The notes under the pieces were generated by a model. The model had not been told where the DNA came from and searched no databases. It worked only from the letters and a program-made list of their open reading frames with translations. Positions 1 through 64,000 of a stretch of DNA of 64,000 bases are shown piece by piece. Source of the DNA: a virus; the IMG/VR virus record IMGVR_UViG_3300046318_000171, positions 1 through 64,000 of that record. The stretch is one strand, 5' to 3'. Numbering within the stretch: the first letter of the stretch is position 1; every line of letters begins with the position of its first letter. The translations under genes and the position numbers were made by a program.

Positions 1-95
1 GAAGTGCTTGATGGCTAGGGGCTTGCCTATTTGAACTCTAGTGTTCTGAGAAGTAAAGGTTATGAACTTCATTTAAGTGCTCCATGTTAGTTAGT

Positions 96-1009
96 CTATT
101 CGATTGTAACTGAGTCGATTGTGTTTACGGTGTTATAGCCGCTAGGAGTGATTACGATTCCGTACTCAGCAGTCACTGTGGCTCCTGTTGCAGTGTACAC
201 CAAGTCAGACCCTACCTGAGTGGTAGTGTTTGTGTCGGAGTACCCTTTAACTGTAATCTGATTTCCGCTGATAAGTGTCTTTAAACTCTGCAAAGTTATA
301 CTGTCGCCAATGTACGTTTGGGCAATGGTGCTGACAGTGTTTGCTACAGACTGGAGAACACGGATGTAGGTTGGGTAGTAATAGTATGTTCCGCCTTGAA
401 TGGTGGAGTACTCTGCAGTACCACTAGAGCAAATTGTGTAGTAATCGTAAGATACGCATGTGTACCCAGACAAGTTTGTGGTACAGGTGTAAGTGGCGCT
501 GTAAGAGTAAGTCTTGCAGTACGCAGCGTTTTTAATGTTGTTTGAGTTCCAGGCGTTGCACTTTGCACAGCAGTACCCAGTTACGTTACACGAGTAGTAG
601 TAGTTAGCAGCATTTTTTACGCAAACAGTAGTCCAGTTGTAAGCATTACAGTTGTAGTTTCCAGTTGCCTGCGTGTAATACCAGGGTTGGGAATACGAGT
701 ACTGGTAGATGTCGGTAGCCCACCAGTTTCCTGAATCGGTAACCCATAGAAGAGAGCCTCCACCATTACCAGTTCCTGCTAGAGAAATAGTGACATCTTG
801 CTTAGGCATAGTAATGCTTGCCGCAGGGTAGGTGCTGGCAGAATCTGAAGTAGACGCTTTATTTCCAGTTACCTTCAGGGTCCCTCGCAAAGCCTTCCAC
901 AAAGAGCCATCACTAGCTGTGCCTAAATCAGTGGTCGTGTCTGTTCGGTTAAACGAGTCTATAAACCTGTTACGAATGCTCGAAGCGATTGCACCTAAAT
1001 TAATTCTCA

Positions 1010-1010
<1 letters not shown>
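96..1010 (-). CDS. Cys/Tyr-rich fibre-tip or fibre-associated protein
   Basis: About 304 residues, function not recognised. The N-terminal 100 residues resemble a generic fibre-end domain (GSLWKALRGTLKV). A middle segment (about 115-225) is extraordinarily rich in Cys, Tyr and Asn, with many Cys pairs, and the C-terminus is Thr/Val-rich like a beta structure. The start is the ATG overlapping the stop of the collagen-like fibre gene (TAATG), which rejects a longer reading starting 30 bases upstream. It is the last gene of the structural run, so a receptor-contacting tip or fibre partner is inferred from position only. The Cys density suggests a disulfide-stabilised extracellular domain. Confidence 0.7.
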
Positions 1011-4203
<3,193 letters not shown>

Positions 4204-4204
<1 letters not shown>

Positions 4205-5286
4205 TAAATAACTACCGTACTTACACGCTCAGTGAAGAAAGACCCACCCTTAATTTCTACTGGAAGAATAGTGCCGCTATTCGGGTCGGTGTTGTTAGGG
4301 TCAACCAACTGGACAGACCAATAGGTTCTACGAGCAATTCGCAACGTCTGGTCAGCAGTCAAAGATAGGGTGGCAGTGTAGTTTCCGTCCCCATCGTCTG
4401 TAGTAGACAGTTCAAATTCTTGGACTACTAGTACACTGCCACGCTGGTTCAGCAACTTAGCTTCGAAAGACGTGCTTTCGTCGAAAGTGCCCGAGAATGT
4501 AATATCGGTAGTAAACGCACGGCCTTGGTAAGCAGTGAGCTCTCCGGCTTCTGTAGGCCACTCTACAGGCTTGTCGCCGTAGATTGGAAGAGGAACATCC
4601 ACACGCTGTGGGTACGACCTGTCGTCGACTTCTTGCGGCTGGTAAACAGGCACATAACGGCCAGTGGCCTTAGAGATTCGACGTAGGCTAAATACGTCAA
4701 TGCTAAACATACCAATGCCCAAGTGGACACAGAGTTCTTGGTATTGCGCTTTGCGGGTTTGAACCATGTCCATAAGCTGACGGTAACGCTCTGAACGAGG
4801 AATGTTCACACCGTCTGGTGCCAGGATGTCGATGTCAAATGACGAGTCTGTCGCTAGGGTGTAAAGGGCAAGGCTAGTTGCATAAACTACCACTGGGTAC
4901 TCTTCGAGAGAAGGCAATGTGGCTGCAGTAATGTGGCGACCCAAAGAGTCGGTGTGCTTAGCTGCGTGTTGCTGCAAAGCCGCTTCTACAATGTATGTGA
5001 GTTCAGCTGCAGTAAAGTAGCGGTAATAAAGGCCGCTGACCTGAATTTCGTCACCATCAGCAGGTACTTCATCAAATACCAGCACTCCGGTTGATTCTTC
5101 TACTGAAGTGGTAGAGGTGACATCGGTACCGTTCAATGTAACGAAAACTTGGGTTGCATCCAAAGGAGAGTAGTGGATGTTGAATCGGTTAGTGGAACCG
5201 TCTGCGACGAACTGAACGACGAAAGATTTGCCAGTGTCGCCTAGCTCCAAACGTACCTTGCTAACAAGGCTAGTGATGTTTGCCAT
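4204..5286 (-). CDS. Virion structural protein, connector- or baseplate-like
   Basis: 360 residues. The N-terminal 100 residues carry a beta-rich module ([16 protein letters not shown] then [14 protein letters not shown]) of a kind often seen in phage neck and tail adaptors. The middle is helical and the last 130 residues are beta-rich again. The start is the ATG preceded by GGAGG at four bases; a TTG three bases upstream would leave only one base after the Shine-Dalgarno. It lies between the capsid genes and the fibre and directly follows a terminator, so it may need its own promoter or read-through. The exact role is unknown. Confidence 0.75.
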
Positions 5287-5344
5287 CAATCCTCCGAAAA
5301 GTCTATGTACTTATGTTCTCGCACATCGGCGCTAAATACAGCGT

Positions 5345-5391
5345 AAAAAAGTCCGCCCTGCTGGGAGGAGGGCGGGTACCAGCAGGACGGA
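5345..5391 (-). terminator. Intrinsic terminator after the 122-aa structural gene
   Basis: A 13-bp stem (5352-5364 with 5379-5391, one mismatch) is followed in the leftward direction by a run of six T. It separates the highly expressed capsid group from the connector and fibre genes. Confidence 0.85.
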
Positions 5392-5406
5392 CAGTTTAGT
5401 AGGAGG

Positions 5407-5775
5407 TTACTGAATCCAGGTGTAACCTAGCTGATTCAGGTAAGCCGCCAATTCTCGAGGCACAGAGTACTTGACTCCAGCCTTAAAACTGTAAGTGTTA
5501 CCTACACCAAAGGTCATGTCTTCGATGTCCTGGTGAGTGCGGATAACAACCTTGTCGTTGTTGACAGAAACTCCGACCTCTTCAATCTCGTCGATTAGAA
5601 TAGGCTTGTCTGGGTTCTTTGCGTCAAACACGTCATTCTCAAGGCTGATTGCCTCTGCCTGACGACTGATTGAGATTTCTTCCGCACGGTCTGCGAGAGC
5701 CTTTGCGTTCGCTTTGGCAGCCAGTTCTGCTGCACGTCCTGTTGCGTCCTGAGGACTAGTTGGTTTATTTGCCAC
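5407..5775 (-). CDS. Small virion protein downstream of the capsid gene
   Basis: 122 residues. The N-terminal third is Ala-rich and helical (AAELAAKANAKALADRAEE) and the C-terminal half is beta-rich, ending in LAAYLNQLGYTWIQ. Its place between the major capsid gene and a strong terminator suggests a head-completion, decoration or adaptor protein made at high level. No family was recognised. The ATG has an AGGAAG-type ribosome site. Confidence 0.75.
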   Translation of the reverse strand: MANKPTSPQDATGRAAELAAKANAKALADRAEEISISRQAEAISLENDVFDAKNPDKPILIDEIEEVGVSVNNDKVVIRTHQDIEDMTFGVGNTYSFKAGVKYSVPRELAAYLNQLGYTWIQ

Positions 5776-5801
5776 GATGTTTTCTTCCTGTTAGGTTGTT
5801 T

Positions 5802-5837
5802 TGTTTGTGTTGGGGGACCACCCGAAGGTGGCCCCCC
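5802..5837 (-). promoter_or_regulatory. UUCG hairpin followed by CAACACAAACA
   Basis: On the leftward strand an 11-bp stem (one G-U pair) is closed by a TTCG tetraloop and runs straight into CAACACAAACA, 26 bases before the start of the next gene. There is no T-tract, so it is not a standard terminator. The same hairpin-plus-tail arrangement recurs in the rightward region, which argues for a specific RNA-level signal such as processing, stability or antitermination. Confidence 0.6.
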
Positions 5838-5855
5838 TTCACGAGGTGTTTGCTA

Positions 5856-6989
5856 TTAGTTGGTGTAAACCTTGTTAATAGCCTGGTCGGTGATGATACC
5901 GAGACCCCAGATTGAGTACCATGCTAGTGCGTGCTCACGACCAAAGTCTAGAACACCACCATCACGAAGCTCAACTGGAAGGCTGATTGCGTGACCAAAT
6001 GCGTTGTCACCAATCATGATTGACTCGTAAACGTCAGCAGCGTTACCAGTTGCGTTGGTTAGGTAACCAGCAAGTGCAGTAGCGTCTGCAGCCTCTGGGT
6101 TACCACCCTGACCTGCACCAGTGTTTGGAAGCACTGGAACTGAGGTCTGCGATGATGGAGCTCCAACGAGTGACGAGGTGGTGTAGCCTGACTGCGATGC
6201 AGCAAGCTTCTTAACCTGGGTGGTCTCGATGAATACGGTGTCGTATAGACGGCCGATTTCACCAAGCATGAAGTTACCTGGAGCAGCGTACTTGGTTACT
6301 TCGATGAACTCTGGGTTCGAGCGAAGGTCACGTGACTGCTTAGGGTGGATGAACATAACGTAGGTCTCACCAATACGAGGGATGTTCTTACCAGCAAGGG
6401 TAAGAGCTGAGTCCTTGATTGCACCAGTGGTCAACTTGAAGTTACCGTCTAGAGCACCAATCGAAGTACCAACGGTACCTTCGTCGTAGTTGGTGAAAGC
6501 GCCGCCTGAGATACCTGAACGGTCGTAACCGAAGGTAGCTGAGGTTGCTGCTGACAAGGTGTCACGAGCCTGTACGTCTAGGTACTGTGCCATGTGGCGA
6601 CCTAGAAGACGTGAAGCTGATGCCATGATGTCATCGAACGATGCGTTCAATAGGAGCTCTGACACAGCAACTGCGTAACCGTGCTCTGCAACGGTGATAG
6701 CAATCTGCTCAGCGGTCAGTGCGTTGGTGGTCATACGTACACCTTCGGTTAGTGGAGTTGGGTCCACTGCGAAGTTCTTGTAACGTAGGAAGTTAACACG
6801 TAGACCAGGTGCAACACCAAGCTCGGTCTTCTTAACAGCGAACTGCTCGAAGCGAAGGATTGGCATAGCCTGGAATAGGATTTCCTTTGACCAGATGGTC
6901 TGAATAGCCTGCGAAAGCTGGCTGTTCGAACCTGAGTAAGCGGTTGGTGCACCAGCGAGCTGGGACGAACCAGTAATAGCAGAAGCCAT
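5856..6989 (-). CDS. Major capsid protein (N4-gp56-like, HK97 fold)
   Basis: 377 residues, the usual length for an HK97-fold shell protein without a protease-removed prodomain. The sequence around 60-130 (GLRVNFLRYKNF, LTEGVRMTTNALTAEQIAIT, EHGYAVAVSELLLNASF) matches the pattern of the N4-gp56 major capsid family. It sits immediately downstream of the scaffold and portal genes, has an AAGGA ribosome site, and uses very regular codons, as expected for the most abundant virion protein. It is followed by the UUCG hairpin and a second small structural gene. Confidence 0.9.
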   Translation of the reverse strand: MASAITGSSQLAGAPTAYSGSNSQLSQAIQTIWSKEILFQAMPILRFEQFAVKKTELGVAPGLRVNFLRYKNFAVDPTPLTEGVRMTTNALTAEQIAITVAEHGYAVAVSELLLNASFDDIMASASRLLGRHMAQYLDVQARDTLSAATSATFGYDRSGISGGAFTNYDEGTVGTSIGALDGNFKLTTGAIKDSALTLAGKNIPRIGETYVMFIHPKQSRDLRSNPEFIEVTKYAAPGNFMLGEIGRLYDTVFIETTQVKKLAASQSGYTTSSLVGAPSSQTSVPVLPNTGAGQGGNPEAADATALAGYLTNATGNAADVYESIMIGDNAFGHAISLPVELRDGGVLDFGREHALAWYSIWGLGIITDQAINKVYTN

Positions 6990-7025
6990 TAGTTATGTCC
7001 TTTCAAAGACGGTCGGGTTTGGTTA

Positions 7026-7790
7026 TTAATTACCGAACAATCCCTGTCCACGGTTATTACCTGCTGTACCAAGTAGCTTGGCACGGTTCTTCGCATAATC
7101 TGCCATAGACATATTGTTAATGTCATTTGGTGAGTACTGTCGTGAGTCCGAGTCGTTGTCGAGGGGTCCAGAAGCAGGGCTCGTAATACGAGTTCCTACC
7201 ATTTCCTTGCGACTCTGCTGTGCAACTTGCGCAACCGAGTCGAAGATTTTCGCAGAACGTTCCTTAAGACCAAGGATGCTCTGCTCGATTTCATCCTTAG
7301 AATTTCCAGAAATAAGGTCAATCAGTTCTGGAATGATGCTGTCACGCTCAGCCTCAAGACGCTGCTGGCGGTACTGGCTAAGTTCCTGGAATTCACGCTC
7401 ACGCTCAAGAAGAGCGAAAGCCTTTTCACGGTCCTCACGCTCACGCTTGAGTTCCGCCTGCCATTCCTGTTCCTTCTTTGCAAGAAGGTCACGAACCTCA
7501 AGTTCGGCTTCCTCCTGCTTTTTGCGCTCTGCTGCCGCTTCAGCCTCACGGGCTTGGCGAGCTGCTTTGCGCTCGGCTTCTTTAGCCTCTCGCTCCTGCT
7601 CCTTTGAACGGAGTAGTGCAAGTTCTTCCTGTAGCTTCTCTACCTGAGGATAAAGCTTAGCCTTCTCCTGAGCACGTGCTTTCTGAATTGCTTCAGCCAC
7701 TTTGTCAGTGTTTGGAAGGTAGTTCTCCTCTGCAGGAACTGCTGCAGGTACTTCAGTAACCTCAGTTACTTCTGTGGTGTTTTCATCCAT
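7026..7790 (-). CDS. Capsid scaffolding protein
   Basis: 254 residues, dominated by a highly charged coiled coil from about 35 to 150 (repeated KEQEREAKEAERKAARQ-type heptads), with a short acidic N-terminus and a flexible C-terminus ending GQGLFGN. Phage scaffolds are long, charged, helical proteins encoded between portal and capsid, which fits exactly. No protease motif is visible, so maturation protease activity would have to come from elsewhere or be absent. Confidence 0.85.
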   Translation of the reverse strand: MDENTTEVTEVTEVPAAVPAEENYLPNTDKVAEAIQKARAQEKAKLYPQVEKLQEELALLRSKEQEREAKEAERKAARQAREAEAAAERKKQEEAELEVRDLLAKKEQEWQAELKREREDREKAFALLEREREFQELSQYRQQRLEAERDSIIPELIDLISGNSKDEIEQSILGLKERSAKIFDSVAQVAQQSRKEMVGTRITSPASGPLDNDSDSRQYSPNDINNMSMADYAKNRAKLLGTAGNNRGQGLFGN

Positions 7791-7849
7791 TGGGATTCTC
7801 TTTTCATTCTATGGGTCGTTTTCCGAATTAGTGCCACTTGACCTTGTCA

Positions 7850-7878
7850 GTTATAGTTTAAGTTCAGCAAAGTTTCAA
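7850..7878 (-). promoter_or_regulatory. Sigma-70-like promoter for the scaffold-capsid unit
   Basis: Leftward TTGAAA, a 17-base spacer, then TATAAC: five of six matches to consensus in each box. It lies in the 115-base gap between portal and scaffold, about 60 bases from the scaffold start, and would allow extra expression of scaffold and capsid. Confidence 0.65.
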
Positions 7879-7905
7879 ACGAATTTCTCGCTAAACCAAA
7901 GTTTT

Positions 7906-9633
7906 TTACTCTTTGTCAACCACCGCACGTTGAGGGATTCTAGTTCCGTATGCCTGGGTTACCAAAGTATTTCGGATTTCCTCTTCAGCGGCCATGTTCT
8001 GCTGCGCAGCAGCGTCAGCCATTTCAGGGGTCTCTGTGCCAGCAGGGCCTAGCTGACCATCACCAAGGATGTCGCCATCGCCCAACTGCATTGGGTCCAT
8101 AGGAGTGGCCGAACCATCCGGTCCAACCATCATTCCAGTTAGGTCCATGAGCTGCTTAGTAATCTGCGCCTTGATTAGGTTCAAAGCACCTTCAGACTCA
8201 GCGTCTGCAATAAGTTCAGAGCGGATTTCTTCGAGCTTCTCTTCAGGGAACTCTTCGCCAAGGGCACGTAGAGCACCTTCCTTAGACTCGAGCCCCATCG
8301 ACATCTTCTGTGAAAGCTCGTTCAAAAGAACCAACTTGTCCAAAGGTAGCGGTGGTGGGAAATGTGCATAAGACTGGTAGGTGACCGGGTCATTCGGGTC
8401 AAGCTGAGGTAGCTGACCATCCTTGATTGGGCCATCTACGTCAGGGTTGTAAGTGAAAGTCTCAGGTTCCTTGACCGCAAGGTTGAGCATGATTAGTTCG
8501 TTAATCTTCTCAAGACCAGCGCCGTACTGTGCCTTCTTCTGGGTCCAACGGTTCATCAGAGGCTGGAACTGGATAGAAAGAGCAACACCAGAAGTGTTAG
8601 AGATAGGCTGTGCCTGACCAAGTGCAGTCTCAGGAATGTTCATGAGTTCATGCATTGACATCTTCAAACGGTCTAGGTACTCAAGAGCACCCTGGATACC
8701 AGCACCGCCACCTTCAAGGTTGAATACCTGAGAGTCCTTTGGAAGACCTCCCCAAACCTTCTTGGCACCCTTCTCAAGGTTAGCCGCCTTAGCACCGATG
8801 ATGATAGTCACAGGTGAAGCGTGGTAGTTGATGATGTCTGCTACGTCAGTAGAGATTTCGTTATACGCACGGTTGATGGTGATGATGTCGTGTGCGTCTG
8901 ACAGTCCCCAAGGTGAACCGGAAACTGGAATGTTAGGAATGTGGACAACTGGAATCTCACCTAGTGGGTTTGGGCGTGAGTCAATAAGCTCGTCGTTGAC
9001 GTACTCTTCGATGATGTCATCGGTAAGAATCTCAGTGTAAGTAAAGACCTGACGAGTTCCTTCAAGTGAGGTTCCCCAGAAACGGTACTTCTGCTTGAAA
9101 CGAAGCAAACGAGTACGGTCGTGTGGGTGGAACTCAGGGAAGCAGAACGCAGGGTTCAAAGGAAGGATGCGAACACGGCCAGGGTGAATACGACCAATGC
9201 CATCTTCCCAAGCTTCTTCGTAAGCAATCTTTACAAAGCAGTCACCAGTGATTCCACCAGTCTGCGCCATTTCGAACAGCACACGCTGCTTGTCGTTGTC
9301 TATTTCCCAAACACGCTGTAGACGGTCAGGAACAATCGCTTCAGTAGCCTTAGGAGAACGGAAGTGAACACCGTTACCAAAAGTAAAGCGTGCTAGGTAG
9401 TCTAGGAACGCACGGTAGTAGTTAATCGAAATTTGCATTTCGCCCTGCTCACGGCGGTAGCCCCAGTGGTGACCAAGGTACATTGCCCAGTTGAGCGAGT
9501 AACGGTTTAGACGAGGACCGTGGACCTCAAACTCTTCGTCAGCCAACTCGACAAGGCCGAGAGGTGAAATAGAAATCGTAAGGTCAGAAGACGCTGCACG
9601 ATAGCTAGGTGGAGAAAAGTCAAGAAACGACAT
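7906..9633 (-). CDS. Portal protein
   Basis: 575 residues, a normal portal length. It forms the dodecameric ring at the capsid vertex through which DNA is packaged. Recognisable features are the early conserved block (NWAMYLGHHWGYRREQGE), a region around residues 200-300 with SPWGLSDAHDIITINRAYNE, the helical stem with DRLKMSMHELMNIPETALGQ, and a Met/Asp-rich C-terminal tail. It lies downstream of the terminase and is coupled to the preceding 86-aa gene by TAATG. Confidence 0.9.
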   Translation of the reverse strand: MSFLDFSPPSYRAASSDLTISISPLGLVELADEEFEVHGPRLNRYSLNWAMYLGHHWGYRREQGEMQISINYYRAFLDYLARFTFGNGVHFRSPKATEAIVPDRLQRVWEIDNDKQRVLFEMAQTGGITGDCFVKIAYEEAWEDGIGRIHPGRVRILPLNPAFCFPEFHPHDRTRLLRFKQKYRFWGTSLEGTRQVFTYTEILTDDIIEEYVNDELIDSRPNPLGEIPVVHIPNIPVSGSPWGLSDAHDIITINRAYNEISTDVADIINYHASPVTIIIGAKAANLEKGAKKVWGGLPKDSQVFNLEGGGAGIQGALEYLDRLKMSMHELMNIPETALGQAQPISNTSGVALSIQFQPLMNRWTQKKAQYGAGLEKINELIMLNLAVKEPETFTYNPDVDGPIKDGQLPQLDPNDPVTYQSYAHFPPPLPLDKLVLLNELSQKMSMGLESKEGALRALGEEFPEEKLEEIRSELIADAESEGALNLIKAQITKQLMDLTGMMVGPDGSATPMDPMQLGDGDILGDGQLGPAGTETPEMADAAAQQNMAAEEEIRNTLVTQAYGTRIPQRAVVDKE

Positions 9634-9893
9634 TACTTCTTATCCTTCTTGGCCTTTGGTTTTTCCTTTTCGTCATCGCCTTTACCTCGAGCCTTAGCTT
9701 TGGCTTCCTGGTAACGTTGAAGCATTTCTTTGCGCTTTGCAATTTCTTCAGAATCGATGAACTTACCGCCAAGCTCTAGATAGCGGCGGTGAACCCAGTG
9801 CGAAGCACCTGGGGATGGGTAAATGCGGTACTTAGCCTTGGCTTGTGAAACCACCATGGCGTACAGCTTTTCGTTTACTGGCACATCGGCCAT
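9633..9893 (-). CDS. Small basic protein between terminase and portal
   Basis: 86 residues. The N-terminal half (YAMVVSQAKAKYRIYPSPGASHWV) is ordered, and the C-terminal third is a Lys-rich tail suited to nucleic-acid contact. The type recurs in phage head modules but has no assigned function. It overlaps the portal start by one base, so the two are translated together. Confidence 0.75.
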   Translation of the reverse strand: MADVPVNEKLYAMVVSQAKAKYRIYPSPGASHWVHRRYLELGGKFIDSEEIAKRKEMLQRYQEAKAKARGKGDDEKEKPKAKKDKK

Positions 9894-9916
9894 TTGTTCT
9901 CCTCCAAGATTGTTAG

Positions 9917-9940
9917 CACCCCGCCCTTACGGGCGAGGTG
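9917..9940 (-). terminator. Hairpin without T-tract, weak terminator or processing site
   Basis: A 10-bp GC-rich stem with one mismatch and a TTAC-type loop lies between the 131-aa gene and the 86-aa gene. No T-run follows on either strand, so termination would be inefficient. It may set the ratio of upstream to downstream expression. Confidence 0.35.
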
Positions 9941-9953
9941 ACCAACAAGCGTA

Positions 9954-10349
9954 CTAGTCGTTTACGACTGTTGGGTTAAGACGCATTGCACGTCCACCCG
10001 AAACAACCTTAGTCTCAACAATCTGCTCTGCGTTCTGTGAGTAAGAACCGTGAGCAAACTCGCCAAGGAAGGTTGGTGCTTCAATCCATGCTGCCGAACC
10101 GACGTGTGCACGCTCTGAGAGAGTCTCAGCAGCTGGCTTCTGCCATACTGGTGCATTACGGTTTGGACGACCAGGAGCGGCTGCGAAGCCGTTCATGATA
10201 CCAACTTGGAAATCGTTTGGTACGTCAGTGTCAGTAGCGACACCCTCTTCGAAACGAAGTGGGCCACGACGCTCTAGATTACCAGCCATTTTGCGCTCGT
10301 AAACTTGAGGTGCACGCTCTGGGAACTGAGGTGTAGGACCGATACCCAT
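9954..10349 (-). CDS. Head-module structural protein, unknown
   Basis: 131 residues, rich in Pro, Arg and Gly with little predicted order (PTPQFPERAPQVYERK at the start, SGGRAMRLNPTVVND at the end). It has an AAGGAG ribosome site. Its place between terminase and portal suggests a virion or packaging accessory protein. No motif was recognised. Confidence 0.75.
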   Translation of the reverse strand: MGIGPTPQFPERAPQVYERKMAGNLERRGPLRFEEGVATDTDVPNDFQVGIMNGFAAAPGRPNRNAPVWQKPAAETLSERAHVGSAAWIEAPTFLGEFAHGSYSQNAEQIVETKVVSGGRAMRLNPTVVND

Positions 10350-10431
10350 GGGGACTCCTTATGTATAGGGAATGGAAAGTCGACTGTTTCCAATACTTAG
10401 TTTCTCGTGTTATTGGGCTTTTTGCACACTG

Positions 10432-10464
10432 AACTCAAACTTTTTAGAAAAACATGTTTGAGTT
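10432..10464 (-). other. Inverted repeat spanning the terminase stop codon
   Basis: A 9-bp perfect stem (AACTCAAAC with GTTTGAGTT) with additional A/T pairing inside overlaps the end of the terminase gene. It is AT-rich and lacks a clear downstream T-run, so it may protect the mRNA 3' end or slow transcription. Confidence 0.4.
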
Positions 10465-12039
10465 GACTTCTACCGACGGCATGACAAGCTCCTGTGTTAG
10501 AGAGCAAGCAATCGCCAAAGAGTCGACAAAGTCATCGTGAGCGTAGGCCTCATCCGGTGCTGCCACCATAAAGTTAGGGCCTTTGTATTGGATTTCGGCA
10601 TCTGTCATCTGCTGGTAGAAACGCTTCCACACACGCAAACGCCTAGTTTTAGCGTGCGCCGGGTAAGACAACGAGCGACGCTGAATGAGTGCCTGCAGGT
10701 GCTTAAACCTCTTGGACTGCTCTGACTGGCTAGAGGTGACAGACACCACTTCTGCACGCCCCATAAGAATCTTAAGGCGCTGGGCCACTGCGTCACCAAC
10801 ACCGTTGGCGTCTACTCCGATTGCCAGAACGTCATAGTTCGAAAGGAAGTTAACAATTTGGAAATACTGCTCTTCCCAGTCATCCCCTTGTAGTTCCAGC
10901 CAGTTGAGTACTCGATGGTCGAAATAGCCAAACTCATCTGGACGGTCCCAGTCAACCCAGACAACTGTGACAACAGTGGAGTCCATCTTTCTAGCAGGGT
11001 CGATTCCGACCACAACAGGGGTTTGGTGCCAGACTTTGACCAGCTCTTGCGAAGTATCACCGAGCTCATCCATGAGTCCACTTGTAACAAACATGCCTCG
11101 TTCAAGAAGCCATTTGCAGTTATACGACATCTGGAACTCATCGGAGTCCTCTCCAATACGTAGCTTTTCTTTAGAAATAAATGTGCCGTAGTTTTCGTTT
11201 ACTTTGGCGACGTCTCTCCAGTCCCATTGGAAGTGATTTTGTTTCTTACCACGGCCTGTTTGGATTCGTTTGTTTAGCTGGATAGACTTGTAGAAGTTGT
11301 TCTTAGATGTGGTAGGAGTACCGGTCTTAACAATGATTCCTGCGTAGTAAGCCAACATCGGAGTAATTGACTTGGCCACTACAAAGTCGTCCGCTTCCTG
11401 GCACTCGTCAATAACTACAAGATGGAACGACTTCGACTCAATCTTTGCACGAGGGTTTGCCGTCATCATGGTCATCATAGAGCCAGAGTTTTTAAGTTTG
11501 ATAGTCTTAGTTACACCGGCAATCTTCTTTGCCTCGTCATCAATCTCCGGGTCACCCAGAACTTCTTGGGCAGTCTCAGAAGTTAGGCGAGTAACAACTC
11601 GGCTAAACAAAGTTTCTGCCTGACCTTCAGTAGGGGCGAATAAGCCCACCCACAAACCATCCTTGTATTTGTCAAGAAGTTTAGGGTAAATCTTAGCCAA
11701 CTTAGGTAGCAGCACCATGAGCATGGCTACTGTGTCAGCTACTGTTTCCGACTTACCAGACTGACGTGAAGCAAGTGCGGTGATTTCGTCACCCTTACCA
11801 ATAAGGACAGCCTCGATAATTCTTCTAGCCAGAGGCTTCTGGTATGGGTGTAGGTCGTGGCCTACCAAGACGTGCATGAATTGCATCATCTTATCGATTA
11901 GACGGTCAACAAACTCTTGGTCAAGTTCGTTCTCATCTTCTTCAAACTCTTCTTCAACTCCGTGGTCTTCTAGATAGAAACTCGGGTTAATTTCTTCAAA
12001 TTGTTGAACGTCGTCTTCTTCGTCGTCGTACTCAAACAT
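10444..12039 (-). CDS. terL: Terminase large subunit
   Basis: 531 residues: the ATP-driven motor that packages DNA into the prohead and cuts the concatemer. The ATPase domain has Walker A SRQSGKSE (91-98), Walker B VVIDEC (208-213) and the coupling motif TGTPTT (about 239). The RNase H-like nuclease domain starts with GIDPARKMDST (D347), continues with IGVDANGVGDA and ends with AHDDFVDSLAIA, giving the expected three acidic positions. The N-terminus has an unusually acidic 45-residue extension. No small terminase was recognised; the small genes just upstream are candidates by position. The start overlaps the upstream stop by TAATG. Confidence 0.95.
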   Translation of the reverse strand: MFEYDDEEDDVQQFEEINPSFYLEDHGVEEEFEEDENELDQEFVDRLIDKMMQFMHVLVGHDLHPYQKPLARRIIEAVLIGKGDEITALASRQSGKSETVADTVAMLMVLLPKLAKIYPKLLDKYKDGLWVGLFAPTEGQAETLFSRVVTRLTSETAQEVLGDPEIDDEAKKIAGVTKTIKLKNSGSMMTMMTANPRAKIESKSFHLVVIDECQEADDFVVAKSITPMLAYYAGIIVKTGTPTTSKNNFYKSIQLNKRIQTGRGKKQNHFQWDWRDVAKVNENYGTFISKEKLRIGEDSDEFQMSYNCKWLLERGMFVTSGLMDELGDTSQELVKVWHQTPVVVGIDPARKMDSTVVTVVWVDWDRPDEFGYFDHRVLNWLELQGDDWEEQYFQIVNFLSNYDVLAIGVDANGVGDAVAQRLKILMGRAEVVSVTSSQSEQSKRFKHLQALIQRRSLSYPAHAKTRRLRVWKRFYQQMTDAEIQYKGPNFMVAAPDEAYAHDDFVDSLAIACSLTQELVMPSVEVNSNMFF

Positions 12040-12182
12040 TACTCTGCACGCCTCTTAAGTTCTCTAATAATTTCTAGTAACGCTTCTGCGTTCTCTTCCG
12101 CTACAGCGTAGTTTTCCACGGTTTTAGCGCCCATTCCGGCTACTGCCTTGCCAATTCCGTACAACGTAGTTTCCACCCACAT
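12039..12182 (-). CDS. Small protein upstream of terminase (start uncertain)
   Basis: 47 residues from the ATG that lies 7 bases after the upstream stop. The same frame stays open to an ATG at 12266, which would add 28 basic residues but overlap the preceding gene by 77 bases. Neither start has a clear ribosome site. It is mostly helical, ending LLEIIRELKRRAE. A role next to terminase is possible but not shown. Confidence 0.6.
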   Translation of the reverse strand: MWVETTLYGIGKAVAGMGAKTVENYAVAEENAEALLEIIRELKRRAE

Positions 12183-12189
12183 GACCAGG

Positions 12190-12510
12190 TCATGAGTTTG
12201 CAGCCCAGAAATCCTCTTCTGTAGCTTTGTAGGCTGGGGCTTCCCATCCTTCTTCAAAATCTTCATCTGTTAGTACTCGTCCTTCTAGTGCTCGATTTAG
12301 TGCAGTTTCTTCGTCTGGTTGTGCGCCTGTCCATCTACCATACACAAAAGCCATGTGCTTAGGCAGTCTAAAGATGAACGGCTCAGCAGTACGAAATGGT
12401 TCTTCAATTTCTTGAGTCCATCCACGCACCACTAACTTGTTTTTCCAATCGACTGGAAAATGTACAATTTGTACAAAACGTTGTTTTCCGATGTTGTGAA
12501 CCTTTGGCAT
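12190..12510 (-). CDS. Hypothetical protein
   Basis: 106 residues with a beta-rich aromatic N-terminal half (FVQIVHFPVDWKNKLVV, HMAFVYGRW) and an acidic C-terminus. No family recognised. Its position directly before terminase makes it a weak candidate for a packaging accessory. Confidence 0.65.
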   Translation of the reverse strand: MPKVHNIGKQRFVQIVHFPVDWKNKLVVRGWTQEIEEPFRTAEPFIFRLPKHMAFVYGRWTGAQPDEETALNRALEGRVLTDEDFEEGWEAPAYKATEEDFWAANS

Positions 12511-12519
12511 GTTCCTAGT

Positions 12520-13176
12520 TTACTTTCTTTTTGGTGGCTTTCCGCCCTTAGAAGGGTTGACTCCCTTGCCTTTTGACAACGCTCTGGAGGTTGCGCTTCG
12601 AGGGTTAAGCTGGGATTTACTTTGCGCAGACTTAGTGACTCCATAAATCTTTTTGCCGTATGGGTCAAGGGTGGCTCGACGAGACTTATACCTAAACTGG
12701 TTGGTACGAGCCATGAGCTGGAGCTGGGATAAGAAGTCGTCGCTAATTCCGCTTAGGTCTGCTAGCCCCTGTGGTTTGGACAAGAACTGCCTATTAATGA
12801 ATGGGTTACCTTTAGAGATAGATGCGTGAAACTTAATCCACTCGTCTTTGGTTACGTCGTAGTAGTTCCACAAAGTTCCATCTCGGAACATGACGGTCAG
12901 AACTTGTCTAGCGTTGTCGTAACCAGCGGCTACTGTGCGAGGCTTCTTGAAGTTGGTAGAAGACGTAGGTACGTCAGTTAGTCGAGCCGGAGCCCTGTCG
13001 TCAATGTCCTCCGCACCTTGTTGCTGCGGTTCCTCGTAGTCATCTTCGCTGTACGGGTCATAAGTTACGCCGTCTAAGTCGGCAGACTGCGCAAACTGTT
13101 GAGAGTTAAAGATGGTCTGTAGACGCACTAGCTCTGCGCTGTCGTATCCGACAGGTGGCTGCTTTGGGTCTGCCAT
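12520..13176 (-). CDS. KTSC-domain protein
   Basis: 218 residues. The centre (about 85-145) matches the KTSC domain pattern: a Ser/Thr entry, YDNARQVLTVMFRDGTLWNY, then YDV, a W-x-x-F-type helix and the terminal SKGNPFINRQF. KTSC domains occur in many phage and bacterial proteins, sometimes fused to nucleases, and are thought to bind nucleic acid. The C-terminal 50 residues are strongly basic and disordered. The second of two adjacent ATGs is preferred because AAGGAG then lies four bases upstream. Confidence 0.8.
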   Translation of the reverse strand: MADPKQPPVGYDSAELVRLQTIFNSQQFAQSADLDGVTYDPYSEDDYEEPQQQGAEDIDDRAPARLTDVPTSSTNFKKPRTVAAGYDNARQVLTVMFRDGTLWNYYDVTKDEWIKFHASISKGNPFINRQFLSKPQGLADLSGISDDFLSQLQLMARTNQFRYKSRRATLDPYGKKIYGVTKSAQSKSQLNPRSATSRALSKGKGVNPSKGGKPPKRK

Positions 13177-13183
13177 CATACTC

Positions 13184-13232
13184 CTTAAATAAAATAAACC
13201 GTGCTACCAGTTTATCGGCAGCACGGTTTATT
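13184..13232 (-). terminator. Intrinsic terminator after the PASTA-like virion gene
   Basis: A 13-bp perfect stem (13193-13205 with 13220-13232) is followed leftward by TTTTATTT. It isolates the 227-aa gene from the terminase group. Confidence 0.85.
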
Positions 13233-13243
13233 TATGGGGCTAA

Positions 13244-13927
13244 TTAGCTAGCAGCAGCATAAGCAACAATGCTGATTGCGTCACCAACAGACTTCTCGTC
13301 AGCGCCTGCGGCAACTGACTGGGTCTTGATGGTTCCAGCAACACCGGTCAACGAACCGGTTGAGTTGATGCCAGTGGTGTCTGCTACGGTGAAGCCAGTA
13401 CCCGATACGGTTACGTTACCTGAAGTGGCAGCGGTTACGGTCCAAGTGCCAACTGCGTAAGCAGGTACTGCAACAGGGGACGAGCCAGCAGCGGTTCCAA
13501 GGGCGATTGCCAACTTAGTACCTACTGGGTAAGCGGTGCTTGCTGAGGTGGTGTAAACAACTGCGCTAGTTGCGCTAGTTGCGTTGAATCGGGTGATGTC
13601 CTTAGCAGCGTTAGTTGCTGCAGTACCAACAGTAACAACAAGACCTGCATCCTCAAGGATGTCGGTTGCGTTAGCGGTGGTCTGGCCGATTACTGAAGGA
13701 ACTACGATGAAGCCAGCGCCTTCTGCACCCTCAGTGTTAGGGGTGTAAAGTGGGTAGCCGTTCCAGCCTTCGTAAGCGATTGAGTGGTTGTCAAGAGTAG
13801 CGTCAAGAAGCTCGCCGCCGTTCTCTTCACGAACGTCGTTTGGCTGTAGTGGGAAGTTACCCCATACAAAGTCAACAGCGACGTTACCTGCGGTGTCGAG
13901 CAGGTTTCCGTTTTCATTAGTTGCCAT
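13244..13927 (-). CDS. Virion protein with PASTA-like domain
   Basis: 227 residues. Residues about 75-105 (VVPSVIGQTTANATDILEDA followed by GLVV) fit the PASTA domain pattern of a Pro, a Gly-Q/K turn, then an Ala/Leu helix leading into GL. The rest is Ala/Thr/Ser/Val-rich beta sequence typical of decoration or fibre proteins. It is bracketed by a hairpin upstream and a strong terminator downstream, as for an abundant structural protein. PASTA domains bind peptidoglycan or muropeptides in kinases and PBPs; a role in contacting the cell wall is inferred. Confidence 0.7.
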   Translation of the reverse strand: MATNENGNLLDTAGNVAVDFVWGNFPLQPNDVREENGGELLDATLDNHSIAYEGWNGYPLYTPNTEGAEGAGFIVVPSVIGQTTANATDILEDAGLVVTVGTAATNAAKDITRFNATSATSAVVYTTSASTAYPVGTKLAIALGTAAGSSPVAVPAYAVGTWTVTAATSGNVTVSGTGFTVADTTGINSTGSLTGVAGTIKTQSVAAGADEKSVGDAISIVAYAAAS

Positions 13928-13959
13928 TATTTTTCTTTCTCTAGAGAGTTATTTGGTTC

Positions 13960-13978
13960 TTTCCCGTGCACGGGGAAA
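13960..13978. other. Palindromic hairpin before the PASTA-like gene
   Basis: TTTCCCG, loop TGCA, then CGGG(G)AAA. It lies in the 50-base gap upstream of the virion gene. With no T-run on either strand, an mRNA 5'-end stabiliser or operator is more likely than a terminator. Confidence 0.4.
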
Positions 13979-13979
13979 C

Positions 13980-14216
13980 TTATTCTTCGTCTTCACAATC
14001 ATGTGAATCTAGTTCATTTTCGTAAAGAACGTCACCACAGAATCTGCAACGGAAAAACCGCACATCGTCTAGGGCCTCGTGTAGCGAGTCCGATTCGTAA
14101 TCCTCATACTCTATGTTAGCAGCATGATAAAGCTCTGGTGGAAACGGTCCATGAGCACGATAAGGTCCTCTTGGAACATCGTGTCCTTGAACAGCAAATT
14201 TCCTGATGATAGGCAT
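13980..14216 (-). CDS. Small C2HC zinc-binding protein
   Basis: 78 residues. The C-terminus carries CRFCGDVLYENELDSHDC, a Cys-x2-Cys ... His-x-Cys arrangement that should bind one zinc ion. The N-terminal part is Pro-rich. It is coupled by TAATG to the gene upstream, another small Cys protein. Function unknown. Confidence 0.7.
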   Translation of the reverse strand: MPIIRKFAVQGHDVPRGPYRAHGPFPPELYHAANIEYEDYESDSLHEALDDVRFFRCRFCGDVLYENELDSHDCEDEE

Positions 14217-14470
14217 TATTCGCCTACAGCAGGTTCCGTAACCTCTTCCACAACAGGTTCTTCGGTCTTCTTCTTCGAAGACTTAGGGGCTACTGCCTCA
14301 AGTGCTTCCGCCTTCAAAGTTTCAAACTCTGCAGTGGTCTTTAGAAGACCAGACTTTTGCAACTTGTTTAGAAACACAGGAAGGTGGTACTGGCAGTAAG
14401 GGATGTTGAATGAGTCTGTTACTTCGTAAACGTATAGTGCATCTGATGTGCAGTTAGCGCATTTTGACAT
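14216..14470 (-). CDS. Small zinc-binding protein with acidic tail
   Basis: 84 residues: CANC near the N-terminus and YCQYH around residue 26 form a likely zinc site. A helical middle and a Lys then Glu-rich tail (KKKTEEPVVEEVTEP) follow. Similar small zinc proteins are common in actinophages without known roles. Confidence 0.7.
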   Translation of the reverse strand: MSKCANCTSDALYVYEVTDSFNIPYCQYHLPVFLNKLQKSGLLKTTAEFETLKAEALEAVAPKSSKKKTEEPVVEEVTEPAVGE

Positions 14471-14472
14471 TT

Positions 14473-15132
14473 TTACTTTGCTCCTTTTGGCGCTGCTGGC
14501 TTCTTAGAAGATGCTGGCTTTGGCTTAGCTGGTTTGGCTGGTTTAGCCGGTTTAGCAGCGGCAGCTTGATTAGCAGCTGCAGTTGCACTCTTCTTAGTAG
14601 CGTTTGCTCGAGTCACTCGGCGTAGAGTGCCCGCAGAACGGGTTGAGTTACCCGCCCAAGGAGCACTGCCGGTGTTTGCTCCTGCCTTTTTGCGCTCAGC
14701 AAACGTGCTCATCTTGCCTGCCCCAGTCACACGTGAAGTAGGTAGTGCTTCTGGAGCAGCAACAACAGGTTTACGCCCTTTGCTGGTTCCGTACTCTACA
14801 CTAGTAGGTGTAGCACTTATAGTCATGTTCTGTCCACGAGCGTGTGCTTTTGCTCCTAAAGAGTCTGCGTGACTCATCATTTGAATAGCACTTTCAGTAC
14901 CTAGCTGATGCATACGGGCTTCGTGCTCGTGACCCATACTCAATGTGTGAATGTCATGAGCACGGTCTAGCTCTGCCTCACTAGCGAGGTGAGCCAATCC
15001 AGCTTGGTGTTTTTTAACACTGGACACTGCTTGCACGCCGTCAGAGATGGCTGTGCCGACATCCGCCATTGCCTTAGCGACAGTGCCGCCTACGGTGCCG
15101 CCGTTGCCTAGCTTGTAAGGTTGTTTACTCAT
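14473..15132 (-). CDS. Basic Ala/Lys/Pro-rich protein
   Basis: 219 residues. A helical N-terminal half rich in His and Ala is followed by a disordered C-terminus with AKPAKPAKPAKPKPASSKKP, resembling histone H1-like tails. Such tails bind DNA non-specifically. It lies in the lysis/virion segment, so a DNA-condensing or internal head protein is possible. The stop of the next gene overlaps its start (ATGA). Confidence 0.7.
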   Translation of the reverse strand: MSKQPYKLGNGGTVGGTVAKAMADVGTAISDGVQAVSSVKKHQAGLAHLASEAELDRAHDIHTLSMGHEHEARMHQLGTESAIQMMSHADSLGAKAHARGQNMTISATPTSVEYGTSKGRKPVVAAPEALPTSRVTGAGKMSTFAERKKAGANTGSAPWAGNSTRSAGTLRRVTRANATKKSATAAANQAAAAKPAKPAKPAKPKPASSKKPAAPKGAK

Positions 15133-15494
15133 GAGTCTAATTTATCCTCTACTGTGCCTAGTCTGCTGTCTAAACTCTTAAACATTTGATTGCCGTCTTC
15201 TAGGCGAGCGTCAATCTCGTTTAACTTTTTTTCTACTCTTTTTAGCGAATCTTTCATAGAAGAACCGCCATTGTGCTTAAGTTCACCGTCAATACGGTTT
15301 AGGCGCTCCATAACACCAGGAACCTTAGCTCGACCTGGAGCCTCTTCCTCACCTTCCCAGTCACGAACAAACTTGTCCAAAGAGTTGAGAAGGTTTTGGG
15401 TCTTTCGGATGATTGGTCTGGTAAGTTTCCAGATAACGCCCACAGCGCCTCCCACGGCAATAATAGTGGTCGCCCACATAGTAACTTCGTTCAC
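15129..15494 (-). CDS. Holin-like membrane protein (DUF2746-like)
   Basis: 121 residues from a GTG start with GGAG eight bases upstream. One transmembrane helix lies at the N-terminus (MWATTIIAVGGAVGVIWKL), followed by a cytoplasmic coiled coil of heptads (MERLNRIDGEL, LKRVEKKLNEIDARL, LDSRLGTVEDKLD). This architecture fits the DUF2746 family, commonly found beside lysins in actinophages. A longer frame opening at 15569 exists, but its extra 25 residues are not needed and would overlap the small gene upstream. A partner of the other holin-like gene is inferred. Confidence 0.7.
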   Translation of the reverse strand: MNEVTMWATTIIAVGGAVGVIWKLTRPIIRKTQNLLNSLDKFVRDWEGEEEAPGRAKVPGVMERLNRIDGELKHNGGSSMKDSLKRVEKKLNEIDARLEDGNQMFKSLDSRLGTVEDKLDS

Positions 15495-15498
15495 CGGG

Positions 15499-15684
15499 TT
15501 ATCTCCGACCAACTCGGTTACCGCCACCGAATCCCTCTGAGTTTTGTCGCCCTCGTCTAGCCCAAGCAAACGCTGTTTGCCTGTTAGTTGGAGACCTATC
15601 TTCTGCTCTCATAACCTGGGTAAACTCCGACCCCAAACTAACCTTTTTACGGTTGTTTGGGGTCAGGAGCGTACGTTTCATCAT
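15499..15684 (-). CDS. Possible small basic protein (doubtful)
   Basis: 61 residues, Arg/Asn/Gly-rich with no recognisable fold. It starts at an ATG overlapping the stop of the holin-like gene (TAATG) and ends 4 bases before the GTG of the next gene, so it fills the gap exactly. It contains a strong hairpin. It could instead be an untranslated spacer whose structure controls the downstream gene. Confidence 0.4.
   Translation of the reverse strand: MMKRTLLTPNNRKKVSLGSEFTQVMRAEDRSPTNRQTAFAWARRGRQNSEGFGGGNRVGRR
15629..15664. other. Strong hairpin inside the lysis cassette
   Basis: GACCCCAAAC pairs perfectly with GTTTGGGGTC, with AACC/GGTT pairing further inside. No T-run follows. It lies between the two holin-like genes and could tune their relative translation. 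Confidence 0.5.
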
Positions 15685-16076
15685 TACTTAGCGTCTTCTC
15701 CAGGAGCGACAGATGCGTCATCATCGTCGTCGTCTTCGTTCAAGTCGTCGTCTGAATCCCAGTTGACGTCGTCGAAATCGAAGTTTCCGTCTTCTTTAAC
15801 TTTCAGTGCTGCTTCTAGGTTTTCGTTACCCTCAGCGGCCTTGGCAACCGCTGCACGGAAAGCGTTAGCGATGTCCTGAGGGTTCAAAGTTCCTGACCAA
15901 GCAAGGGTCACACCAATGGTGGTAAGAACAACAGCGAAAGCTGAACCCACACCAATAAGCGAACCAAGTACCCAGTCACCGTCGGTAGCGATTGCGCCAA
16001 CACCAGTGCCAGCAAAGAAGGTTGCAAATAGCAAACCAATTGCTCTGGCAACAATTTGTTTAATAAGGTCTTTCAT
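15684..16076 (-). CDS. Putative holin
   Basis: 130 residues with two hydrophobic helices (about 10-31, ARAIGLLFATFFAGTGVGAI, and 36-60) and a long, extremely acidic cytoplasmic tail ending in a run of Asp. Two-helix proteins adjoining an endolysin are typical class II holins, which release or activate the lysin at the membrane. It directly follows the M23 peptidase with a TAATG overlap. Confidence 0.65.
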   Translation of the reverse strand: MKDLIKQIVARAIGLLFATFFAGTGVGAIATDGDWVLGSLIGVGSAFAVVLTTIGVTLAWSGTLNPQDIANAFRAAVAKAAEGNENLEAALKVKEDGNFDFDDVNWDSDDDLNEDDDDDDASVAPGEDAK

Positions 16077-16558
16077 TATTTAGTTCCTTCTGCAGCTACT
16101 GCTGCTGGAGTAGAGTTCTTGTTAGTCAGCTTGACAAGGTCAACCTTGTCAGCAGTCACACCGAATACACCCTTTACCTTGCGGCTGGCTGTGGCATGAA
16201 GGTGATTTCCAGATGAGGCGGTGCCCGTTGTTCCTACAAGGCCGATAGTTTCGCCAACCTTGATTGGGTCACCAACCTTTAGGGTAGGAGCCTTCTGTAG
16301 GTGGCAGTACCCGATGTACCAGATGTTGCCTTCTTTGTCCGCAACTGACTGAACGATTACGTGACCTAGAATCTTTGACTCACCAACAAACTTGATTCGA
16401 CCGTTACCAACGGCTGGAATCTTGGTTCCACCAGGCATAGCCCAGTCAGTACCAGAGTGTGGCTGCATCTTGTTCTTCTTGCGAAATGCACTCATTTCAC
16501 CGTAGTGCTCGGTTACCTTCTTTTCAGAGAATGGTAGTTTCCATGGAGTAAAAGCCAT
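16076..16558 (-). CDS. M23-family peptidoglycan endopeptidase (endolysin or tail lysin)
   Basis: 160 residues, essentially one M23 (lysostaphin/LytM) domain. The zinc site is complete: H34 and D38 in HSGTDWAMP, and H121 in the HLH motif (119-121), with catalytic-site H86 in YCHLQ. It hydrolyses peptide bonds in peptidoglycan cross-bridges. There is no signal peptide, so export through the adjacent holin is expected. No cell-wall-binding domain is attached, unusual for an endolysin, which leaves a virion-associated lysin as an alternative. Confidence 0.85.
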   Translation of the reverse strand: MAFTPWKLPFSEKKVTEHYGEMSAFRKKNKMQPHSGTDWAMPGGTKIPAVGNGRIKFVGESKILGHVIVQSVADKEGNIWYIGYCHLQKAPTLKVGDPIKVGETIGLVGTTGTASSGNHLHATASRKVKGVFGVTADKVDLVKLTNKNSTPAAVAAEGTK

Positions 16559-16590
16559 GTTGTTCCTTTCGGGTATTTATCTATTGTCGG

Positions 16591-16818
16591 TTATTGTGCC
16601 AAATTTAACTGCGCTAATTCCTTAGCAAGTTCTGCTTTAGCGAATGCACGTCGATACGCCCTCATGAATCCCTGCTGAAATGCTTGGAATTCCTGGCGAG
16701 TCCACGTCTTGTCTTCGTAGTATGCGATTGCTTCCTCGAATGCAAGTTTTTGAATGTCTTTGTATTTAGGAGTGTGGTAATACATCCAGTACCTAGTCCA
16801 ATAAGTGAGCCAAGACAT
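16591..16818 (-). CDS. Small aromatic-rich protein
   Basis: 75 residues. The first 20 are very rich in Trp and Tyr (WLTYWTRYWMYYHTP) and may lie at the membrane surface; the rest is a charged helix ending in Ala/Leu. No family. It lies just upstream of the lysin. Confidence 0.6.
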   Translation of the reverse strand: MSWLTYWTRYWMYYHTPKYKDIQKLAFEEAIAYYEDKTWTRQEFQAFQQGFMRAYRRAFAKAELAKELAQLNLAQ

Positions 16819-16824
16819 AAGGCA

Positions 16825-16992
16825 TCACTCTTTCGGATTGCGTAGACGGTAGGTTACCGACCACAGGGCTAGGGTTCCGATAATGCAATAGCCCACGATG
16901 GTCTTCGCAGACCCTTCGAGAACTACCCATGCAACGAACATACCGAGCAAGGTCCACACCTGGCCCAGTAGGTCATTTATGAATTTCTTCAT
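16825..16992 (-). CDS. Small two-helix membrane protein
   Basis: 55 residues with two hydrophobic segments (LLGQVWTLLGMFVAWVVL and IVGYCIIGTLALWSV) flanked by basic ends. The ATG overlaps the stop of the secreted protein gene (ATGA). Its size and location in the lysis region make it another holin or spanin-like candidate. Confidence 0.7.
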   Translation of the reverse strand: MKKFINDLLGQVWTLLGMFVAWVVLEGSAKTIVGYCIIGTLALWSVTYRLRNPKE

Positions 16993-18401
16993 TGTTCTTT
17001 CCTTCTGATAGTTGATTCTGCTGAAACTGCTCCGCCACCAGACGAGCCACCTGTAGTTCCTCCAGATGTTGGTGCTGCTGCCACGGCAGCGGCTGCTGTA
17101 GCCGCTCCTACGGTTGCTTGAACTGCTGCGCCTGTTGCAATAACAGACGCAATAACGGTCTTCTCAGCCTCTTCACGGACCGCAGGGGCCATGTCAGCAC
17201 CGACGTTTCCAAGGGCGTTGAAAGACTCAAGCACAGCGGTGGCTACTGCTCCAACCACAGGGACAGCGGCAAGTTCTTCTGAGACCTCCGGGTCATCCGC
17301 TACTGCGGCTACTGCCAAGGCTTCAAGGGCCTGCTCGTATTCTGGAGAGCCCTGCTCTGTGTTAGCCAAGACCTCTTCAGCCGCAGATACAAGTTCTTCA
17401 ATTTCAGTATCAGTTAGTTCTTCCGGCTTAACCGCAGTCAAGTCCTCGATTAGGGCAACGGATTCTTCGGTGGGATTGCTCGGCTCTGGTTCTGGTGTCG
17501 GTTCGGGCTCAGGTGCTGTTGGCTCTTCAACAGGCTCCTCGGACGGCGAAGGCGCTGGACTTGGTTCAGGTGTGACACTGGGTTCAGGCTCTGGCGTCGG
17601 GTCAACTGTTGGCTCCTCCGTAGGTGTAGGTGTTGGCTCAGGAGTAGGCTCAGGAGTTGGAACCACAACAGGCGGCACTACAGGCTCCGGTGTTTGTGTT
17701 GGGACAGGTGTAGGAGTTGGAGTTGGCTCAACTACAGGAGTGGCTTGAAGAGGAACAATGCCCCAAGTAAAACGGGTCACCTTGACCACGCCGCCACAAG
17801 GGTCGCCAAATGTCCCGTTATCTAGGGGGATAGTGGCCGTGGTCTGACCGAGCATGTAGGTGCCCATAATTTCAGACACATCAAGGCCACAGTTCCAGTC
17901 GGTTGGGGAGCCGTACCAGCCACGGACGTAAGCAAACTCCCAGCCTTCAGGTGCGGTCAGAGTGACAGACTCGCCTTCCCAGTTCTCCTGTGCCCACCAG
18001 TTTGGCTCAGGTACAACTAGCGGAGTAGAACTGACTTCCATGATTGGGCCATAGTTGCCGCTCCAGTAGCCGTTATCGATGCCCTCTAGCTTTAGAGTCT
18101 GGGTGCCAGTAATCTCAAACGTGTATGTACGGGCTGCGTGCTTCTCGGTTACTTCAATAACCTGGGAGCCTAGGGTAATTCGGTAGGAGTCAATGACCTC
18201 ACCGTCAAATCCGATTTTGTTCGTGATGTCGTTAGTAACGACTACCGTTACTATTTCGTCGGTAAACGTGAAGTTGTGTTCAGTCCAGTAGTAAGTGAAC
18301 TGAATAGTTGTACTTGCGTACGCTGGTGTGGCGAATAGGAGCGGTCCAAAAACAACAGTTAGTATTCCAAATGATGCTGCGAGTTTACGCAGTCGATTCA
18401 T
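16989..18401 (-). CDS. Secreted proline-rich protein
   Basis: 470 residues with a clear Sec signal peptide (basic start, hydrophobic ILTVVFGPLLFATPAYA, cleavage after AYA). The exported N-terminal domain (about 30-220) is beta-rich with many Trp. Then comes a roughly 100-residue Pro/Thr/Glu linker of PTPEPTPEPT type, an acidic helical domain, and an Ala/Gly-rich C-terminus without an LPXTG anchor. Such linkers span or bind the wall in actinobacterial surface proteins. Presence beside lysis genes suggests a late secreted protein, perhaps altering the infected cell surface. The AGGAG site is good. Confidence 0.75.
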   Translation of the reverse strand: MNRLRKLAASFGILTVVFGPLLFATPAYASTTIQFTYYWTEHNFTFTDEIVTVVVTNDITNKIGFDGEVIDSYRITLGSQVIEVTEKHAARTYTFEITGTQTLKLEGIDNGYWSGNYGPIMEVSSTPLVVPEPNWWAQENWEGESVTLTAPEGWEFAYVRGWYGSPTDWNCGLDVSEIMGTYMLGQTTATIPLDNGTFGDPCGGVVKVTRFTWGIVPLQATPVVEPTPTPTPVPTQTPEPVVPPVVVPTPEPTPEPTPTPTEEPTVDPTPEPEPSVTPEPSPAPSPSEEPVEEPTAPEPEPTPEPEPSNPTEESVALIEDLTAVKPEELTDTEIEELVSAAEEVLANTEQGSPEYEQALEALAVAAVADDPEVSEELAAVPVVGAVATAVLESFNALGNVGADMAPAVREEAEKTVIASVIATGAAVQATVGAATAAAAVAAAPTSGGTTGGSSGGGAVSAESTIRRKEQ

Positions 18402-18513
18402 TGTCTCCTAAGTTAACCAGGGGGCACTGGTCACCTCTGCCAGCACCCCCTGTCTCGTTACCTTGTCGGGGTTTCCTTCCACTTGCACGTGGCAGGTCTG
18501 TGAGTGTAAAATA

Positions 18514-18530
18514 ATCTTATGATAAGATTT
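18514..18530. promoter_or_regulatory. Perfect inverted repeat (operator-like)
   Basis: AATCTTAT, one base, ATAAGATT. The 8-1-8 perfect palindrome lies in a gap of about 270 bases between leftward genes and covers the ATG of a possible rightward ORF. It is suited to binding a dimeric regulator. Confidence 0.45.
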
Positions 18531-18680
18531 CTCCTACTCTGCTGGCTGGTGCTGTGCACCCTTTTTATGACTTTTCTTTTTTTGCTGTCTTACGGCTCAA
18601 AAGATAAGTTCGCTAAAAAACTTCGTTTATTCGGTTATAGCGCAACCATTGCTGGTTGGGTGTACTTCCTTCTTAGCTAG
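18519..18680 (+). CDS. Possible rightward small membrane protein
   Basis: 53 residues: a long hydrophobic helix (FLLLCWLVLCTLFMTFLFLL), a basic turn (KDKFAKKLR), then a second hydrophobic helix ending in SYFLLS-like sequence. The hydrophobic-basic-hydrophobic pattern looks like a real holin-type protein. However, it has no good ribosome site, runs against all neighbours and overlaps the end of the next leftward gene by 8 bases. The gap contains nothing else recognisable. Confidence 0.35.
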   Translation: MIRFLLLCWLVLCTLFMTFLFLLSYGSKDKFAKKLRLFGYSATIAGWVYFLLS

Positions 18681-18990
18681 CGGCTGTGCCGCCAACGCTT
18701 GACCCAGTTGGTGCGCCATCTAGACCAGCATCAATTGCTGTCTGTGAACCGTAGTATTGTCCTGATTGAGCTGCGCTCAAGTTTGACCCCGTGTCTGTTG
18801 CTTTAGGGTCTAGTTCGGTAAGTCCTCCAGTTACATTAGGGTAACCGTCCCAATACCAGCCAAGGCCTCCGCCTCCGTAGGTTACCCCACTGACTTGTGC
18901 CAAGCCTTGGTCTAAATACTGTCCTACGCCCCTACGAGGGCCACCAAACATCCCGGTAGCCTTATCGTTTAGTTGACGCTGCTGCTGCAT
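18673..18990 (-). CDS. Gly-rich hypothetical protein
   Basis: 105 residues, Gly/Gln/Tyr-rich and probably disordered (VTYGGGGLGWYWDGYPNVTG). It resembles the small virion-associated proteins found elsewhere in the window. Coupled to the next gene by TAATG. Confidence 0.65.
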   Translation of the reverse strand: MQQQRQLNDKATGMFGGPRRGVGQYLDQGLAQVSGVTYGGGGLGWYWDGYPNVTGGLTELDPKATDTGSNLSAAQSGQYYGSQTAIDAGLDGAPTGSSVGGTAAS

Positions 18991-19178
18991 TACTGGTGCC
19001 CCGTGTATTCAACTTCAGAAGCAGACGCTTCCTTCTCTGGGCCCATGCCCTCAAACTTGTTTGTTTGGCTACCAGGGCCGTCAAACTTGCGGTCATACGA
19101 CATAGCGATACCCTCGTCACCTAGCGCACCGTATGTGTGCGGGGTGAAGTTCTCAAACTGGTGACTTAACATACTCAT
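18990..19178 (-). CDS. Hypothetical protein
   Basis: 62 residues, polar, with no hydrophobic segment or motif (contains FTPHTYGALGDEGIAMSYDR). Starts just after the terminator of the NlpC/P60 gene and lacks a clear Shine-Dalgarno, so its expression is uncertain. Confidence 0.6.
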   Translation of the reverse strand: MSMLSHQFENFTPHTYGALGDEGIAMSYDRKFDGPGSQTNKFEGMGPEKEASASEVEYTGHQ

Positions 19179-19184
19179 AGAATA

Positions 19185-19211
19185 GCAAAAGGGGTCCCTT
19201 TCGGGACCCCT
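19185..19211 (-). terminator. Intrinsic terminator of the NlpC/P60 gene
   Basis: Perfect stem GGGGTCCC, GAAA loop, GGGACCCC, followed leftward by TTTTGCT. Immediately downstream of the lipoprotein gene stop. Confidence 0.85.
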
Positions 19212-19216
19212 AATGT

Positions 19217-19753
19217 TTAGAGAGTTTCTATTAATCGCACAAACTTAACTGTGCTTCCTTTGAACGATGGGGAATCCAACGAGATAATCTGCGTCGTAGT
19301 TCCCTTACGGAATCCTGCATGAATTGCTTTTCCATCACCGATGTAAATTCCTGCGTGGTAGTAAGACTTGGAGCCTTTGTAGCCCCATACCACGATGTCT
19401 CCAACCTTCGGGTCTTTTACACCCTCGGTTAGGTGACCCAGCTTGTTAGCTGAGTGCGGTACTTCAATTCTTAACTGCTGATAAGCCCAGTAGACAAGAC
19501 CGGAACAGTCCCACCCACTAGGTGTTGCACCAGAGAACACGTACCATGTTTTGCCAATACGCTTTTCTAGTTTGTTTACTACTGACTGAACTCTCTGTCC
19601 TTCAGCCATCAAAGTGACTTTGTCCATTAGTTCAGGTGCAGGTTTCACAACCTGCTTAACGGCTACTGCACTAGCCTCTGCCGACATCCCGACACTTGCG
19701 GAACATCCTGTCATTACTAGTGCAATAACACTAACTGCAATGAGCTTTTTCAT
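19217..19753 (-). CDS. NlpC/P60-family lipoprotein peptidase
   Basis: 178 residues. The N-terminus is a lipoprotein signal ending in a lipobox (LVMTGC, lipidated C17). The C-terminal NlpC/P60 domain has catalytic Cys83 in WDCSGLVYWAY, His133 in YHAGIYIGDG and His145. The family cleaves peptide stems of peptidoglycan. It has its own terminators on both sides, so it is a monocistronic unit. As a lipid-anchored exported enzyme it is unlikely to be the main endolysin. Surface remodelling or superinfection exclusion is inferred, with wall digestion at lysis as the alternative. Confidence 0.85.
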   Translation of the reverse strand: MKKLIAVSVIALVMTGCSASVGMSAEASAVAVKQVVKPAPELMDKVTLMAEGQRVQSVVNKLEKRIGKTWYVFSGATPSGWDCSGLVYWAYQQLRIEVPHSANKLGHLTEGVKDPKVGDIVVWGYKGSKSYYHAGIYIGDGKAIHAGFRKGTTTQIISLDSPSFKGSTVKFVRLIETL

Positions 19754-19829
19754 TAGGCGACCTACCTTTCACTGTTGTTTAGTTCTTGGTCGTTTCTTGT
19801 ACGAGCTTTTTCGCACCACTATTCAGTTG

Positions 19830-19861
19830 TAAAGAAAACCCTAGCACAGATGCGCTAGGGT
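19830..19861 (-). terminator. Intrinsic terminator after the FmdB-like gene
   Basis: Stem ACCCTAGC with GCTAGGGT, followed leftward by TTTTCTTT. Ends the thioredoxin and zinc-ribbon unit. Confidence 0.85.
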
Positions 19862-19880
19862 CACAAGATGCTAACTTGAG

Positions 19881-20054
19881 TTATTCTTTATGGGCCCAAC
19901 CGCCGCCTTTAAACGACAACGCCACGCCTCCAAGGACCTGAATCATAGGCTTGTTGCACTTGCCACAGAAGTAGCCAGGGTCGTCATCGTGGATGCTGCG
20001 GACAACATTCATAGTCTGCTCACAGGTTTGGCATTTGTATTCATAACTAGGCAT
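19881..20054 (-). CDS. FmdB-type zinc ribbon protein
   Basis: 57 residues. It starts MPSYEYKCQTC, has a second CGKC pair at 30-33 and ends in a Gly-rich GGGW motif: the standard pattern of FmdB-family (CxxC-CxxC) putative regulatory zinc ribbons found across bacteria and phages. Its start overlaps the upstream stop by 8 bases. Role in phages unknown; nucleic-acid or protein binding is likely. Confidence 0.8.
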   Translation of the reverse strand: MPSYEYKCQTCEQTMNVVRSIHDDDPGYFCGKCNKPMIQVLGGVALSFKGGGWAHKE

Positions 20055-20334
20055 TGGTCTCCTCCGCAGGAAGAACAGGCTCTACACCAAGGTCGTGGCA
20101 CTTCTGTACGTACTTGTCACGGCACTTCAACAAGTACTCTGCAATTTCTGCACGACGTTCGTCAATCTTGTCGACGAGCTCCATGTACTGCTCGTCACTT
20201 AGTTCGTTGCGGTGTCCGTCAATGATTGACGCAGACTTCTCAACTTCCCCAAGAAGTCCAGCAACGTGAAGCTGCTCACGCTCCCAAACATTAGTTGCGT
20301 GTGCAAGGTCTTTATCTTTTTTCTTAGTCGACAT
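20047..20334 (-). CDS. Helical hypothetical protein
   Basis: 95 residues, charged, mostly helical, with two Cys (KCRDKYVQKCHDLG). It overlaps thioredoxin upstream by 11 bases and the zinc ribbon downstream by 8, so the three are co-translated. A thioredoxin-reducible Cys pair is possible but unproven. Confidence 0.7.
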   Translation of the reverse strand: MSTKKKDKDLAHATNVWEREQLHVAGLLGEVEKSASIIDGHRNELSDEQYMELVDKIDERRAEIAEYLLKCRDKYVQKCHDLGVEPVLPAEETNA

Positions 20335-20635
20335 AAGGGGCTACCTTTTCTGTTAGTACTCCGAGTGGCTTAGCGCCGGTGAGGGTCCAGACGAGTTCTC
20401 CGTCTTTAAACAGAATCATTGTAGGGATGCTACTGATTCCGAATTCTTCTACAAGGTCTGCGTTGTTATCTGCATCGACCTTAACAATCTTTAGGCTAGG
20501 AGTTTCTTCTTCAAGCTTCTGGAAAACAGGAAGCATCATCTTGCATGGCTGGCACCAAGTAGCCCAAAAGTCTACAAGAACCAAACCACCATCCTGAACT
20601 TCTTCGCTCCACTGTTCGGCGGTAATGTCAATCAT
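20324..20635 (-). CDS. Thioredoxin
   Basis: 103 residues, full-length single-domain thioredoxin. Active site is WCQPC (27-31) rather than the usual WCGPC, and the cis-Pro loop SIPT is present. It reduces disulfides in the cytoplasm. The most obvious client in this genome is the class II ribonucleotide reductase at about 36 kb, which needs reduction of its C-terminal Cys pair each turnover. Gln at the third active-site position may shift the redox potential. Confidence 0.93.
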   Translation of the reverse strand: MIDITAEQWSEEVQDGGLVLVDFWATWCQPCKMMLPVFQKLEEETPSLKIVKVDADNNADLVEEFGISSIPTMILFKDGELVWTLTGAKPLGVLTEKVAPYVD

Positions 20636-20636
20636 T

Positions 20637-20981
20637 TTATTCTTTCTCTAATAAGTAAGAGAGAACGTCCGGGTTGTCACGAAGAACAAGAAGAACGCCC
20701 TCTTCATACATTGCGATGTAGTAGTGCTCCCACACATCGGCATCCTCACCCTTCTTAGGAGTGACAGGATTACCAAAACTAAATTTAATGGCATGGAGGA
20801 TTTCATGCAAGAGCGTCTGTCGTTTACGACTAGGAGCAGCAGTGCTCTCAATGACGATAAGATTTTCTCGGCTTAGGTTATAGCCGTAACTGCCCTCGTC
20901 TAGCATGCCATCACGATTGCGGGGCTTCTCTACGATGTCCCAAGTCTGGGTGCCAATCTGCACCTTTTTAGGTAATGCCAT
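20637..20981 (-). CDS. HExxH metallopeptidase-like protein
   Basis: 114 residues. HEILH (59-63) after a helix (RKRQTLLHEILHAIKF) is the zincin signature, as in ImmA/IrrE-like and SprT-like phage proteins. The third ligand may be one of the acidic residues at EDADVWEHYY. It lacks the DNA-binding parts of IrrE. A small cytoplasmic protease acting on a regulator is possible. Uses an AAGGAG site. Confidence 0.7.
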   Translation of the reverse strand: MALPKKVQIGTQTWDIVEKPRNRDGMLDEGSYGYNLSRENLIVIESTAAPSRKRQTLLHEILHAIKFSFGNPVTPKKGEDADVWEHYYIAMYEEGVLLVLRDNPDVLSYLLEKE

Positions 20982-21017
20982 TTGTGCTCCTTGTTGTCGA
21001 ACACTAAGTATAGCAAC

Positions 21018-21092
21018 TGGCTGACCATCCAGGGGTCGAACCTGGGACCTTGGAGTTAACAGCTCCCTGCTCTGCCTCTGAGCTAATGGTCA
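21018..21092 (-). tRNA. tRNA-Asn (anticodon GTT), CCA encoded
   Basis: A cloverleaf can be drawn on the leftward strand: a perfect 7-bp acceptor (TGACCAT/ATGGTCA), D-arm GCTC...GAGC, anticodon loop CTGTTAA reading GTT, a 5-base variable loop and the T-arm CCAGG TTCGACC CCTGG. Discriminator G is followed by an encoded CCA. The first anticodon-stem pair is a G-A mismatch. Confidence 0.95.
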
Positions 21093-21099
21093 AGGAGAG

Positions 21100-21135
21100 G
21101 AGCCCCAGCGAGAAAGGAGGTAAACGCTGAGGCTC
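21100..21135 (-). other. Hairpin upstream of the tRNA
   Basis: An 11-bp stem with one mismatch (21100-21110 with 21125-21135) sits 8 bases before the tRNA 5' end. No T-run follows. It may guide 5' processing of the tRNA or partially terminate the heat-shock transcript. Confidence 0.5.
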
Positions 21136-21190
21136 CCGTACCGAGAGTGTTACAGAGGTGATGAGTGAGAGGAACCCAAGTAACAGGTCA

Positions 21191-21220
21191 ATCTTAGAAC
21201 GCCCCTGTAGGATTTGTCAA
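21191..21220 (-). promoter_or_regulatory. Candidate promoter for tRNA and downstream genes
   Basis: Leftward perfect TTGACA, 18-base spacer, TAAGAT. It begins just after the small heat-shock gene stop. The -10 box is only fair. Confidence 0.45.
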
Positions 21221-21223
21221 GGC

Positions 21224-21787
21224 TTACTTGATTTCAATCGCTTTCGGCTGCTTCTCCTTAGGAAGCTTCTGCTCCAACTTAACGACAAGCAAACCGTCCT
21301 TAAGCTCGGCACCCTTAACCTCGACGTGTTCTGCCAGAGCAAACTTCAAATCGAAGTTGCGCTGAGCAATGCCCTGGAAGACAACCTCACGGATGTCCTC
21401 ACCTTCAAAGTCAGTAGCAGGGTTAGTGCGCACAGTTAATGTGCTTTCCTGCACTTCGACCTCGAGTTCGTGCTTACGGAATCCGGCAACCGCCAAAGTA
21501 ATCTCCCACTTGTTTCCATCTTTAATGATGTTGTAAGGAGGGTAGGCAGGCTTAGAGTCAGCAATAGACTTTAGGGAGGTTAGTTCATCAAGCAGTCCAA
21601 TGCCCCAACGGTCAATGCGTGGGAACAGGTCTGCGATGGTGAGCGGCTTGTTAATAAGCGGTGGATTAGTTTTTACATGTTCAGGAGTATAAGGCTGCCT
21701 AGGCGAAATACGAGGGTCCTGAGGGGTTTTTGGTTTCTTCCAGTCATCTGGACGAGGTGGATAGAAATCATCTTCACGGTAGTTCAT
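21224..21787 (-). CDS. Small heat-shock protein (HSP20/alpha-crystallin)
   Basis: 187 residues. A Pro-rich N-terminal 70 residues is followed by an alpha-crystallin domain from about 80 to the end: WEITLAVAGFRKHELEVEVQ, FQGIAQRNFDLKFALAE, then LKDGLLVVKLEQKLP. ATP-independent holdase that keeps unfolding proteins soluble. HSP20 genes occur in several aquatic phages, where they are thought to help particle assembly or stressed hosts. It has a near-consensus promoter and a leader with two hairpins, one enclosing its ribosome site. Confidence 0.93.
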   Translation of the reverse strand: MNYREDDFYPPRPDDWKKPKTPQDPRISPRQPYTPEHVKTNPPLINKPLTIADLFPRIDRWGIGLLDELTSLKSIADSKPAYPPYNIIKDGNKWEITLAVAGFRKHELEVEVQESTLTVRTNPATDFEGEDIREVVFQGIAQRNFDLKFALAEHVEVKGAELKDGLLVVKLEQKLPKEKQPKAIEIK

Positions 21788-21840
21788 GTTATCTCTTTCG
21801 ACGATAACTGTGCCCTGGCGTTTACTGCCCGAAGCACAGT
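21788..21840 (-). promoter_or_regulatory. Structured leader of the heat-shock gene, RNA-thermometer candidate
   Basis: Directly before the ATG, GTTATC pairs with GATAAC, enclosing the GAAAGAG ribosome site in a 6-bp hairpin. Just upstream, ACTGTGC pairs with GCACAGT. Melting of the short AU-rich stem would expose the ribosome site, the logic of known heat-shock RNA thermometers. Confidence 0.5.
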
Positions 21841-21876
21841 GTTAGTTTAAGACGCCCGATTGGCACGTCTGTATCA

Positions 21877-21905
21877 ATTATGGGGGATTACTTGACTCTT
21901 GTCAA
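21877..21905 (-). promoter_or_regulatory. Strong sigma-70-like promoter for the heat-shock gene
   Basis: Leftward TTGACA (perfect), 17-base spacer, CATAAT (five of six). Transcript would start about 80 bases before the heat-shock ATG, producing the hairpin leader. This is the best host-type promoter seen in the window. Confidence 0.8.
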
Positions 21906-21909
21906 GCGT

Positions 21910-22137
21910 TTAATCGAACCAGACGCTCTTGTCTACAGGATTGCCGTCGTTGTCATACGCTGCAAGGTCTGGGTTCTGAATAGCCCAACGAGCTGTAGAC
22001 GATAACTGACGACTAGCATTACGATTGACTGGGGCCTGAGCCTTCACAGCCTCCTGAGCTTTCTTAGCAGCAACACGCTTATTAGAAGCCTTGATTGCAC
22101 GTCTAGCCCATCCAGGACCAAAACTAGGTCTAGCCAT
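21910..22137 (-). CDS. Small basic protein
   Basis: 75 residues, rich in Arg, Lys and Ala (WARRAIKASNKRVAAKKAQE), then a polar C-terminus. Probably nucleic-acid-binding or virion-internal; no family recognised. The heat-shock promoter lies beyond its stop codon. Confidence 0.65.
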   Translation of the reverse strand: MARPSFGPGWARRAIKASNKRVAAKKAQEAVKAQAPVNRNASRQLSSTARWAIQNPDLAAYDNDGNPVDKSVWFD

Positions 22138-22253
22138 TATCTATCCTTTACCAAAGCCGAGGCTTTTTTCACGCCCCCGCCACTTTTTGGGGGTTAACCT
22201 TAGTTCGCCCCGACTATCTTGTGAAAAGCCGTCTACGGGGCTCCTGTGGCTGT

Positions 22254-22496
22254 TTAGCGGCCATTCCAGTTCTGGTGCTTGTTGAGGTTTGGGTTGACAC
22301 TCTCTTTGACGCTTGGTCCACCCTTGGTGAAGCGACGAAGATGCTGACCTGCACGAGCAACACCGTAAGTTAGTCCACCGACAAGCAGTGCTTGAGGAAG
22401 GTCTGCTCCCATAGCACCGGCAACCGATGCAGCCAAACCGCCACTGATAAGCCCTGCTTCGTGTGGGGTAGCCATGTCTTCTAGGTTCTTAGCCAT
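22254..22496 (-). CDS. Glycine-zipper-like small protein
   Basis: 80 residues with a Gly/Ala-rich hydrophobic stretch (AGLISGGLAASVAGAMG, then ALLVGGLTYGVARAG) like membrane-inserting glycine zippers, and a polar basic tail. The 116-base gap downstream holds only weak short hairpins. Function unknown. Confidence 0.65.
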   Translation of the reverse strand: MAKNLEDMATPHEAGLISGGLAASVAGAMGADLPQALLVGGLTYGVARAGQHLRRFTKGGPSVKESVNPNLNKHQNWNGR

Positions 22497-22522
22497 GAAT
22501 TCTTTCCTTTATCTAGGTGGTA

Positions 22523-22786
22523 CTAGTCTAACCGCTTCTTGTTCTTGAAATCTACGTTAATTACTTGCGCCAATTTTTCAGCAGGAACCGGAGCTGCAGG
22601 GTGAGCATCGATTGACCCGTCCTCTACAGCGTAGCAACCTTCATCATGCAGAGGATTACGGTGCATCCAGGTGTGGGCGAAAGGCCTAGCACCCCTAGCC
22701 ACCAAGGCTGGGAGCTGCTTATAGGTAGAAGAAGCGATTAGAGTCTGGCCACAATCAGGGCAAGGGCGTAAAATATCAGCAGTCAT
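22523..22786 (-). CDS. Small zinc-binding protein
   Basis: 87 residues. CPDCG at the N-terminus plus H and C later (MHRNPLHDEGC) could form one zinc site. Similar proteins are frequent early genes of actinophages. It is the second gene of the leftward unit that begins at 23.4 kb. Confidence 0.65.
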   Translation of the reverse strand: MTADILRPCPDCGQTLIASSTYKQLPALVARGARPFAHTWMHRNPLHDEGCYAVEDGSIDAHPAAPVPAEKLAQVINVDFKNKKRLD

Positions 22787-22807
22787 GATTACAGGGGCGT
22801 CCTTAAC

Positions 22808-23410
22808 TTAACCTACACACTTAGCACACTTGGCAGGAGTCCTGTAGATGTTAAACACCCCAGGAGATGCCTGAACCGTCTCAAAACGGTGCGAACCACC
22901 CGAAGCATACTCCGCTTCCGCCTTCTTACCAGCCAAATAGTTACGCATTTTCGTAGTAGTAGACCCGTCATTAGGCACCTGAATGGTCTGGAAGTGCGAA
23001 TCTCGGTGGTCTTCCTTCAAAAAGTTAATAGTCTTATGCAAAGACCAAGAATGAGTGTGACCAACAGAATCCCTGTCCTTCGCATTCAAAAAAGTACGGT
23101 CAGTAGGGAAATCCCCACGAGCAGCATCCTGACGGCGCTGATACGAGCTGCGAGGGTCCATCCAGTAATCAGGGATAGGAATGTTAGAGCGACGCTTACG
23201 AGTACCCTGACGAATCTCCAAATCCTGCTGGTCAACCTTCTTCCAGTAGTTATCACGCTGCGAACGAGCACCAGGGCGGTCCTTGGGCTTCATAGCCGCA
23301 ATTTCCTCAGCAGTACGCTCCTTACGGGGGCGACCCCTACCACGCTTAGGTGCAGGGGCGTCCTCAGGATTACCTGGGGTCGGAGTCTCTTCTTTAGCCA
23401 TAACCACCAT
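22808..23410 (-). CDS. AT-hook-containing DNA-binding-like protein
   Basis: About 200 residues. KRGRGRPRKERT near the N-terminus is a canonical AT-hook (GRP flanked by basic residues), which binds the minor groove of AT-rich DNA. The body is basic and polar, with a CAKC pair at the C-terminus. First gene of the leftward block, divergent from the rightward block. The start context AAATGGTGGTTATG is shared with the ribonucleotide reductase gene, so either the first or the fourth codon (ATG) may be used. Confidence 0.65.
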   Translation of the reverse strand: MVVMAKEETPTPGNPEDAPAPKRGRGRPRKERTAEEIAAMKPKDRPGARSQRDNYWKKVDQQDLEIRQGTRKRRSNIPIPDYWMDPRSSYQRRQDAARGDFPTDRTFLNAKDRDSVGHTHSWSLHKTINFLKEDHRDSHFQTIQVPNDGSTTTKMRNYLAGKKAEAEYASGGSHRFETVQASPGVFNIYRTPAKCAKCVG

Positions 23411-23516
23411 TTTAGGGCTACTGCCTGAAAAATAAAGCACTACCTGTGTTTTTCACCTGACCGTTATCTTTCTGTTATCCATTCTAACCCTAGGGGGGAA
23501 TAATCGACCGCTTATC

Positions 23517-23830
23517 TTGGGACTATCGGCAACGGGCAGACCGCTAGGCGGTCTAGCCACGGCTACGCCGACACTCTCACGCTTCGCCACACTCTCGCCT
23601 AGTCGGGTTTCGTGGCAACTCACCAGCGTGAGTGTTGTCGGTTGTTTGCTCGATTACCGCTTGACGGAGTGGCCACGCTTCGGCGTGCCGTCTGGTGAGG
23701 TTTGGTTAGCCTATGGAGTAATCGTTTGGCTGGCGGGTGAGGTACGCCCGTGAACAAAACACGGGACTGAGTGGTGCAACTCCACTCTCCGCCACGCACT
23801 TAGTGCCGTCTAGCAATCGCTAGGCGAAAA
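23517..23830 (+). ncRNA. Highly structured intergenic region, candidate RNA leader
   Basis: The 440-base divergent gap contains many stable stems: AGACCGC TAG GCGGTCT (23538-23554), a long-range stem of about 15 bp (23568-23583 with 23625-23641) enclosing GCCAC/GTGGC, a UUCG-capped hairpin (CACGC TTCG GCGTG near 23675), GAGTGG/CCACTC (23769-23787) and CTAGC AATC GCTAG (23810-23823). An open frame of 78 codons here (23517-23753) has no ribosome site or protein-like composition and is treated as chance. Could be the 5' leader of the rightward transcript, a separate RNA, or an origin. Confidence 0.5.
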
Positions 23831-23850
23831 CCAATCGAAAGGTACAGATT

Positions 23851-24276
23851 ATGTCTGCACTTACCGCAACACGCACCACCACCACCGCTCGCAAGGGCAT
23901 CACGGTCAAGGTAGTTTCACCTACCGTCATCAAGCAGGCGCAAGCCTATGCAGATGTCCCTACTTGGATGCTCGAAGAGCTGCGAGACGGACTGGCACAG
24001 ATGCGAGAGTCTTGGATGCTCACCAAGGTCGACTTCACCGATGTCGCCAAGAGCCAAGTCAAGAAGGCTCAAATCACCGCTATGGAAGGTGGTAAAGCGA
24101 AAGACCGCTACGACCGCCTTGTACGCCTAGGCAACAAGCACGACGTAGTGTTTACCCGTGTGCTGAACAAGTTCCTTGCAGTCCAAGCAAGCCTTGAAGC
24201 AGCAAACTACGCCCTAGCACAGCGTAAGAACCGAGACGCAAGCCGTCTTGGTAATGGCACCGCCAACCTAGCATAG
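23851..24276 (+). CDS. First gene of the rightward block, unknown
   Basis: 141 residues: a Thr/Ala-rich N-terminus, then charged helices (MLEELRDGLAQMRESWMLTK, VFTRVLNKFLAVQASLEAAN). No family recognised. It is flanked on both sides by structured noncoding DNA and uses high-GC preferred codons, suggesting strong early expression. AAAGG ribosome site 8 bases before ATG. A CCTAGC...GCTAGG hairpin overlaps its stop codon. Confidence 0.7.
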   Translation: MSALTATRTTTTARKGITVKVVSPTVIKQAQAYADVPTWMLEELRDGLAQMRESWMLTKVDFTDVAKSQVKKAQITAMEGGKAKDRYDRLVRLGNKHDVVFTRVLNKFLAVQASLEAANYALAQRKNRDASRLGNGTANLA

Positions 24277-24632
24277 CCAAACGCTAGGAAGCCTGACCGG
24301 AGAGAGAGAACACTCGTCTCCCGCCGGTTCACGACCGAGTCAGGCACGCCAACAGAGCCGTTTCGGCTACTGCTTCCCCCAAGCAAGCCGTAAGCAGTCG
24401 TATGGCCAGATTACAGAGCACCTCCCTCGCCTGTTATCAGGTCATACAAAGCCCTGTGGCAGGGGAGAGAGGGCAGAGACAGGTGTTTGAGTCTATCTAG
24501 TCTCTTATAGATGTTTCTTCTCTCTCTCTCCTCACAAGTAACACCCCAAAGCCCCTCTTACCTAGGGGGGCAAGCCCCCCTGAGACCCCCCGCATAGTCG
24601 GGGCGTTCTTAGGCAAGCCGAAAGGAAGAAAG
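24277..24632 (+). other. Structured gene-free region between the first two rightward genes
   Basis: 356 bases with no convincing ORF but with consecutive hairpins: the three-way junction at 24291-24345; AGCCG TTT CGGCT; ACTGCTT...AAGCAGT; CCCTG TGG CAGGG; a pyrimidine-rich tract of alternating CT near 24520; AGGGGGG CAAG CCCCCCT (24564-24581); and CCCCG...CGGGG (24587-24603) followed by CGTTCTT, which might be a weak terminator. Such a density of stems suggests stable RNA products. Confidence 0.55.
24291..24345 (+). ncRNA. Three-way-junction RNA candidate
   Basis: Closing stem GCCTGAC/GTCAGGC (7 bp), second stem CGGAGA/TCTCCCG with a loop of alternating purines, and third stem CGGT TCACG ACCG that resembles a T-arm. 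The 55-base element looks tRNA-like but lacks an anticodon arm, so it is not a tRNA. Class unknown. Confidence 0.45.
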
Positions 24633-24806
24633 ATGACTGAAAAGCCAGTCTTCACAGCAGAAGAGCTGCTCACCATCTACGAGATAGCAAGCCTGTTCGA
24701 CAAGAGCAAGCCAGGCTACGCAGATGTCAAAGACATCGAGCCAATCAAGGAGAAGATTCAGGGTTGGGTAAGCCGTGTCTCAGACGGAAAGATGGTCCTC
24801 CGATGA
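24633..24806 (+). CDS. Small hypothetical protein
   Basis: 57 residues, charged and helical (FTAEELLTIYEIASLFDKSK). AAAGGAAG ribosome site. Starts the continuous run of tiny rightward genes after the structured gap. Confidence 0.65.
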   Translation: MTEKPVFTAEELLTIYEIASLFDKSKPGYADVKDIEPIKEKIQGWVSRVSDGKMVLR

Positions 24807-24825
24807 GCAAGAAGAAAGGAAAGCC

Positions 24826-25128
24826 GTGTTTAAGCAAAAAGTAGAGAAAGACTTCATTCTCGAAGTCCTAGGTGAAGACAGAGAAGTTATCCTCACCATA
24901 GATACTTGGGAAGAAGCCGTCAAGTATGCGAAAAAGCACCTTGACAACAGCGGTCAAAGACTGAATCTCGAAGCACCTAAGCGTGTAGAGATACGCACAG
25001 TGTCGTTCTACATCTGCAAAGGATGCCGTCGAGAAGTCAAGACAGACACTAGCAATCTCAAAGGGATTGTCGGTATGTCTATGTTCCTGTGTGCAAGATG
25101 CACCCTCGAAGCAATACAGAACCTCTAA
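24826..25128 (+). CDS. Zinc-binding small protein
   Basis: 100 residues from a GTG with AAAGGAAA upstream; a GTG further upstream at 24775 would overlap the previous gene. C-terminal half has CKGCRREVKTD and CARC, a two-CxxC zinc ribbon; the N-terminal half is alpha/beta (ILEVLGEDREVILTIDTWEE). Function unknown. Confidence 0.7.
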   Translation: MFKQKVEKDFILEVLGEDREVILTIDTWEEAVKYAKKHLDNSGQRLNLEAPKRVEIRTVSFYICKGCRREVKTDTSNLKGIVGMSMFLCARCTLEAIQNL

Positions 25129-25137
25129 GGAGAACGA

Positions 25138-25335
25138 ATGACCGAGCAAGACATTGCCAAAGTTCGTCAAGCAATCATTGACAGCATTCACGCTGACTTT
25201 GCCGAAGAAATAGCGGCAGAGAAAGCATCAGGTGATGAAGAACAATTCCACGCAGCAATGCAGGAACTAAGCATCTACAACAGCCTAGCCCGCTTCGACA
25301 AAGCAATCGCCCTACTAAACAAGGAGACAAAATGA
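25138..25335 (+). CDS. Small acidic helical protein
   Basis: 65 residues, helical throughout (IAKVRQAIIDSIHADFAEEI). AAGGAG site seven bases before ATG. Its stop overlaps the next start (ATGA). Confidence 0.65.
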   Translation: MTEQDIAKVRQAIIDSIHADFAEEIAAEKASGDEEQFHAAMQELSIYNSLARFDKAIALLNKETK

Positions 25336-25598
25336 GCGACTACAAACCGCTTACCATTGGTGAACTCATCAAGAACCTCAATGAGTTTGACCCAAACGAA
25401 ATTGTCATCGGCGCAATCTTCACAGCAGAGCACTTGGTGTTCTGCCCAGATGAAGATGCCGAAGACGAAATCACCCCATCGCAAGAACTGATGTCAGTAA
25501 TTGCCGAGAACTACGACAACTCAGATGAAGCAATCTATCTGTCAGAAACGTTAGTTGGTTGGGCTATCGATAACTACAGGGAGGTACCGAACGAATGA
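25332..25598 (+). CDS. Small acidic protein, paralogue of the gene at 31,204
   Basis: 88 residues. LTIGELIKNLNEFDPNEIVI then FTAEHLVF matches the start of the 75-aa protein at 31.2 kb (TVGRLINLLQTLNEDEPIVF, IAEHVNY). This opening (T-hydrophobic-G-x-L-I plus Asn/Asp/Glu-rich turn) recurs in phage and bacterial small proteins of unknown role. Overlaps the regulator gene by 4 bases. Confidence 0.7.
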   Translation: MSDYKPLTIGELIKNLNEFDPNEIVIGAIFTAEHLVFCPDEDAEDEITPSQELMSVIAENYDNSDEAIYLSETLVGWAIDNYREVPNE

Positions 25599-25843
25599 GG
25601 CTAGCCGTAGCCCTAGGGCGAACCTTTCGTGACATTCGCTTAGAGCAAGCATTGACGCTGCGACAAGTCGCTAAGCAATCACACTGCTCTCTTGGACACC
25701 TATCCGAGATGGAGCGGGCAGTCAAAAGCCCAACACCAGAGATGTTGGAGAACCTAAGCCGTGGCTTTGGTATCTCAACAGTCGAGCTACTCATCCGTGT
25801 AGCCGCAACCCTAACAAAGGAGGAACAGAAATGTTCACAGTAG
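25595..25843 (+). CDS. XRE-family HTH regulator, ClgR-like
   Basis: 82 residues, nearly all one helix-turn-helix domain: LGRTFRDIRLEQALTLRQVA, then SLGHLSEMERAVKSPTPEML and FGIS. The arrangement L-R-x-V ... SLG-x-LSE-x-ER closely follows the actinobacterial Clp-gene regulator ClgR. It may repress phage promoters or impersonate the host regulator to alter Clp protease levels. Embedded among tiny genes by ATGA and 13-base overlaps. Confidence 0.85.
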   Translation: MRLAVALGRTFRDIRLEQALTLRQVAKQSHCSLGHLSEMERAVKSPTPEMLENLSRGFGISTVELLIRVAATLTKEEQKCSQ

Positions 25844-26076
25844 CAAGCGAGTCAGAACTCCCAGAGCGTGGCCCAGGTGGCAACGCCAAGTGGAAGCAAA
25901 TCATTGCGGAGGTCAAGAAGCACCCTGATGTGTGGCTAAAACTTGACCAAAAGGTGGTCAACACCTCATCTGCCTATGCTCTACGCCGTTATGGTGTAGA
26001 AGTTCGAGTGCGCAACTCAGAGCCTGACGGCTACACCATCTTCGTTCGCTTCCCGTCATCAAAGATTGACGAGTAG
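25831..26076 (+). CDS. Small basic/acidic protein next to the regulator
   Basis: 81 residues. The pattern WKQIIAEVKKHPDVWLKLDQ, ALRRYGVEVRVR, GYTIFVRF suggests an alpha/beta fold with strands at the C-terminus. Overlaps the regulator gene by 13 bases with a strong AAAGGAGGA site inside it. Function not recognised. Confidence 0.7.
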   Translation: MFTVASESELPERGPGGNAKWKQIIAEVKKHPDVWLKLDQKVVNTSSAYALRRYGVEVRVRNSEPDGYTIFVRFPSSKIDE

Positions 26077-26078
26077 TT

Positions 26079-26204
26079 ATGTGGATGGATAACACAGAGG
26101 CCAAGCCCACCTGCTCTTGCCCACGATGCCAGTGGAGCACAGAGTTGTGGACAGCGTATCTACGCACACGGGCAGGCGTGCCGACACAAACACGCACGCA
26201 CTAG
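26079..26204 (+). CDS. Tiny CxCxxC protein
   Basis: 41 residues with CSCPRCQW, a compact Cys cluster, and a basic C-terminus ending PTQTRTH. The codons for PTQT form one copy of the CRACACAAAC element. No strong ribosome site (TAGTT before ATG), so translation may depend on reinitiation from the gene upstream. Confidence 0.55.
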   Translation: MWMDNTEAKPTCSCPRCQWSTELWTAYLRTRAGVPTQTRTH

Positions 26205-26215
26205 ACTAGGGCGAA

Positions 26216-26273
26216 ACCGAGATGTGAAATCCTCGGTCGCTAGGTAATCTGCCTAGCCTGACGAGCCCGTCAG
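26216..26273 (+). other. Triple-hairpin intergenic element
   Basis: Three back-to-back perfect stems: ACCGAG/CTCGGT, GCTAGG/CCTAGC and CTGACG AGCC CGTCAG. Lies between the tiny Cys gene and the 53-aa gene. No T-run follows. The GCTAGG/CCTAGC stem also occurs at 24,268-24,288. Confidence 0.55.
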
Positions 26274-26301
26274 TTATGACCTACTAAAAAGGAGAAATCA
26301 A

Positions 26302-26463
26302 ATGGGTCGTAAGAATCACACGCACACCAAGCCTCAGGGACACAAGACCCGCAAGGCTGTAGCGGTATCAGTAGAAGCACCAGCACCACGCAAGCCAGCA
26401 CCAACTAAGGCGTTGCGTGTAGGTCAGGTATCTTCTGAGTGGCAGTCAAGGCGTGGTGCATAG
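26302..26463 (+). CDS. Small basic protein
   Basis: 53 residues, His/Lys/Pro-rich start (GRKNHTHTKPQGHKTRK) and an Ala/Pro-rich middle; likely disordered and nucleic-acid-binding. AAGGAG site. The next gene starts right after its stop. Confidence 0.65.
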   Translation: MGRKNHTHTKPQGHKTRKAVAVSVEAPAPRKPAPTKALRVGQVSSEWQSRRGA

Positions 26464-26610
26464 ATGACCACAGCCTACAAAGTCTTAGCGTATGCAGGAG
26501 TCGCAGTGATGTGGCTTGCTGTATTCGCAAGTGGTGTTGTGCCCCTTATCTTGGGTGCAACACTAGCGGGACTAGGCACAAGCCTAGTTCTAAGTCAACT
26601 AGATAAATAG
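26464..26610 (+). CDS. Small membrane protein before the amidoligase
   Basis: 48 residues, almost entirely hydrophobic with two likely helices (VLAYAGVAVMWLAVFASGVV and LILGATLAGLGTSLVL). Starts immediately after the preceding stop and ends nine bases before the amidoligase ATG, so it belongs to the same operon. It could localise that pathway to the membrane, but this is only a positional inference. Confidence 0.65.
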   Translation: MTTAYKVLAYAGVAVMWLAVFASGVVPLILGATLAGLGTSLVLSQLDK

Positions 26611-26618
26611 GAGGAACA

Positions 26619-28382
26619 ATGCCAACTATCCCAGACCTAACGGTCGAAGATGTTGTCGCTGACCCACAAGTCGGTGTAAGTGTTCGGCATCTGCTGAACA
26701 ACTGGCGTGGGTCACAAGCCCGTTTGTCTGTCTATGGTAAGACAGACGCACGCATCCTTAGTGCAGCGTGGGACAGCCCACGTGATGTAAGTTCTAAGGA
26801 AGATGCAGTTGCTTTCGCTACTTGGATTACCAAGTTGTGGGACCACAGCAACCACATCACCAGCAACATTGAGTTGTTCTTGCCAATGCTGTCGTTGAAC
26901 ACAGACGATAGCGTGTCTATCCGCCACGCAGGTATCCAATCTACGTGGATGCGAGATGACATTGGCAACAGCGACATCATTCGCATCAAGGTAGATGCTA
27001 TCGCCAAGTTGTTTGGCGACCAAGCCAAGCTGCTGAGTTACGAAGAGTCGTCTGCACTCGGCTACAACAGCGACCGTGCAGTGTTCAGGTTCGTCAACAG
27101 CGACAAGTTTGCTGATGACTACATTGCAGACTCAAGTCAGCCGCTTATGGTTCGCACCAAGTGGTTGGCTGAGCGCAAGGCTTGGCAAGATGCAATCAGT
27201 GGTATAGGCTATTCGTCAGTGCAACCTACTGCTGACGGCAAGAGCCTGCTGTATGTGATGCCGTGCAACTCACGGTCGGTCAAGTCAATCGGCTTGTCAA
27301 TGTACCGCAGAGTTGCTGCTGGCATTGTTGGTATGAGCAATCGCCCAACATCAGCAGACCTCTGGCGTCACTTCCGCAACGAAGTCATTCGTCTAGAAGC
27401 ACGTGCCAATGGCACAGACGAAGCGGTGTTGCAGCAGCTCAAGTACAACAACTACGAGCAGTTCTGGTCCAAGATGAAGCAGGACAAGAAAGAGCGAGCC
27501 AAGGTTGTTGACCAAGCGGCTGTCGAAGCAATGTGGGCAACCATCCCAATTGCTGAAGCAGGCACCGAGTCAAGTCGTGGCTGGGGTATCGAAGTCGAGA
27601 CAGTTCGTGCTAACCAGACATCACGACCACGTGGTTGGGAAGATGTGTACGACGGCTCACTGCCAGAGTCCGGTGGTGGTTGCAACTGTGGTTGCGACGA
27701 CTGCTGCAATGGTGACCACTGCGACTACGAAGATGACGACTGCTTCGCCAACAGTGGTGGTGGTGAGTCAAGAGAGTTCGTCTCACCTATCCTGCGGTAC
27801 TTCAACAGCAATGGTCTGCGTCAGTTGTGCGGTGACCTTGGTGATGTCGAGCAATCTACAGCCCCAGGTATCCACGTTCACGTTGGTGCCGAAGACCTGA
27901 CAGTCACAGACGTAGCCCGTGTGCTGTTTGCCTATGGCGTAGTTGCTCCGTTCATCCAGCCGCTGTATCACCGCAAGGTGTTCGGTTACTGCCAAGAGAT
28001 GCCCGGCAACAATGTCCAGTGGTGGCTGACTGCTGCTAAGCGTCGTCTACAAGAGACAGGCAGAGTGCCACGACCTGCTGACATCTGCCACGAGCAGCCC
28101 GTCAACCGCTACCAAGATGTGAACACTCACGCCTTGGCTGCACACCAGACCCTAGAGTTCCGTGCTATGGGTCCGTTCTACAACTACGAGCACCTAGTCC
28201 GTTGGGCTTGGTTCTGCCGAGAGATGTTGAATGTATCCCGACTCAACCTAGACCAGCGTGTCTGGACTAGTTGCGAGTCACTCACTGATGTCATCAATGT
28301 ACTACGCAAGTATGGCTCAGAGTTCCCAACCGACAAGTCGCTGGCAGACACGCCAGCCGACACAAACACATACGAAGAATAG
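26619..28382 (+). CDS. Amidoligase-2-like (COOH-NH2 ligase) enzyme
   Basis: 587 residues, by far the largest protein of the rightward block. The C-terminal half shows the amidoligase_2 signature: WGIEVE (322-327), DGSL (345-348), EFVSP (386-390), GIHVHVG (417-423) and the late HQTLEFRAMG (509-518). These belong to the glutamine-synthetase-like COOH-NH2 ligases, which join a carboxylate to an amine using ATP. A Cys-rich loop (355-375, seven Cys) is inserted between the DGSL and EFVSP motifs and may bind metal. The first 300 residues are a novel helical domain. It is followed at once by a class II glutamine amidotransferase, a pairing reported for this ligase clan. Substrate unknown. Confidence 0.8.
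   Translation: MPTIPDLTVEDVVADPQVGVSVRHLLNNWRGSQARLSVYGKTDARILSAAWDSPRDVSSKEDAVAFATWITKLWDHSNHITSNIELFLPMLSLNTDDSVSIRHAGIQSTWMRDDIGNSDIIRIKVDAIAKLFGDQAKLLSYEESSALGYNSDRAVFRFVNSDKFADDYIADSSQPLMVRTKWLAERKAWQDAISGIGYSSVQPTADGKSLLYVMPCNSRSVKSIGLSMYRRVAAGIVGMSNRPTSADLWRHFRNEVIRLEARANGTDEAVLQQLKYNNYEQFWSKMKQDKKERAKVVDQAAVEAMWATIPIAEAGTESSRGWGIEVETVRANQTSRPRGWEDVYDGSLPESGGGCNCGCDDCCNGDHCDYEDDDCFANSGGGESREFVSPILRYFNSNGLRQLCGDLGDVEQSTAPGIHVHVGAEDLTVTDVARVLFAYGVVAPFIQPLYHRKVFGYCQEMPGNNVQWWLTAAKRRLQETGRVPRPADICHEQPVNRYQDVNTHALAAHQTLEFRAMGPFYNYEHLVRWAWFCREMLNVSRLNLDQRVWTSCESLTDVINVLRKYGSEFPTDKSLADTPADTNTYEE
28341..28368 (+). promoter_or_regulatory. Hairpin plus CCGACACAAACA element
   Basis: CTGGC AGACAC GCCAG is followed directly by CCGACACAAACA, ending 24 bases before the amidotransferase start, within the last codons of the amidoligase. 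One copy of the recurrent element. Confidence 0.5.
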
Positions 28383-28391
28383 GAGATACTT

Positions 28392-29489
28392 ATGTGTGGT
28401 ATCGCAGGCTTTAGCCTAAGTAAGACCAGCAAGATAAAACCTCGACAGTTGTCGAACGCTTTGCTGGGTGCAATCGAGGACCGTGGCGGTATGGCTTCGG
28501 GCTTCGCTTGGCAAGACAATGAGCATATGGGGTTCTACAAAGCAGCCGTCACCGGCTCTACCCTGTCGCTCAAGACAATGCCAAAGGATGTGCGTAATGT
28601 TATCTTGCACACCCGCCTAGCCACTCACGGCTCAACCAATGACAACCGCAATAATCACCCAGTGCTCTCGCCTAACGAGGACATTGCGTTGGTTCACAAC
28701 GGAGTCATTTACAACCACAACCAAGTACGCAATCAGTTGGGTATGACACTGCCAGATGTAGATACAAGTGTTATCCCTGCAATCATTGAGCAGCGTGGGC
28801 TTGACTCTATCAACGAGTTGGATGGTGATGCCGCAATTGCGTGGTTCAACCGCAAGGAGCACAACACTATGCACCTTGCACGCTACAAGCACTCACCGCT
28901 AGTTATGGCTCAGGTAGAAGACGGGTCATTCATCTTCTGCTCAACCGAGCAGTTGCTATGGCGTGTGCTTGTCAGTATGGACCTAATGCCAACGTGGATG
29001 GAGACAGCCAGCGAGCTGGACTACTTCACCATCCGTGATGGCGTAGTGATGAGCAAGTCGATGTTGCCTGAACCTAAGTACAACGACTACTCGTACGACT
29101 ACTCGTACTTCCGCCACCAGACAGCCGGTGCCAAGCCAAAGACTATCGGGTCTTCGTTTGCGTACTACGACGAGTGGGACGACGACTACACCCCGTATTC
29201 GTTCAACGGTAAGAACACCGACCGTGATGACGAGTTCGACAATGACGACGACTATGCCGAAGACGACTTCAACACTGACAATGTTGTGCCGCTCAATCGT
29301 GCAAAGTTCTACACCGTCATCTACGACACCATCATCAAAGACCACGAGTACATCTACTACTACGGCGACGAAGAGAAGACGTGGAAAGACGAGTTGTTCA
29401 TCTGGGCTAACGAGAACTACATCAAGTTAGTTGACTACGGAGTAATCGACAAGGGTGAGTTGCTCTCAACCACTGACGAGTTGTTCTAG
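28392..29489 (+). CDS. Class II glutamine amidotransferase
   Basis: 365 residues. The N-terminal Ntn-hydrolase GATase-II domain has nucleophile Cys2 (MCGIAGF), arginine in HTRLATHG (73-80), oxyanion motif HNGVIYN (102-108) and GDAA (145-148). It releases ammonia from glutamine. No synthetase or isomerase domain is fused; instead an Asp/Tyr-rich tail (about 230-300) precedes a small C-terminal domain. Acting with the adjacent amidoligase, it could supply ammonia for an amide product, or have the amidoligase's chemistry reversed. The operon spacing is 9 bases with AGGAG. Confidence 0.9.
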   Translation: MCGIAGFSLSKTSKIKPRQLSNALLGAIEDRGGMASGFAWQDNEHMGFYKAAVTGSTLSLKTMPKDVRNVILHTRLATHGSTNDNRNNHPVLSPNEDIALVHNGVIYNHNQVRNQLGMTLPDVDTSVIPAIIEQRGLDSINELDGDAAIAWFNRKEHNTMHLARYKHSPLVMAQVEDGSFIFCSTEQLLWRVLVSMDLMPTWMETASELDYFTIRDGVVMSKSMLPEPKYNDYSYDYSYFRHQTAGAKPKTIGSSFAYYDEWDDDYTPYSFNGKNTDRDDEFDNDDDYAEDDFNTDNVVPLNRAKFYTVIYDTIIKDHEYIYYYGDEEKTWKDELFIWANENYIKLVDYGVIDKGELLSTTDELF

Positions 29490-29495
29490 TTGCAA

Positions 29496-29539
29496 TGTCG
29501 GGCAGGTGCTTGTGCGTGAGTGCCTGCCCGACACAAACA
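29496..29539 (+). promoter_or_regulatory. 11-bp hairpin overlapping CCGACACAAACA
   Basis: TGTCGGGCAGG pairs perfectly with CCTGCCCGACA (29496-29506 with 29523-29533), and the 3' arm merges into the CGACACAAACA motif. It sits in the gap between the amidotransferase and SSB genes, 27 bases before the SSB ATG. No T-run. The best-formed copy of the recurrent element on this strand. Confidence 0.65.
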
Positions 29540-29565
29540 TACACGCACACGATAAGGAGATACAA

Positions 29566-29967
29566 ATGGAACAAACCACAGTAGCAGGCTTAGTAGCCAC
29601 TACACCAAGACACCTAGTCACACAAGACGGGTTGCCAATCACCTCGTTTCGTATGGCAGTACCAACACGCCGTTTCGACAGAACCACGAGCAAGTGGGTA
29701 GATGGCGAAACTAACTGGTACACAATCACAGCGTTCCGCCAACTAGCAATCAACCTTGTAGGCTCAATCAGCAAGGGTGAGCGTGTGCTAGTGCAGGGTA
29801 ATTTGCGAGTGCGTGACTGGGACAACGGAGAGCGTGCCGGTACAAGCGTCGAAATTGAAGCGTTGTCAGTAGGACACGACCTGAACTGGGGCACAGCAGT
29901 GTTCACCCGCACCGTGCTAACGCAGGATGTAGACCCAGCCGCACAAGAACCACCATACGAGTACTAA
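29566..29967 (+). CDS. ssb: Single-stranded DNA-binding protein (SSB, OB fold)
   Basis: 133 residues. Typical SSB features: VAGLVATTPRHLVTQDGLPI, FRMAVPTRRFD, W-(F/Y)-TITAFRQLAINLVGSI, KGERVLVQGNLRVRDW. It coats ssDNA during replication and recombination. Ends in EPPYEY instead of the common acidic DDDIPF tip, so it may not recruit host partners in the usual way. AAGGAG site. A second ssDNA-binding candidate lies at 58 kb. Confidence 0.88.
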   Translation: MEQTTVAGLVATTPRHLVTQDGLPITSFRMAVPTRRFDRTTSKWVDGETNWYTITAFRQLAINLVGSISKGERVLVQGNLRVRDWDNGERAGTSVEIEALSVGHDLNWGTAVFTRTVLTQDVDPAAQEPPYEY

Positions 29968-29978
29968 GGAGAAAACAA

Positions 29979-30275
29979 ATGACTGATTTTGTGTGCAACA
30001 ACTGTTCCTACGAATGTGATTGGGTAAACGAGCAGTATCTATGCCAGACCTGTCTCAATGCTTACAGGTCAGGAGTGATAGAAACACGCTCCAACATTCG
30101 TTGGCAGTCCACACTCACACGAGAGATGGTTGACCATCTTCCTTGGGATGTGTGGTCAAGCCTAGAAGACGAACTCAACGAAGCAGTCGCAGAGTTGTGT
30201 GCGAAATACGGCGTAAGCGGAGACGATTACGGCGACGAAACAATCCAGATACTAGAAATAAAGGAGAACAAGTAA
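29979..30275 (+). CDS. Small zinc-binding protein
   Basis: 98 residues with CNNCSYECDW and CQTC in the first 45, a zinc-ribbon-like site, then an acidic helical C-terminus. The last codons (IKENK) contain the AAGGAG ribosome site of the next gene, and stop and start overlap (TAATG). Confidence 0.7.
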   Translation: MTDFVCNNCSYECDWVNEQYLCQTCLNAYRSGVIETRSNIRWQSTLTREMVDHLPWDVWSSLEDELNEAVAELCAKYGVSGDDYGDETIQILEIKENK

Positions 30276-30472
30276 TGACCCCGTTTGAAAAGTACCAAGA
30301 AGCAATCCTAAAACAGTTCAACGCTTTCTTGCGGTCAGGTAATCGAGAGCCGGTAGACAAGTACGATGTGTACTTCCAGTCGTACCTAATCGGTTCGATG
30401 TCTGCTTTGGTTAGCGACGAGAAGTACGAACAGCACACGGCATTTGCCCTAAGTGAATTGGAGAACAAGTAA
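30275..30472 (+). CDS. Small helical protein
   Basis: 65 residues, amphipathic (FEKYQEAILKQFNAFLRSGN). TAATG coupling at both ends; its C-terminus ELENK encodes the ribosome site for the following gene. Confidence 0.65.
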   Translation: MTPFEKYQEAILKQFNAFLRSGNREPVDKYDVYFQSYLIGSMSALVSDEKYEQHTAFALSELENK

Positions 30473-30681
30473 TGAGCAAAATCGTTTACTTCGTAGTAGG
30501 CGTAGACCTTGAAGCCAAGTCTGCGTTCATTGACGACGACACTTTCCTTGCCAGATTCGACAAGGAAGAAGCCGTCTTCGACGACTCAACAGGTAAGTGG
30601 TCGGCAGACGACGACCTAGTGCTTTACAAAGAAGCACTAGAAATCCTCAACAACACACCAATAGCAAAGGACGGAAACTAA
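30472..30681 (+). CDS. Small acidic alpha/beta protein
   Basis: 69 residues. A hydrophobic first strand (IVYFVVGVDLEA) then acidic helices. Coupled at both ends by TAATG. Unknown function. Confidence 0.65.
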   Translation: MSKIVYFVVGVDLEAKSAFIDDDTFLARFDKEEAVFDDSTGKWSADDDLVLYKEALEILNNTPIAKDGN

Positions 30682-30887
30682 TGACACTCGAAGAACTAGA
30701 AAGAGCAATCACCCGCTGGGGCGACATCACCTACCTAGGCGTGTACACACTACGCAAAGATGGTGCGTTCATCAAGATGGTAGTCAATGGTGCATCTAAG
30801 CAAGACATCGAAGATTACCTGCGAGATGAATACCCTGACCACTTCGAAGAAGAGGACTGGGAAGACGAAGAGGAAGAAAGTGAGTAG
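30681..30887 (+). CDS. Small acidic protein
   Basis: 68 residues; helical start (TLEELERAITRWGDI), and a C-terminus of almost pure Glu/Asp, suggesting a DNA-mimic-like or protein-binding tail. Confidence 0.65.
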   Translation: MTLEELERAITRWGDITYLGVYTLRKDGAFIKMVVNGASKQDIEDYLRDEYPDHFEEEDWEDEEEESE

Positions 30888-31191
30888 ACCAACTATTCGC
30901 CTAGCCAACGACCTTGAAGCAGAAATCCTGCTTGGGTATGTTGCTGAGTTGCTAGATGACGATAACGATGTAGTCACTGGGTTTGCCAGAGTAATGCTAC
31001 TGAGAACCTATCGTCAACTAACCGAAGCACTAGAACTAGTAGACATAGGTGAATGCGACAACTGCGGACACCAATACGACACAAGTTCAAGAAATGACAG
31101 GTGCGGAGATTGCGGGCTATGCGGTGCGTGTTGCACTAGCGAGCCTGAGCACCAGCCAACACAAACACTCAAACCGCAATACGAGTACTAA
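30880..31191 (+). CDS. Zinc ribbon protein
   Basis: 103 residues from a GTG overlapping the previous gene by 8 bases. Cys cluster CDNCG, CGDCGLCGACC in the C-terminal 50 residues indicates one or two zinc sites. Ends QPTQTLKPQYEY; the PTQT codons form a CCAACACAAACA copy. The terminal YEY plus AAGGAGAA resembles the end of the SSB gene. Confidence 0.7.
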   Translation: MSRPTIRLANDLEAEILLGYVAELLDDDNDVVTGFARVMLLRTYRQLTEALELVDIGECDNCGHQYDTSSRNDRCGDCGLCGACCTSEPEHQPTQTLKPQYEY

Positions 31192-31203
31192 GGAGAACAA
31201 ATA

Positions 31204-31431
31204 ATGACAGTTGGAAGACTAATCAACCTGTTGCAAACCCTGAACGAAGACGAGCCAATCGTGTTTCAGTTCTTGATTGCCGAGCACGTCAATTACTCAG
31301 CAGAAGACTTTGAACGTATCGCTGACTTCCTAAAGGACAGCGGCCCGTTTGGAGAGGACATAGCACGAGTTCTAAAAGAATGGTGCGGAGAAGCATTTGA
31401 CAACCTAGACGAGTGGGAAGAGGAGGACTAG
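31204..31431 (+). CDS. Small acidic protein, paralogue of the gene at 25,332
   Basis: 75 residues: TVGRLINLLQTLNEDEPIVF and IAEHVNY align with the earlier gene, followed by helices and an acidic tail. Evidence for duplication within the rightward block. Confidence 0.7.
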   Translation: MTVGRLINLLQTLNEDEPIVFQFLIAEHVNYSAEDFERIADFLKDSGPFGEDIARVLKEWCGEAFDNLDEWEEED

Positions 31432-31614
31432 ATGTCTAAGCACTACATCAAGGTACTAGTAGAGTACTGGTACGAGAGCGACAACGACGAGTTTGAGTCG
31501 TCAAGTGCAGCCGAGGAGTTCGGTTGGAACATTGACGAGCTCAACTACGGAAGCGTTCAATCAATCACCGTTGAGGAACTACCTAACGATGAAGAGGAAG
31601 AAGAGGAGAACTAA
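31432..31614 (+). CDS. Small beta-rich acidic protein
   Basis: 60 residues: strand (HYIKVLVEYWYESD), short helix, strand (GSVQSITVEEL), Glu-rich tail that also provides the GAGGAG site for the next gene. The strand-helix-strand pattern recurs in the genes at 31,615, 33,221 and 33,391. Confidence 0.65.
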   Translation: MSKHYIKVLVEYWYESDNDEFESSSAAEEFGWNIDELNYGSVQSITVEELPNDEEEEEEN

Positions 31615-31797
31615 ATGGGAATCAAGTACTACGTGCCAATCAACCTAGACATTGAGGTTGAAGCAGACAACGCAGACAAAGCGTGGGAAGAAATCTACAC
31701 CAAAATCAATGGGCAAATCATTGACCTAGTAGAAAGCAACTTTGCTGGGGTGTCATTCGTTCTAGAAGTTGGCGAACCAGATGAGGTGCGTGACTAA
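31615..31797 (+). CDS. Small beta-alpha-beta protein
   Basis: 60 residues: YYVPINLDIEVEADNADKAW begins a strand then a helix of the type seen in its small neighbours; a final strand (VSFVLEV) follows. TAATG overlap with the next gene. Confidence 0.65.
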   Translation: MGIKYYVPINLDIEVEADNADKAWEEIYTKINGQIIDLVESNFAGVSFVLEVGEPDEVRD

Positions 31798-31943
31798 TGG
31801 AAATCAAAATCGATGACACATCATGGAAGACCTTGTTCTATTCTCTCATGGAAGCAATTGAAGACAACGAAGACCTGATTGACTTGTACGAAGTGTTCGA
31901 ACAAGCAGGAGCAGAACTCGACGCAGATGAGGAGGACGAGTAA
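31797..31943 (+). CDS. Tiny acidic helical protein
   Basis: 48 residues with net charge strongly negative (ELDADEEDE tail). The tail codons supply GAGGACG before the next TAATG. No motif. Confidence 0.6.
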   Translation: MEIKIDDTSWKTLFYSLMEAIEDNEDLIDLYEVFEQAGAELDADEEDE

Positions 31944-32188
31944 TGGCAAATCACACACACCTAGTCGTGGCATACGACCACGACACCAAGCAGTTCTGGT
32001 TCGATGGCGATGGTTCACGAGAGTGGATTCGCCGTCTGTTCACTCCTGAGACCAACACTTGGTCTGATGAGCAGGAAGAGTACATCGCTATCCCTGCCGA
32101 GCAGGAGCAAAAGGCAATCAACGCACTTGGAGCACTTGGTATCGACATTACTAACGATAGTGCACTGGTCTGGCAGGAGCAGGGATGA
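31943..32188 (+). CDS. Small hypothetical protein
   Basis: 81 residues: beta start (HTHLVVAYDHDTKQFWFDGD) and a helical C-terminal half with AINALGALGID. Overlaps the next frame by 4 bases. Confidence 0.65.
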   Translation: MANHTHLVVAYDHDTKQFWFDGDGSREWIRRLFTPETNTWSDEQEEYIAIPAEQEQKAINALGALGIDITNDSALVWQEQG

Positions 32189-32206
32189 GCAATGCCAACA
32201 CAAACA
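32171..32206 (+). promoter_or_regulatory. Stem followed by CCAACACAAACA
   Basis: TGGCA and TGCCA form a short stem with a 17-base loop, and the 3' arm runs into ACACAAACA, immediately before an AAGGAG site and the ATG at 32,218. Weakest of the stem-plus-tail copies. Confidence 0.4.
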
Positions 32207-32370
32207 AGGAGCATCAAATGGAATATGCAGTAGCAGTAGAGCGGGAACGTATCCTGCAAATACTAGAAATGAAATTGTCATCAATGATTGACAATGACCA
32301 ATGGTCAATGACCCGTAACGAGTTCAACGACCTAATCGATTACATTGCCAATGTAAAGGAGGATAACTAA
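32185..32370 (+). CDS. Small protein of the ERERI family
   Basis: 61 residues from the coupled ATGA start, or 50 from the ATG at 32,218, which has a stronger AAGGAG site seven bases upstream. AVERERILQILEMKL matches the recurrent ERERIIxLL helix found in four other small genes of this window (34,053 and three near 50 kb). Unknown role. Confidence 0.65.
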   Translation: MSNANTNKEHQMEYAVAVERERILQILEMKLSSMIDNDQWSMTRNEFNDLIDYIANVKEDN

Positions 32371-32468
32371 TGCAGGACACCTACATCCTAGACAAAATCA
32401 TTGAGTACCTGGAGAACGGCGGGATACTCACCAAAGAAAACTATGAAACGTTCATCATTGAGTGCTAA
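32370..32468 (+). CDS. Tiny protein, paralogue of the gene at 33,585
   Basis: 32 residues. ILDKIIEYLENGGILTKENY parallels VLDAIYDFIGNGGTLGPDNF in the later gene. TAATG start, AAGGAGG site upstream. The conserved NGG turn suggests a real, very small fold. Confidence 0.6.
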   Translation: MQDTYILDKIIEYLENGGILTKENYETFIIEC

Positions 32469-32479
32469 GGAGAAAAAAA

Positions 32480-32737
32480 ATGATTAAGTATCAAGAACTA
32501 GGCTACAAATCGTACGTTACTGGTGACGGACACAGCGGTGTTGAGAGCGTAGTTGTATTCGACCCCGACGAGTTGTACGACCAGTACCCACAAGTGTGGG
32601 ACATCATTGAGAACATTGCAGATTATTTCAAGTATGACTTCGTGGTTGCTTTCCTAGAGCAGGACATGGAAGTACTGGAAGAAGCCGCAGCAGAGCACGG
32701 ATTCGACATCTCGGTAGTTACAGACAAGGAGAACTAA
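32480..32737 (+). CDS. Small acidic protein
   Basis: 85 residues from the ATG after AAGGAG plus an A-run. Beta start (SGVESVVVFDPDELYDQYPQ), then helices. C-terminal DKEN carries the next ribosome site. Confidence 0.65.
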   Translation: MIKYQELGYKSYVTGDGHSGVESVVVFDPDELYDQYPQVWDIIENIADYFKYDFVVAFLEQDMEVLEEAAAEHGFDISVVTDKEN

Positions 32738-32961
32738 TGACTAAGAAACAATTACTAAAATTCGCAAACGAACTGAGCGACACCGAAGAGACTGTAATTT
32801 TTGCTTACACAAAGTTCGACATTGACTACGAACGAGAGTACGATAACTTGCCACCGCTTACAGACGAGCAATGGGAAAAGTTCCGTTACTGGATGAACAA
32901 GTATGTCGATGTATCTAACGACTATCAAGACGCTTTACACTACGCACTAAAGGAAGGCTAG
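32737..32961 (+). CDS. Small acidic protein
   Basis: 74 residues, helical with many aromatics (FAYTKFDIDYEREYDNLPP). TAATG with its upstream partner. No family. Confidence 0.65.
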   Translation: MTKKQLLKFANELSDTEETVIFAYTKFDIDYEREYDNLPPLTDEQWEKFRYWMNKYVDVSNDYQDALHYALKEG

Positions 32962-32963
32962 AA

Positions 32964-33224
32964 ATGACTGAAGTAGCACTAAACCTGTGGGACGCTGACT
33001 TATACGGCGATGGCAGTGGCGGTAGAGGTATCAAACTTACCGCTTATCAAATAGACGAAGACCTTGCTGTAAATTCGGCTGTGTTCATTAGCGTCAACTT
33101 GACTAAGGATGACCTACCTAAGCGGTATGTTGTAGACGACGAGTGGGCTTACCCGGGCAGTAAGAAGTTCACTAAGTGGATGCAGCTGTTTATCGCTAAG
33201 CAGTTAGAAAGGAAAACAAAGTGA
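32964..33224 (+). CDS. Small hypothetical protein
   Basis: 86 residues: Gly-rich N-terminal third (LYGDGSGGRGIKLTAYQ), then mixed alpha/beta with a basic C-terminus, unlike its acidic neighbours. The next GTG overlaps its stop. Confidence 0.65.
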   Translation: MTEVALNLWDADLYGDGSGGRGIKLTAYQIDEDLAVNSAVFISVNLTKDDLPKRYVVDDEWAYPGSKKFTKWMQLFIAKQLERKTK

Positions 33225-33391
33225 GTGAGTTCAAAGTAAAGGTAGAACGCCACTACTCGTACGAAGTAGTCGTTGCCGCAGATAGTGCGGAACAGGCTAG
33301 GGAGTTAGTACGTGACTATGAAATCGAAGACCTGGAGTCATTTGAAACAGACGCCTGGTTTGACTTCAGTTTTGCAGAGGAGGTAAAGTAA
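33221..33391 (+). CDS. Tiny beta-alpha-beta protein
   Basis: 56 residues from a GTG (AAAGGAAAA site). FKVKVERHYSYEVVVAADSA and AEQARELVRDYEIE give the same strand-helix-strand pattern as the genes at 31.4-31.8 kb and the next gene. Confidence 0.65.
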   Translation: MSEFKVKVERHYSYEVVVAADSAEQARELVRDYEIEDLESFETDAWFDFSFAEEVK

Positions 33392-33585
33392 TGACAATTG
33401 AACACGAGTACGAAGTACGTTTCATTTTGGAACTATCCAACATCATCACGCTGGCTATTACCGCAGAAGAAGATGAAGAAGCAGCAATTGCACAAGCCGA
33501 AGACCGCTTAGCACTTGACGGCATCGATATCCAAAGTTTGGATGTGCTTGAAGTAACCGCAAAGAAAACAGGAGAGTACCACTAA
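33391..33585 (+). CDS. Tiny beta-alpha-beta protein
   Basis: 64 residues: YEVRFILELSNIITLAITAE, helix EEAAIAQAEDRLAL, final strand LDVLEVTAKK. Likely a duplicate of its upstream neighbour. TAATG at both ends. Confidence 0.65.
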   Translation: MTIEHEYEVRFILELSNIITLAITAEEDEEAAIAQAEDRLALDGIDIQSLDVLEVTAKKTGEYH

Positions 33586-33725
33586 TGACAGACACATCAA
33601 CCTACACAGACGGTGAAGTACTAGACGCTATCTATGACTTCATTGGTAACGGAGGAACACTAGGGCCGGATAACTTTGACGAGTTCATGGCTACCTTTGA
33701 GGAGGAAACAGATGGAAGCAAATAA
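33585..33725 (+). CDS. Tiny protein, paralogue of the gene at 32,370
   Basis: 46 residues with the shared NGG-turn helix pair. The GAGGAGG codons at the end form the ribosome site of the overlapping next gene. Confidence 0.6.
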   Translation: MTDTSTYTDGEVLDAIYDFIGNGGTLGPDNFDEFMATFEEETDGSK

Positions 33726-33909
33726 GATGATGCACTACCAGTTCGTCAGTGATTACGCAGTAATCAAATTTACTGTGCCTGGTCGAACTGAATGGTCAGA
33801 GGAAGAGTGGGATTCAGCCGCAGACTCTGACCTAGTATCATACGTACACAACCCAGAGCAGTACTACATGGATGACTGCTGGGAACTAGAGGAGGAAACA
33901 AATGAATAA
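33712..33909 (+). CDS. Small acidic protein
   Basis: 65 residues from the ATG 7-8 bases after GAGGAGG, inside the end of the previous gene. Aromatic strand (YQFVSDYAVIKFTV), then acidic segments. Ends ELEEETNE, echoing the codons GAGGAGGAAACAAATGA that couple to the next gene. Confidence 0.65.
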   Translation: MEANKMMHYQFVSDYAVIKFTVPGRTEWSEEEWDSAADSDLVSYVHNPEQYYMDDCWELEEETNE

Positions 33910-34060
33910 TACCGGAACAATAGCAGGACTAACTGCTGACCTCAAAATCCTTCGTGCAGCGTATGCAAAAAGGAACTTGTGGTCTGAGGCTAGGGTAGTA
34001 GATTTGATTCTAAACAAAATCGTTGCCCCTTACGCAGAGGATGAGGAAACAAATGAGTGA
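33902..34060 (+). CDS. Tiny helical protein
   Basis: 52 residues, Ala/Leu-rich helix (LTADLKILRAAYAKRN). Its last residues EDEETNE use the same GAGGAAACAAATGA junction as the preceding gene, a repeated coupling unit. Confidence 0.6.
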   Translation: MNNTGTIAGLTADLKILRAAYAKRNLWSEARVVDLILNKIVAPYAEDEETNE

Positions 34061-34277
34061 ACCACAGGGCTACACACAGGCAGTTGTTGACATTTTGAAC
34101 TCACAGCTTGGGCAGTCAATTACTCAAGCGTTCACGGCTGGTGAAGAACACGAGCGTAAACGCATCATCAGTTTGCTTAGTCACTTGCACGACGAGTATA
34201 CTGACGACTACGGCTACACCATGGAATCCATGGCAATCTCTAACGCCATTGACCGTATCAAAGGAATCACAAAATGA
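34053..34277 (+). CDS. ERERI-family small protein
   Basis: 74 residues. AGEEHERKRIISLLSHLHDE and the end AIDRIKGITK match three leftward genes near 50 kb (ERERIIELLE ... IKGENK). The occurrence on both strands shows dispersal within the phage genome. Confidence 0.7.
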   Translation: MSEPQGYTQAVVDILNSQLGQSITQAFTAGEEHERKRIISLLSHLHDEYTDDYGYTMESMAISNAIDRIKGITK

Positions 34278-34399
34278 GTAAGCACAAACGTCAGTTGTCT
34301 GTACTAGGATGGGTAATCTACTTCCTAGGAAGAACAATCAAAGTACTACTACACCTACAGAGCTCGATAATGATGGCTCAGGAACGGAGAAAAAAATAA
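34274..34399 (+). CDS. Tiny basic membrane-surface protein
   Basis: 41 residues with one moderately hydrophobic helix (LSVLGWVIYFLGRTIKVLLH) between basic ends. ATGA and TAATG coupling on its two sides. Confidence 0.55.
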   Translation: MSKHKRQLSVLGWVIYFLGRTIKVLLHLQSSIMMAQERRKK

Positions 34400-34761
34400 T
34401 GGATGAAGAAAGATACCTGTCCCCAGAGAGCATGATGAAAATGATTGACGCTCTGGCTGTCGAAGTAATCAGAGCCGGTGAAGCGGAGTCATACCTAATC
34501 AACAACGAACTACTCACCAACGAACAGGTGACCACGGTAATGAAGGCCAACACCTTCCTGACTGTGTTCGCTACGTTGTTGCTACGCATTGTTGAGCGAG
34601 AGAAACCTGAGTTCGCCAAAATGATTTTAGACATCTGGATAGACAGCCCAGTCAAGAACCTAGTACGCCTAGCCTTTGCTGAAGAGATTGAGGCAGCAGT
34701 TGCCCACATCGCTGACGGCATCAACGAACTAGAGCAGCTAATCAACCGCAAGGATGATTAG
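34399..34761 (+). CDS. Helical protein, unknown
   Basis: 120 residues, among the longer of the tiny-gene block; helical throughout (MIDALAVEVIRAGEAESYLI, TFLTVFATLLLRIVEREKPE). No motif recognised. Coupled to its neighbours by TAATG and by TAGTG. Confidence 0.65.
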   Translation: MDEERYLSPESMMKMIDALAVEVIRAGEAESYLINNELLTNEQVTTVMKANTFLTVFATLLLRIVEREKPEFAKMILDIWIDSPVKNLVRLAFAEEIEAAVAHIADGINELEQLINRKDD

Positions 34762-34913
34762 TGAAGGCTATCAACGGAACTAAAGTGTTCGGGTGGTGCA
34801 TGTTTCCTATGAGCGACGCCCAACACAAACTCTGTAAACTAACCAACATCAATGCCGACGGCACTACACGCACCTGTGAATGCCCCTGCCACAAGGAGAA
34901 AACAAATGAATAA
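34761..34913 (+). CDS. Tiny Cys/His-rich protein
   Basis: 50 residues from GTG. Cys and His spaced as C...HKLC...TCECPCH suggest a small zinc knuckle. A copy of CAACACAAAC encodes QHK here, in a third reading frame relative to other copies. Confidence 0.6.
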   Translation: MKAINGTKVFGWCMFPMSDAQHKLCKLTNINADGTTRTCECPCHKEKTNE

Positions 34914-35073
34914 AGACATCAAAGCACTGATAGATGGCTTAGCCGTTGGGCTAGGCTTTGTGGGTGTGACGGGCTTTGCAATAGACGCAAGCAAATGGCC
35001 CACACTATTCCTGCTTATCTCAATATCCATGGCACTACCAATCGCAACACGACTAAAGGAACACGATGAGTGA
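34906..35073 (+). CDS. Small membrane protein
   Basis: 55 residues with two hydrophobic helices (ALIDGLAVGLGFVGVTGFAI, TLFLLISISMALPIAT) and charged ends. AAGGAGAAAAC before ATG. Confidence 0.65.
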   Translation: MNKDIKALIDGLAVGLGFVGVTGFAIDASKWPTLFLLISISMALPIATRLKEHDE

Positions 35074-35290
35074 TGAAAAAGAAATGCGCAAGATTCAAAA
35101 ACTAGCCGAGGCGCAGGGCTGGACAGTTACCAAAACCAGTAAGAACCACACCAAGTGGCTATCCCCACTAGGCGGCATGGTAATCAGTTCCGCTACCCCA
35201 TCTGACCGTAGGACCCTGACGCACCTTAAGCGTGACCTACGTGTCAACGGCTTCATTGACATCACCCGACAGAACAAGAGGAGGAAATAA
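35066..35290 (+). CDS. HicA-like (mRNA interferase fold) protein
   Basis: 74 residues. AEAQGWTVTKTSKNHTKWLS, then a strand VISSATPSD and RDLRVNGF match the HicA double-stranded-RNA-binding-like fold, with the key His in KNHTKW. HicA toxins cleave mRNA and are normally paired with HicB; no HicB is nearby. It may be a phage RNA-binding protein derived from HicA, or a toxin acting on host mRNA. It is coupled by TAATG to the WhiB gene. Confidence 0.7.
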   Translation: MSDEKEMRKIQKLAEAQGWTVTKTSKNHTKWLSPLGGMVISSATPSDRRTLTHLKRDLRVNGFIDITRQNKRRK

Positions 35291-35580
35291 TGGATGAACT
35301 AATAGACGACTCAGTCGACTTTACGCAAGCAAAGTGTGCGACTAAATCTGATGCTTGGGAAATCTTCTTCCCAGAAGGCAAGGAAGTACCAGCCAAGATT
35401 CGCTACGCTAAGGCCCTATGTGGTCAGTGCCCGGTTGCTATTGCCTGTCTTACCAAGGCTATGGGCATGGGTGCCGAACTACACGGTATCTGGGCCGGAA
35501 CTACTCAGATTGAACGCAACCGTATGCGCAAGGACTTGAACTTGCTTGAGCTTCACGTCAAGAGTTTGCCAACATCCTAA
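35290..35580 (+). CDS. WhiB-family Fe-S transcription regulator
   Basis: 96 residues with the four-Cys 4Fe-4S site C16, C44, C47, C53 (CGQCPVAIAC) and the GIWAGTT turn (66-72). WhiB proteins occur only in actinobacteria and their phages and work with the principal sigma factor region 4. Phage versions can repress host whiB genes or redirect transcription. Last gene of the rightward block. AAGAGGAGG site. Confidence 0.92.
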   Translation: MDELIDDSVDFTQAKCATKSDAWEIFFPEGKEVPAKIRYAKALCGQCPVAIACLTKAMGMGAELHGIWAGTTQIERNRMRKDLNLLELHVKSLPTS

Positions 35581-35590
35581 TGGGTAAAAG

Positions 35591-35622
35591 AAAACCCCCC
35601 TGTGTAATAGCAGGGGGGTTTT
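35591..35622. terminator. Bidirectional terminator
   Basis: AAAACCCCCCTG pairs with CAGGGGGGTTTT across an 8-base loop; T-runs form on both strands. Stands between the converging WhiB and ribonucleotide reductase genes. Confidence 0.92.
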
Positions 35623-35632
35623 CCACTAACGC

Positions 35633-37678
35633 TTATGCGTTGTCTTTAATCAACTTAATCTCACAAGCGTCTGTGGTGCAGTAAGCCTCGCCAATAGCGT
35701 CGATACCTAGTCCAGCATAGACTCCAGAGAAATCAATAGGGAACAACTGCTTTGAGTACTCATCATACACGTCCTCAGTAATCTGAGTGTACGGCATCTG
35801 AGGGTACGTGTCATTGCCCATAGGCAAGAACGACACAGTCTTCAACTGACCATCGTACATGTGCAGCGCAGTACCTACCGAGTCCGATTCCTTTTCAGCA
35901 TCAAAGGTTACAGTAACCGACACCGAGTTGTCTGACCAGTAACGCTGTGCCTGAGCAGCCAACGCCATCTTCTCGTAGATTGAAACTTCCTTCTCTGAAC
36001 GCTTAGCGTCAGACTTGATAGGGAAGAATACAACAGACGTAGTGTCTGGAGACTCTGACGCCGGTTCAATACGGTACTGAGCCATCTTAAACAACGCCAA
36101 CATAGGGTCGCTGTTCGAGAAACGAATAGCACGCAAGAAGAATTTACCACCCGCAGTCCAGTGAACACCTGGACTTTCGCCAGCCAAAATAGACACAGTG
36201 CCTGAAGGCTTAACCGTAGTCATCTTAATTGACTCACGGATACCTAGCCATTCACTGTACGTCTTGTCGTACTCCTTAACCACACCATAACCTTCATCCA
36301 TCCACTCACGTAGAGTCTGCATACCACGGTTGTCTGCGAAGTTAGCCACGCCACTGATTGATGTACCAATGCGGCGGTTGCGCTGCATAATTGCGTTGGT
36401 CTCTTCCCAGTGGGTAGGTAGCAAGGTCACAGTCTTTGCGTAGAGGTAAGCAAACTTGAGGGTACGCTTGAAGTCCTCTAGGCTGTCGTGACGGTTCAAG
36501 TAGGTCTCAACCAAGGTGCACATCTCAAAGCTTTCAAGGCTCTGCTCTGCACAAGGGTTGTAGCCAACTACACGGCGGTCCTTGTTGTTTACCGGGTCGG
36601 CAAGACGGCCATACTTACGGCTAACATCCATCCAGATAACTCCTGGCTCACCGTTACGAACAATTCCGTCAACAATTGGCGAGAAGTCAGTGCCAACACA
36701 AACATCAACGCTGTTGTTCGACATCCATGCCCAGCCTGGGTTGTTAGGGTCGTACGAGTTACGGTCAGGGAATACATCAGCGTTCTTAAGGTTCAAGAAG
36801 TCTGCGTCGTCAATACGGCCAATCAATAGCTCCGCTGAACGACGTACGTTACCTGAAACTACACAGACACCAATCATGTTGCCGATGTCTGCAATGTCCT
36901 TACGAGTTAGCTGCTCACCAGCACGGCCAATGAACATCTTGCGGATGTGTGCGTGCAAACGCTCCAACGGCTCACTACCTGCTGCGGTTCCACCAAAGGT
37001 CTTGATAGGAGCACCGTATGGGCGAATCTGTGAGTAATCAAACTCAATCAACTTCTGCTCTGGCTTTAGGAACGAGTTAATCAACGCTACGGTTGACTCC
37101 TGCCAGCCTTCACGAGTGTCTGGGATTTCGTAGCTAGATACGCCTGATGGCTCGTAAATCTCGAACCCCTTGTCCGCACCCTTGTCATCGAACCCTACAC
37201 CAACGCCTAGCATCGACGCTTCCATTAGGAAACCAAATGGCTTGGCTGGGTTGTTCTTGGTCATTTCGTTAGTTGAAACAAACGCACAGTTCTGTAGGGC
37301 TGCTGAATTCTTCTGGGTGTTAACAATGTCAGTGCCCATTACCCATAGGCCACGGCCCGGTGGAGTCCACTTCAAATTGAATAGGCGGTCAAACGCCTCT
37401 TTTGCTGATGCTGCCGCTTTTGCGTCGCTCCATGGAAGGCGGCTAGACTTAGCCCAGTCCTTCTGCAATGAATACATGCCGTTGATTACACGCTCACACA
37501 CTTCCGCCCAAGTTTCCTTGGTGTCGTCTTCTTTCTTACGGCTGTATGTTCTGAGGAATGTAATCTCGCCTACTGAGTTTCCTGCTACGTCTGCGTAACC
37601 AAACGGCGGCTTCTTGTCCTTGTAACCTGCGACGAACTCGCTCGCTAACTGGAATGAAAAATTAGTCATAACCACCAT
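35633..37678 (-). CDS. Adenosylcobalamin-dependent (class II) ribonucleotide reductase
   Basis: 681 residues. Reduces ribonucleotides to deoxyribonucleotides for phage DNA synthesis, using coenzyme B12 and no oxygen. Motifs: LQNCAF with the first redox Cys, NPCAEQSLE with the thiyl-radical Cys, VKPSGTVSILAGESPGVHW for substrate phosphate binding, and a C-terminal Cys pair CTTDAC that needs thioredoxin. Length and the short C-terminus fit the monomeric triphosphate-reductase type. Starts ATGGTGGTTATG: the fourth codon is an alternative start. No cobalamin riboswitch is seen; the host must supply B12. Confidence 0.93.
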   Translation of the reverse strand: MVVMTNFSFQLASEFVAGYKDKKPPFGYADVAGNSVGEITFLRTYSRKKEDDTKETWAEVCERVINGMYSLQKDWAKSSRLPWSDAKAAASAKEAFDRLFNLKWTPPGRGLWVMGTDIVNTQKNSAALQNCAFVSTNEMTKNNPAKPFGFLMEASMLGVGVGFDDKGADKGFEIYEPSGVSSYEIPDTREGWQESTVALINSFLKPEQKLIEFDYSQIRPYGAPIKTFGGTAAGSEPLERLHAHIRKMFIGRAGEQLTRKDIADIGNMIGVCVVSGNVRRSAELLIGRIDDADFLNLKNADVFPDRNSYDPNNPGWAWMSNNSVDVCVGTDFSPIVDGIVRNGEPGVIWMDVSRKYGRLADPVNNKDRRVVGYNPCAEQSLESFEMCTLVETYLNRHDSLEDFKRTLKFAYLYAKTVTLLPTHWEETNAIMQRNRRIGTSISGVANFADNRGMQTLREWMDEGYGVVKEYDKTYSEWLGIRESIKMTTVKPSGTVSILAGESPGVHWTAGGKFFLRAIRFSNSDPMLALFKMAQYRIEPASESPDTTSVVFFPIKSDAKRSEKEVSIYEKMALAAQAQRYWSDNSVSVTVTFDAEKESDSVGTALHMYDGQLKTVSFLPMGNDTYPQMPYTQITEDVYDEYSKQLFPIDFSGVYAGLGIDAIGEAYCTTDACEIKLIKDNA

Positions 37679-37731
37679 TTCTTGAATTGTCTGAATACCC
37701 CGATTGGGGGACTTCTATTGTCGGTGGTTTT

Positions 37732-37761
37732 ACTCTACAGTGCTTCTACTAATTTGGTCAA
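37732..37761 (-). promoter_or_regulatory. Candidate promoter of ribonucleotide reductase
   Basis: Leftward TTGACC, 18-base spacer, TAGAGT. About 50 bases from the ATG. A small CCCC GATT GGGG hairpin lies in the leader. Confidence 0.5.
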
Positions 37762-37823
37762 GAACCAAAATACTTCACCCAGTTTTGAATGCCATGCTGT
37801 TCCAACACTCAATACCGCCTAAT

Positions 37824-37858
37824 ATCAGATAGCCCGTAAACCTAGTTCTCTATCTGAT
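37824..37858 (-). other. Hairpin at the end of the TGT-like gene
   Basis: ATCAGATAG pairs with CTATCTGAT across the stop codon. AT-rich with no T-run; likely an mRNA 3'-end structure upstream of the reductase promoter. Confidence 0.5.
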
Positions 37859-39317
37859 TACGGATAATCATGGTGGTTTTCTCTTCGCCTAACCCTGCCT
37901 GCTGGTCCTTAACGGCCTGCACACGGTCACCAAAAATCGCACTCAAAACACCCTGTCCAGCACTACGCTGCGCAGTAATCTGGATGAACTCTTTGTTCTC
38001 GTCCAGCTCTTTAATATTCTTCAACATCTTCTGATAACGGTCAATCTCTTGCGACACGTTTGGGTCTGCGTATCCACCGTTCAATTCTTCTGCAAACCGC
38101 ATAAACATTACTCTCTGGGCCTGCATCTCCAACATTGCGGTATTCAATGCACGCAACTGTTCAGGGGTCTTAACCTCTACTGGCAGACTAAACGCACAGG
38201 TGTTTTGCGGCTTAAATGCAGGGCAATTTGACGCTACAAAACAGGTGTCGCACTGGCGCAAACTGGTCACATTTGAACTAACAACAACGCTGTCTTTGAG
38301 GACATCAACACCGTTTTCGGTTTCCACAACCTGCTTGACTTGGTACCCCAAAACAGGCATTGAAACGACCTCTTCTGGGTCTCTTTGGACCACTTCTGAG
38401 CGTTCAACTTTCCGCATCTCCGACCCACTGTTATTAGACGACCCCCCACCCATTTCCATCAAACCCGTGTATAGGGTGTCGTCACTCTTATCAGATAGGA
38501 ACGGGTTATTATTGGTTGTCATGTTGCCTTCTAACTGTAAATATGACCAAACGGCTACTTTAGTCGCTTCGGTTGTGTCGTCGTCTACGAACTTTTTGAA
38601 ATCTAGCCCAGCTCGGTCCAACGTCGCCTTGTATCTCGGTCGGGCCTGGGCTTTCATTTTTTTTGGGTATCGAACCAGCTTCATTCCATCCCAAATGATT
38701 GTCTCACCATTTCTCATTGGTGACAACCACGACAGTGTGCTTGTGGTTGTAAACGGAATACTCCTCAGGTTATCCGGTTTGGCCACTGCAAGGCCGTGGA
38801 ACCGTGTTTGATACTTTTGGACTAAACTACGTGTAATCCCCGCTAATGCCGTCACAGCGTCTACAGCGGCTCCTGGGAGGGCAATGTTCTGGTACTCCTC
38901 TGCCCACTGACTTATCACCGGCAAACCGTACGCTTCGTGCCACACCACCCACAACTTAGGGTCGTTCTCAAATGCGGCTCGTTGCTGCTTAATCCACGGC
39001 AATCCCATTACCTGGCTGTCAAACTCAACCCAGCCCTCAATACGGTCGTAATTTAGGGCGATAAACTCTTCATACTCGGCCGCATAATCCTCTAACTCGG
39101 CCCTTGACAGGTTGGCTTTATCCGCCTGAGTTGCCCCCGAGTCTACCCACACTTTCATCTCTGGCAGGAAATGCTCACCAATTAGATACGCCTTGTTCTT
39201 AGGCAACCCACGCTTCTTCAACCCCCAGTAATTCAACATTACGTGTTGAACACCGCTCTTCTCCAATAGGGTGCGGTTTGACGGGATTTCTACGCCCCCA
39301 AAAATTACCCTACTCAA
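37842..39317 (-). CDS. TIM-barrel protein, TGT/DpdA-like (tentative)
   Basis: 491 residues starting at TTG, which overlaps the upstream stop by 8 bases. The N-terminal half looks like a barrel: VWVDSGATQADK (about 57), EGWVEFDSQ, FHGLAVAKPDNLRS and TTSTLSWLSPMRNGETIIWD. The DSG turn and StxSW motif recall phage DpdA and tRNA-guanine transglycosylase relatives that exchange guanine for a deazapurine in nucleic acids. A Cys cluster CDTCFVASNCPAFKPQNTC (about 349-367) may bind zinc or Fe-S. No preQ0 synthesis genes occur in the window. Family assignment is uncertain. Confidence 0.5.
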   Translation of the reverse strand: MSRVIFGGVEIPSNRTLLEKSGVQHVMLNYWGLKKRGLPKNKAYLIGEHFLPEMKVWVDSGATQADKANLSRAELEDYAAEYEEFIALNYDRIEGWVEFDSQVMGLPWIKQQRAAFENDPKLWVVWHEAYGLPVISQWAEEYQNIALPGAAVDAVTALAGITRSLVQKYQTRFHGLAVAKPDNLRSIPFTTTSTLSWLSPMRNGETIIWDGMKLVRYPKKMKAQARPRYKATLDRAGLDFKKFVDDDTTEATKVAVWSYLQLEGNMTTNNNPFLSDKSDDTLYTGLMEMGGGSSNNSGSEMRKVERSEVVQRDPEEVVSMPVLGYQVKQVVETENGVDVLKDSVVVSSNVTSLRQCDTCFVASNCPAFKPQNTCAFSLPVEVKTPEQLRALNTAMLEMQAQRVMFMRFAEELNGGYADPNVSQEIDRYQKMLKNIKELDENKEFIQITAQRSAGQGVLSAIFGDRVQAVKDQQAGLGEEKTTMIIRNQIEN

Positions 39318-39795
39318 AATTCAACGTTTCTGTTCTGCTCAGACGGGCGTCCTGCGTGCGCAAAATGTTCTGTTGCTTGATGGCCTCTTCGATGTCGTTC
39401 CATGCTCGAACCTTCTTTGGGGCATCCGGGCGGAACTCTACACGGGTGTACGATGGCACACCGAACATGGCGCTTGGGATACCCATGTCAAACGCATACG
39501 CCCATAATGATGGGTCGTTGGTGATAAACAAATCTACTGGCCCTCGGCTACGGGCGAACTTAATCTGGCGTTCTTTGAGGTTCTCGTCAACTAGGCTTAC
39601 TGAACCGTCAACGATACGGTCATAATCTACTACCTTGTTGTTGTCCAACCAGTGGACTATCTCAGCTTCTGTGCCTGGCCCCATGAACGTCAATGCGTTG
39701 TACACGCTGAGTGTACCAACCATCAGGATTCCTGTTCCGATTGGTTCGTCTTTTTGACCTTTGAGTACGCCGTCTATGTCTACGAGTATTTGCAT
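39310..39795 (-). CDS. HAD-like hydrolase
   Basis: 161 residues. VDIDGVL at the N-terminus is HAD motif I (Asp nucleophile plus Asp two residues later); LFITNDPSLWAYAFDMGIPS and KKVRAWNDIEEAI supply the later parts. Probably a phosphatase on a small molecule or nucleic-acid end. Encoded between a TGT-like protein and a nucleotidyltransferase-like protein, with an 8-base overlap to the former. Confidence 0.65.
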   Translation of the reverse strand: MQILVDIDGVLKGQKDEPIGTGILMVGTLSVYNALTFMGPGTEAEIVHWLDNNKVVDYDRIVDGSVSLVDENLKERQIKFARSRGPVDLFITNDPSLWAYAFDMGIPSAMFGVPSYTRVEFRPDAPKKVRAWNDIEEAIKQQNILRTQDARLSRTETLNFE

Positions 39796-39804
39796 GGTTT
39801 TATC

Positions 39805-40683
39805 CTATTGGTTGCGGTGCAACGCCGCCCGTCTAATTAACGTACTTGTTGACGGCAATTCAACTCCGTACAACTCCTGGGCGTTGCTGGTGAGGTAACG
39901 TCGCAACGACCTCAAATCTTGAACTGTTCCTGCACGCTTGCCTGCCTGCCAACGGTAGTTGTGGAAATCTCCGTACCCTGAACCTGTTGGCGAAAACGCC
40001 ATTGAACGGTTCTCGTGAATCTGGGTGTACAATGCGTTGGCCTGCTGTGCAGCTGCGGTCAATCGAACTTCTGCGTTACGCTTCATCGGCTCATTGTGGG
40101 CCATCTGAATGTCGTTCACGGCCTGGGTTACCCTTGTACGGGCCTGTGTGGCCTGCTGACGGTCGTTCTCGACAATCTGGTCCCACTCAGCGTTCTTAGG
40201 TGCCTGGGCGTTAGGGTCCGGTGTGACGGTCCACTCGTCGTACTTCAAATCGTACGCTGCGTATGGGTTAATCGTGCGGATGTCTGTCGCAATCGGGTTG
40301 ACGTAAAATGTCAACTCGTAACCGTTCCAGTTCTCTGTCTGACCGTGCAATTCCTCGTGGAATTCTTCATTCATCTGCTCAGAGATTTCCTTGTCCAACA
40401 AACCTGCAAACTCTGGGTTTGCCTTGCGGAACTGAACGAAATCGACTCCGACCAAACAGTCTAGGTCACGTGGCTCACGTGCTGCTGACCACTGGTACGA
40501 TACACCGCTACCTGCTAACCAGGCGTGTGCCCAAATGTCCGAGTGGCGGTACTTCAGCGATAGAAAATCTTTTAAAACACTCAACACACCTGTTCGTGCC
40601 CATGAGCGCAGGTGACGACTCTCAAACAACTTAGGGTCTAGTTCTTGCGCAGGGGCACTGAAATAGGACGTTGGAATAGTCAT
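39805..40683 (-). CDS. Nucleotidyltransferase-like protein
   Basis: 292 residues. WLAGSGVSYQWSAAREPRDL followed by DCLVGV fits the GS...DxD core of pol-beta-type nucleotidyltransferases, with ELTFYVNP as a possible third strand. The C-terminal half is helical. Together with the HAD and TGT-like genes it could form a small modification or repair pathway acting on nucleotides or RNA ends. Substrate unknown. Confidence 0.55.
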   Translation of the reverse strand: MTIPTSYFSAPAQELDPKLFESRHLRSWARTGVLSVLKDFLSLKYRHSDIWAHAWLAGSGVSYQWSAAREPRDLDCLVGVDFVQFRKANPEFAGLLDKEISEQMNEEFHEELHGQTENWNGYELTFYVNPIATDIRTINPYAAYDLKYDEWTVTPDPNAQAPKNAEWDQIVENDRQQATQARTRVTQAVNDIQMAHNEPMKRNAEVRLTAAAQQANALYTQIHENRSMAFSPTGSGYGDFHNYRWQAGKRAGTVQDLRSLRRYLTSNAQELYGVELPSTSTLIRRAALHRNQ

Positions 40684-40692
40684 AGGACTATT

Positions 40693-40977
40693 CTATTCGG
40701 CTACAGTGGTGCTTTCTGGGTTAATTCCACGCTCTTTTAGCTTGTCCTTGATGACATCTGCTGGCGTAGTTACCGGCGGCATCAGGGTAGCAATGACCTT
40801 ACTGGCCACACGGTCAGCCAACAACCCCATCTCAAACTCGTCAGCAATCTGCTTGGCGGCCTGGTACACGTCGTAGTTTGTTGCTACTCGTTCCGCTACC
40901 GGCATCTCTTCTGGCATCTCTGCGTACGAGGTTAGTGTGCCATCTTTGTTAACTGTGATTAGGAAAAAAGTCTCCAT
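40693..40977 (-). CDS. Hypothetical protein
   Basis: 94 residues: short beta start (FFLITVNKDGTLTSYAEMPE), then helices with Ala/Asp. Coupled by TAATG to the next upstream gene. No family. Confidence 0.65.
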   Translation of the reverse strand: METFFLITVNKDGTLTSYAEMPEEMPVAERVATNYDVYQAAKQIADEFEMGLLADRVASKVIATLMPPVTTPADVIKDKLKERGINPESTTVAE

Positions 40978-41546
40978 TAGTACATACCCATAATCTTTCT
41001 CTTTCGCTGAACTACTTCGCCGTGGTATGGGCAGAAGTGGCAGGTGTAAATCTTTGGACCATCTAGGTGCTCAGGCTTTGGCAGGCCCAGCTCTCCACGC
41101 TCTTTGGCGGTGTCTGGCAACAGACGCTTTGATGGTTTCTGGTAATCGTCGCAGTCATTCTTTGGCTGGTTGTGTTTCATCCAGCACTCCATTGCGTCTT
41201 CCGCAAACTGCATCTTAGTTTCGTAGAATGACTTGTCTGGGTCGATGTCGTCTAGACCTCGTGACCCGCCCTTACCCAACTGGTCAAGGACTGCCCTGCG
41301 CTCTTCTGGGTTGCCCCATACTTTTACTGGGACTTTAAATAGTTTACCAACGTGTGGGTCGCCTGAAGGAAACTTGTGCTTCTCTAGGGCAATCTCTAAC
41401 AGGTAATCCTGGTCTGAACGGCCTTCGTGGTCAGGGAGTTCTTCCCATGTCTCACAAACCATGCAACGTAGCAAACGGATGATGGGCCCCTCAATTGGTT
41501 TAGAACCAATCAGGGGCTTTCCATCCGGCGAAATCAAACCACTCAT
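40977..41546 (-). CDS. Zinc-binding hypothetical protein
   Basis: 189 residues with CMVC near residue 28 and CHFCPYH near 170, plus C...H in between (MECWMKHNQPKNDCDDYQ). The four Cys could build one split zinc site joining N- and C-termini. Function unknown. Confidence 0.7.
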   Translation of the reverse strand: MSGLISPDGKPLIGSKPIEGPIIRLLRCMVCETWEELPDHEGRSDQDYLLEIALEKHKFPSGDPHVGKLFKVPVKVWGNPEERRAVLDQLGKGGSRGLDDIDPDKSFYETKMQFAEDAMECWMKHNQPKNDCDDYQKPSKRLLPDTAKERGELGLPKPEHLDGPKIYTCHFCPYHGEVVQRKRKIMGMY

Positions 41547-41722
41547 TAAATGGCTCCGTGACGCTTAATCCACGCCTGACCTTCTGTGGTCTTCAGGTCC
41601 TGCTCACGCTTAGCTTCAAGAGCTCTCTGGGCCTTCTCGTGGGCCTCTGAACCGCTCATTGGTCGTGGTGCATCTCCACGGGTCCACATCATAATTCCTA
41701 GGTGGGGTGCTTCAGTGCTCAT
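41546..41722 (-). CDS. Small helical protein
   Basis: 58 residues; polar N-terminus with Met pairs, then a charged helix (SEAHEKAQRALEAKREQD). AAGGAGAACA ribosome site. TAATG with the downstream gene. Confidence 0.65.
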   Translation of the reverse strand: MSTEAPHLGIMMWTRGDAPRPMSGSEAHEKAQRALEAKREQDLKTTEGQAWIKRHGAI

Positions 41723-41790
41723 GTTGTTCTCCTTATCAGTGATACGAATTAGTGTAACCAGTTAACGGCTTCCGCACAAGGGGCGTAAAA

Positions 41791-42441
41791 CTACTTTAGT
41801 TTTGCTAGCGCACGACCGGCACGCTTTGCCTGACCTTTGGTCTTGTACGTGGTTTTTCCGCTTGATAGTTTAGCAATATTGTTAATCTTACCCTTACGAA
41901 CGCCAGCTTTTGAGGCAGCAGTTTTCATTTCGTCAAGGGCAGTCGCAGACTCTGTGTGAGCTTTAGTGGCCAAGTTGTCTCTCTTTAACGCCGAGGTCTG
42001 ACTGGCTGTAGACATGCGGCCTGCAGCGTGCTCCTGAGTGGCGTCTTTAAGAAGCATTCCTGTGGTAACCCGAGCTGAACTGCGGCGGCCTTCTTCTTGA
42101 GATGCCATTCGCACGTTACGCTCAGCACTAGCCTTGGCGGCTTTCTTAGGGGACACTGGCTTGGCTGGGCCACCAGAAAACACACCAGAAGACTTAACTA
42201 AACGGTCTGTGTTTCGCTGCTTCAGAGTGTTAGTGTTGCTGCGACGCTCAGCGATTTCACGGATGTCGCCTTTACCAGGGGCAGGAGGGTTCTTACTCAG
42301 GCTTTCCGCACGTACACGTGCATCAGTCTTTGGATTGTTGCCTGAGGTCGTGGTAGCAAAACCACGTGCCTTACCTAGGTCGTGAGCAGTCTTGACAGGA
42401 GTCGTTGCGCCTGTGCGGCGGTCGTAAAATTCAATTGCCAT
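41791..42441 (-). CDS. Basic Ala/Lys/Ser-rich protein
   Basis: 216 residues, very basic and low-complexity, ending KTKGQAKRAGRALAKLK. Begins MAIEFYDRRTGATTPVKT. A DNA-binding or virion-internal protein is plausible. First of a set of unusual proteins running to 48.2 kb. Confidence 0.65.
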   Translation of the reverse strand: MAIEFYDRRTGATTPVKTAHDLGKARGFATTTSGNNPKTDARVRAESLSKNPPAPGKGDIREIAERRSNTNTLKQRNTDRLVKSSGVFSGGPAKPVSPKKAAKASAERNVRMASQEEGRRSSARVTTGMLLKDATQEHAAGRMSTASQTSALKRDNLATKAHTESATALDEMKTAASKAGVRKGKINNIAKLSSGKTTYKTKGQAKRAGRALAKLK

Positions 42442-42443
42442 GA

Positions 42444-42656
42444 TTACTTACCTGGGTTTACCTGTGAGTCTTCTGGGAACTCGCTGGTAACGAATCCGTA
42501 ACCCCAGAATGGGTTTAGTGACTGACGGTTGTCGGTGGTCTTGATGTCACCGTCAACGTCAACGACCTGTGTATCAGGGCGGACCTTGCGGTACTTACCG
42601 TCGGTTGAACCTTCGTGTAGGCTCTCGTTCATTGAACGACTAGTGTTGACTGCCAT
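42444..42656 (-). CDS. Small hypothetical protein
   Basis: 70 residues, polar, with a short strand pair (TQVVDVDGDIKTTD) and FWGYGFVTSEFP at the C-terminus. Directly downstream of the 632-aa gene; no motif. Confidence 0.6.
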   Translation of the reverse strand: MAVNTSRSMNESLHEGSTDGKYRKVRPDTQVVDVDGDIKTTDNRQSLNPFWGYGFVTSEFPEDSQVNPGK

Positions 42657-42669
42657 TTTTTCTTCTTTC

Positions 42670-44568
42670 TTAACGTAGAACGGTGGCGTTTACTCGTGGA
42701 ATTCCCACGCCTGCCATAGTTTGAAGGGTTTCACGGTACTTACCTACCAAGTCAGAACCTGCGCCTAGGTGAGCGAGGTCCTGCACGTGAGAGCTCTCTG
42801 ACCCTGCTTTAGCGAGGTACTTTGCAGCGTCAGTAGTACGGTCCATGGCTGTACGCATGTGTCCAGCCAAAATCTGTGGGTCAGCAGAATCGTTGCTCTT
42901 AAGGTAACGGCTGTGCTCCTGGAACGCTCCTAGGGCGTTGTTTAGGTGCTGAGCTACGCTAGGGTCAACGTCTACACCCTGGCCAACCAAGTCTCTGTAC
43001 GACTTCTTTACAGCGGTAAAGTGGTCGTACATGTTCTGCATCTGGCTCTTAACACCAGGTGCGTACTTAGCGGTACGTTCATCAGTTGCTTGGGTATTCT
43101 TGGCTTGCTGGTTGGCGAAGATTTGTGCACGAGTCATCTCACGCAAACTTCCCCATGACGACTTACCTTCACGCTGCTGAGTTGCACGGATGTTTGGTGC
43201 GTAAGTAGCAAACGCCTCATCTTGACGTTGCTTCTTCAATTCCTCAAGGTCTCTTGCGGTGTTCTTCTTGTCATAACCTACAGGAGCCATAACAGGCACT
43301 GACGTGTCCTGCTCTCTTGGAGATTGCGCACCAGGAACGTTGATGTTGTTTTTCTTCAAGTATTCTGCTGGATTTTTTTCGACTTCTGCTCTTGCAAACG
43401 CATGAGATTGTGCGGCGCTTCTCTGAACCAAGTTCTGGTTTCCTGAAGCGTATTCTGTAAAACTACCCGCATTATCAAACTTGTTTACCGCTTCTTCGTA
43501 TCGTGCTTGGTGGTCTGGAGATGGGAAAGCCAACTCAAGAGTTCCGTACCTAGTTGACCCACCAAAATCACGAGGAGTTGGGCGCACTGGAACAGGGTTG
43601 TTAGCGTCGAAGTGCTGCAAAGCTGCCTGCTTGATTACTGGTGACATACCAGCAACAGGGGTGACTGTGGCTGAGCTACGGACCATACCGATTGTTCTAG
43701 GCGGAGTCTTTGCCTCGGTGTACGCCTGAGCCTCTAGTGAACGCTCGTAACGTTCACGGGCATGCGATGCGTGGTCTTCACCGTTAGGGAACAACTCACG
43801 AGTACCAAAAGGAGCACGGTTAGTCTCGTTGATTACGTCGCCAATTCCCTTACCCGAACCTTCTTTTCTGCGCATGTGCCCAACAATTTCGTTAGCAGCA
43901 TCACCATAAGTGCGGTTTTGATTGCGGTAATTGTTAGTAAAATCTCCACCACTTTGGCCAGCGATTAGGCGTAGGTGGTGAGCAGCCATGCCGATAGCTT
44001 TTGCTGCCATGTTGAGGTGGTCACCCGGAGTTCGCAAACGCTGGTTCTTAATCTCAGCGACATCGTTTCCAGACAATGCCTGTCCAGGAATTTCGGCGTC
44101 ACCCAAGTGCAGGGCACCGTACAAACCTAGCTTAGCTCCACCACCAGTTTTCCAGTTAGTTCCCTTGCCACCACGGGCAACGTTTTCTGCGTCCGCAATG
44201 TGAGCGTATGCGTTTCCAAGTAGTGGGTGAACGTGAGAGTCTAGAAGTGCTCGAGTATCCTCGTCTGCGTTGTCGTGGTGCTCATCAGCAGCGTTACTCA
44301 GCTTAGTGATGAGGTCTGACATGTGCCCAAACAAATCGTTAGGCGCAGTACCTGTGCTAGCTGCCTCAGTGTACTCTGCGACACGGTCAACTTTTTTTGC
44401 CTCTGCAGCACCCGCAGCAATCTTGTTAGTCTTAGTGCCTTTAGGTGCCATTCCCTTTACTGCAGCACGAGTTAGGCGAGCGGCCTCTGCACGCTTGGCA
44501 GCTTCTGCTGGCGACTGGCCTTTTAGGTAGCCGCCGATTCCGCCTTGATTACCATTGTTGGTTGCCAT
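42670..44568 (-). CDS. Large unknown protein, possibly virion-internal
   Basis: 632 residues: an Ala/Lys-rich N-terminus (SPAEAAKRAEAARLTRAAVK), a His-rich helical region (about 80-230), a disordered Pro-rich centre, then long polar helices to the end (LRNNALGAFQEHSRYLKSND-type). Composition (Ala, Gln, Asn, Lys; few Cys) resembles internal or ejected phage proteins more than enzymes. Alternation with the very similar-sized 599-aa gene suggests a pair. No catalytic motif recognised. Confidence 0.65.
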   Translation of the reverse strand: MATNNGNQGGIGGYLKGQSPAEAAKRAEAARLTRAAVKGMAPKGTKTNKIAAGAAEAKKVDRVAEYTEAASTGTAPNDLFGHMSDLITKLSNAADEHHDNADEDTRALLDSHVHPLLGNAYAHIADAENVARGGKGTNWKTGGGAKLGLYGALHLGDAEIPGQALSGNDVAEIKNQRLRTPGDHLNMAAKAIGMAAHHLRLIAGQSGGDFTNNYRNQNRTYGDAANEIVGHMRRKEGSGKGIGDVINETNRAPFGTRELFPNGEDHASHARERYERSLEAQAYTEAKTPPRTIGMVRSSATVTPVAGMSPVIKQAALQHFDANNPVPVRPTPRDFGGSTRYGTLELAFPSPDHQARYEEAVNKFDNAGSFTEYASGNQNLVQRSAAQSHAFARAEVEKNPAEYLKKNNINVPGAQSPREQDTSVPVMAPVGYDKKNTARDLEELKKQRQDEAFATYAPNIRATQQREGKSSWGSLREMTRAQIFANQQAKNTQATDERTAKYAPGVKSQMQNMYDHFTAVKKSYRDLVGQGVDVDPSVAQHLNNALGAFQEHSRYLKSNDSADPQILAGHMRTAMDRTTDAAKYLAKAGSESSHVQDLAHLGAGSDLVGKYRETLQTMAGVGIPRVNATVLR

Positions 44569-44771
44569 TACGCCATCTTTCCTTTAATTCTTTTTGCTCG
44601 CTTAATCTCAGCACAAGGAGAGCAAATACCTAAACGACTGTACATGTACTCCGTAGGGTTCATCACAATACCGCATGATGGGCAAGCAGATGAGCCTTTA
44701 TACAGGGTAGCATTTTTTGCGATTTGAAATGCCTGAAGTTCTAAAGTTAGAGCGCCGTCTCCGTCGTTCAT
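44568..44771 (-). CDS. Zinc ribbon protein between the two large genes
   Basis: 67 residues with CPSC and CSPC pairs 18 residues apart and a basic end (KRAKRIKGKMA): a classic two-knuckle zinc ribbon. TAATG overlap at both ends. Confidence 0.75.
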   Translation of the reverse strand: MNDGDGALTLELQAFQIAKNATLYKGSSACPSCGIVMNPTEYMYSRLGICSPCAEIKRAKRIKGKMA

Positions 44772-46570
44772 TACTCCCCAATCTTAGGCAGTGATGGGAC
44801 GACTGTGCGGTCACGCATAGTTTCCTTTGCCATTGCCATGGCTTGAGCAGTACCGCTTGCTCGGAGTACCTTGCGCAAATCTTTAGGAACCTGTCCTTGC
44901 CCCTCTACACCGGTGCCTGTTCCAGCAACAATGTGGTCGTGGGCTTCTTTGATTAGTGCGGTCATACCACCTGGGGTAATTCGCTCAATCATTCTAGGGC
45001 CAGATTTTTCTGGTTTTGCGGTAGATTTACGTGGCTTCTTAGCTTCAGCTGCTTCTTTAGCCAACTGGTCTTTGATAGACAACGACGGCCCCATTTCGCC
45101 AACCGGACGGTCAGGTCCTCCGGCACGAGTAGTTACTCCACCGGTGGTTTCTACTGGGACACCTACAGCGGCACGGCCAGCGTAAACTGCTCGCTGACCC
45201 TTACGAGTCTGGTTAAGGAATCCTTGAAGTTTAGGAATGTCTGGGTGGTTAGACGAAACGGCTTTCAACTGAGTTAGCAGCTTGTTGCTGATAGGCTCCT
45301 GACGAAGTTTACCTGCAGTTTCTGAGTTTACAACTTTACCGTTCTTAACAATAGGCTGTTCACGGTCTGTAGAAATAAACATGTGACCTGGCTTTGACAA
45401 AGCATCTTCTGGATTAAGAAGGTTGTTGTCCTTGTCGTACCTAGCCAATAGCGGGTCGATGTCCTGGAGTGCCTGAACGTTTGTCTTGTTCTTCGGAACC
45501 TGTAGACCCTTAGTTTTTTTCTCTCCAGTAGGAGTGGTGGTCTCCTTGTAACGGACTGCGTTTGCTACATCGCTCATTTCGCTGTCTGAGACTGGGCTCT
45601 GCAAACCGTGCTTGCTAAGCAACGAACGGTTAAGGATTCCGTTAGCGGTCTTTAGGTGCTTAACTGCTTTAACGATGAAGGCGTGGTTGTCCGCCTGGTT
45701 TTTAAACTTAAACTTACCATCGCTACCCTTCAATCCACTAAGAATAGACTGCGCCTCGACCAGGTTGTTATCTACTCCAAGCTTCTCACGAAGAACGTGT
45801 GCGCTTGCTTGCGTGCGAAGTTCTCCTGCGCTATCACGAGCAGTGTTTATCATGCTTCTGACTGAGCCAGCAGCCTTACCTTTTAGGGAATAGCCTTGGC
45901 TTATAGTGTCTGCAACGTTGGCACGACGGTCGTACTCTGACGCTTTTGAGTTTAGCTTTGAATCCAATCCGTCATAGTGCGCACGGATTCGGTCATGGAT
46001 GTCCATGGCGACTTTCCATGCCTTGTCTGCTGCGCCTGCACCACTAAAAGTTTGGCGCTTAAATGATGGGCCAGACTTAACTGGAGTAGGAACAAACCCT
46101 TTGTTGTGCTCACACTTATCGGTGCTGCAACGGCCACGCAAGATGTGGTCAGTGATATGCTTAACAGCGTCTTCGGTAACACGAGACTTATAGATGTTGT
46201 CTTCAGTGTCAATCTTGTCTTCAAGAGAGCTGCCTTCTGCCTGCTTTTCTGCAGGAGTTCGGTAGTCTGGGCGGGTCCTGACACCGTCTAGGTCTATCTC
46301 AGATAGGTCAGTGTTCTGGGCTGTAGGTGCGGCCATGTCAGCAGTAGACAAGGTGCGGCCCGAGTCATACTCGTCAAATCCTTTGCCGCCAACTTTAATC
46401 TTGTCAGCGTCGGCCTCGCTCATAGCGTGGGCAGAGTCGGCCCTCTTACGGCCCTCTTCGGCCTTAGCTGCAGCAGTCGTCTCTGCAGTGTCGAGAATTG
46501 CCTCGCCACCTAAGACCTTTTGTGCTTCGCTTGCGCTTTTAAAGAGTTCGCTGCGACTTACTGAACGCAT
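44771..46570 (-). CDS. Large unknown protein, possibly virion-internal
   Basis: 599 residues, highly helical and charged. Contains a Cys/His group (RCSTDKCEHNKGFVP, about 157) and a Pro/Lys-rich C-terminal quarter (AAEAKKPRKSTAKPEKSGPR). Like the 632-aa neighbour it lacks recognisable enzyme motifs. Candidate ejection protein or capsid core protein; alternatively an early host-interaction protein. Confidence 0.65.
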   Translation of the reverse strand: MRSVSRSELFKSASEAQKVLGGEAILDTAETTAAAKAEEGRKRADSAHAMSEADADKIKVGGKGFDEYDSGRTLSTADMAAPTAQNTDLSEIDLDGVRTRPDYRTPAEKQAEGSSLEDKIDTEDNIYKSRVTEDAVKHITDHILRGRCSTDKCEHNKGFVPTPVKSGPSFKRQTFSGAGAADKAWKVAMDIHDRIRAHYDGLDSKLNSKASEYDRRANVADTISQGYSLKGKAAGSVRSMINTARDSAGELRTQASAHVLREKLGVDNNLVEAQSILSGLKGSDGKFKFKNQADNHAFIVKAVKHLKTANGILNRSLLSKHGLQSPVSDSEMSDVANAVRYKETTTPTGEKKTKGLQVPKNKTNVQALQDIDPLLARYDKDNNLLNPEDALSKPGHMFISTDREQPIVKNGKVVNSETAGKLRQEPISNKLLTQLKAVSSNHPDIPKLQGFLNQTRKGQRAVYAGRAAVGVPVETTGGVTTRAGGPDRPVGEMGPSLSIKDQLAKEAAEAKKPRKSTAKPEKSGPRMIERITPGGMTALIKEAHDHIVAGTGTGVEGQGQVPKDLRKVLRASGTAQAMAMAKETMRDRTVVPSLPKIGE

Positions 46571-46932
46571 TAGATACCTTCCAAACCATTTCTTGTACTA
46601 CCAGAATACCCTCCAGGACCGCCAGAAAACCACGAAACTCGTGGCTCTACGTAAATACGGTCAATGGATACAACATCATCAATACCAATTTGAGGACGTT
46701 CACCCCACCCAAATCGTGGTGGGAAAAGTTGAATTTGAGGCAAGTTAGGGCGGACTTCTTCTTGAAGTACAGTTCCACGCATAGTGGCAACCATCAACGC
46801 TTGCTGAGTTAGGCGCTCTTCGTTAGATGACCAAGGGCCGTTATAGCTTGACTTAGGGCGTCCTTGCTGGTCCGTGAGGTTGTTACGCCACGGTTTTGTT
46901 CTATCGTAATTACCGTCGAATTCTCCAGCCAT
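46570..46932 (-). CDS. Hypothetical, Asn/Gly/Pro-rich
   Basis: 120 residues; N-terminal DGNYDRTKPWRNNLTDQQGR, a central helix, and a Gly-rich end (GGPGGYSGSTRNGLEG). Resembles small structural proteins. Confidence 0.65.
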   Translation of the reverse strand: MAGEFDGNYDRTKPWRNNLTDQQGRPKSSYNGPWSSNEERLTQQALMVATMRGTVLQEEVRPNLPQIQLFPPRFGWGERPQIGIDDVVSIDRIYVEPRVSWFSGGPGGYSGSTRNGLEGI

Positions 46933-46933
46933 G

Positions 46934-47467
46934 CTATGACCACGCTGGCTTCAAGTATGCTAGTTGGTTAGCACGACGAACATCCATGGCCATGTCTTGG
47001 TCTGAACGCATGTTTGACTTGCCGTCATTAACTAGGTGAGGTGCAGGGATAAGGCGTAGGTCTTGGCCAGCCTTTGGAACCATCCAGACCAATGCGCCAT
47101 TGACGTCAACCTGCTTGGCTTTCATCTGACGCTTGATGCCCATCTCTGCGTTAAACTCTGGGCTCCAGTAGTACGCAGATGGCTCAATACGCTCACCCTT
47201 GTGCACACCACGCTGGTATGACTTCTGACCTACACGGCTCTTGATTGAGTCGAGTAGGCGGTCATCACGACGTGAGCGGATAGTGCCGAGGTAGCCGTCA
47301 GGGTATTCTGCAGAAGGGACACGGCCAGTACCAATACGGATAGCGTCAAGCTCACCACGAGCGACAGGGGTTCCCTGGCCGCCTTGGTTGTTATAGCCGT
47401 TTAGCCCACCAGCACCTAGCGACTGCCAGTTCTGCTGTGGGCTAAAGTTATTGACCGCACCTGCCAT
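46934..47467 (-). CDS. Hypothetical, Gly/Gln-rich N-terminus
   Basis: 177 residues. Disordered start (FSPQQNWQSLGAGGLNGYNN), then an ordered basic domain with VNGALVWMVPKAGQDLRLIP. Coupled to the next gene by TAATG. Virion-associated by composition only. Confidence 0.65.
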   Translation of the reverse strand: MAGAVNNFSPQQNWQSLGAGGLNGYNNQGGQGTPVARGELDAIRIGTGRVPSAEYPDGYLGTIRSRRDDRLLDSIKSRVGQKSYQRGVHKGERIEPSAYYWSPEFNAEMGIKRQMKAKQVDVNGALVWMVPKAGQDLRLIPAPHLVNDGKSNMRSDQDMAMDVRRANQLAYLKPAWS

Positions 47468-47724
47468 TAAGGAATACCTGCTGGGTTAGATAGGGCGTCT
47501 TGACCTCGTGCACCGAATACACCTGTAGAGGTGTCTGCGCTGTAAGACTGTGGCTTGTTCGGGGCTAGTTGGTGTGTTTCAAACACGAACTGGTTACTCG
47601 AACGCTTGTTCTTGCTGTAACTAGCCCCAGGGATTTGGAACTGAACAGAGTTGTTCGGGTTACCCACGTCCATCTGCGAAGCAACGTGCGGCGAAGGAAC
47701 TCCGTAAGGAGCAGTTCCCATCAT
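47467..47724 (-). CDS. Hypothetical small structural-like protein
   Basis: 85 residues from the ATG six bases after AAGGAG; the open frame continues to 47,811 but that part overlaps the next gene. Ser/Asn/Gln-rich, beta-like (NNSVQFQIPGASYSKNKRSS). Confidence 0.65.
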   Translation of the reverse strand: MMGTAPYGVPSPHVASQMDVGNPNNSVQFQIPGASYSKNKRSSNQFVFETHQLAPNKPQSYSADTSTGVFGARGQDALSNPAGIP

Positions 47725-47734
47725 GTGGCTCTCC

Positions 47735-48160
47735 TTAGAGGTAAGAAGCCTCGTTGCCGCTTTCGAAGTTAGGAACAGCACGGCCTGCAACTGAAGGGAT
47801 AATGCGAGCATTAGCCATAGTTGGGCCAGCAGCTGGGTCTAGCTGAACGAAAGTGGTCTTAGGCTGAACCATGTAAGTTGCGCCAAGCACTTCGATGTTC
47901 TGGCGGTTCTGCTTGCTACCAGGGTTGGTAGGGTCTGCTGCCTGAACGTTCTTCTTAGGAACTAGAGTTCCCTGTAGTGCTGGGGCTGGAGCTGCTGCAC
48001 CAATTGGTACACGAACGCTACCTGCTGCCGCTGCGTCTGAGTGAGCCTCGTCTGAGGTCTTGTGCATACGAGCCATTGATTTACCTGCCGCTTCTAGTGG
48101 GTTTGAGGGAATGCCTGAACGACGGCGCATGCCGTGTCCAACACTGTACTGAGTTGCCAT
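47735..48160 (-). CDS. Hypothetical structural-like protein
   Basis: 141 residues, Ala/Pro/Gly-rich, no Cys, with a C-terminal beta segment (IEVLGATYMVQPKTTFVQLD). AAGGAG site. Promotes the view of this block as virion-related. Confidence 0.65.
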   Translation of the reverse strand: MATQYSVGHGMRRRSGIPSNPLEAAGKSMARMHKTSDEAHSDAAAAGSVRVPIGAAAPAPALQGTLVPKKNVQAADPTNPGSKQNRQNIEVLGATYMVQPKTTFVQLDPAAGPTMANARIIPSVAGRAVPNFESGNEASYL

Positions 48161-48175
48161 GAGGGCTCCTTTGTT

Positions 48176-48198
48176 CTCTATAAGGATAGAGCTTTTTT
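48176..48198 (+). terminator. Rightward (antisense) terminator-like hairpin
   Basis: CTCTAT AAGG ATAGAG followed by CTTTTTT on the plus strand, although all neighbouring genes run leftward. Could stop antisense transcription. Confidence 0.45.
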
Positions 48199-48493
48199 AG
48201 CTTACAGAAATGACAAACACAATTGCGCTGATGTCTCCATCACGGCTTTCAATTGTGGTGAAACCAGGCTTCATGGTTAGGTCTAGACCACGAGGGGCTA
48301 CATAGCCTCGTGCGATGGCGGCGGCCTTCACTGCTTGGTTTACTGCACCTGCACCTACGGCACGAAGCTTAACTTCACGCTTGTCGTAGATTGCGTGTGC
48401 AATTGCTGATGCTACTGATTGTGGATTTGAGCCTGCCGATACACGGAGAAAGTCTTCCTCGGTGTTAGGTAGGATGGTCGGTTCTTCGGTCAC
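48197..48493 (-). CDS. SpoVS-family protein
   Basis: 98 residues. LRVSAGSNPQSVASAIAHAI, VKLRAVGAGAVNQAVKAAAI and ARGYVAPRGLDLTMKPGF follow the SpoVS pattern nearly residue for residue. SpoVS is a small Alba-like nucleic-acid-binding protein first known from sporulation. In a phage it may act as a chromatin- or RNA-binding factor. Full family length with a short acidic N-terminal extension. Confidence 0.9.
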   Translation of the reverse strand: MTEEPTILPNTEEDFLRVSAGSNPQSVASAIAHAIYDKREVKLRAVGAGAVNQAVKAAAIARGYVAPRGLDLTMKPGFTTIESRDGDISAIVFVISVS

Positions 48494-48555
48494 GATTGGT
48501 GTTCCTTTAGTTGTCGAATTCGTGTGCCATCCTCAACAACAAGAATAGGGGAAAT

Positions 48556-49143
48556 TTAAGCTATTTGGTCCCTATACTTAGGGTCTTTTATTTGCTCTAC
48601 AATCGCTTCTTCTATGGCTCCCAGGGAGTTACCGGATGCCAATCTGGCTAGGGCGTAGGAGTCTGCGGCGTTGTCGTCGTTGAACTCGATGCCCCAACGC
48701 TTGTAAATCTGCATCAACATTTCCTGCTTCTTAGCCGTACCCTTGCCTGCAGCGTACTTCTTCAGGGTCATCGGGGGGATTTGGAGCGGAGTCCTGAGAT
48801 GGTCTTGGTGGTCATAATCTCTAAAGTACAGCCACAAGGTCAGCTTGACGGTGGCGGCTAGTTCCCCTAGGACTAGGGCAGACTGGCTGGCTAGTACCGT
48901 ACCCTCCATGGCTACGTCTTGGATGTAGTCGTCTTCTACGGTACGCAACTTAGAGGTGAGCCATTTGCTGATGTCGTCCAGTCTTTGGACGCCTCGGTAG
49001 TCAGACTTGTACACCCAGGTGTTGAATTGGTCTGGAGCATCCACGTTTAGGATGGTTAGAGCAAAACCAGTGAGCGACTGGTCTATACCTATCGCCACTG
49101 GTCCAGGTCTGAGGTTACCCCCGAATACCTTTTCTTTACTCAT
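48556..49143 (-). CDS. RuvC-like Holliday junction resolvase
   Basis: 195 residues with an RNase H-like fold: GIDQSLTGFALT (D21), VAMEGTV (Glu after strand 4) and the C-terminal NAADSYALARLA carrying the last Asp. Cuts branched recombination or replication intermediates before packaging. Located at the head of the recombination/replication block, read leftward after the small zinc genes. Confidence 0.85.
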   Translation of the reverse strand: MSKEKVFGGNLRPGPVAIGIDQSLTGFALTILNVDAPDQFNTWVYKSDYRGVQRLDDISKWLTSKLRTVEDDYIQDVAMEGTVLASQSALVLGELAATVKLTLWLYFRDYDHQDHLRTPLQIPPMTLKKYAAGKGTAKKQEMLMQIYKRWGIEFNDDNAADSYALARLASGNSLGAIEEAIVEQIKDPKYRDQIA

Positions 49144-49270
49144 AGTAGGTGTCTTCGTCTTCTTCTACCCAAGCAAAATACTTGTATGAGGCACACTCGT
49201 CGCAGTAATCTGCCCCGTTGTCGTGACCTTCAGTTCGGTAGCAACCTGTGCACATGTACTTTTCAGACAT
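49136..49270 (-). CDS. Tiny zinc ribbon
   Basis: 44 residues with CTGC and CDEC pairs 17 residues apart, followed by a Glu/Tyr tail. Overlaps the resolvase start by 8 bases. Confidence 0.65.
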   Translation of the reverse strand: MSEKYMCTGCYRTEGHDNGADYCDECASYKYFAWVEEDEDTYYE

Positions 49271-49271
49271 T

Positions 49272-49589
49272 TTATTTCCACTCTTTAGGGGTGTCGTTGC
49301 AGGTATAGCAACGGTATAGAGAGGTCAGACCTACTTTCATGTAGGTTTCTTGACCACAGTTTGGGCACTCTTCAATATACTTGGAAAGGTAGTCCTGGTA
49401 GTGCGTGTATGTTGCTGCGGCCTGTTTCAATAGTTCTTTACGCTGAGCGTAGTACTTCTTCCAGTTAGGAATCGGTATACGAATGTTAATGCTATTTGGC
49501 CACTTACGGCTATCTTTTCCGTTATATGTTTGGAAAAGGTGAACCCACGATAGAAGGTAGTAACGCACTGCGTTTAGCCATATCTTCAC
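49272..49589 (-). CDS. Zinc ribbon protein
   Basis: 105 residues; hydrophobic/aromatic N-terminus (AVRYYLLSWVHLFQTY), basic middle, and C-terminal CPNC/CYTC zinc ribbon. GTG start in the junction GGAGAAAACAAGTGA shared with the next two upstream genes. Confidence 0.7.
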   Translation of the reverse strand: MKIWLNAVRYYLLSWVHLFQTYNGKDSRKWPNSINIRIPIPNWKKYYAQRKELLKQAAATYTHYQDYLSKYIEECPNCGQETYMKVGLTSLYRCYTCNDTPKEWK

Positions 49590-49849
49590 TTGTTTTCTCC
49601 CTTGATAGCAGCGATAGCCATAGTAAGCAAACGGCGTGTTTCTGCGTTCTCGGCTGTATCGAATAGCGGTTCAAGCAGTTCGATAATGCGTTCACGCTCA
49701 ATTTGAAACAAAACCTCAGCCTCTTGATTGAAGTTGCAGTTACCCTCGCCAATTATGTTCAGCCGAAAACCTTTTAGGCTGTCATACCACAAATAGAAAC
49801 TGTCATCATCCCGAGGCATGATGCGGTTGTATTTCATCAAGTCGCTCAC
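49586..49849 (-). CDS. ERERI-family small protein
   Basis: 87 residues: FQIERERIIELLEPLFDTAE and AIAAIKGENK. The terminal KGENK codons contain the ribosome site for the next gene and run into its GTG start. One of three tandem relatives. Confidence 0.7.
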   Translation of the reverse strand: MSDLMKYNRIMPRDDDSFYLWYDSLKGFRLNIIGEGNCNFNQEAEVLFQIERERIIELLEPLFDTAENAETRRLLTMAIAAIKGENK

Positions 49850-50049
49850 TTGTTTTCTCCCTTGATAGCAGCAATCAGTTTCTCTACGTAGTAATGCTCA
49901 CGAGTGCAGAGTTCGCTATGAGTCATACTCCTGTGCTCTAGGTCTTTGGCTAATTTGATAATTTCCATCTCACGCTCAGTCCTGCCAAACTCGTAAGCGA
50001 ACTCAGGGTCTAGCATGTTATCGTCTAGGTCATCGTAAAAAGTTCTCAC
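49846..50049 (-). CDS. ERERI-family small protein (divergent)
   Basis: 67 residues: FGRTEREMEIIKLAKDLEHR, then LIAAIKGENK identical at the end to its neighbour. Tandem duplication is the simplest explanation. Confidence 0.7.
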   Translation of the reverse strand: MRTFYDDLDDNMLDPEFAYEFGRTEREMEIIKLAKDLEHRSMTHSELCTREHYYVEKLIAAIKGENK

Positions 50050-50396
50050 TTGTTCTCTCCCTTGTCCATAAAGTTAGTCTGTCCATCAATCGTGGACACG
50101 CTAGGTTCTTGGACACTCTTTCCCTTGATAAGAGCGATGTGAGAGTTTAGCGTTACAATCATTTCTTCCCAATGGATAGCAGTTGGCACAGCACCCCTGC
50201 TTTCAGCAGAACCCATTAGTTCTTTATAAACTAACTTTCGGTCTTCTAGCAGTTTGATAATGCGTTCACGTTCTAGTGACTCTCCCAAGCAGACAGGGCA
50301 TACGTCCTCGTCAACACTAGTAAAGTCCCAACCATGTACGTCACATACATAGTAGGTAGAGAACTCAGACACTACCTCACGCTTACGGTCACTCAA
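50046..50396 (-). CDS. ERERI-family protein with zinc-like N-terminus
   Basis: 116 residues from TTG (GGGAG upstream). CDVHGWDFTSVDEDVCPVC gives a Cys/His site, then SLERERIIKLLEDRKL and a C-terminal MDKGENK. The longest of the family; the shorter copies appear to lack the zinc part. Confidence 0.65.
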   Translation of the reverse strand: MSDRKREVVSEFSTYYVCDVHGWDFTSVDEDVCPVCLGESLERERIIKLLEDRKLVYKELMGSAESRGAVPTAIHWEEMIVTLNSHIALIKGKSVQEPSVSTIDGQTNFMDKGENK

Positions 50397-50545
50397 TTAA
50401 AACTACTCCCTTTGTGTTTTGGCATGTTATCAGTCTTACACTTAGGGCAAGTTAATAGAACTGCCCCAGTAATGGGACAAGTGCCCCCTACGACAGGCTT
50501 ATGCCCACGTAGGAAGCACCATGCTCCTTTTAGCCAGTTACTCAC
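50393..50545 (-). CDS. Tiny Cys-containing protein
   Basis: 50 residues from GTG: LLTCPKCKTDN and another CP. Overlaps both neighbours slightly. Possible zinc site of CxxC plus upstream Cys. Confidence 0.6.
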   Translation of the reverse strand: MSNWLKGAWCFLRGHKPVVGGTCPITGAVLLTCPKCKTDNMPKHKGSSFN

Positions 50546-50915
50546 TAGGCCATTCACCGTCAAGAACCATCATAGCGATGATTGCGTAGTTAGCTAGGTC
50601 CAAGAATGAGTCCTTGAGACTTTCGTTCTCTGGTTTTGCACCTGAGTCTACTAGATTATTGATGCGGGCCATCTTGTCCCACATGCGCACACGCAACCCG
50701 TTGATAGGTCCGCCTGGGGCTAAGGCAATGTTCTTAGGTCCGTAATCCTTGTGCTTCTGTAGCAACACGGCCTTAGCGTGCTGAAACTTCTGCTGCACAG
50801 CCTCATTAAAAGCAGAATCGCTACCCTGTCTAATTAGCCCCAAAATCTCTTCGGGAAGGATGCTGATGTCCCCAATTAAACCCATCTCGCTGTCTCCAAC
50901 TATGTGCTTTGCCAT
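50538..50915 (-). CDS. Nmad1/DUF1599-like protein
   Basis: 125 residues from the ATG with GAGG upstream (a longer frame to 50,963 is unlikely). Pattern LLQKHKDYGPKNIAL, GLRVRMWDKMARINNLV, ESLKDSFLDLANYAIIAMMV matches nucleotide modification associated domain 1. These small helical proteins occur with phage nucleotide-hypermodification genes. It may act on a modified dNTP pool; direct chemistry unproven. Confidence 0.75.
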   Translation of the reverse strand: MAKHIVGDSEMGLIGDISILPEEILGLIRQGSDSAFNEAVQQKFQHAKAVLLQKHKDYGPKNIALAPGGPINGLRVRMWDKMARINNLVDSGAKPENESLKDSFLDLANYAIIAMMVLDGEWPSE

Positions 50916-50916
50916 G

Positions 50917-51093
50917 TTATACCTCACTCTTGATACGGATGATGTCGACAATTTCGGCACCAAGGTCGCTAGACCATTTGTAAAACAATTCTGGCAGTCT
51001 GCGCTCTAGAACATCAGCGATTAGCTCCGCTGCCTTCTTTTCGCCTTCGGCCATTCCCTCTTCAAATCCTAGGGCGTAATCAAACTTACTCAC
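50917..51093 (-). CDS. Small helical protein
   Basis: 58 residues from GTG overlapping the upstream stop. Charged helix (GEKKAAELIADVLERRLPEL). No motif. Confidence 0.6.
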   Translation of the reverse strand: MSKFDYALGFEEGMAEGEKKAAELIADVLERRLPELFYKWSSDLGAEIVDIIRIKSEV

Positions 51094-51551
51094 TAAATGT
51101 ATTCCTTCCGCAATGCTTTCGAGTCATTTGAGCGGCGGGTAATCTCACGGCTAACGAGAGACAAATCACGCTCATGGTTAGTCAGTAGCATCTCTACCAA
51201 CTTACGATAAGCGTACTTTTCCTCGTAGTCCCTGTCAAGGTCCACGATGTCCTGGCTAACAGCAATCTCTGCCTTGACCGTGGTGACACGTTCGCCCTTT
51301 ACTCCGGCACCCATGCGCTTGATAAGCATGGTGTTCTCAGCAAAGTCCTTCTTCTTAAGAAGGGCACGCTCTTCAAGCTGAGCCATGACCAACTGAGAGT
51401 TGATGTAATCAGTCCAAGCAGTCAGACGAGTAAACAACTCGCCCAACTCCTCAGACGGAATAGCAGTAATGTCTGCTGGGAGGGTAACCTGTTCGTCGCT
51501 TGGTTTGACGAAGTGGATACCCCAACCAGCAAATTTTTCTAGTGCAGACAT
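51093..51551 (-). CDS. Helical protein of the replication block
   Basis: 152 residues, long helices rich in Glu/Lys/Arg (LVMAQLEERALLKKKDFAEN). Conserved position next to the Cas4-like exonuclease in many actinophages suggests a recombination accessory, but no family assignment is possible by eye. Confidence 0.65.
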   Translation of the reverse strand: MSALEKFAGWGIHFVKPSDEQVTLPADITAIPSEELGELFTRLTAWTDYINSQLVMAQLEERALLKKKDFAENTMLIKRMGAGVKGERVTTVKAEIAVSQDIVDLDRDYEEKYAYRKLVEMLLTNHERDLSLVSREITRRSNDSKALRKEYI

Positions 51552-51652
51552 TAGTCCTCCTCAGACTTTTTTACGAACAGCAGAACGGCACCCCAAATAA
51601 GGGCGACCATGTAACCCACTGTTGCTCCCACAATAAACGACCAGAAGTCCAT
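51551..51652 (-). CDS. Tiny single-helix membrane protein
   Basis: 33 residues: one membrane helix (FIVGATVGYMVALIWGAVLL) and a charged tail. TAATG at both ends ties it to neighbours, supporting translation. Confidence 0.6.
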   Translation of the reverse strand: MDFWSFIVGATVGYMVALIWGAVLLFVKKSEED

Positions 51653-52518
51653 TAGTCCTCCTTGTAAGGGGCACACTGCTTGCAGGTGCCGCCGGGGTTG
51701 TTGTTGCAGTCTGGGGCTACTCCTGCCTCAACTGCGTCTACTACAAACTTAGCCTTATCGAAGATGTGACGAACCAGCTCAAAGTCACGCTTGACTGAGA
51801 ACTCCTTGTATGACTGGTCAGCCTTCAACTCGTAAAGGAACACAATCTCGTTGATAGGTTCGTCGTTGTCGTCACGAACACCCATGCGGCCCATCAGCTC
51901 AAGGTACATCTGACCCTGAAGGATGTGGCTAGGGAATGGACGGCGTACGTTGCCCCACGCCTTCATGAAGTCGCCATCGGCGTCCATCATCAAGTTCGGT
52001 GCCTCTGCACGGATGGTACCTGGACCGATTGACTTAATCTCAATCAGGGTGTCGTTACCCAATCCCTTGACCCAGCCGTCGGTGTGGCCCTTGATGCGAA
52101 GAGCGTCGTCGTGCAGGGTAACCTCACGATACTCAAAGATGTCTTTGCTGCAGTTAGGGCATAGTACCGGTCCTGTGCCAAAGATAGAGAAGTCGCAGCC
52201 CTTGCAAGTAAAGCGACCGTATAGAACGCCCATCTCCTGGAAGTAACGCTGCCACTTGGCGTGAATGGCGTGGCCTGTGTCGAAAATGTTCTGTAGGCGT
52301 AGTGGTGGCTTTTCAGCAATCTTGGTGCGGCCGCTTAGTAGGAAGTACGACCCACGCTTACAGAAGTCCTTCTTAATGATTTCTGATGGGTGCAAAACCA
52401 AAGTGCTACGGTCTCCTACTGGACGTGCCAACAGGTGGCGCTCAATGTCGCCTAGAAGACGAGCAGGCTTTGCCTTAGCGTCTAAGAACTTTCTTAGTTC
52501 AGTCTTTGCTACGGTCAT
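51652..52518 (-). CDS. Cas4-family (PD-(D/E)XK) exonuclease
   Basis: 288 residues. Nuclease core: GHAIHAKWQ, GHTDGWV (Asp) and LIEIKS (E-x-K). C-terminal CNNNPGGTCKQC with the early Cys of KKDFCKRG could hold a 4Fe-4S cluster as in Cas4/AddB; an extra zinc ribbon CKGC...CPNC is inserted in the middle. It degrades DNA ends during phage recombination. No CRISPR array or cas1/2 nearby, so a defence role is not indicated. Confidence 0.85.
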   Translation of the reverse strand: MTVAKTELRKFLDAKAKPARLLGDIERHLLARPVGDRSTLVLHPSEIIKKDFCKRGSYFLLSGRTKIAEKPPLRLQNIFDTGHAIHAKWQRYFQEMGVLYGRFTCKGCDFSIFGTGPVLCPNCSKDIFEYREVTLHDDALRIKGHTDGWVKGLGNDTLIEIKSIGPGTIRAEAPNLMMDADGDFMKAWGNVRRPFPSHILQGQMYLELMGRMGVRDDNDEPINEIVFLYELKADQSYKEFSVKRDFELVRHIFDKAKFVVDAVEAGVAPDCNNNPGGTCKQCAPYKED

Positions 52519-52889
52519 TTGTTCTCCTTTTTATCTAGCTGAAAGATGTATTCCTTCAGCGTCATAGTATCTTTATAGTTCTTCCGCCACTTTCGCACAA
52601 GGGCGTTACGTTCTCTATGGCTTAGTCCGCCCCAGATGCCGTTACCAATGTCCTGGCTTACGGCGGTCCATAGGCACTCAGCTCTTACCGGACAAACACT
52701 ACTTTTGTTTGGTCCAAAGCAATAGGTCTTTGCTTCATCAGCAATCTTCTTGTAGAGCTCTTTGTCTCTTGGTGGGAAAAAGATGTTTACATCTACTAGA
52801 AAGTTTCCCTCGTCATCAACACTCCAGCAAGCGGCATCTGTGTACCACTCAAGGTCGCCGTCACGAGGAAGCAGGTTCTGAAGACTCAT
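52515..52889 (-). CDS. WhiB-like regulator with altered Cys spacing
   Basis: 124 residues. Cys at 21, 57, 66 and 72 with the GIWGGLS turn (84-90) and C-terminal basic segment identify WhiB. The second and third Cys are 8 residues apart instead of the normal two, so the Fe-S loop is expanded. Second WhiB of this phage, encoded with replication genes. Overlaps the exonuclease start by 4 bases (ATGA) and its upstream neighbour by 29. Confidence 0.85.
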   Translation of the reverse strand: MSLQNLLPRDGDLEWYTDAACWSVDDEGNFLVDVNIFFPPRDKELYKKIADEAKTYCFGPNKSSVCPVRAECLWTAVSQDIGNGIWGGLSHRERNALVRKWRKNYKDTMTLKEYIFQLDKKENK

Positions 52890-53196
52890 TTAGCTTATTC
52901 CACATTTCAAACAGGTCGGTCTCCAGGAGAATCACATAGTCTTCCCCGTCTAGATGGATTCCGAATATTGGCGTACGACCATCCATGATGGCCTCGTTAA
53001 TAATCTTCTTCAGCTCGGCAGACTGAATAGTTTTAGATTTCTTGCCAGTCCACTTATGCTCAACCAAAAGCTCGTTGTTGCGGACGTCTCCTTTACGAGA
53101 CCAGAACGCCCCAGAGGCGGCCGTCGTGCTGCCACCAATGGCTTTAGCAATACGTTTCTCATGCTTCTGGGACTGTTTCTGGCCTTCGGACTTCAT
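52861..53196 (-). CDS. PD-(D/E)XK endonuclease-like protein
   Basis: 111 residues. The core SRKGDVRNNELLVEHKWT gives Asp then E-x-K on adjacent strands, as in small phage resolvases and restriction-like endonucleases. A basic N-terminus (GQKQSQKHEKRIAK) suits DNA binding. Probably cuts branched DNA. Confidence 0.75.
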   Translation of the reverse strand: MKSEGQKQSQKHEKRIAKAIGGSTTAASGAFWSRKGDVRNNELLVEHKWTGKKSKTIQSAELKKIINEAIMDGRTPIFGIHLDGEDYVILLETDLFEMWNKLNESSEPASS

Positions 53197-53411
53197 TAGA
53201 TGCTTGCGTCAATCACGTGGTTCAAAGCAATGGTCAAACCGTAACGAACACCGTCGTCAGTTGCGTACGCAATCGACTGCTGGATGCTGCGGATGACGTC
53301 ATTGCGGAGTTCTTCCGCACCCTCGTGACGAAGGTCCTGGTTCTGTGACTCTACATACAAAGCGTAGTCGTTCTCTACCTGGTCCATGTATAGCTCCTTC
53401 ATTCTACTCAT
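53196..53411 (-). CDS. Small acidic protein before the nuclease
   Basis: 71 residues, helical (LRNDVIRSIQQSIAYATDDG). Overlaps RecA by 8 bases; TAATG with the nuclease. No motif. Confidence 0.65.
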   Translation of the reverse strand: MSRMKELYMDQVENDYALYVESQNQDLRHEGAEELRNDVIRSIQQSIAYATDDGVRYGLTIALNHVIDASI

Positions 53412-54450
53412 CTGTTCCTCCTACGAAACTATCTGGTGTACTCAAGATTTTATCCTTAAGTTCTTCTAGCAAGTCTACCTCTTCACGGATAGAGTTGACA
53501 AGACCTTCTGAGCCCTGCCACTTGCGTTCTCCGTAATAGTACCAACCACCCTTGCGGTCCACAATACCCTTGATGATGGCAAGTGATGCGGTTTCCTTGG
53601 CGGTGTCGAAGTCACCGGCAGCGTAGATGCTGTGAGGCGAGAAGTAGAAGTCGATGTACGCTACACGCTGCGGTGGGGCGGTCTTGTTCTTGATAGTACG
53701 AATCTTGATGCGCTGGCCTACACGTACCTTGTTGTTACCTGAGCCAGTCTCAATCCACTCGTCACGACGTACCTCTGAACGGGTAAAGAAAGCGTAGTTC
53801 TTGCCTTCTCCACCTGGAGTGGTGCGTGGGTCTCCGTGCATCACACCAATCTTCATGCGGTACTGGTTGATGATTAGACCGAGTATTGGGCGTTCGTCCT
53901 CCACCAATGAACGTTTCATGGCAGCGCCCACTACTCGGAAGAACTTGTTAGTGAGAAGAGCACCACGGCCGACAGTCATTTCGTCCATGTTCTTCTCCAT
54001 CTCAGGAGCAGGGCTTAGGGCAGGAAGAGAGTCAATAACAATAGCGTCGACTGACTTCGATTCAGCAAAAGCAATAACTGCGTCATAAGCTTCCTCCATG
54101 ATGTTGGTTTCTACAACAATAACTCTACTAGTGTCTACGCCACACATGTCTGCGTACTCTGGAACCCACTGCTCTGCAGCAACCCACACAGTGGTGTGCT
54201 CTGGGTTTAGTTTCTGGTTGGCGGCGATGGTTTTGAGAGCAATCGCTGTCTTACCGTGCGACGGCTCCCCGATAAGTTCGTTCCACTGGTTAGCAGGAAA
54301 ACCACCACCCAGGCAGTAGTCAAAAGTAGTAGAGCCAGTAGTAATACGCTTGATAAGGTCTGCACGGATGTTCTCTCCTACAACTACGACGTTTTCTCCA
54401 AACCGCTTATTAATAGCGGCCATAATCTTTTTAGCTTCAGCATTAATCAT
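53404..54450 (-). CDS. recA: RecA-like recombinase
   Basis: 348 residues, the bacterial RecA length. Walker A GEPSHGKT (61-68), Walker B DAIVIDSLPAL, the L1 region with MEKNMDEMTVG and the MKIGVMHGDPRTTPGG loop in the RecA position. Drives homologous pairing; helps recombination-dependent replication and repair. It sits among nucleases and DNA polymerase. The Walker A differs from host-type GPESSGKT, so it is a phage lineage rather than a recent host copy. Confidence 0.92.
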   Translation of the reverse strand: MINAEAKKIMAAINKRFGENVVVVGENIRADLIKRITTGSTTFDYCLGGGFPANQWNELIGEPSHGKTAIALKTIAANQKLNPEHTTVWVAAEQWVPEYADMCGVDTSRVIVVETNIMEEAYDAVIAFAESKSVDAIVIDSLPALSPAPEMEKNMDEMTVGRGALLTNKFFRVVGAAMKRSLVEDERPILGLIINQYRMKIGVMHGDPRTTPGGEGKNYAFFTRSEVRRDEWIETGSGNNKVRVGQRIKIRTIKNKTAPPQRVAYIDFYFSPHSIYAAGDFDTAKETASLAIIKGIVDRKGGWYYYGERKWQGSEGLVNSIREEVDLLEELKDKILSTPDSFVGGTDE

Positions 54451-54676
54451 CTGTGTTGTCTTCCTTGTTCTGAGTGAGTTTGTCGGCTATTTCAAGCAGC
54501 TCGTCGATACTTACTACGTCTCGGTCATGGAGGATTGCGTTGTGAACAGCATCCCCAAGTACGTGTGAAGCCTCCAGCAAGCCATCCCGCTTACCAAACC
54601 TGTACCCGTCCTGATAGTGGCGAATAACATCCTCCATCCATTGTTCGTCTGTCCAGTTACTACCACTGCTCGTCAA
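54443..54676 (-). CDS. Small acidic protein
   Basis: 77 residues starting at TTG, six bases after AGGAG, overlapping the previous gene by 17 bases. Helical, acidic end (LTQNKEDNTDD). Confidence 0.65.
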   Translation of the reverse strand: MTSSGSNWTDEQWMEDVIRHYQDGYRFGKRDGLLEASHVLGDAVHNAILHDRDVVSIDELLEIADKLTQNKEDNTDD

Positions 54677-55106
54677 GAGGCTCTCCTAGGTTTATCAAGG
54701 CACATTCTGATGCCTTTACTTCAATGAACTTTTCGTTGTTAGTGTAAATCGTATTCTTAATGATAGTTGGGGCTGCGGATAATAGCAAGCCCGGCACTAT
54801 CATTGCGTGTGTTCTTTCGTGGTTAAAAGTCACAAAGAAAGTTCTGTGCGGGTCTTTCAGGAACTTACGCTTGCGGTCAGAGTAGTGAAGGGTGTCGTAC
54901 TGAAACTTTGGGCCCTTCCAGTTGTGCTTTACCTCAACTTCAAAGCTGGTGTCATCACCGTAAGGGTCTGTAGATAGCACGTCGATTCCGTACTGGTCTG
55001 GGTTGACCCAGGCCTTCCAACCGTTAGCGTCAAGCAACGCAATCAGTAGGTCTTTGGCGTTATCGTCGTTGCTGTAAAGTTCAGGGCTAAAGGGCTTTCC
55101 GGCCAT
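54660..55106 (-). CDS. PD-(D/E)XK nuclease-like protein
   Basis: 148 residues. YGIDVLSTD followed by FEVEVKHNW places Asp and E-x-K as in restriction-like nucleases; the rest of the domain has FFVTFNHERTHAMIVPG. May trim DNA or resolve intermediates. It is the third nuclease-like protein of the block. Confidence 0.7.
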   Translation of the reverse strand: MAGKPFSPELYSNDDNAKDLLIALLDANGWKAWVNPDQYGIDVLSTDPYGDDTSFEVEVKHNWKGPKFQYDTLHYSDRKRKFLKDPHRTFFVTFNHERTHAMIVPGLLLSAAPTIIKNTIYTNNEKFIEVKASECALINLGEPLDEQW

Positions 55107-55492
55107 TAGCCGTCAATCCTTCCAATGATTCCCTGGGGGTTCCAGTTGCTAGTGACGTCATTGCCTGTGGCCTGTTTCGCCGCACCTTCAACGTGTGCGC
55201 CAGCAAGCCCACCAAAGCGGCTACCCGACTGCTCAAGCGGGTACCCGCAGTCGAAACACCGTGGAGCTGCATTCTGAATTGCCATGAAGTTAGCCGACCC
55301 GCAGTCAGGACACGAAGCAGTCTGCGAAGAGGACGGAAGCTGACGGGTTTGCGGCTGATTAGGCTGAAACGTGGGCATCGGCTGCAATGGCTGCTGCGAT
55401 GGAGGCATCGGTATGTTGTTTACTGGACGACCAACTTGCGGCTGGTTGCCCTGCTGAGCTAACTTGTTTGCCCACCAATCTGCGTTGTTCAT
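55106..55492 (-). CDS. Zinc ribbon protein with Gln/Pro-rich N-terminus
   Basis: 128 residues: a disordered N-terminal 60 residues rich in Gln and Pro, then CPDCGSANFM...CFDCG, a zinc ribbon, and a Gly-rich tail. Located between polymerase and nuclease genes; may be a replisome adaptor. Confidence 0.7.
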   Translation of the reverse strand: MNNADWWANKLAQQGNQPQVGRPVNNIPMPPSQQPLQPMPTFQPNQPQTRQLPSSSQTASCPDCGSANFMAIQNAAPRCFDCGYPLEQSGSRFGGLAGAHVEGAAKQATGNDVTSNWNPQGIIGRIDG

Positions 55493-55899
55493 TTCTTGTG
55501 CTCCTTAGGGATTTCTAGTAGACCCATGTCAATCAACTGAGAGATAGAGCCCATTAGCGCAGAGATAGAAATCTGCTCCATCATGTTCTTGCTCTCCAAC
55601 CAGATTTCATCTGGAAGACCTTTTAACTCCTCGGCGGTATTCAGCCTCTGAAACTCAGTAGAGCCTTCAGCAATTAAGTGTGAGTGAGAGTACAACACAG
55701 GGATAAGGTAAGAAATCTTCTCGACTCTTTTGTCGCTTTCCTTCTCTTCTTTGTGCTGCACTTCGTCGCTTAGAACGCTGCAACCAAGTAAGACGCTAAG
55801 TTCGTGAGCGTCGTTTATCTGTGAGTCCAGTATGAACCCACGGATGCGGCTAGACATGTCAGCCAACGTCAGCTTTGGCTTCTTCTTGCGCTTAAACAT
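55489..55899 (-). CDS. Hypothetical protein next to DNA polymerase
   Basis: 136 residues; basic start (FKRKKKPKLTLADMSSRI), helical body. TAATG with the polymerase gene. No family recognised; a polymerase accessory is inferred from coupling. Confidence 0.65.
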   Translation of the reverse strand: MFKRKKKPKLTLADMSSRIRGFILDSQINDAHELSVLLGCSVLSDEVQHKEEKESDKRVEKISYLIPVLYSHSHLIAEGSTEFQRLNTAEELKGLPDEIWLESKNMMEQISISALMGSISQLIDMGLLEIPKEHKK

Positions 55900-57899
55900 T
55901 ACTTAGCCTCACCCCACTTATCGACAACGTATACCTCGGCCTTTAGTGGGACAGTAATCTGAGACAAGGTAATGCCTTCCATAGAATTACGAATAGCCTC
56001 GGCCACTTCTTCCGCCCTGTCTTCCGGTGCAATAGTTACAAGTTCGTCGTGAACTGTAAGAATAAGATTAACATCAGGCTCGTCAATAAAGCAAGAGTGT
56101 GCACGCACCAAAGCCAACTTCATCAAGTCTGCAGCAGACCCCTGAATCATGGTGTTGAACGCCTGACGCTCTGCACGACCCAACATGCTGAAGTCCTTAG
56201 AGTTCAACTCAGGGATGTAGCGACGGCGACCAAACATCGTCTCAACAAAAGGAATAGGACCAGCCTGCTTAGCCTGACGAATAACCTTTGCCTTGTACTT
56301 CTCAATAGATGCAAACTTCTGCTCAAAACGCTTTAGCAAGTCCTTTGCCTCAGCCAAGGTACACCCGATAGATGACGCAATCTTGTCAGGCCCAACACCA
56401 TACGAGATAGCGAGAACAAGTACCTTACCGGCTTTACGGTCAACGCCCATGGTGTCACCGATAGTCGTGTAAACGTCTCCACCAGTCAGGTAGTTCTCAC
56501 AAAGAACAGGGTCAGCAGAGAACGATGCGATTACTCGTGGCTCAATCTGAGAGTAGTCGGCCACAACCAGTTTGTAGCCAGGAGGAGCTACAAACAGGTT
56601 GCGGACCAACTTGCCGTAATCTCCAGACGAGGGGATGTTCTGGAGGTTTGGTTCTGAAGAAGAGAAACGGCCTGTCTCTGCTCCGTGAGCCTTGAAGTTA
56701 GTGTGAACACGTCCGTTGATAAGCAGAGACTTCTTCTCAGTAATCTTCTCTTTACCATTGGTTGTGCGCTTTACAGAGCCCCCCGTGTAAGGAGTTACGT
56801 AAGTGGTCATGAGCTTGTTCAAGTCCTGGTACTCCAGTAGGGCGTCAACTAGTTCGTCTTTACCACGGTAGTACTCAAGGGCGTCAGCAGACACAGAGAA
56901 GTGCGCAGCAGTTAGGTCAGCGCCGTTCTTCTTAGCCTCTGCTCCCTTAGGGGTCAGCGTGTTCTTAAACTTAGGGTTAGGAGTGATGCGAGCCTTCTTG
57001 CCGTCTTCACCAACAAATAGAAGGTTCTGCTTGGCAGGAACCGAGTTGATAGCGAACGCCTTACCCGCAGCCTTGTAGCAACGAGCCTCGGCGTCCATCT
57101 TGCCCTTCTCGATTTCTTTAGCAAGAATCTCCAAGGCGTCCTGGTCGATGTACGCACCGGCAAGCTCCATGTCGCACAGAGCAGGGAGAACGTCCATCTC
57201 CAACTTCCAAACCTTCTTAAGGTTCCCTACAATCTTTGGCTCGAGTGCCTTGTAGAGTTTCCAAGTTACCTCAGCATCGATGCCCGAGTACTTAGCCACA
57301 TCGCTAAACGAGTGAAGGGCAACGTTCTCTCCAACACCCTTCTCGACTTCAATACCTAGTTCACGCTTGACACACGCAGCAAGACCTAGGTCAAACTTGT
57401 TGAGGTTGTTTACAATGAACGCTGCCATAAGCGTGTCGAAGTGTGGCTTAGGTGGGACTGTGCCACCGTAGTACTTAGCAATTGACTTGAGGTCGAACTT
57501 TGCGTTGTGGGCAACCTTTAGGGCAGAACCAAACATGATTGGCTTGATTGCGTCAAACACCTGGCGTGGGGTCAACTGTGCAGGAGCCTCGCCAAACTTA
57601 GCGGTCCACTTGCGCTGGTCCTTTGAGTAGTGGCTCTCTAGTAGCGGCTTGCCTTCAGCAAGACGGCGCTGGCCAGCAAGCATAAGTGGCTTGTCATACC
57701 CCACTAGTTCACCGTTAGGGTGACCCATAGGGATAACGTCGGTGCGGCCATCGGTCGCAAATGAAATCCAGCATACGTCATTGATAACTGGGTATAGACG
57801 GTCTTCGCCAATGGTCTCTGTGTCCCATGCGAACGCATCTACTTTTGAATAAAAGTCTACGAACTCTTTTAACTGTTCTGGTGTTGTGATTATGTTCAT
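55899..57899 (-). CDS. polA: Family A DNA polymerase with 3'-5' exonuclease
   Basis: 666 residues, phage-type PolA without the 5' nuclease. Exonuclease motifs: DTE (26-28), HNAKFDLKS (131-139), YSGIDAEVTW. Polymerase motifs: TGRFSSSEPNLQNIPS, A DYSQIEPR (448-455), B RKAGKVLVLAISYG (488-501), C VHDE (617-620). The replicative enzyme of the phage. The residue equivalent to E. coli Phe762 is Leu496, a substitution linked in virioplankton studies to phage replication style. A terminator lies just upstream. Confidence 0.95.
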   Translation of the reverse strand: MNIITTPEQLKEFVDFYSKVDAFAWDTETIGEDRLYPVINDVCWISFATDGRTDVIPMGHPNGELVGYDKPLMLAGQRRLAEGKPLLESHYSKDQRKWTAKFGEAPAQLTPRQVFDAIKPIMFGSALKVAHNAKFDLKSIAKYYGGTVPPKPHFDTLMAAFIVNNLNKFDLGLAACVKRELGIEVEKGVGENVALHSFSDVAKYSGIDAEVTWKLYKALEPKIVGNLKKVWKLEMDVLPALCDMELAGAYIDQDALEILAKEIEKGKMDAEARCYKAAGKAFAINSVPAKQNLLFVGEDGKKARITPNPKFKNTLTPKGAEAKKNGADLTAAHFSVSADALEYYRGKDELVDALLEYQDLNKLMTTYVTPYTGGSVKRTTNGKEKITEKKSLLINGRVHTNFKAHGAETGRFSSSEPNLQNIPSSGDYGKLVRNLFVAPPGYKLVVADYSQIEPRVIASFSADPVLCENYLTGGDVYTTIGDTMGVDRKAGKVLVLAISYGVGPDKIASSIGCTLAEAKDLLKRFEQKFASIEKYKAKVIRQAKQAGPIPFVETMFGRRRYIPELNSKDFSMLGRAERQAFNTMIQGSAADLMKLALVRAHSCFIDEPDVNLILTVHDELVTIAPEDRAEEVAEAIRNSMEGITLSQITVPLKAEVYVVDKWGEAK

Positions 57900-57911
57900 G
57901 TTTGCCCTAAA

Positions 57912-57951
57912 GAAGATTATAGGGGGCTGAGGTACAAAACCCCAGCCCCCT
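57912..57951 (-). terminator. Terminator-like hairpin between the ssDNA-binding and polymerase genes
   Basis: AGGGGGCTG pairs with CAGCCCCCT; the leftward strand continues ATAATCTTCTTT. It follows the gp32-like gene, so would limit read-through into polA and favour abundant ssDNA-binding protein. Confidence 0.7.
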
Positions 57952-57962
57952 TGGTGAGAGGA

Positions 57963-58613
57963 TTAAGCGACTAGTGCACGAGCAACGTCAAGCAACTCTT
58001 CACGAGGGCTGATGTAAATTGCTTTGGTGTCGTACTTAACAGCCTTGGCCGCAACAGCGTCAAGGTCGTCCGCATCCAACTCCCACTCTTCAGCAAGGTC
58101 TGTGGCACGTACACGCTCAAGGGTGTACTGAGTGTCACGGCCCATGCCTAGACGTGATACTGACCAGTAGTACTTGGTCAATGGTCCACGACGAGGGTCA
58201 TCGCTGGCAGCCTGTAGCTGGCGTGCCATGGTAATAGGTACAGTCATAATCTGTACTTCAGGGGTTCCATCCGAGAAACCTAGGATGTTAAACGCAAAAC
58301 GAGCACGAGGCTTGTCTCCTGCAATGGTGCATAGAGGGCACTCGTCACCTAGACAGACGAAAGACTTGCGGCCTTCACGGTCAATCCAGTGCTGTTCGTA
58401 AACCATAAATGGTGCGTCGTCAAGGAAACGTACTAGCTGTGCCTGGTCCGAGAACTTAAAGTCGGTGGCGTAAGCGTTGCTCTTTTCCTTTGGCTTTAGG
58501 AACGCAGATGCTGCTTCCCATCCAGCCTGTACTGTGGTGCCGTGCTTTGGCTTGGCATCTACGCTGTCTTCAGTAAGGTACTGGTCAGCATCAATAGTTG
58601 GGTTAGTAACCAT
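57963..58613 (-). CDS. gp32-like ssDNA-binding protein candidate
   Basis: 216 residues. Centre: HWIDREGRKSFVCLGDECPL then CTIAGDKPRARFAFNILGF, a Cys-containing segment placed before an OB-like strand set as in T4 gp32-type proteins. Acidic region and C-terminus. Followed by a terminator, as for an abundant protein. With the SSB at 29.6 kb the phage would encode two ssDNA binders. Family assignment tentative. Confidence 0.65.
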   Translation of the reverse strand: MVTNPTIDADQYLTEDSVDAKPKHGTTVQAGWEAASAFLKPKEKSNAYATDFKFSDQAQLVRFLDDAPFMVYEQHWIDREGRKSFVCLGDECPLCTIAGDKPRARFAFNILGFSDGTPEVQIMTVPITMARQLQAASDDPRRGPLTKYYWSVSRLGMGRDTQYTLERVRATDLAEEWELDADDLDAVAAKAVKYDTKAIYISPREELLDVARALVA

Positions 58614-58664
58614 GGTGTTTGTTTCTTTCTAATCGGCCTTATCGGCATTTTGTCGGGGAGTCGG

Positions 58665-59138
58665 TTAACTCCCGGTTTCTTCCTTCCATCGGCGAACTAA
58701 CGCCTCTGTGAGGTCTTCATGCTTTTTCCACTCTACACGAGCAGAGCCAAGAAGTCTACGACGTGCAAACTCCTCGATAGCAATCTCAATGAGCTTTCGT
58801 GTGTAAACACGATTACCTAATACCTTTTTACCGTTTAAACTCTTAGAGCGCAAGCGGTATGGAGCGTTAGGTATGTAGCCTTTTTTCTCCCATAGTCTAA
58901 TAGTGACAATCTCTTTTTCCAAGGCCGCTGAAAGAGCGCCGATGGTAAACAGTTCTGTCTCTACTCCTTTGAGAGTTTTGATGATTGGGTCTGCGTCCCA
59001 ACCGTTTGATTCTCCAATCGCTTTCTTCTTGCGTTTCTCAGAAAGCTCTGAAGGCTCACGGCGTGGCTGCTTAGACCCAGGTGCACGGTCTAGTCCCTCA
59101 AATGACTTGAGGATATCAGCTTCGCCACGAATAACCAT
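58665..59138 (-). CDS. MerR-like HTH protein
   Basis: 157 residues. FTIGALSAALEKEIVTIRLW then EKKGYIP is the winged-helix start of MerR-type DNA-binding domains; the long basic linker that follows (RLRSKSLNGKKVLGNRVYTR) is an unusual extension before the RKLIEIAIEE helix. No effector domain. Might regulate the replication operon or bind the origin. Confidence 0.75.
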   Translation of the reverse strand: MVIRGEADILKSFEGLDRAPGSKQPRREPSELSEKRKKKAIGESNGWDADPIIKTLKGVETELFTIGALSAALEKEIVTIRLWEKKGYIPNAPYRLRSKSLNGKKVLGNRVYTRKLIEIAIEEFARRRLLGSARVEWKKHEDLTEALVRRWKEETGS

Positions 59139-59139
59139 T

Positions 59140-59586
59140 TTAACTCTTCAGTGTTCTTAGTGCCCAGACTACGTTACTAGGGAACATCTCGTCAAGCTGT
59201 TCCTCAGTAATCTTACCTTCGTAGAAAGCAGCCATCAACTTATCTTCGTCTAGAACAGGAGTCATTACAAAAATTTCGTCCTTAAGTCCTAGCTCAGAAA
59301 GAATCTCGTCTGCCTTAGGCTCGTTGAGTTTACGAGTGACACGGCGCTGCTTTTCCAAACGCACAATGCCGTCAATGTCAGAACCGAGTTCAAGCTGAAC
59401 GTTGCCTCTGTCATCTTCGTAACCATCTTCATCTAGATGGGCAAATAGTTTATCACGGAGCTCCTTTGAGCGGGTCTCCATCTGGTCAATGTTTTTCTTG
59501 ACATACAGGTACTCTTTTACCTGCCCGGCGATGTCGTCAGGGTTTAGAACAATGTCACGCAGTTCTTCTTCAATTCTTTTTGCCAT
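59140..59586 (-). CDS. Hypothetical helical protein
   Basis: 148 residues; a helical first half (EYLYVKKNIDQMETRSKELR) resembling phage Gam-like or coiled-coil proteins, a short beta part, and an acidic helical end. A strong GGAGG site precedes it. Position among replication genes fits an accessory or nuclease inhibitor, unproven. Confidence 0.65.
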   Translation of the reverse strand: MAKRIEEELRDIVLNPDDIAGQVKEYLYVKKNIDQMETRSKELRDKLFAHLDEDGYEDDRGNVQLELGSDIDGIVRLEKQRRVTRKLNEPKADEILSELGLKDEIFVMTPVLDEDKLMAAFYEGKITEEQLDEMFPSNVVWALRTLKS

Positions 59587-59595
59587 TAGGCCCTC

Positions 59596-61161
59596 CTAAT
59601 TTGATTTGCTAAGGAAGTCTATCAAACTTCCAACAGTAAGGTCAACCCCACCTTTTTCGTTGATACCAGCACCATCTAGGATGGCTCCGGCGATGTCGCT
59701 CTTCTGTTTCAACATATCGTACTGGCGTTGCTCAATGGAGTCAAGTACCAGTATGTCTTGGATTGTGATGCTTGGCCAGGTGCTAGAGGCCCTGTTAATT
59801 CTGCCGTTGCGCTGCACTGCAAGCCCGGCGCTCCAAGGTTGGTCGTAGTTTACAAGGAGGTTCGCTTGAGGTAGGTCAACACCATAACCACCAGCGTCAC
59901 TGCTAACCAGAACACGGCAAGTTGGGCTCGTTTGGAAAGTGACTTTAGCTTCTTCTTTTTGTTTTGCATTCATTTCTCCCGTATACCCAACCGCCATGTA
60001 TCCAGCGTTCTCCAGGTTAGCGACAATGTCCCATACTGAAGTAACGTAACTAGAGAATACCACGGCTTTGTAGCTTGGGTCGATGTCAAGATGGTCTTTT
60101 AGATAATCAATTAGAGTGTCACGCTTTGGGGCCTTAGTTAGTTCGTGAACCTTATCCGCCAAAGAATGGATGTAAGCACTGCCTTTTCCGTTGTGAGCCT
60201 CAAAGTTGCTGACGCTTTCTACCAGCGTAGAGAACCCCGAGCACAGCATTCGCATTGCGCCAATCCTTGACATGATTTGCCCCCGCAGTTCATTTGCCGG
60301 GTCTCCTGGGTCGTACTGTTGGCCGTAGTGTGACGCCACATTAAACGATGAACCAAACATATCACGAGCCTCCGACAAAACAGTCTTTAGGTCTTCAGCG
60401 ATTAGGTTGTAAAGTTTTTGAGACTTGCTGTCTAGCTTTACCAACAAAGGTTCACGGTAGATGGCGTCAGGAAGGTACGGCTTAACGTCGTCGTCTTTTT
60501 GAGACTTACGTACCGAAAAAGCTTGGAGCTTTGTGTGCAACAGTTCAAGGTTGCGGTAACGTTGGACTCCGCCAAAGTAGTTGCGGACTATGAACGTTTT
60601 GTCAAAGATGTCGAAGCGCCCAAGAACTTGAGAGTTGACGAACTGCATGATGGAGAAAATCTCCTCAGGCTTTCCGTTCTCTATCGGTGTTCCTGTGAGT
60701 GCAAATCTGATAGGTATTCTTTTTGCAATCTCTTTAACTCTTTTAGCTCGCTTAGCCTTGAATCCCTTGATAGCCGTAGCTTCATCACAAATGATTGCAC
60801 TAAACGCAAAAGTTTTAATAGTATCCCAGTCATTTACAACCTGTTCGTAGTTCATGATTACGTAGTCGTAATCGGTGTGTGTGTCGTATTGCGCTTGACG
60901 TTGCTTAGGGGTTCCGTCAATAACTATGGCGGTGGAGTCGCTAAACTTAGCAACTTCCTTTTGCCATTGGTATTTCAAACTAGAAAGGCACAGTACTAGA
61001 ACGGTGTTCTTTACTTGCCCTGCGTCTCTCAGTGTTTCTACTGCAGCAATGGTCATAGGGGTTTTGCCCAAGCCCATTTCGTAAGCCACAAGGATGGTCT
61101 GTGTTTTGACCATCTTTGCTACTGCTTCTTCTTGGTACGGTTTTAGTGTTCCCTTAAACAT
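59596..61161 (-). CDS. SNF2-family DNA helicase/translocase
   Basis: 521 residues from the ATG overlapping the primase end by 8 bases; a longer frame to 61,260 lies inside the primase gene and is rejected. Motif I EMGLGKTP (about 28-35), motif II DEAT, motif III LTGTPIENG, and C-terminal motif VI QRNGRINRASS. A complete two-lobe SF2 ATPase that moves on double-stranded DNA. In phages such enzymes are thought to remodel forks or clear bound proteins. Confidence 0.92.
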   Translation of the reverse strand: MFKGTLKPYQEEAVAKMVKTQTILVAYEMGLGKTPMTIAAVETLRDAGQVKNTVLVLCLSSLKYQWQKEVAKFSDSTAIVIDGTPKQRQAQYDTHTDYDYVIMNYEQVVNDWDTIKTFAFSAIICDEATAIKGFKAKRAKRVKEIAKRIPIRFALTGTPIENGKPEEIFSIMQFVNSQVLGRFDIFDKTFIVRNYFGGVQRYRNLELLHTKLQAFSVRKSQKDDDVKPYLPDAIYREPLLVKLDSKSQKLYNLIAEDLKTVLSEARDMFGSSFNVASHYGQQYDPGDPANELRGQIMSRIGAMRMLCSGFSTLVESVSNFEAHNGKGSAYIHSLADKVHELTKAPKRDTLIDYLKDHLDIDPSYKAVVFSSYVTSVWDIVANLENAGYMAVGYTGEMNAKQKEEAKVTFQTSPTCRVLVSSDAGGYGVDLPQANLLVNYDQPWSAGLAVQRNGRINRASSTWPSITIQDILVLDSIEQRQYDMLKQKSDIAGAILDGAGINEKGGVDLTVGSLIDFLSKSN

Positions 61162-62122
61162 ACGCCTTTTCACCGAGTACTGACGACTTTGCATTCTGGA
61201 TTCCCCATGCAATCTCGTCATCGGTGAGGTCGCCTGGGTCTTTCTTCCCAGTACTACCATAGTTGAAATACGAGAGGTTTAGGCCGTATTTACGGGCAAA
61301 CTCCAGCATTTCTTTAGAAGCTTTCTTACCGGCGGTGTCGTTGTCGAAGGCAGCGATGATACGGTCAGAATAACGCAGCAACCTAATCTGCTCTGTGCTC
61401 GGTGACGAACCACAGATTGCCACGGCGCTCTTGACCCCTGCGCTAAACAGCCGTAGGCAGTCCAAGGGGGACTCTACAACCACAACTAGGTCTTCCTGCT
61501 GGTTATCTAGTCCAAAGAGCGTCTTGGACTTCTGAAGGCCTGTAGGACGGTTAAAAAAGGTTCGCTGCAGAGTACCCTTCTCCTGCCAGCCCATCAACTC
61601 GTTAAAGTGCGGCTCACGTAGCGGCAGAATCCAGTTGGCCTTCTTTGGGTCCCACATAACGTGGTACGCCTTGGCAGCCTCAGCGGTAATGTTCCTGCCG
61701 TCTAAAGCCTCCTGAGGTGGCTCCGTAAAAAGCACCAGACGAGCCTCAGACATAGGAACAGGCTTTGGGTATGACTCCACATAGTTTGGTAGGGCCCGAA
61801 CAATCTCCATAAGCTTCTCTGGGGAGACCTCAATCTTCCCAGCCAGCCATTCTTCCGCAGCACGGTAGGCGTACACCACACCAGTAGATGTCTTGGTGTA
61901 GAACTGCATGACATCGCAGACTAGGTGGAGGATGTTCCCCTTGTAGCCACAAGAAAAGCAGATGTGCATTCCAGACTCAAGGTTTATCCACCAAGATGGG
62001 GAGTGGTCTTCCCTACCTGTACGAGCAAAGTGCGCAGGGCACAATGAGTTTGCCTCAAGAGAACGCACGTCATACTCTAGACCTAGGTTCTCAAGAACCT
62101 CTTCGACATTAAACTGACGCAT
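61154..62122 (-). CDS. DNA primase (DnaG-type)
   Basis: 322 residues. CHC2 zinc finger C28, H31, C55, C58 (CPAH ... CFSC) binds template. TOPRIM domain: VVVVESPLDCLRLFSAGVKS and IIAAFDNDTAGKKA with the metal-binding Glu and DxD. Makes RNA primers for lagging-strand synthesis. No helicase-binding domain of the bacterial type; the DnaB gene is coupled directly upstream by TAATG. Confidence 0.93.
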   Translation of the reverse strand: MRQFNVEEVLENLGLEYDVRSLEANSLCPAHFARTGREDHSPSWWINLESGMHICFSCGYKGNILHLVCDVMQFYTKTSTGVVYAYRAAEEWLAGKIEVSPEKLMEIVRALPNYVESYPKPVPMSEARLVLFTEPPQEALDGRNITAEAAKAYHVMWDPKKANWILPLREPHFNELMGWQEKGTLQRTFFNRPTGLQKSKTLFGLDNQQEDLVVVVESPLDCLRLFSAGVKSAVAICGSSPSTEQIRLLRYSDRIIAAFDNDTAGKKASKEMLEFARKYGLNLSYFNYGSTGKKDPGDLTDDEIAWGIQNAKSSVLGEKAYV

Positions 62123-63369
62123 TAGTTACCAAACGGACTGCAGAACTTGCAACCAACCTGCTTTGATTCGTCGTGGAAACAACCAGTGTCCCAACGCCAA
62201 GTAATCGAGGTCTCTGATGGGGGGCAGTTACGTGCCTGAACAACCTTAAGCAAACGAATCTCGTCGTCTTCTTCTACCGGCTCAAGACCAAGGATTACGT
62301 CAGAGTCCTGAAAGAATGATGACGAGTAACCGATTGAGTCTGCCGACACCTTGCCACCCTTCATCTTCCAAAGAAGAGTCTGGGTAGAGATAACGATTGG
62401 GATGTTCAACTTCTGTGCCACACGCTTTAGACCACGAGTGATGTTAGTCAAAGCCTGTGGAGTGTTGGCCTCACCAGTCACCTGGTCAAGCATCAAGTAC
62501 ACACCATCTACAAACAAGATGTCAGGGTTCAACTGCTCGGCCTTGGCCATCAACGAGTCGATAGTCAAACCGTTCACCGCATCCACTAGGTGGAAAGGCT
62601 TCTCGGTCTTAAGGTCGTCAAGGCGCTTTAGCAAACGGTCTTCTTCGGCTGTCTGCAACTTGCCTCGACGGAAACGAGCGTTTGAGATGTGGGAACTCAA
62701 CGATAAATAACGCTGTGTCTGCTCGTGGTTGTTCATCTCAAACGACTGGAACATAGGCACTAGGCCTGCGGCGTGAACGTTCTCCGCCATCTGCAAACAA
62801 ATCTGAGACTTACCCGTCTTAGGTGGGGCGATAACAGTAACTAACTGCCCACCCTGCAAACCTGCGGTTGCCTCGTCGATTTTCTCAAAGCCTGTAGGGA
62901 CACCCAGCAACTTGCTGTTCTGCACGTCCTGATACTCGTCCCAGAACTTGTCTGGGTTAGCGGTAACGTCAACGTGGGTGGTGCCAATGATGCCCTGGTC
63001 GTTGACGATAGTGACCGTCTTAGACATCTCGTTTAGGGCACCGTCGTGGTCGTTCATCTCAACCTTGGAGATAACCTGCTCGATACCGTTACGGGTCAGG
63101 GTGCGACGGCGGTAAGCCACCATCGTGTCAATCAGGTACTCAATCGCATCTTCTACGTTAAGTACTTTAAAGTTAGGGAAGTTGTCCACCACAGTGACTG
63201 CGGTCGGAACCTCACGGTAGTTGGCGTAGTGCTCACGAACGAACTTCCACACTCGGCGGAGGTCGTCGTCTACAATCCAGTCGTCCTTGATGCCACGCTC
63301 AAGAACAGGAATGATGTTGCGGTCAGCAATCACCTTACTGACTAAGCGGTACTCGTTATCGTATGCCAT
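62122..63369 (-). CDS. dnaB: Replicative helicase (DnaB family)
   Basis: 415 residues: an N-terminal helical domain (1-125) and a RecA-like C-terminal ATPase with Walker A APPKTGKS (181-188), Walker B LFVDGVYLMLD and IVISTQTL. Hexameric 5'-3' helicase at the fork. It ends VGCKFCSPFGN, a CxxC tip not common in DnaB. Overlaps the primase start. Confidence 0.93.
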   Translation of the reverse strand: MAYDNEYRLVSKVIADRNIIPVLERGIKDDWIVDDDLRRVWKFVREHYANYREVPTAVTVVDNFPNFKVLNVEDAIEYLIDTMVAYRRRTLTRNGIEQVISKVEMNDHDGALNEMSKTVTIVNDQGIIGTTHVDVTANPDKFWDEYQDVQNSKLLGVPTGFEKIDEATAGLQGGQLVTVIAPPKTGKSQICLQMAENVHAAGLVPMFQSFEMNNHEQTQRYLSLSSHISNARFRRGKLQTAEEDRLLKRLDDLKTEKPFHLVDAVNGLTIDSLMAKAEQLNPDILFVDGVYLMLDQVTGEANTPQALTNITRGLKRVAQKLNIPIVISTQTLLWKMKGGKVSADSIGYSSSFFQDSDVILGLEPVEEDDEIRLLKVVQARNCPPSETSITWRWDTGCFHDESKQVGCKFCSPFGN

Positions 63370-63386
63370 GTTTGCCCTCTGTTGTT

Positions 63387-63803
63387 CTACAAGTTCTCTA
63401 GTTCGATTCCAGCGGAACCGTACCTAGCAACTCTTTCTCTTAAATCTATTACGCCCTTCAGGTTGGTCCTGTAAGGCAGTTCACCAATGAAGTCATCAAT
63501 GTCGGTGTAAAGCTCAGCGTAGTTGAAGGGGTTACCTCCACGACGCTCCAGTTTATCCATTATCTTATCTAGCAGTTCTTCTGTCCAGAGCTCGTTAGCA
63601 AAACCCGCTAACTCAACTGAAAGACCGAACTTGGAAGCGATGTTCCATAGGTGTGATAGTGCTGGGTTGTTGAGGCCGCTAAACACACGTTCCTGGCTAG
63701 TACGCATCATTTTGCGACTGTCCTGGACGTAAGTCTCGGCCACAACATCCACCACCACGATAATACGTGGAGATGTCTCGTTAGAAATATCTCCGTTAAG
63801 CAT
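63387..63803 (-). CDS. Hypothetical protein before DnaB
   Basis: 138 residues. SPRIIVVVDVVAETYVQDSR opens like a strand with acidic residues, then helices. TAATG with the upstream truncated gene. Its place before dnaB suggests a replication accessory. Confidence 0.65.
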   Translation of the reverse strand: MLNGDISNETSPRIIVVVDVVAETYVQDSRKMMRTSQERVFSGLNNPALSHLWNIASKFGLSVELAGFANELWTEELLDKIMDKLERRGGNPFNYAELYTDIDDFIGELPYRTNLKGVIDLRERVARYGSAGIELENL

Positions 63804-64000
63804 TAAAGGACTTCTACCTCACCGTGCTGAATAACAAACGCACGCCACTTAGTAGGGTCCGCCATTGCAGTGATAGCCTCGTCGTCCTCTACATCTTCCG
63901 GTATCTGAACGGTGTAGTGACCGCCACCTTCATCCATACGCTCTCTCACAAACTTGGTGTGGCGGCACTTTGCGGTGACACCAAACGCCTTGCAAGAACA
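63803..64000 (-). CDS. SWIM-type zinc finger protein, truncated by window edge
   Basis: The last 65 residues are visible; the 5' part lies outside. CSCKAFGVTAKCRHTKFVRE fits the C-x-C ... C-x-H SWIM zinc finger, followed by an acidic segment and ending VIQHGEVEVL. SWIM fingers bind DNA or proteins in helicases and transposases. Partial by location, not broken. Confidence 0.65.
   Translation of the reverse strand, partial: CSCKAFGVTAKCRHTKFVRERMDEGGGHYTVQIPEDVEDDEAITAMADPTKWRAFVIQHGEVEVL

Follow-up and report, generated by a model that had tools for sequence, protein, structure and literature searches.

A probable structured leader RNA in the early control region of an uncultivated phage and its relatives

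The control region of this phage probably gives rise to a structured early leader RNA, a series of hairpins that would be made from a conserved upstream element (E1) ahead of the first rightward gene (gene 1). The window that we analysed comprises 64 kb out of a 91,238-bp virus record, and positions are those of the window unless a locus is named. Its terminase shares about 50% identity with those of Streptomyces phage BRock and related phages; with the terminases of many uncultivated viral contigs the identity is 78-89%. Genes run leftward from 23401 (late) and rightward from 23851 (early), labels that we assigned from gene content rather than expression data. The initial annotation had confined the structured feature to 23517-23830. 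This span is too narrow: because E1 lies directly upstream and a better-folding stretch follows gene 1, the feature should be taken as extending over about 23411-24640, with gene 1 in its middle.

Positions 22501-25000 gave no DNA match among 50,697 phage records, and neither the leader, nor gene 1, nor the leftward neighbour has a direct homologue in the phages, viral contigs and 35 related records searched. The HSP20 and glutamine-amidotransferase genes led to no close relatives either. Since the immediate neighbourhood at first gave no DNA or protein relative, control regions were compared by synteny, using the corresponding stretches of related records. An amidoligase/amidotransferase pair pointed to one record in which the genes are arranged as in the window (L002/G001). 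The two genes, one amidoligase-like and the other for a class II glutamine amidotransferase, lie in the early block of the window (26619-29489) and are kept as a pair in L002, L003 and L004.

The leader in the window

The leader, roughly 330 nt of serial hairpins, and the start of the early operon contain the following features:

23499-23850, + strand: structured 5' leader of gene 1, non-coding (fold z, syntenic leaders in relatives)
23538-23544/23548-23554, + strand: hairpin AGACCGC-UAG-GCGGUCU, 7 bp with a 3-nt loop (sequence)
23568-23583/23625-23641, + strand: long-range stem of about 14 bp, interrupted by a small internal loop (fold, inverted repeat I6)
23586-23590/23612-23616, + strand: GCCAC/GUGGC, inside the long-range stem (fold)
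23663-23692, + strand: hairpin GACGG-CCACGC-UUCG-GCGUG-CCGUC (fold)
23731-23794, + strand: tRNA-like three-way junction, suggestive only (own scan, fold)
23747-23765, + strand: stem CCCGUG/CACGGG (sequence, fold)
23769-23787, + strand: stem GAGUGG/CCACUC (sequence, fold)
23796-23806, + strand: stem GCAC/GUGC, additional to those first noted (sequence, fold)
23807-23826, + strand: last hairpin, directly ahead of the ribosome site and likewise additional, CGUCUAGC-AAUC-GCUAGGCG (CUAGC-AAUC-GCUAG; comparison with relatives)
23837-23842, + strand: ribosome-binding site GAAAGG of gene 1 (sequence)
23851-24276, + strand: gene 1, the first rightward gene, encoding a 141-aa protein (ORF)

Sequence, folding and an inverted-repeat search place every stem named in the initial annotation where it had been described. 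The 78-codon ORF (23517-23753, TTG start) indeed lacks a ribosome site, as had been remarked, and has no homologue in the compared loci of relatives. The product of gene 1 has no Pfam match and marginal PHROG matches only.

Taken alone, the fold of the window is only moderately significant and is weak evidence by itself. Depending on the span chosen, the leader has a z score of about -2.4 to -2.8. For 23500-23850 it is -2.4, with 1 of 100 shuffles folding as well; for the 314 nt originally delimited it is -2.8, a value that 9% of same-size windows in the genome equal or beat. Owing to the high GC content, the raw folding energy of these 314 nt ranks in the top 1% of same-size windows. The 160 nt that fold best (23521-23680) reach z -4.0, rank 25 of 1598 windows. 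Folding of both strands, proposed as a check in the initial annotation, put the + strand below the shuffled energy (z about -2.5) but disclosed no strand bias in the window: the complement folds almost equally well and the difference is practically nil. The strongest fold signal of the window lies elsewhere, at 26691-27004 (z -6.4, on the complement too), in a region (26377-27004) that covers the short ORFs ahead of the amidoligase gene and the beginning of that gene; the signal has no obvious cause.

Elements E1 and E2

E1 was discovered by comparing the control regions of related records. Its consensus is GGCTACTGCC-N15-CAACCRTG-N5-CACCTGG and, across relatives, it reads without gaps as TTTNGGCTACTGCC, 15-16 bases, CAACCRTG, CACCTGG and a TTAAnGGT-like block, which in many members is followed by a run of G. 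In the window it consists of:

23411-23498, + strand: E1, probable early promoter/operator (matrix score, recurrence in contigs)
23416-23425, + strand: block GGCTACTGCC (sequence)
23441-23448, + strand: block TACCTGTG (sequence)
23454-23460, + strand: block CACCTGA, the version of the window (sequence)
up to 23498, + strand: end of E1, TCTAACCC-T-AGGGGGG (sequence)

A position weight matrix built from 47 relatives scores 21.2 at 23411, against -16.6 for the second-best site within the 64-kb window and -12.1 for the best site in shuffled windows. A scan of a viral contig collection for E1 gave matches in 80 contigs, of which about 75 are genuine, and wherever the orientation was checked the element points toward the early genes. 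In BRock, the nearest cultured relative by terminase, GGCTACTGCC is absent from the 91.5 of 112.5 kb examined. We looked for covarying structure in 54 E1 sequences and found none, which speaks against E1 as an RNA structure. Given that it is conserved without such structure, E1 resembles a linear site; an early promoter that carries operator boxes would be the simplest reading. A simple scan detected no sigma-70-type promoter there. We infer that transcription of the early strand would start at or just after E1, and that a non-coding leader of the early rightward operon would thus precede gene 1.

Beyond gene 1 lies a second structured stretch with an element related to E1:

24277-24632, + strand: second non-coding structured stretch, which holds E2 (folding)
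24361-24443, + strand: E2, TTTCGGCTACTGC ... GTAAGCAGTCGTATGGCCAGAT ... TGTTATCAGGT (position, blocks common to relatives)

These 355 nt after gene 1 fold better than the region originally annotated (24278-24640: z -6.25, none of 100 shuffles as good), and the corresponding stretches in relatives have z scores of -2.9 to -7.3. Within it, 24461-24532 forms an imperfect hairpin with 35-nt arms. Matches of Rfam microRNA families at 24456-24535 were rejected as chance, arising from this CT-rich hairpin. The E2 site is the best matrix match in the window, yet it does not score above all shuffles, and its assignment depends on where it lies and on the blocks it shares with relatives rather than on the matrix score. 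In phages organised like the window E2 is located after gene 1, and in the relatives of this class it contains a hairpin. In the majority class of E1 phages E2 follows E1 by about 200 bp, with no gene between. In members of the majority class (L122, L139, L146, L176 and most E1 contigs) the first early gene is preceded by roughly 1-1.2 kb that holds no convincing gene.

Two related elements on the early strand that bracket the leader and gene 1, with structured RNA after both, could suggest RNA-based antitermination or attenuation, in which E1, E2 and the hairpins act on RNA polymerase. The put sites of HK022, paired-hairpin RNA antiterminators that suppress termination, are comparable as RNA elements of an early operon, present in more than one copy and on the transcribed strand. 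However, E1 is not a conserved hairpin and has no covarying RNA structure, the lengths differ, and a search of the + strand from E1 to gene 1 gave no intrinsic terminator. We consider such a mechanism improbable.

Leaders of related phages

The reading of the region as a leader RNA is better supported by the relatives than by the window itself. Eleven relatives have leaders of 250-590 nt between E1 and gene 1 that are largely unrelated in sequence. Their z scores range from -9 to -11 in six (L125, L130, L136, L190, L198 and L137) and from -3.3 to -6.4 in five (L128, L161, L091, L096 and L095), compared with -2.5 in the window. The leader and the stretch after gene 1 are among the most structured parts of each locus tested. 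Measured against shuffles, all 12 leaders, that of the window included, fold better on the early strand than on its complement.

Covariation was tested on a sequence-only alignment of the five leaders that could be aligned, to which the window was not alignable. In two helices 99% of cells are paired, against 74% in shuffles, and both sides have changed in 17 of 20 pairs; when the partner is slid by 1-3 columns, pairing drops to 21-42%. Applied unsupervised to the same alignment, RNAalifold returned 33 consensus pairs, 28 of them with double changes. The last hairpin has counterparts in relatives with an AAYC or AUUC loop and different stem sequences. Across seven leaders (the window included), 66 of 70 cells are paired, with 26 double changes, a comparison weaker than the alignment test because the hairpins were chosen by eye. 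These cells were counted by script, since MAFFT misaligned the isolated short hairpins. Of the window's own hairpins, the last is the one for which covariation could be assessed, the relatives being too distant for the others.

Could this be GC-rich spacer DNA that folds well through composition? The window alone would allow it, with a z of only -2.5 to -2.8 that 9% of equal windows match, but the same position in relatives reaches z -11 with covariation, and the E1 anchor and the last hairpin are common to the window and its relatives. Chance is a poor candidate here and, for the leader group as a whole, it is disfavoured. The RNA-like structure described in the initial annotation therefore withstands both the comparison with shuffles and the covariation in relatives, although the window on its own remains weak evidence.

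The window shares with its relatives the position of the leader, the E1 anchor and the last hairpin. Genes for proteins of 119-209 aa occupy the position of gene 1 in the relatives; none shows significant sequence similarity to gene 1 of the window, and a comparison of the L198 protein, modelled with AlphaFold (pLDDT 77), with the PDB gave no significant match. The order E1, hairpin-rich leader, gene 1 (119-209 aa) and E2 is found in the window as well, E2 being placed by position and shared blocks.

The hairpins might serve purely in cis, governing translation of gene 1 or shielding the 5' end of the mRNA, and have no role as a free RNA. In several members the last hairpin lies just ahead of the ribosome site, and in L125, L130, L136, L190 and L198 the start codon of gene 1 is almost wholly paired (unpaired probability 0.00-0.01). 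The hairpins that bury the AUG in these five leaders differ from each other in a compensatory manner (e.g. CUAUGGC/GCCAUAG vs GCGAUG/CAUCGC). In the window, however, the ribosome site and the AUG are as accessible as those of an average gene (unpaired 0.54 and 0.72; genome background 0.51). Moreover, 250-590 nt is long for a simple translation switch, and in most E1 phages E2 follows E1 with no gene in between. A role restricted to cis seems possible but rather unlikely.

The initial annotation had proposed an early leader RNA, a regulatory ncRNA or a replication origin. The leaders of relatives, their compensatory changes, the strand preference and the upstream E1 favour the first two. An origin, or another DNA-level structure such as cruciforms or initiator binding sites, would suit a divergent and non-coding region, and visual inspection showed five CAGCGAAC-type repeats in the control region of L095 (about 10050-10560). 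Nevertheless, an iteron search of the window region found none, cumulative GC skew, the check suggested for an origin, has no extremum at 23.5 kb, and the preference of the early strand across the leader group points to RNA. We regard an origin as highly improbable. The five direct repeats of L095, CAGCGAACTCTCAGA-like, resemble operators or iterons.

tRNA-like shapes and comparison with known RNAs

The three-way junction at 23731-23794 combines an acceptor-like stem (GGCGG/CCGCC), an arm (CCCGUG/CACGGG) and a T-arm-like hairpin (GAGUGG-UGCAACU-CCACUC), with no D arm. Apart from a real tRNA-Asn it is the only T-arm-plus-acceptor match in the window. Neither ARAGORN nor Rfam calls it a tRNA, and the Tymo_tRNA-like model matches it below threshold (E 0.19). 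In L002 a T-arm-like hairpin with an acceptor-like stem closing it (7429-7481) is weakly touched by the tmRNA model. The shapes of the window and L002 sit just before the last hairpin, and those of L130 and L198 after E2. Counts of such shapes are only slightly above those in shuffles, and because they barely exceed chance we keep a tRNA-like module as a suggested trait of the leader group, a lead only.

Rfam searches of the window brought only a tRNA to the gathering threshold, and in the loci of twelve relatives the only matches are genes for tRNA and tmRNA, which lie outside the leaders. A gene of about 80 nt in one of these loci (L095:7221-7303, - strand; G018:87220-87302) is spanned end to end by the Rfam tmRNA model (64.6 bits) and has the tRNA-like domain only, the mRNA-like part being missing. 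Similar genes of about 80 nt occur at L092:1555-1633, L091:4910-4988 and L101:3181-3259, and all may possibly be a "mini-tmRNA" of these phages. A related phage encodes a full tmRNA with the tag ATQNAYALAA (L089:4564-4854, - strand; G007:32561-32853).

YrlA Y RNAs are bacterial RNAs that mimic tRNA, and a linked Ro60/TROVE protein is expected with them. The putative tRNA-like modules at 23731-23794 and in L002 (7429-7481) resemble them in this respect. However, the TROVE protein (PF05731) is absent from the 91-kb record (G000) and 15 related records, in a search in which a control genome was positive, and there is no Rfam match. The Y RNA reading was consequently rejected. GOLLD and ROOL (PMC12286853) are likewise non-coding, highly structured and found in phages and lake metagenomes, but their Rfam models match neither the window nor the loci of the twelve relatives, and here the RNA would be an early mRNA leader of 250-590 nt. 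No RNA catalogue lists such a leader RNA, and no Rfam family matches it.

The closest parallel is the leader downstream of Pleft in L5, D29 and StarStuff (PMC5712189), also from the kin of actinobacterial phages and with hundreds of non-coding bases before the first early gene. In L5/D29 an abundant, processed transcript of about 500 nt lies between Pleft and the first gene; it is the most abundant transcript, stable, and toxic to the host (PMC5712189). The window has the same layout, with E1 at 23411-23498 as the putative promoter, gene 1 at 23851 and no conserved ORF between. Part of the leader region of D29, which we used for a fold comparison with this system, folds with z -5.8. The two are not similar in DNA, and abundance, processing and toxicity are demonstrated for the L5/D29 RNA whereas the leader of the window is known from sequence. 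L5 also has repressor operator/stoperator sites, from which E1 and E2 differ in sequence and in being usually present in one copy each.

We propose that selection would keep a folded RNA whose sequence turns over almost completely, while the hairpins, E1 and the last hairpin persist and, where leaders are alignable, the order of hairpins is kept. By analogy with L5/D29, the leader RNA would most likely be double in nature, serving both as the mRNA leader of gene 1 and as a stable, possibly processed, free RNA. A bolder version, which we offer as speculation with a modest chance of being right, is a hitherto unrecognised, fast-evolving class of early RNAs in which tRNA-like modules recur and which would act on the host in trans, with E1 and E2 as dedicated early control elements. 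Conceivable targets include ribonucleases, RNA polymerase and defences that handle tRNA.

Very few phages are known to have a non-coding early leader RNA, and even that of L5/D29 still calls for a functional explanation. With the promoter-like E1 anchor as a marker, the early control region can be recognised throughout this phage group, and dozens of homologous control regions can be gathered from uncultivated phages. The regions collected show selection on RNA structure while the sequence changes, and this provides a comparative handle on the role of the RNA.

Follow-up and report, generated by a model that had tools for sequence, protein, structure and literature searches.

The window analyzed here, a 64,000-nucleotide stretch within a 91,238-bp IMG/VR virus record, contains two adjacent plus-strand genes whose open reading frames are separated by 9 bp. 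The first (positions 26619..28382) encodes a 587-residue protein of the Amidoligase_2 family with a predicted glutamine synthetase (GS)-like carboxylate-amine ligase fold, and the second (28392..29489) encodes a stand-alone class II glutamine amidotransferase of 365 residues. A 48-residue open reading frame with two predicted helices (26464-26610) lies upstream of the ligase gene. The record also carries genes encoding portal, terminase, DNA polymerase, helicase, RecA, SSB, and ribonucleotide reductase proteins. The record has WhiB-family genes, as do 26 of 31 records with the ligase-amidotransferase pair, which points to actinobacterial hosts for these phages; in the window, the WhiB-family genes are found at 35323-35526 (+) and 52599-52847 (-), both above the Pfam cutoff. 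Elsewhere in the window are a gene (13244-13927, minus strand) for a phage protein that contains a PASTA domain (PF03793, E value of 1.8e-6), a domain usual in wall-sensing kinases and penicillin-binding proteins, and two large open reading frames of 632 and 599 residues (42670-46570, minus strand) that had no Pfam match above the cutoff and no PHROG match.

Sequence and predicted structure of the two enzymes

The ligase matched Amidoligase_2 (PF12224) over residues 316 to 536 with a score of 38 bits against a cutoff of 22 and was assigned by PHROGs as "amidoligase enzyme," in agreement with the identity proposed in an earlier note on this DNA. The motifs listed there (WGIEVE, DGSL, EFVSP, GIHVHVG, and LEFRAMG) are all present in the translation, and alignments of 36 to 39 divergent ligases, including that of the window, contained a set of invariant residues at each of them. 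These include G323, E325, and E327 of the GIEVE motif (27585..27599, plus strand, as are all of the ligase features given here), which is predicted to form the metal-binding strand of the GS-like site; D345 and S347 of the DGSL motif (27651..27662); E386 of the EFVSP motif (27774..27788); G417, H419, and H421 of the GIHVHVG motif (27867..27887); and T511, E513, and R515 of the TLEFRAMG motif (28149..28172; 36 ligases), with N502 likewise invariant. The AF2 model of the ligase, with a pLDDT of 82 overall and mostly above 90 in the catalytic core, adopts a carboxylate-amine ligase fold, as the earlier note had anticipated. Foldseek searches of solved structures with this model returned YbdK (1tt4/1r8g) as the top match, with a probability of 1.00, an E value of 0.006, and a TM-score that was low because the query is a multidomain protein; glutamine synthetases followed. 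As read from the translation, the GS-like catalytic motif set is complete, and the invariant residues together with the predicted YbdK/glutamine synthetase fold support ATP-dependent activation of a carboxylate by the ligase. To our knowledge, YbdK and glutamine synthetase, which share the predicted fold of the catalytic core, have neither a cysteine-rich loop like the one described below nor a dedicated amidotransferase.

The N-terminal region of the ligase (residues 1 to 315; 26619..27563) had no family match above the cutoff. Pfam and PHROG searches with residues 1 to 300 returned nothing significant, with DUF7711 (E value of 0.01) falling below the cutoff, so that the description of this part as about 300 residues without a known family held. 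The AF2 model has a mixed alpha/beta structure there, with pLDDT values mostly between 65 and 95, and the region can be aligned among ligase homologs at low identity. Two scans of bacterial genome contigs for cellular relatives returned no full-length relative and a single weak partial match. One predicted phage protein that resembles the ligase structurally (BFVD A0A6J7X2B6) carries the name "LIM domain containing protein," a sign that its cysteine-rich part was probably mistaken for a zinc finger during annotation.

The amidotransferase begins with MCGIAGF and matched both GATase_6 (PF13522; 74.7 bits, above the cutoff) and GATase_7 (PF13537; 52.6 bits, passing), and PHROGs and NCBIfam concur on the fold. 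Class II amidotransferases use Cys2, exposed by removal of the initiator Met, as the nucleophile, together with an Arg, an Asn-Gly oxyanion hole, and an Asp. These five catalytic residues (C2, R75, N103, G104, and D124) are invariant across four homologs of the window protein, which, with the profile matches, confirms the class II assignment with a Cys2 nucleophile. Beyond the GATase profiles is a C-terminal extension rich in Asp and Tyr (29049..29489, plus strand), which ends in ELF or IF in close homologs and is divergent in the homolog alignment except for a YxYxYxRHQT stretch and the last residues. In one related locus (L010, about 7370-7380), the amidotransferase frame has no ATG ahead of the TGC cysteine codon; the sole start-like codon after AAGGAG is ATC (AAGGAGAATATC ATC TGC GGT, or one codon earlier), pointing either to a rare ATC start or to a contig error.

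Pairing of the genes and their genomic neighborhood

A scan with the amidotransferase profile identified 231 relatives, from which 80 loci were retained; removal of near-copies left 53 nonredundant loci, annotated phages included. A recognizable ligase was found within about 1 kb of the amidotransferase in 47 of these 53 loci, on the same strand in 31 and on divergent strands in 16, and the ligase-then-amidotransferase order of the window was kept in four close relatives (L002, L003, L004, and L006). No ligase was scored in the other six loci. In two contigs (L029 and L067), the sequence ahead of the amidotransferase is shorter than 1 kb, and a ligase could lie past the contig end; phage LUZ24 (L013) carries a PF12224-type ligase that the ligase profile did not score; and in two further loci (L040 and L048) the Cys-loop ligases are divergent and fall under the profile threshold, leaving L096 as the only one of the six without a ligase outright. 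In L010, an HNH gene and another open reading frame lie between the two genes, an arrangement that looks like a mobile-gene insertion that left the pairing unbroken; HNH-type open reading frames were also observed downstream of the ligase in L009 and L010. Recurrence of the pair across dozens of divergent phage contigs takes it beyond chance, and the pairing reported in the earlier note can be described, at the level of gene content, as near-obligate.

Retention of both genes could also arise without joint chemistry, if the ligase joined peptides independently of an amidotransferase that worked as a glutaminase, and the two genes stayed adjacent solely as members of the early region. The surroundings do contain many more small early genes. 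However, the ligase and amidotransferase are associated far more tightly with each other than with any other neighbor: over 39 loci of the long-ligase lineage described below, the most frequent families were the amidotransferase (38 loci) and the ligase (34 loci), and the next real ones were present in only 17 and 15. The association also outlasts inversion to divergent strands, and both genes show the same split into two lineages, all of which makes independent function of the two proteins improbable.

The two-helix open reading frame is present in the window but was absent upstream of the ligase in L002, L006, and L015-L018. It is therefore not a conserved part of the system. The earlier note had placed it in the same operon and the reaction possibly at the membrane; membrane coupling through this protein was rejected, and a membrane location is unsupported. 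The broader interpretation in that note of an amide-making phage pathway retains the enzyme identities, their pairing, and the cysteine-rich insertion and loses the membrane site. None of the PADLOC models for antiphage defense matched.

The window also encodes a DpdA-like transglycosylase (queuine tRNA-ribosyltransferase, phrog_887, E value of 1.3e-57; 37842-39317, minus strand), whose closest annotated relatives, at 31 to 33% identity, come from Streptomyces phages (GiJojo and BRock, for example). This gene, together with Salmonella phage 7-11, which combines DpdA with a ligase/amidotransferase module and has trace dADG and no dPreQ0 (PMC6884629), raised the idea that the pair amidates 7-carboxy-7-deazaguanine, or its form in DNA, to a 7-amido base as a phage DNA modification. 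Yet just 3 of the 30 pair-containing records had phrog_887, the QueC, FolE, and TGT families were found in 0 of 25, and dADG in phage 7-11 amounts to only about 0.02% of G (PMC6884629). We regard amidation of a deazaguanine base as very improbable and rejected it as the function of the pair. As no preQ0 pathway gene was found, the DpdA-like gene would rely on preQ0 from the host.

Two lineages of ligases and the cysteine-rich loop

The pairs fall into two lineages. Ligases of the first are short, lack a Cys loop, and are often accompanied by a gamma-glutamylamine cyclotransferase (GGACT), whereas those of the second, which includes the window, are mostly longer and have a loop of the form CxCxCxxC...H(C) that separates two catalytic strands. 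The GGACT family (PF06094) was detected in 14 of the 26 short-ligase records, among them LUZ24 and the Arthrobacter phages, and in none of the 25 long-ligase records (the window's record and 24 related records; the LUZ24 control was positive), a difference with a Fisher P value of 1e-5 over records that are not independent and include some short fragments. PF13772 was likewise absent from the window's record and the related records. A tree built from the amidotransferase alone separated the short- and long-ligase sets exactly, with support of 100/100, and recovered the Cys group of the window as a clade with support of 96/95. Judged from their sequences, the ligase and amidotransferase split into the same two coevolving lineages, with the window pair belonging to the separate, widespread long-ligase one.

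This division is seen in comparison with described phages. In Arthrobacter phages Salgado (gp98-gp99) and Ottawa (gp65-gp66), which also have actinobacterial hosts, an amidoligase lies directly upstream of a class II amidotransferase as it does in the window, but the ligases are about 325 to 340 residues long without a Cys loop or long N-terminal region, GGACT is present in the same genome, and the amidotransferase falls in the other clade. The phiEco32/LUZ24/RIO-1/7-11 phages encode a predicted peptidoglycan modification cassette in which, as in the window, a PF12224 ligase lies close to a class II amidotransferase in the early region (PMC3890496, PMC5498523, PMC11945000). In the phiEco32/LUZ24 cassette, the amidoligase and amidotransferase are linked with a second COOH-NH2 ligase, an ATP-grasp protein, and GGCT (PMC5498523, PMC11945000); GGACT, in contrast, is missing from the window's record and its lineage, which indicates that this record does not hold the full cassette. 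The PF08443 profile (ATP-grasp, RimK model) matched no record, and it also missed LUZ24 gp21, which is annotated as RimK-like. In phages of OM43 bacteria, PF12224 and PF13522 occur together as they do in the window; these phages have other hosts, and the accessible part of their description assigns no function to the two genes and mentions no Cys loop (PMC10580990). Since the pair and a predicted role for it have already been published for phages, what is new here is the Cys-loop lineage rather than the pair, along with its lack of a cyclotransferase and the parallel division of the two genes.

The cysteine-rich insertion noted earlier between the ligase motifs proved to be real and widely shared. 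It spans residues 355 to 375 (27681..27743, plus strand), with the pattern CxCxCxxC....HC......C, and is flanked by the DGSL strand on one side and, on the other, by the strand bearing the invariant E386. It contains seven cysteines (355, 357, 359, 362, 363, 368, and 375) and His367. Among the four closest homologs, C355, C357, C359, C362, G365, and H367 are invariant, Cys363 is not conserved, and two other loop cysteines are kept at shifted spacing. Of 71 unique ligases, 31 have CxCxCxxC at the same position; Cys-rich variants of the loop occur in L048 and L055. Where the Cys loops could be delimited, they held 6 to 10 cysteines in 29 to 49 residues, compared to 2 to 8 in the whole rest of the protein; short ligases with a delimitable loop had 2 to 11 residues there and at most one cysteine. 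In the group that includes the window, CxCxCxxC is followed by a His and more cysteines, and a second group (L028-L058) has 9 or 10 cysteines in the pattern CxCxCxxCxxHxCxCxxC...HC...C. Other ligases have an acidic loop at this position (L009 and L010) or looser Cys/His inserts (L018 and L019). The loop is thus a stable feature of one lineage. Its cysteine spacing and paired histidine suggest that it is probably a metal-binding insert, an argument from pattern because two AF2 models leave the loop unmodeled (pLDDT of 38 to 48). No description of this loop was found in the accessible literature, which did not include the founding paper (Iyer et al. 2009) or the one on phage Marvin.

A model for glutamine-dependent amide synthesis

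We propose, with slightly more confidence than doubt, that the two genes encode a glutamine-dependent amide synthetase of actinobacterial phages in which the amidotransferase supplies ammonia, the ligase amidates a carboxylate, and the Cys/His loop is a metal-nucleated accessory insert. The amidotransferase would hydrolyze glutamine by means of its N-terminal cysteine, and the ammonia released would presumably be passed directly to the amidoligase. The ligase, through its GS-like site, would spend ATP to convert the carboxylate first to an acyl phosphate and then to an amide. The Cys/His loop, flanked by the DGSL and E(F/Y)VSP strands, would be nucleated by a metal at the rim of the active site and may serve in substrate recognition, partner docking, or stability rather than in the chemistry itself, for which it is dispensable given its absence from other paired ligases. 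The ligase could also use a different amine in place of ammonia.

The role of the amidotransferase is where a competing account differs. The ligase may instead form a gamma-glutamyl-type amide that attaches an amino acid, a polyamine, or a peptide, as a tag or a wall cross-link, with the amidotransferase-fold protein and the cyclotransferase of the sister lineage trimming or recycling the amide and supplying no ammonia. The presence of GGACT in so many of the short-ligase records fits this account, as do the close folds, which include that of YbdK, a gamma-glutamyl-cysteine-ligase-like protein, and the published reading of the phiEco32/LUZ24/RIO-1 genes, which gives a degradative role to the cyclotransferase and amidotransferase (PMC5498523). 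The long-ligase records nonetheless keep the amidotransferase with GGACT found in none of them, so it cannot be merely an accessory of the cyclotransferase, and its consistent presence favors a direct role, most simply ammonia supply. We therefore consider a gamma-glutamyl-type amide possible but rather unlikely. A more specific version of the amide synthetase model is about as doubtful: the Cys-loop lineage may be a separate metal-dependent branch of glutamine-driven amide synthetases in which a CxCxCxxC...H(C)...C cluster (Zn or Fe-S) at the active-site rim binds the acceptor or the amidotransferase, and in which the amide is stable, needs no cyclotransferase, and is unlike the product of the known phage cassettes.

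In the MurT-GatD system, which resembles the proposed scheme, a ligase receives ammonia from a separate glutamine amidotransferase; unlike the window pair, the ligase has a Mur ligase fold and the amidotransferase is of class I rather than class II. MurT-GatD amidates glutamate in peptidoglycan (PMC3267633), and peptidoglycan has been suggested as the target for related phages (PMC5498523, PMC10580990, PMC11945000). Our leading guess for the substrate of the window pair is the carboxylate of a host cell wall precursor, or of a similar host molecule.

No biochemical test of a phage amidoligase-amidotransferase pair was found in the literature surveyed. Such pairs are found in phages that infect very different hosts, and in one lineage the system is reduced to two genes, with a conserved Cys/His insert by the predicted active site as a testable determinant. 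The minimal two-protein system of actinobacterial phages offers a good entry to a first product, and if the wall is its target, it would represent a phage route to the amidation of host wall carboxylates.
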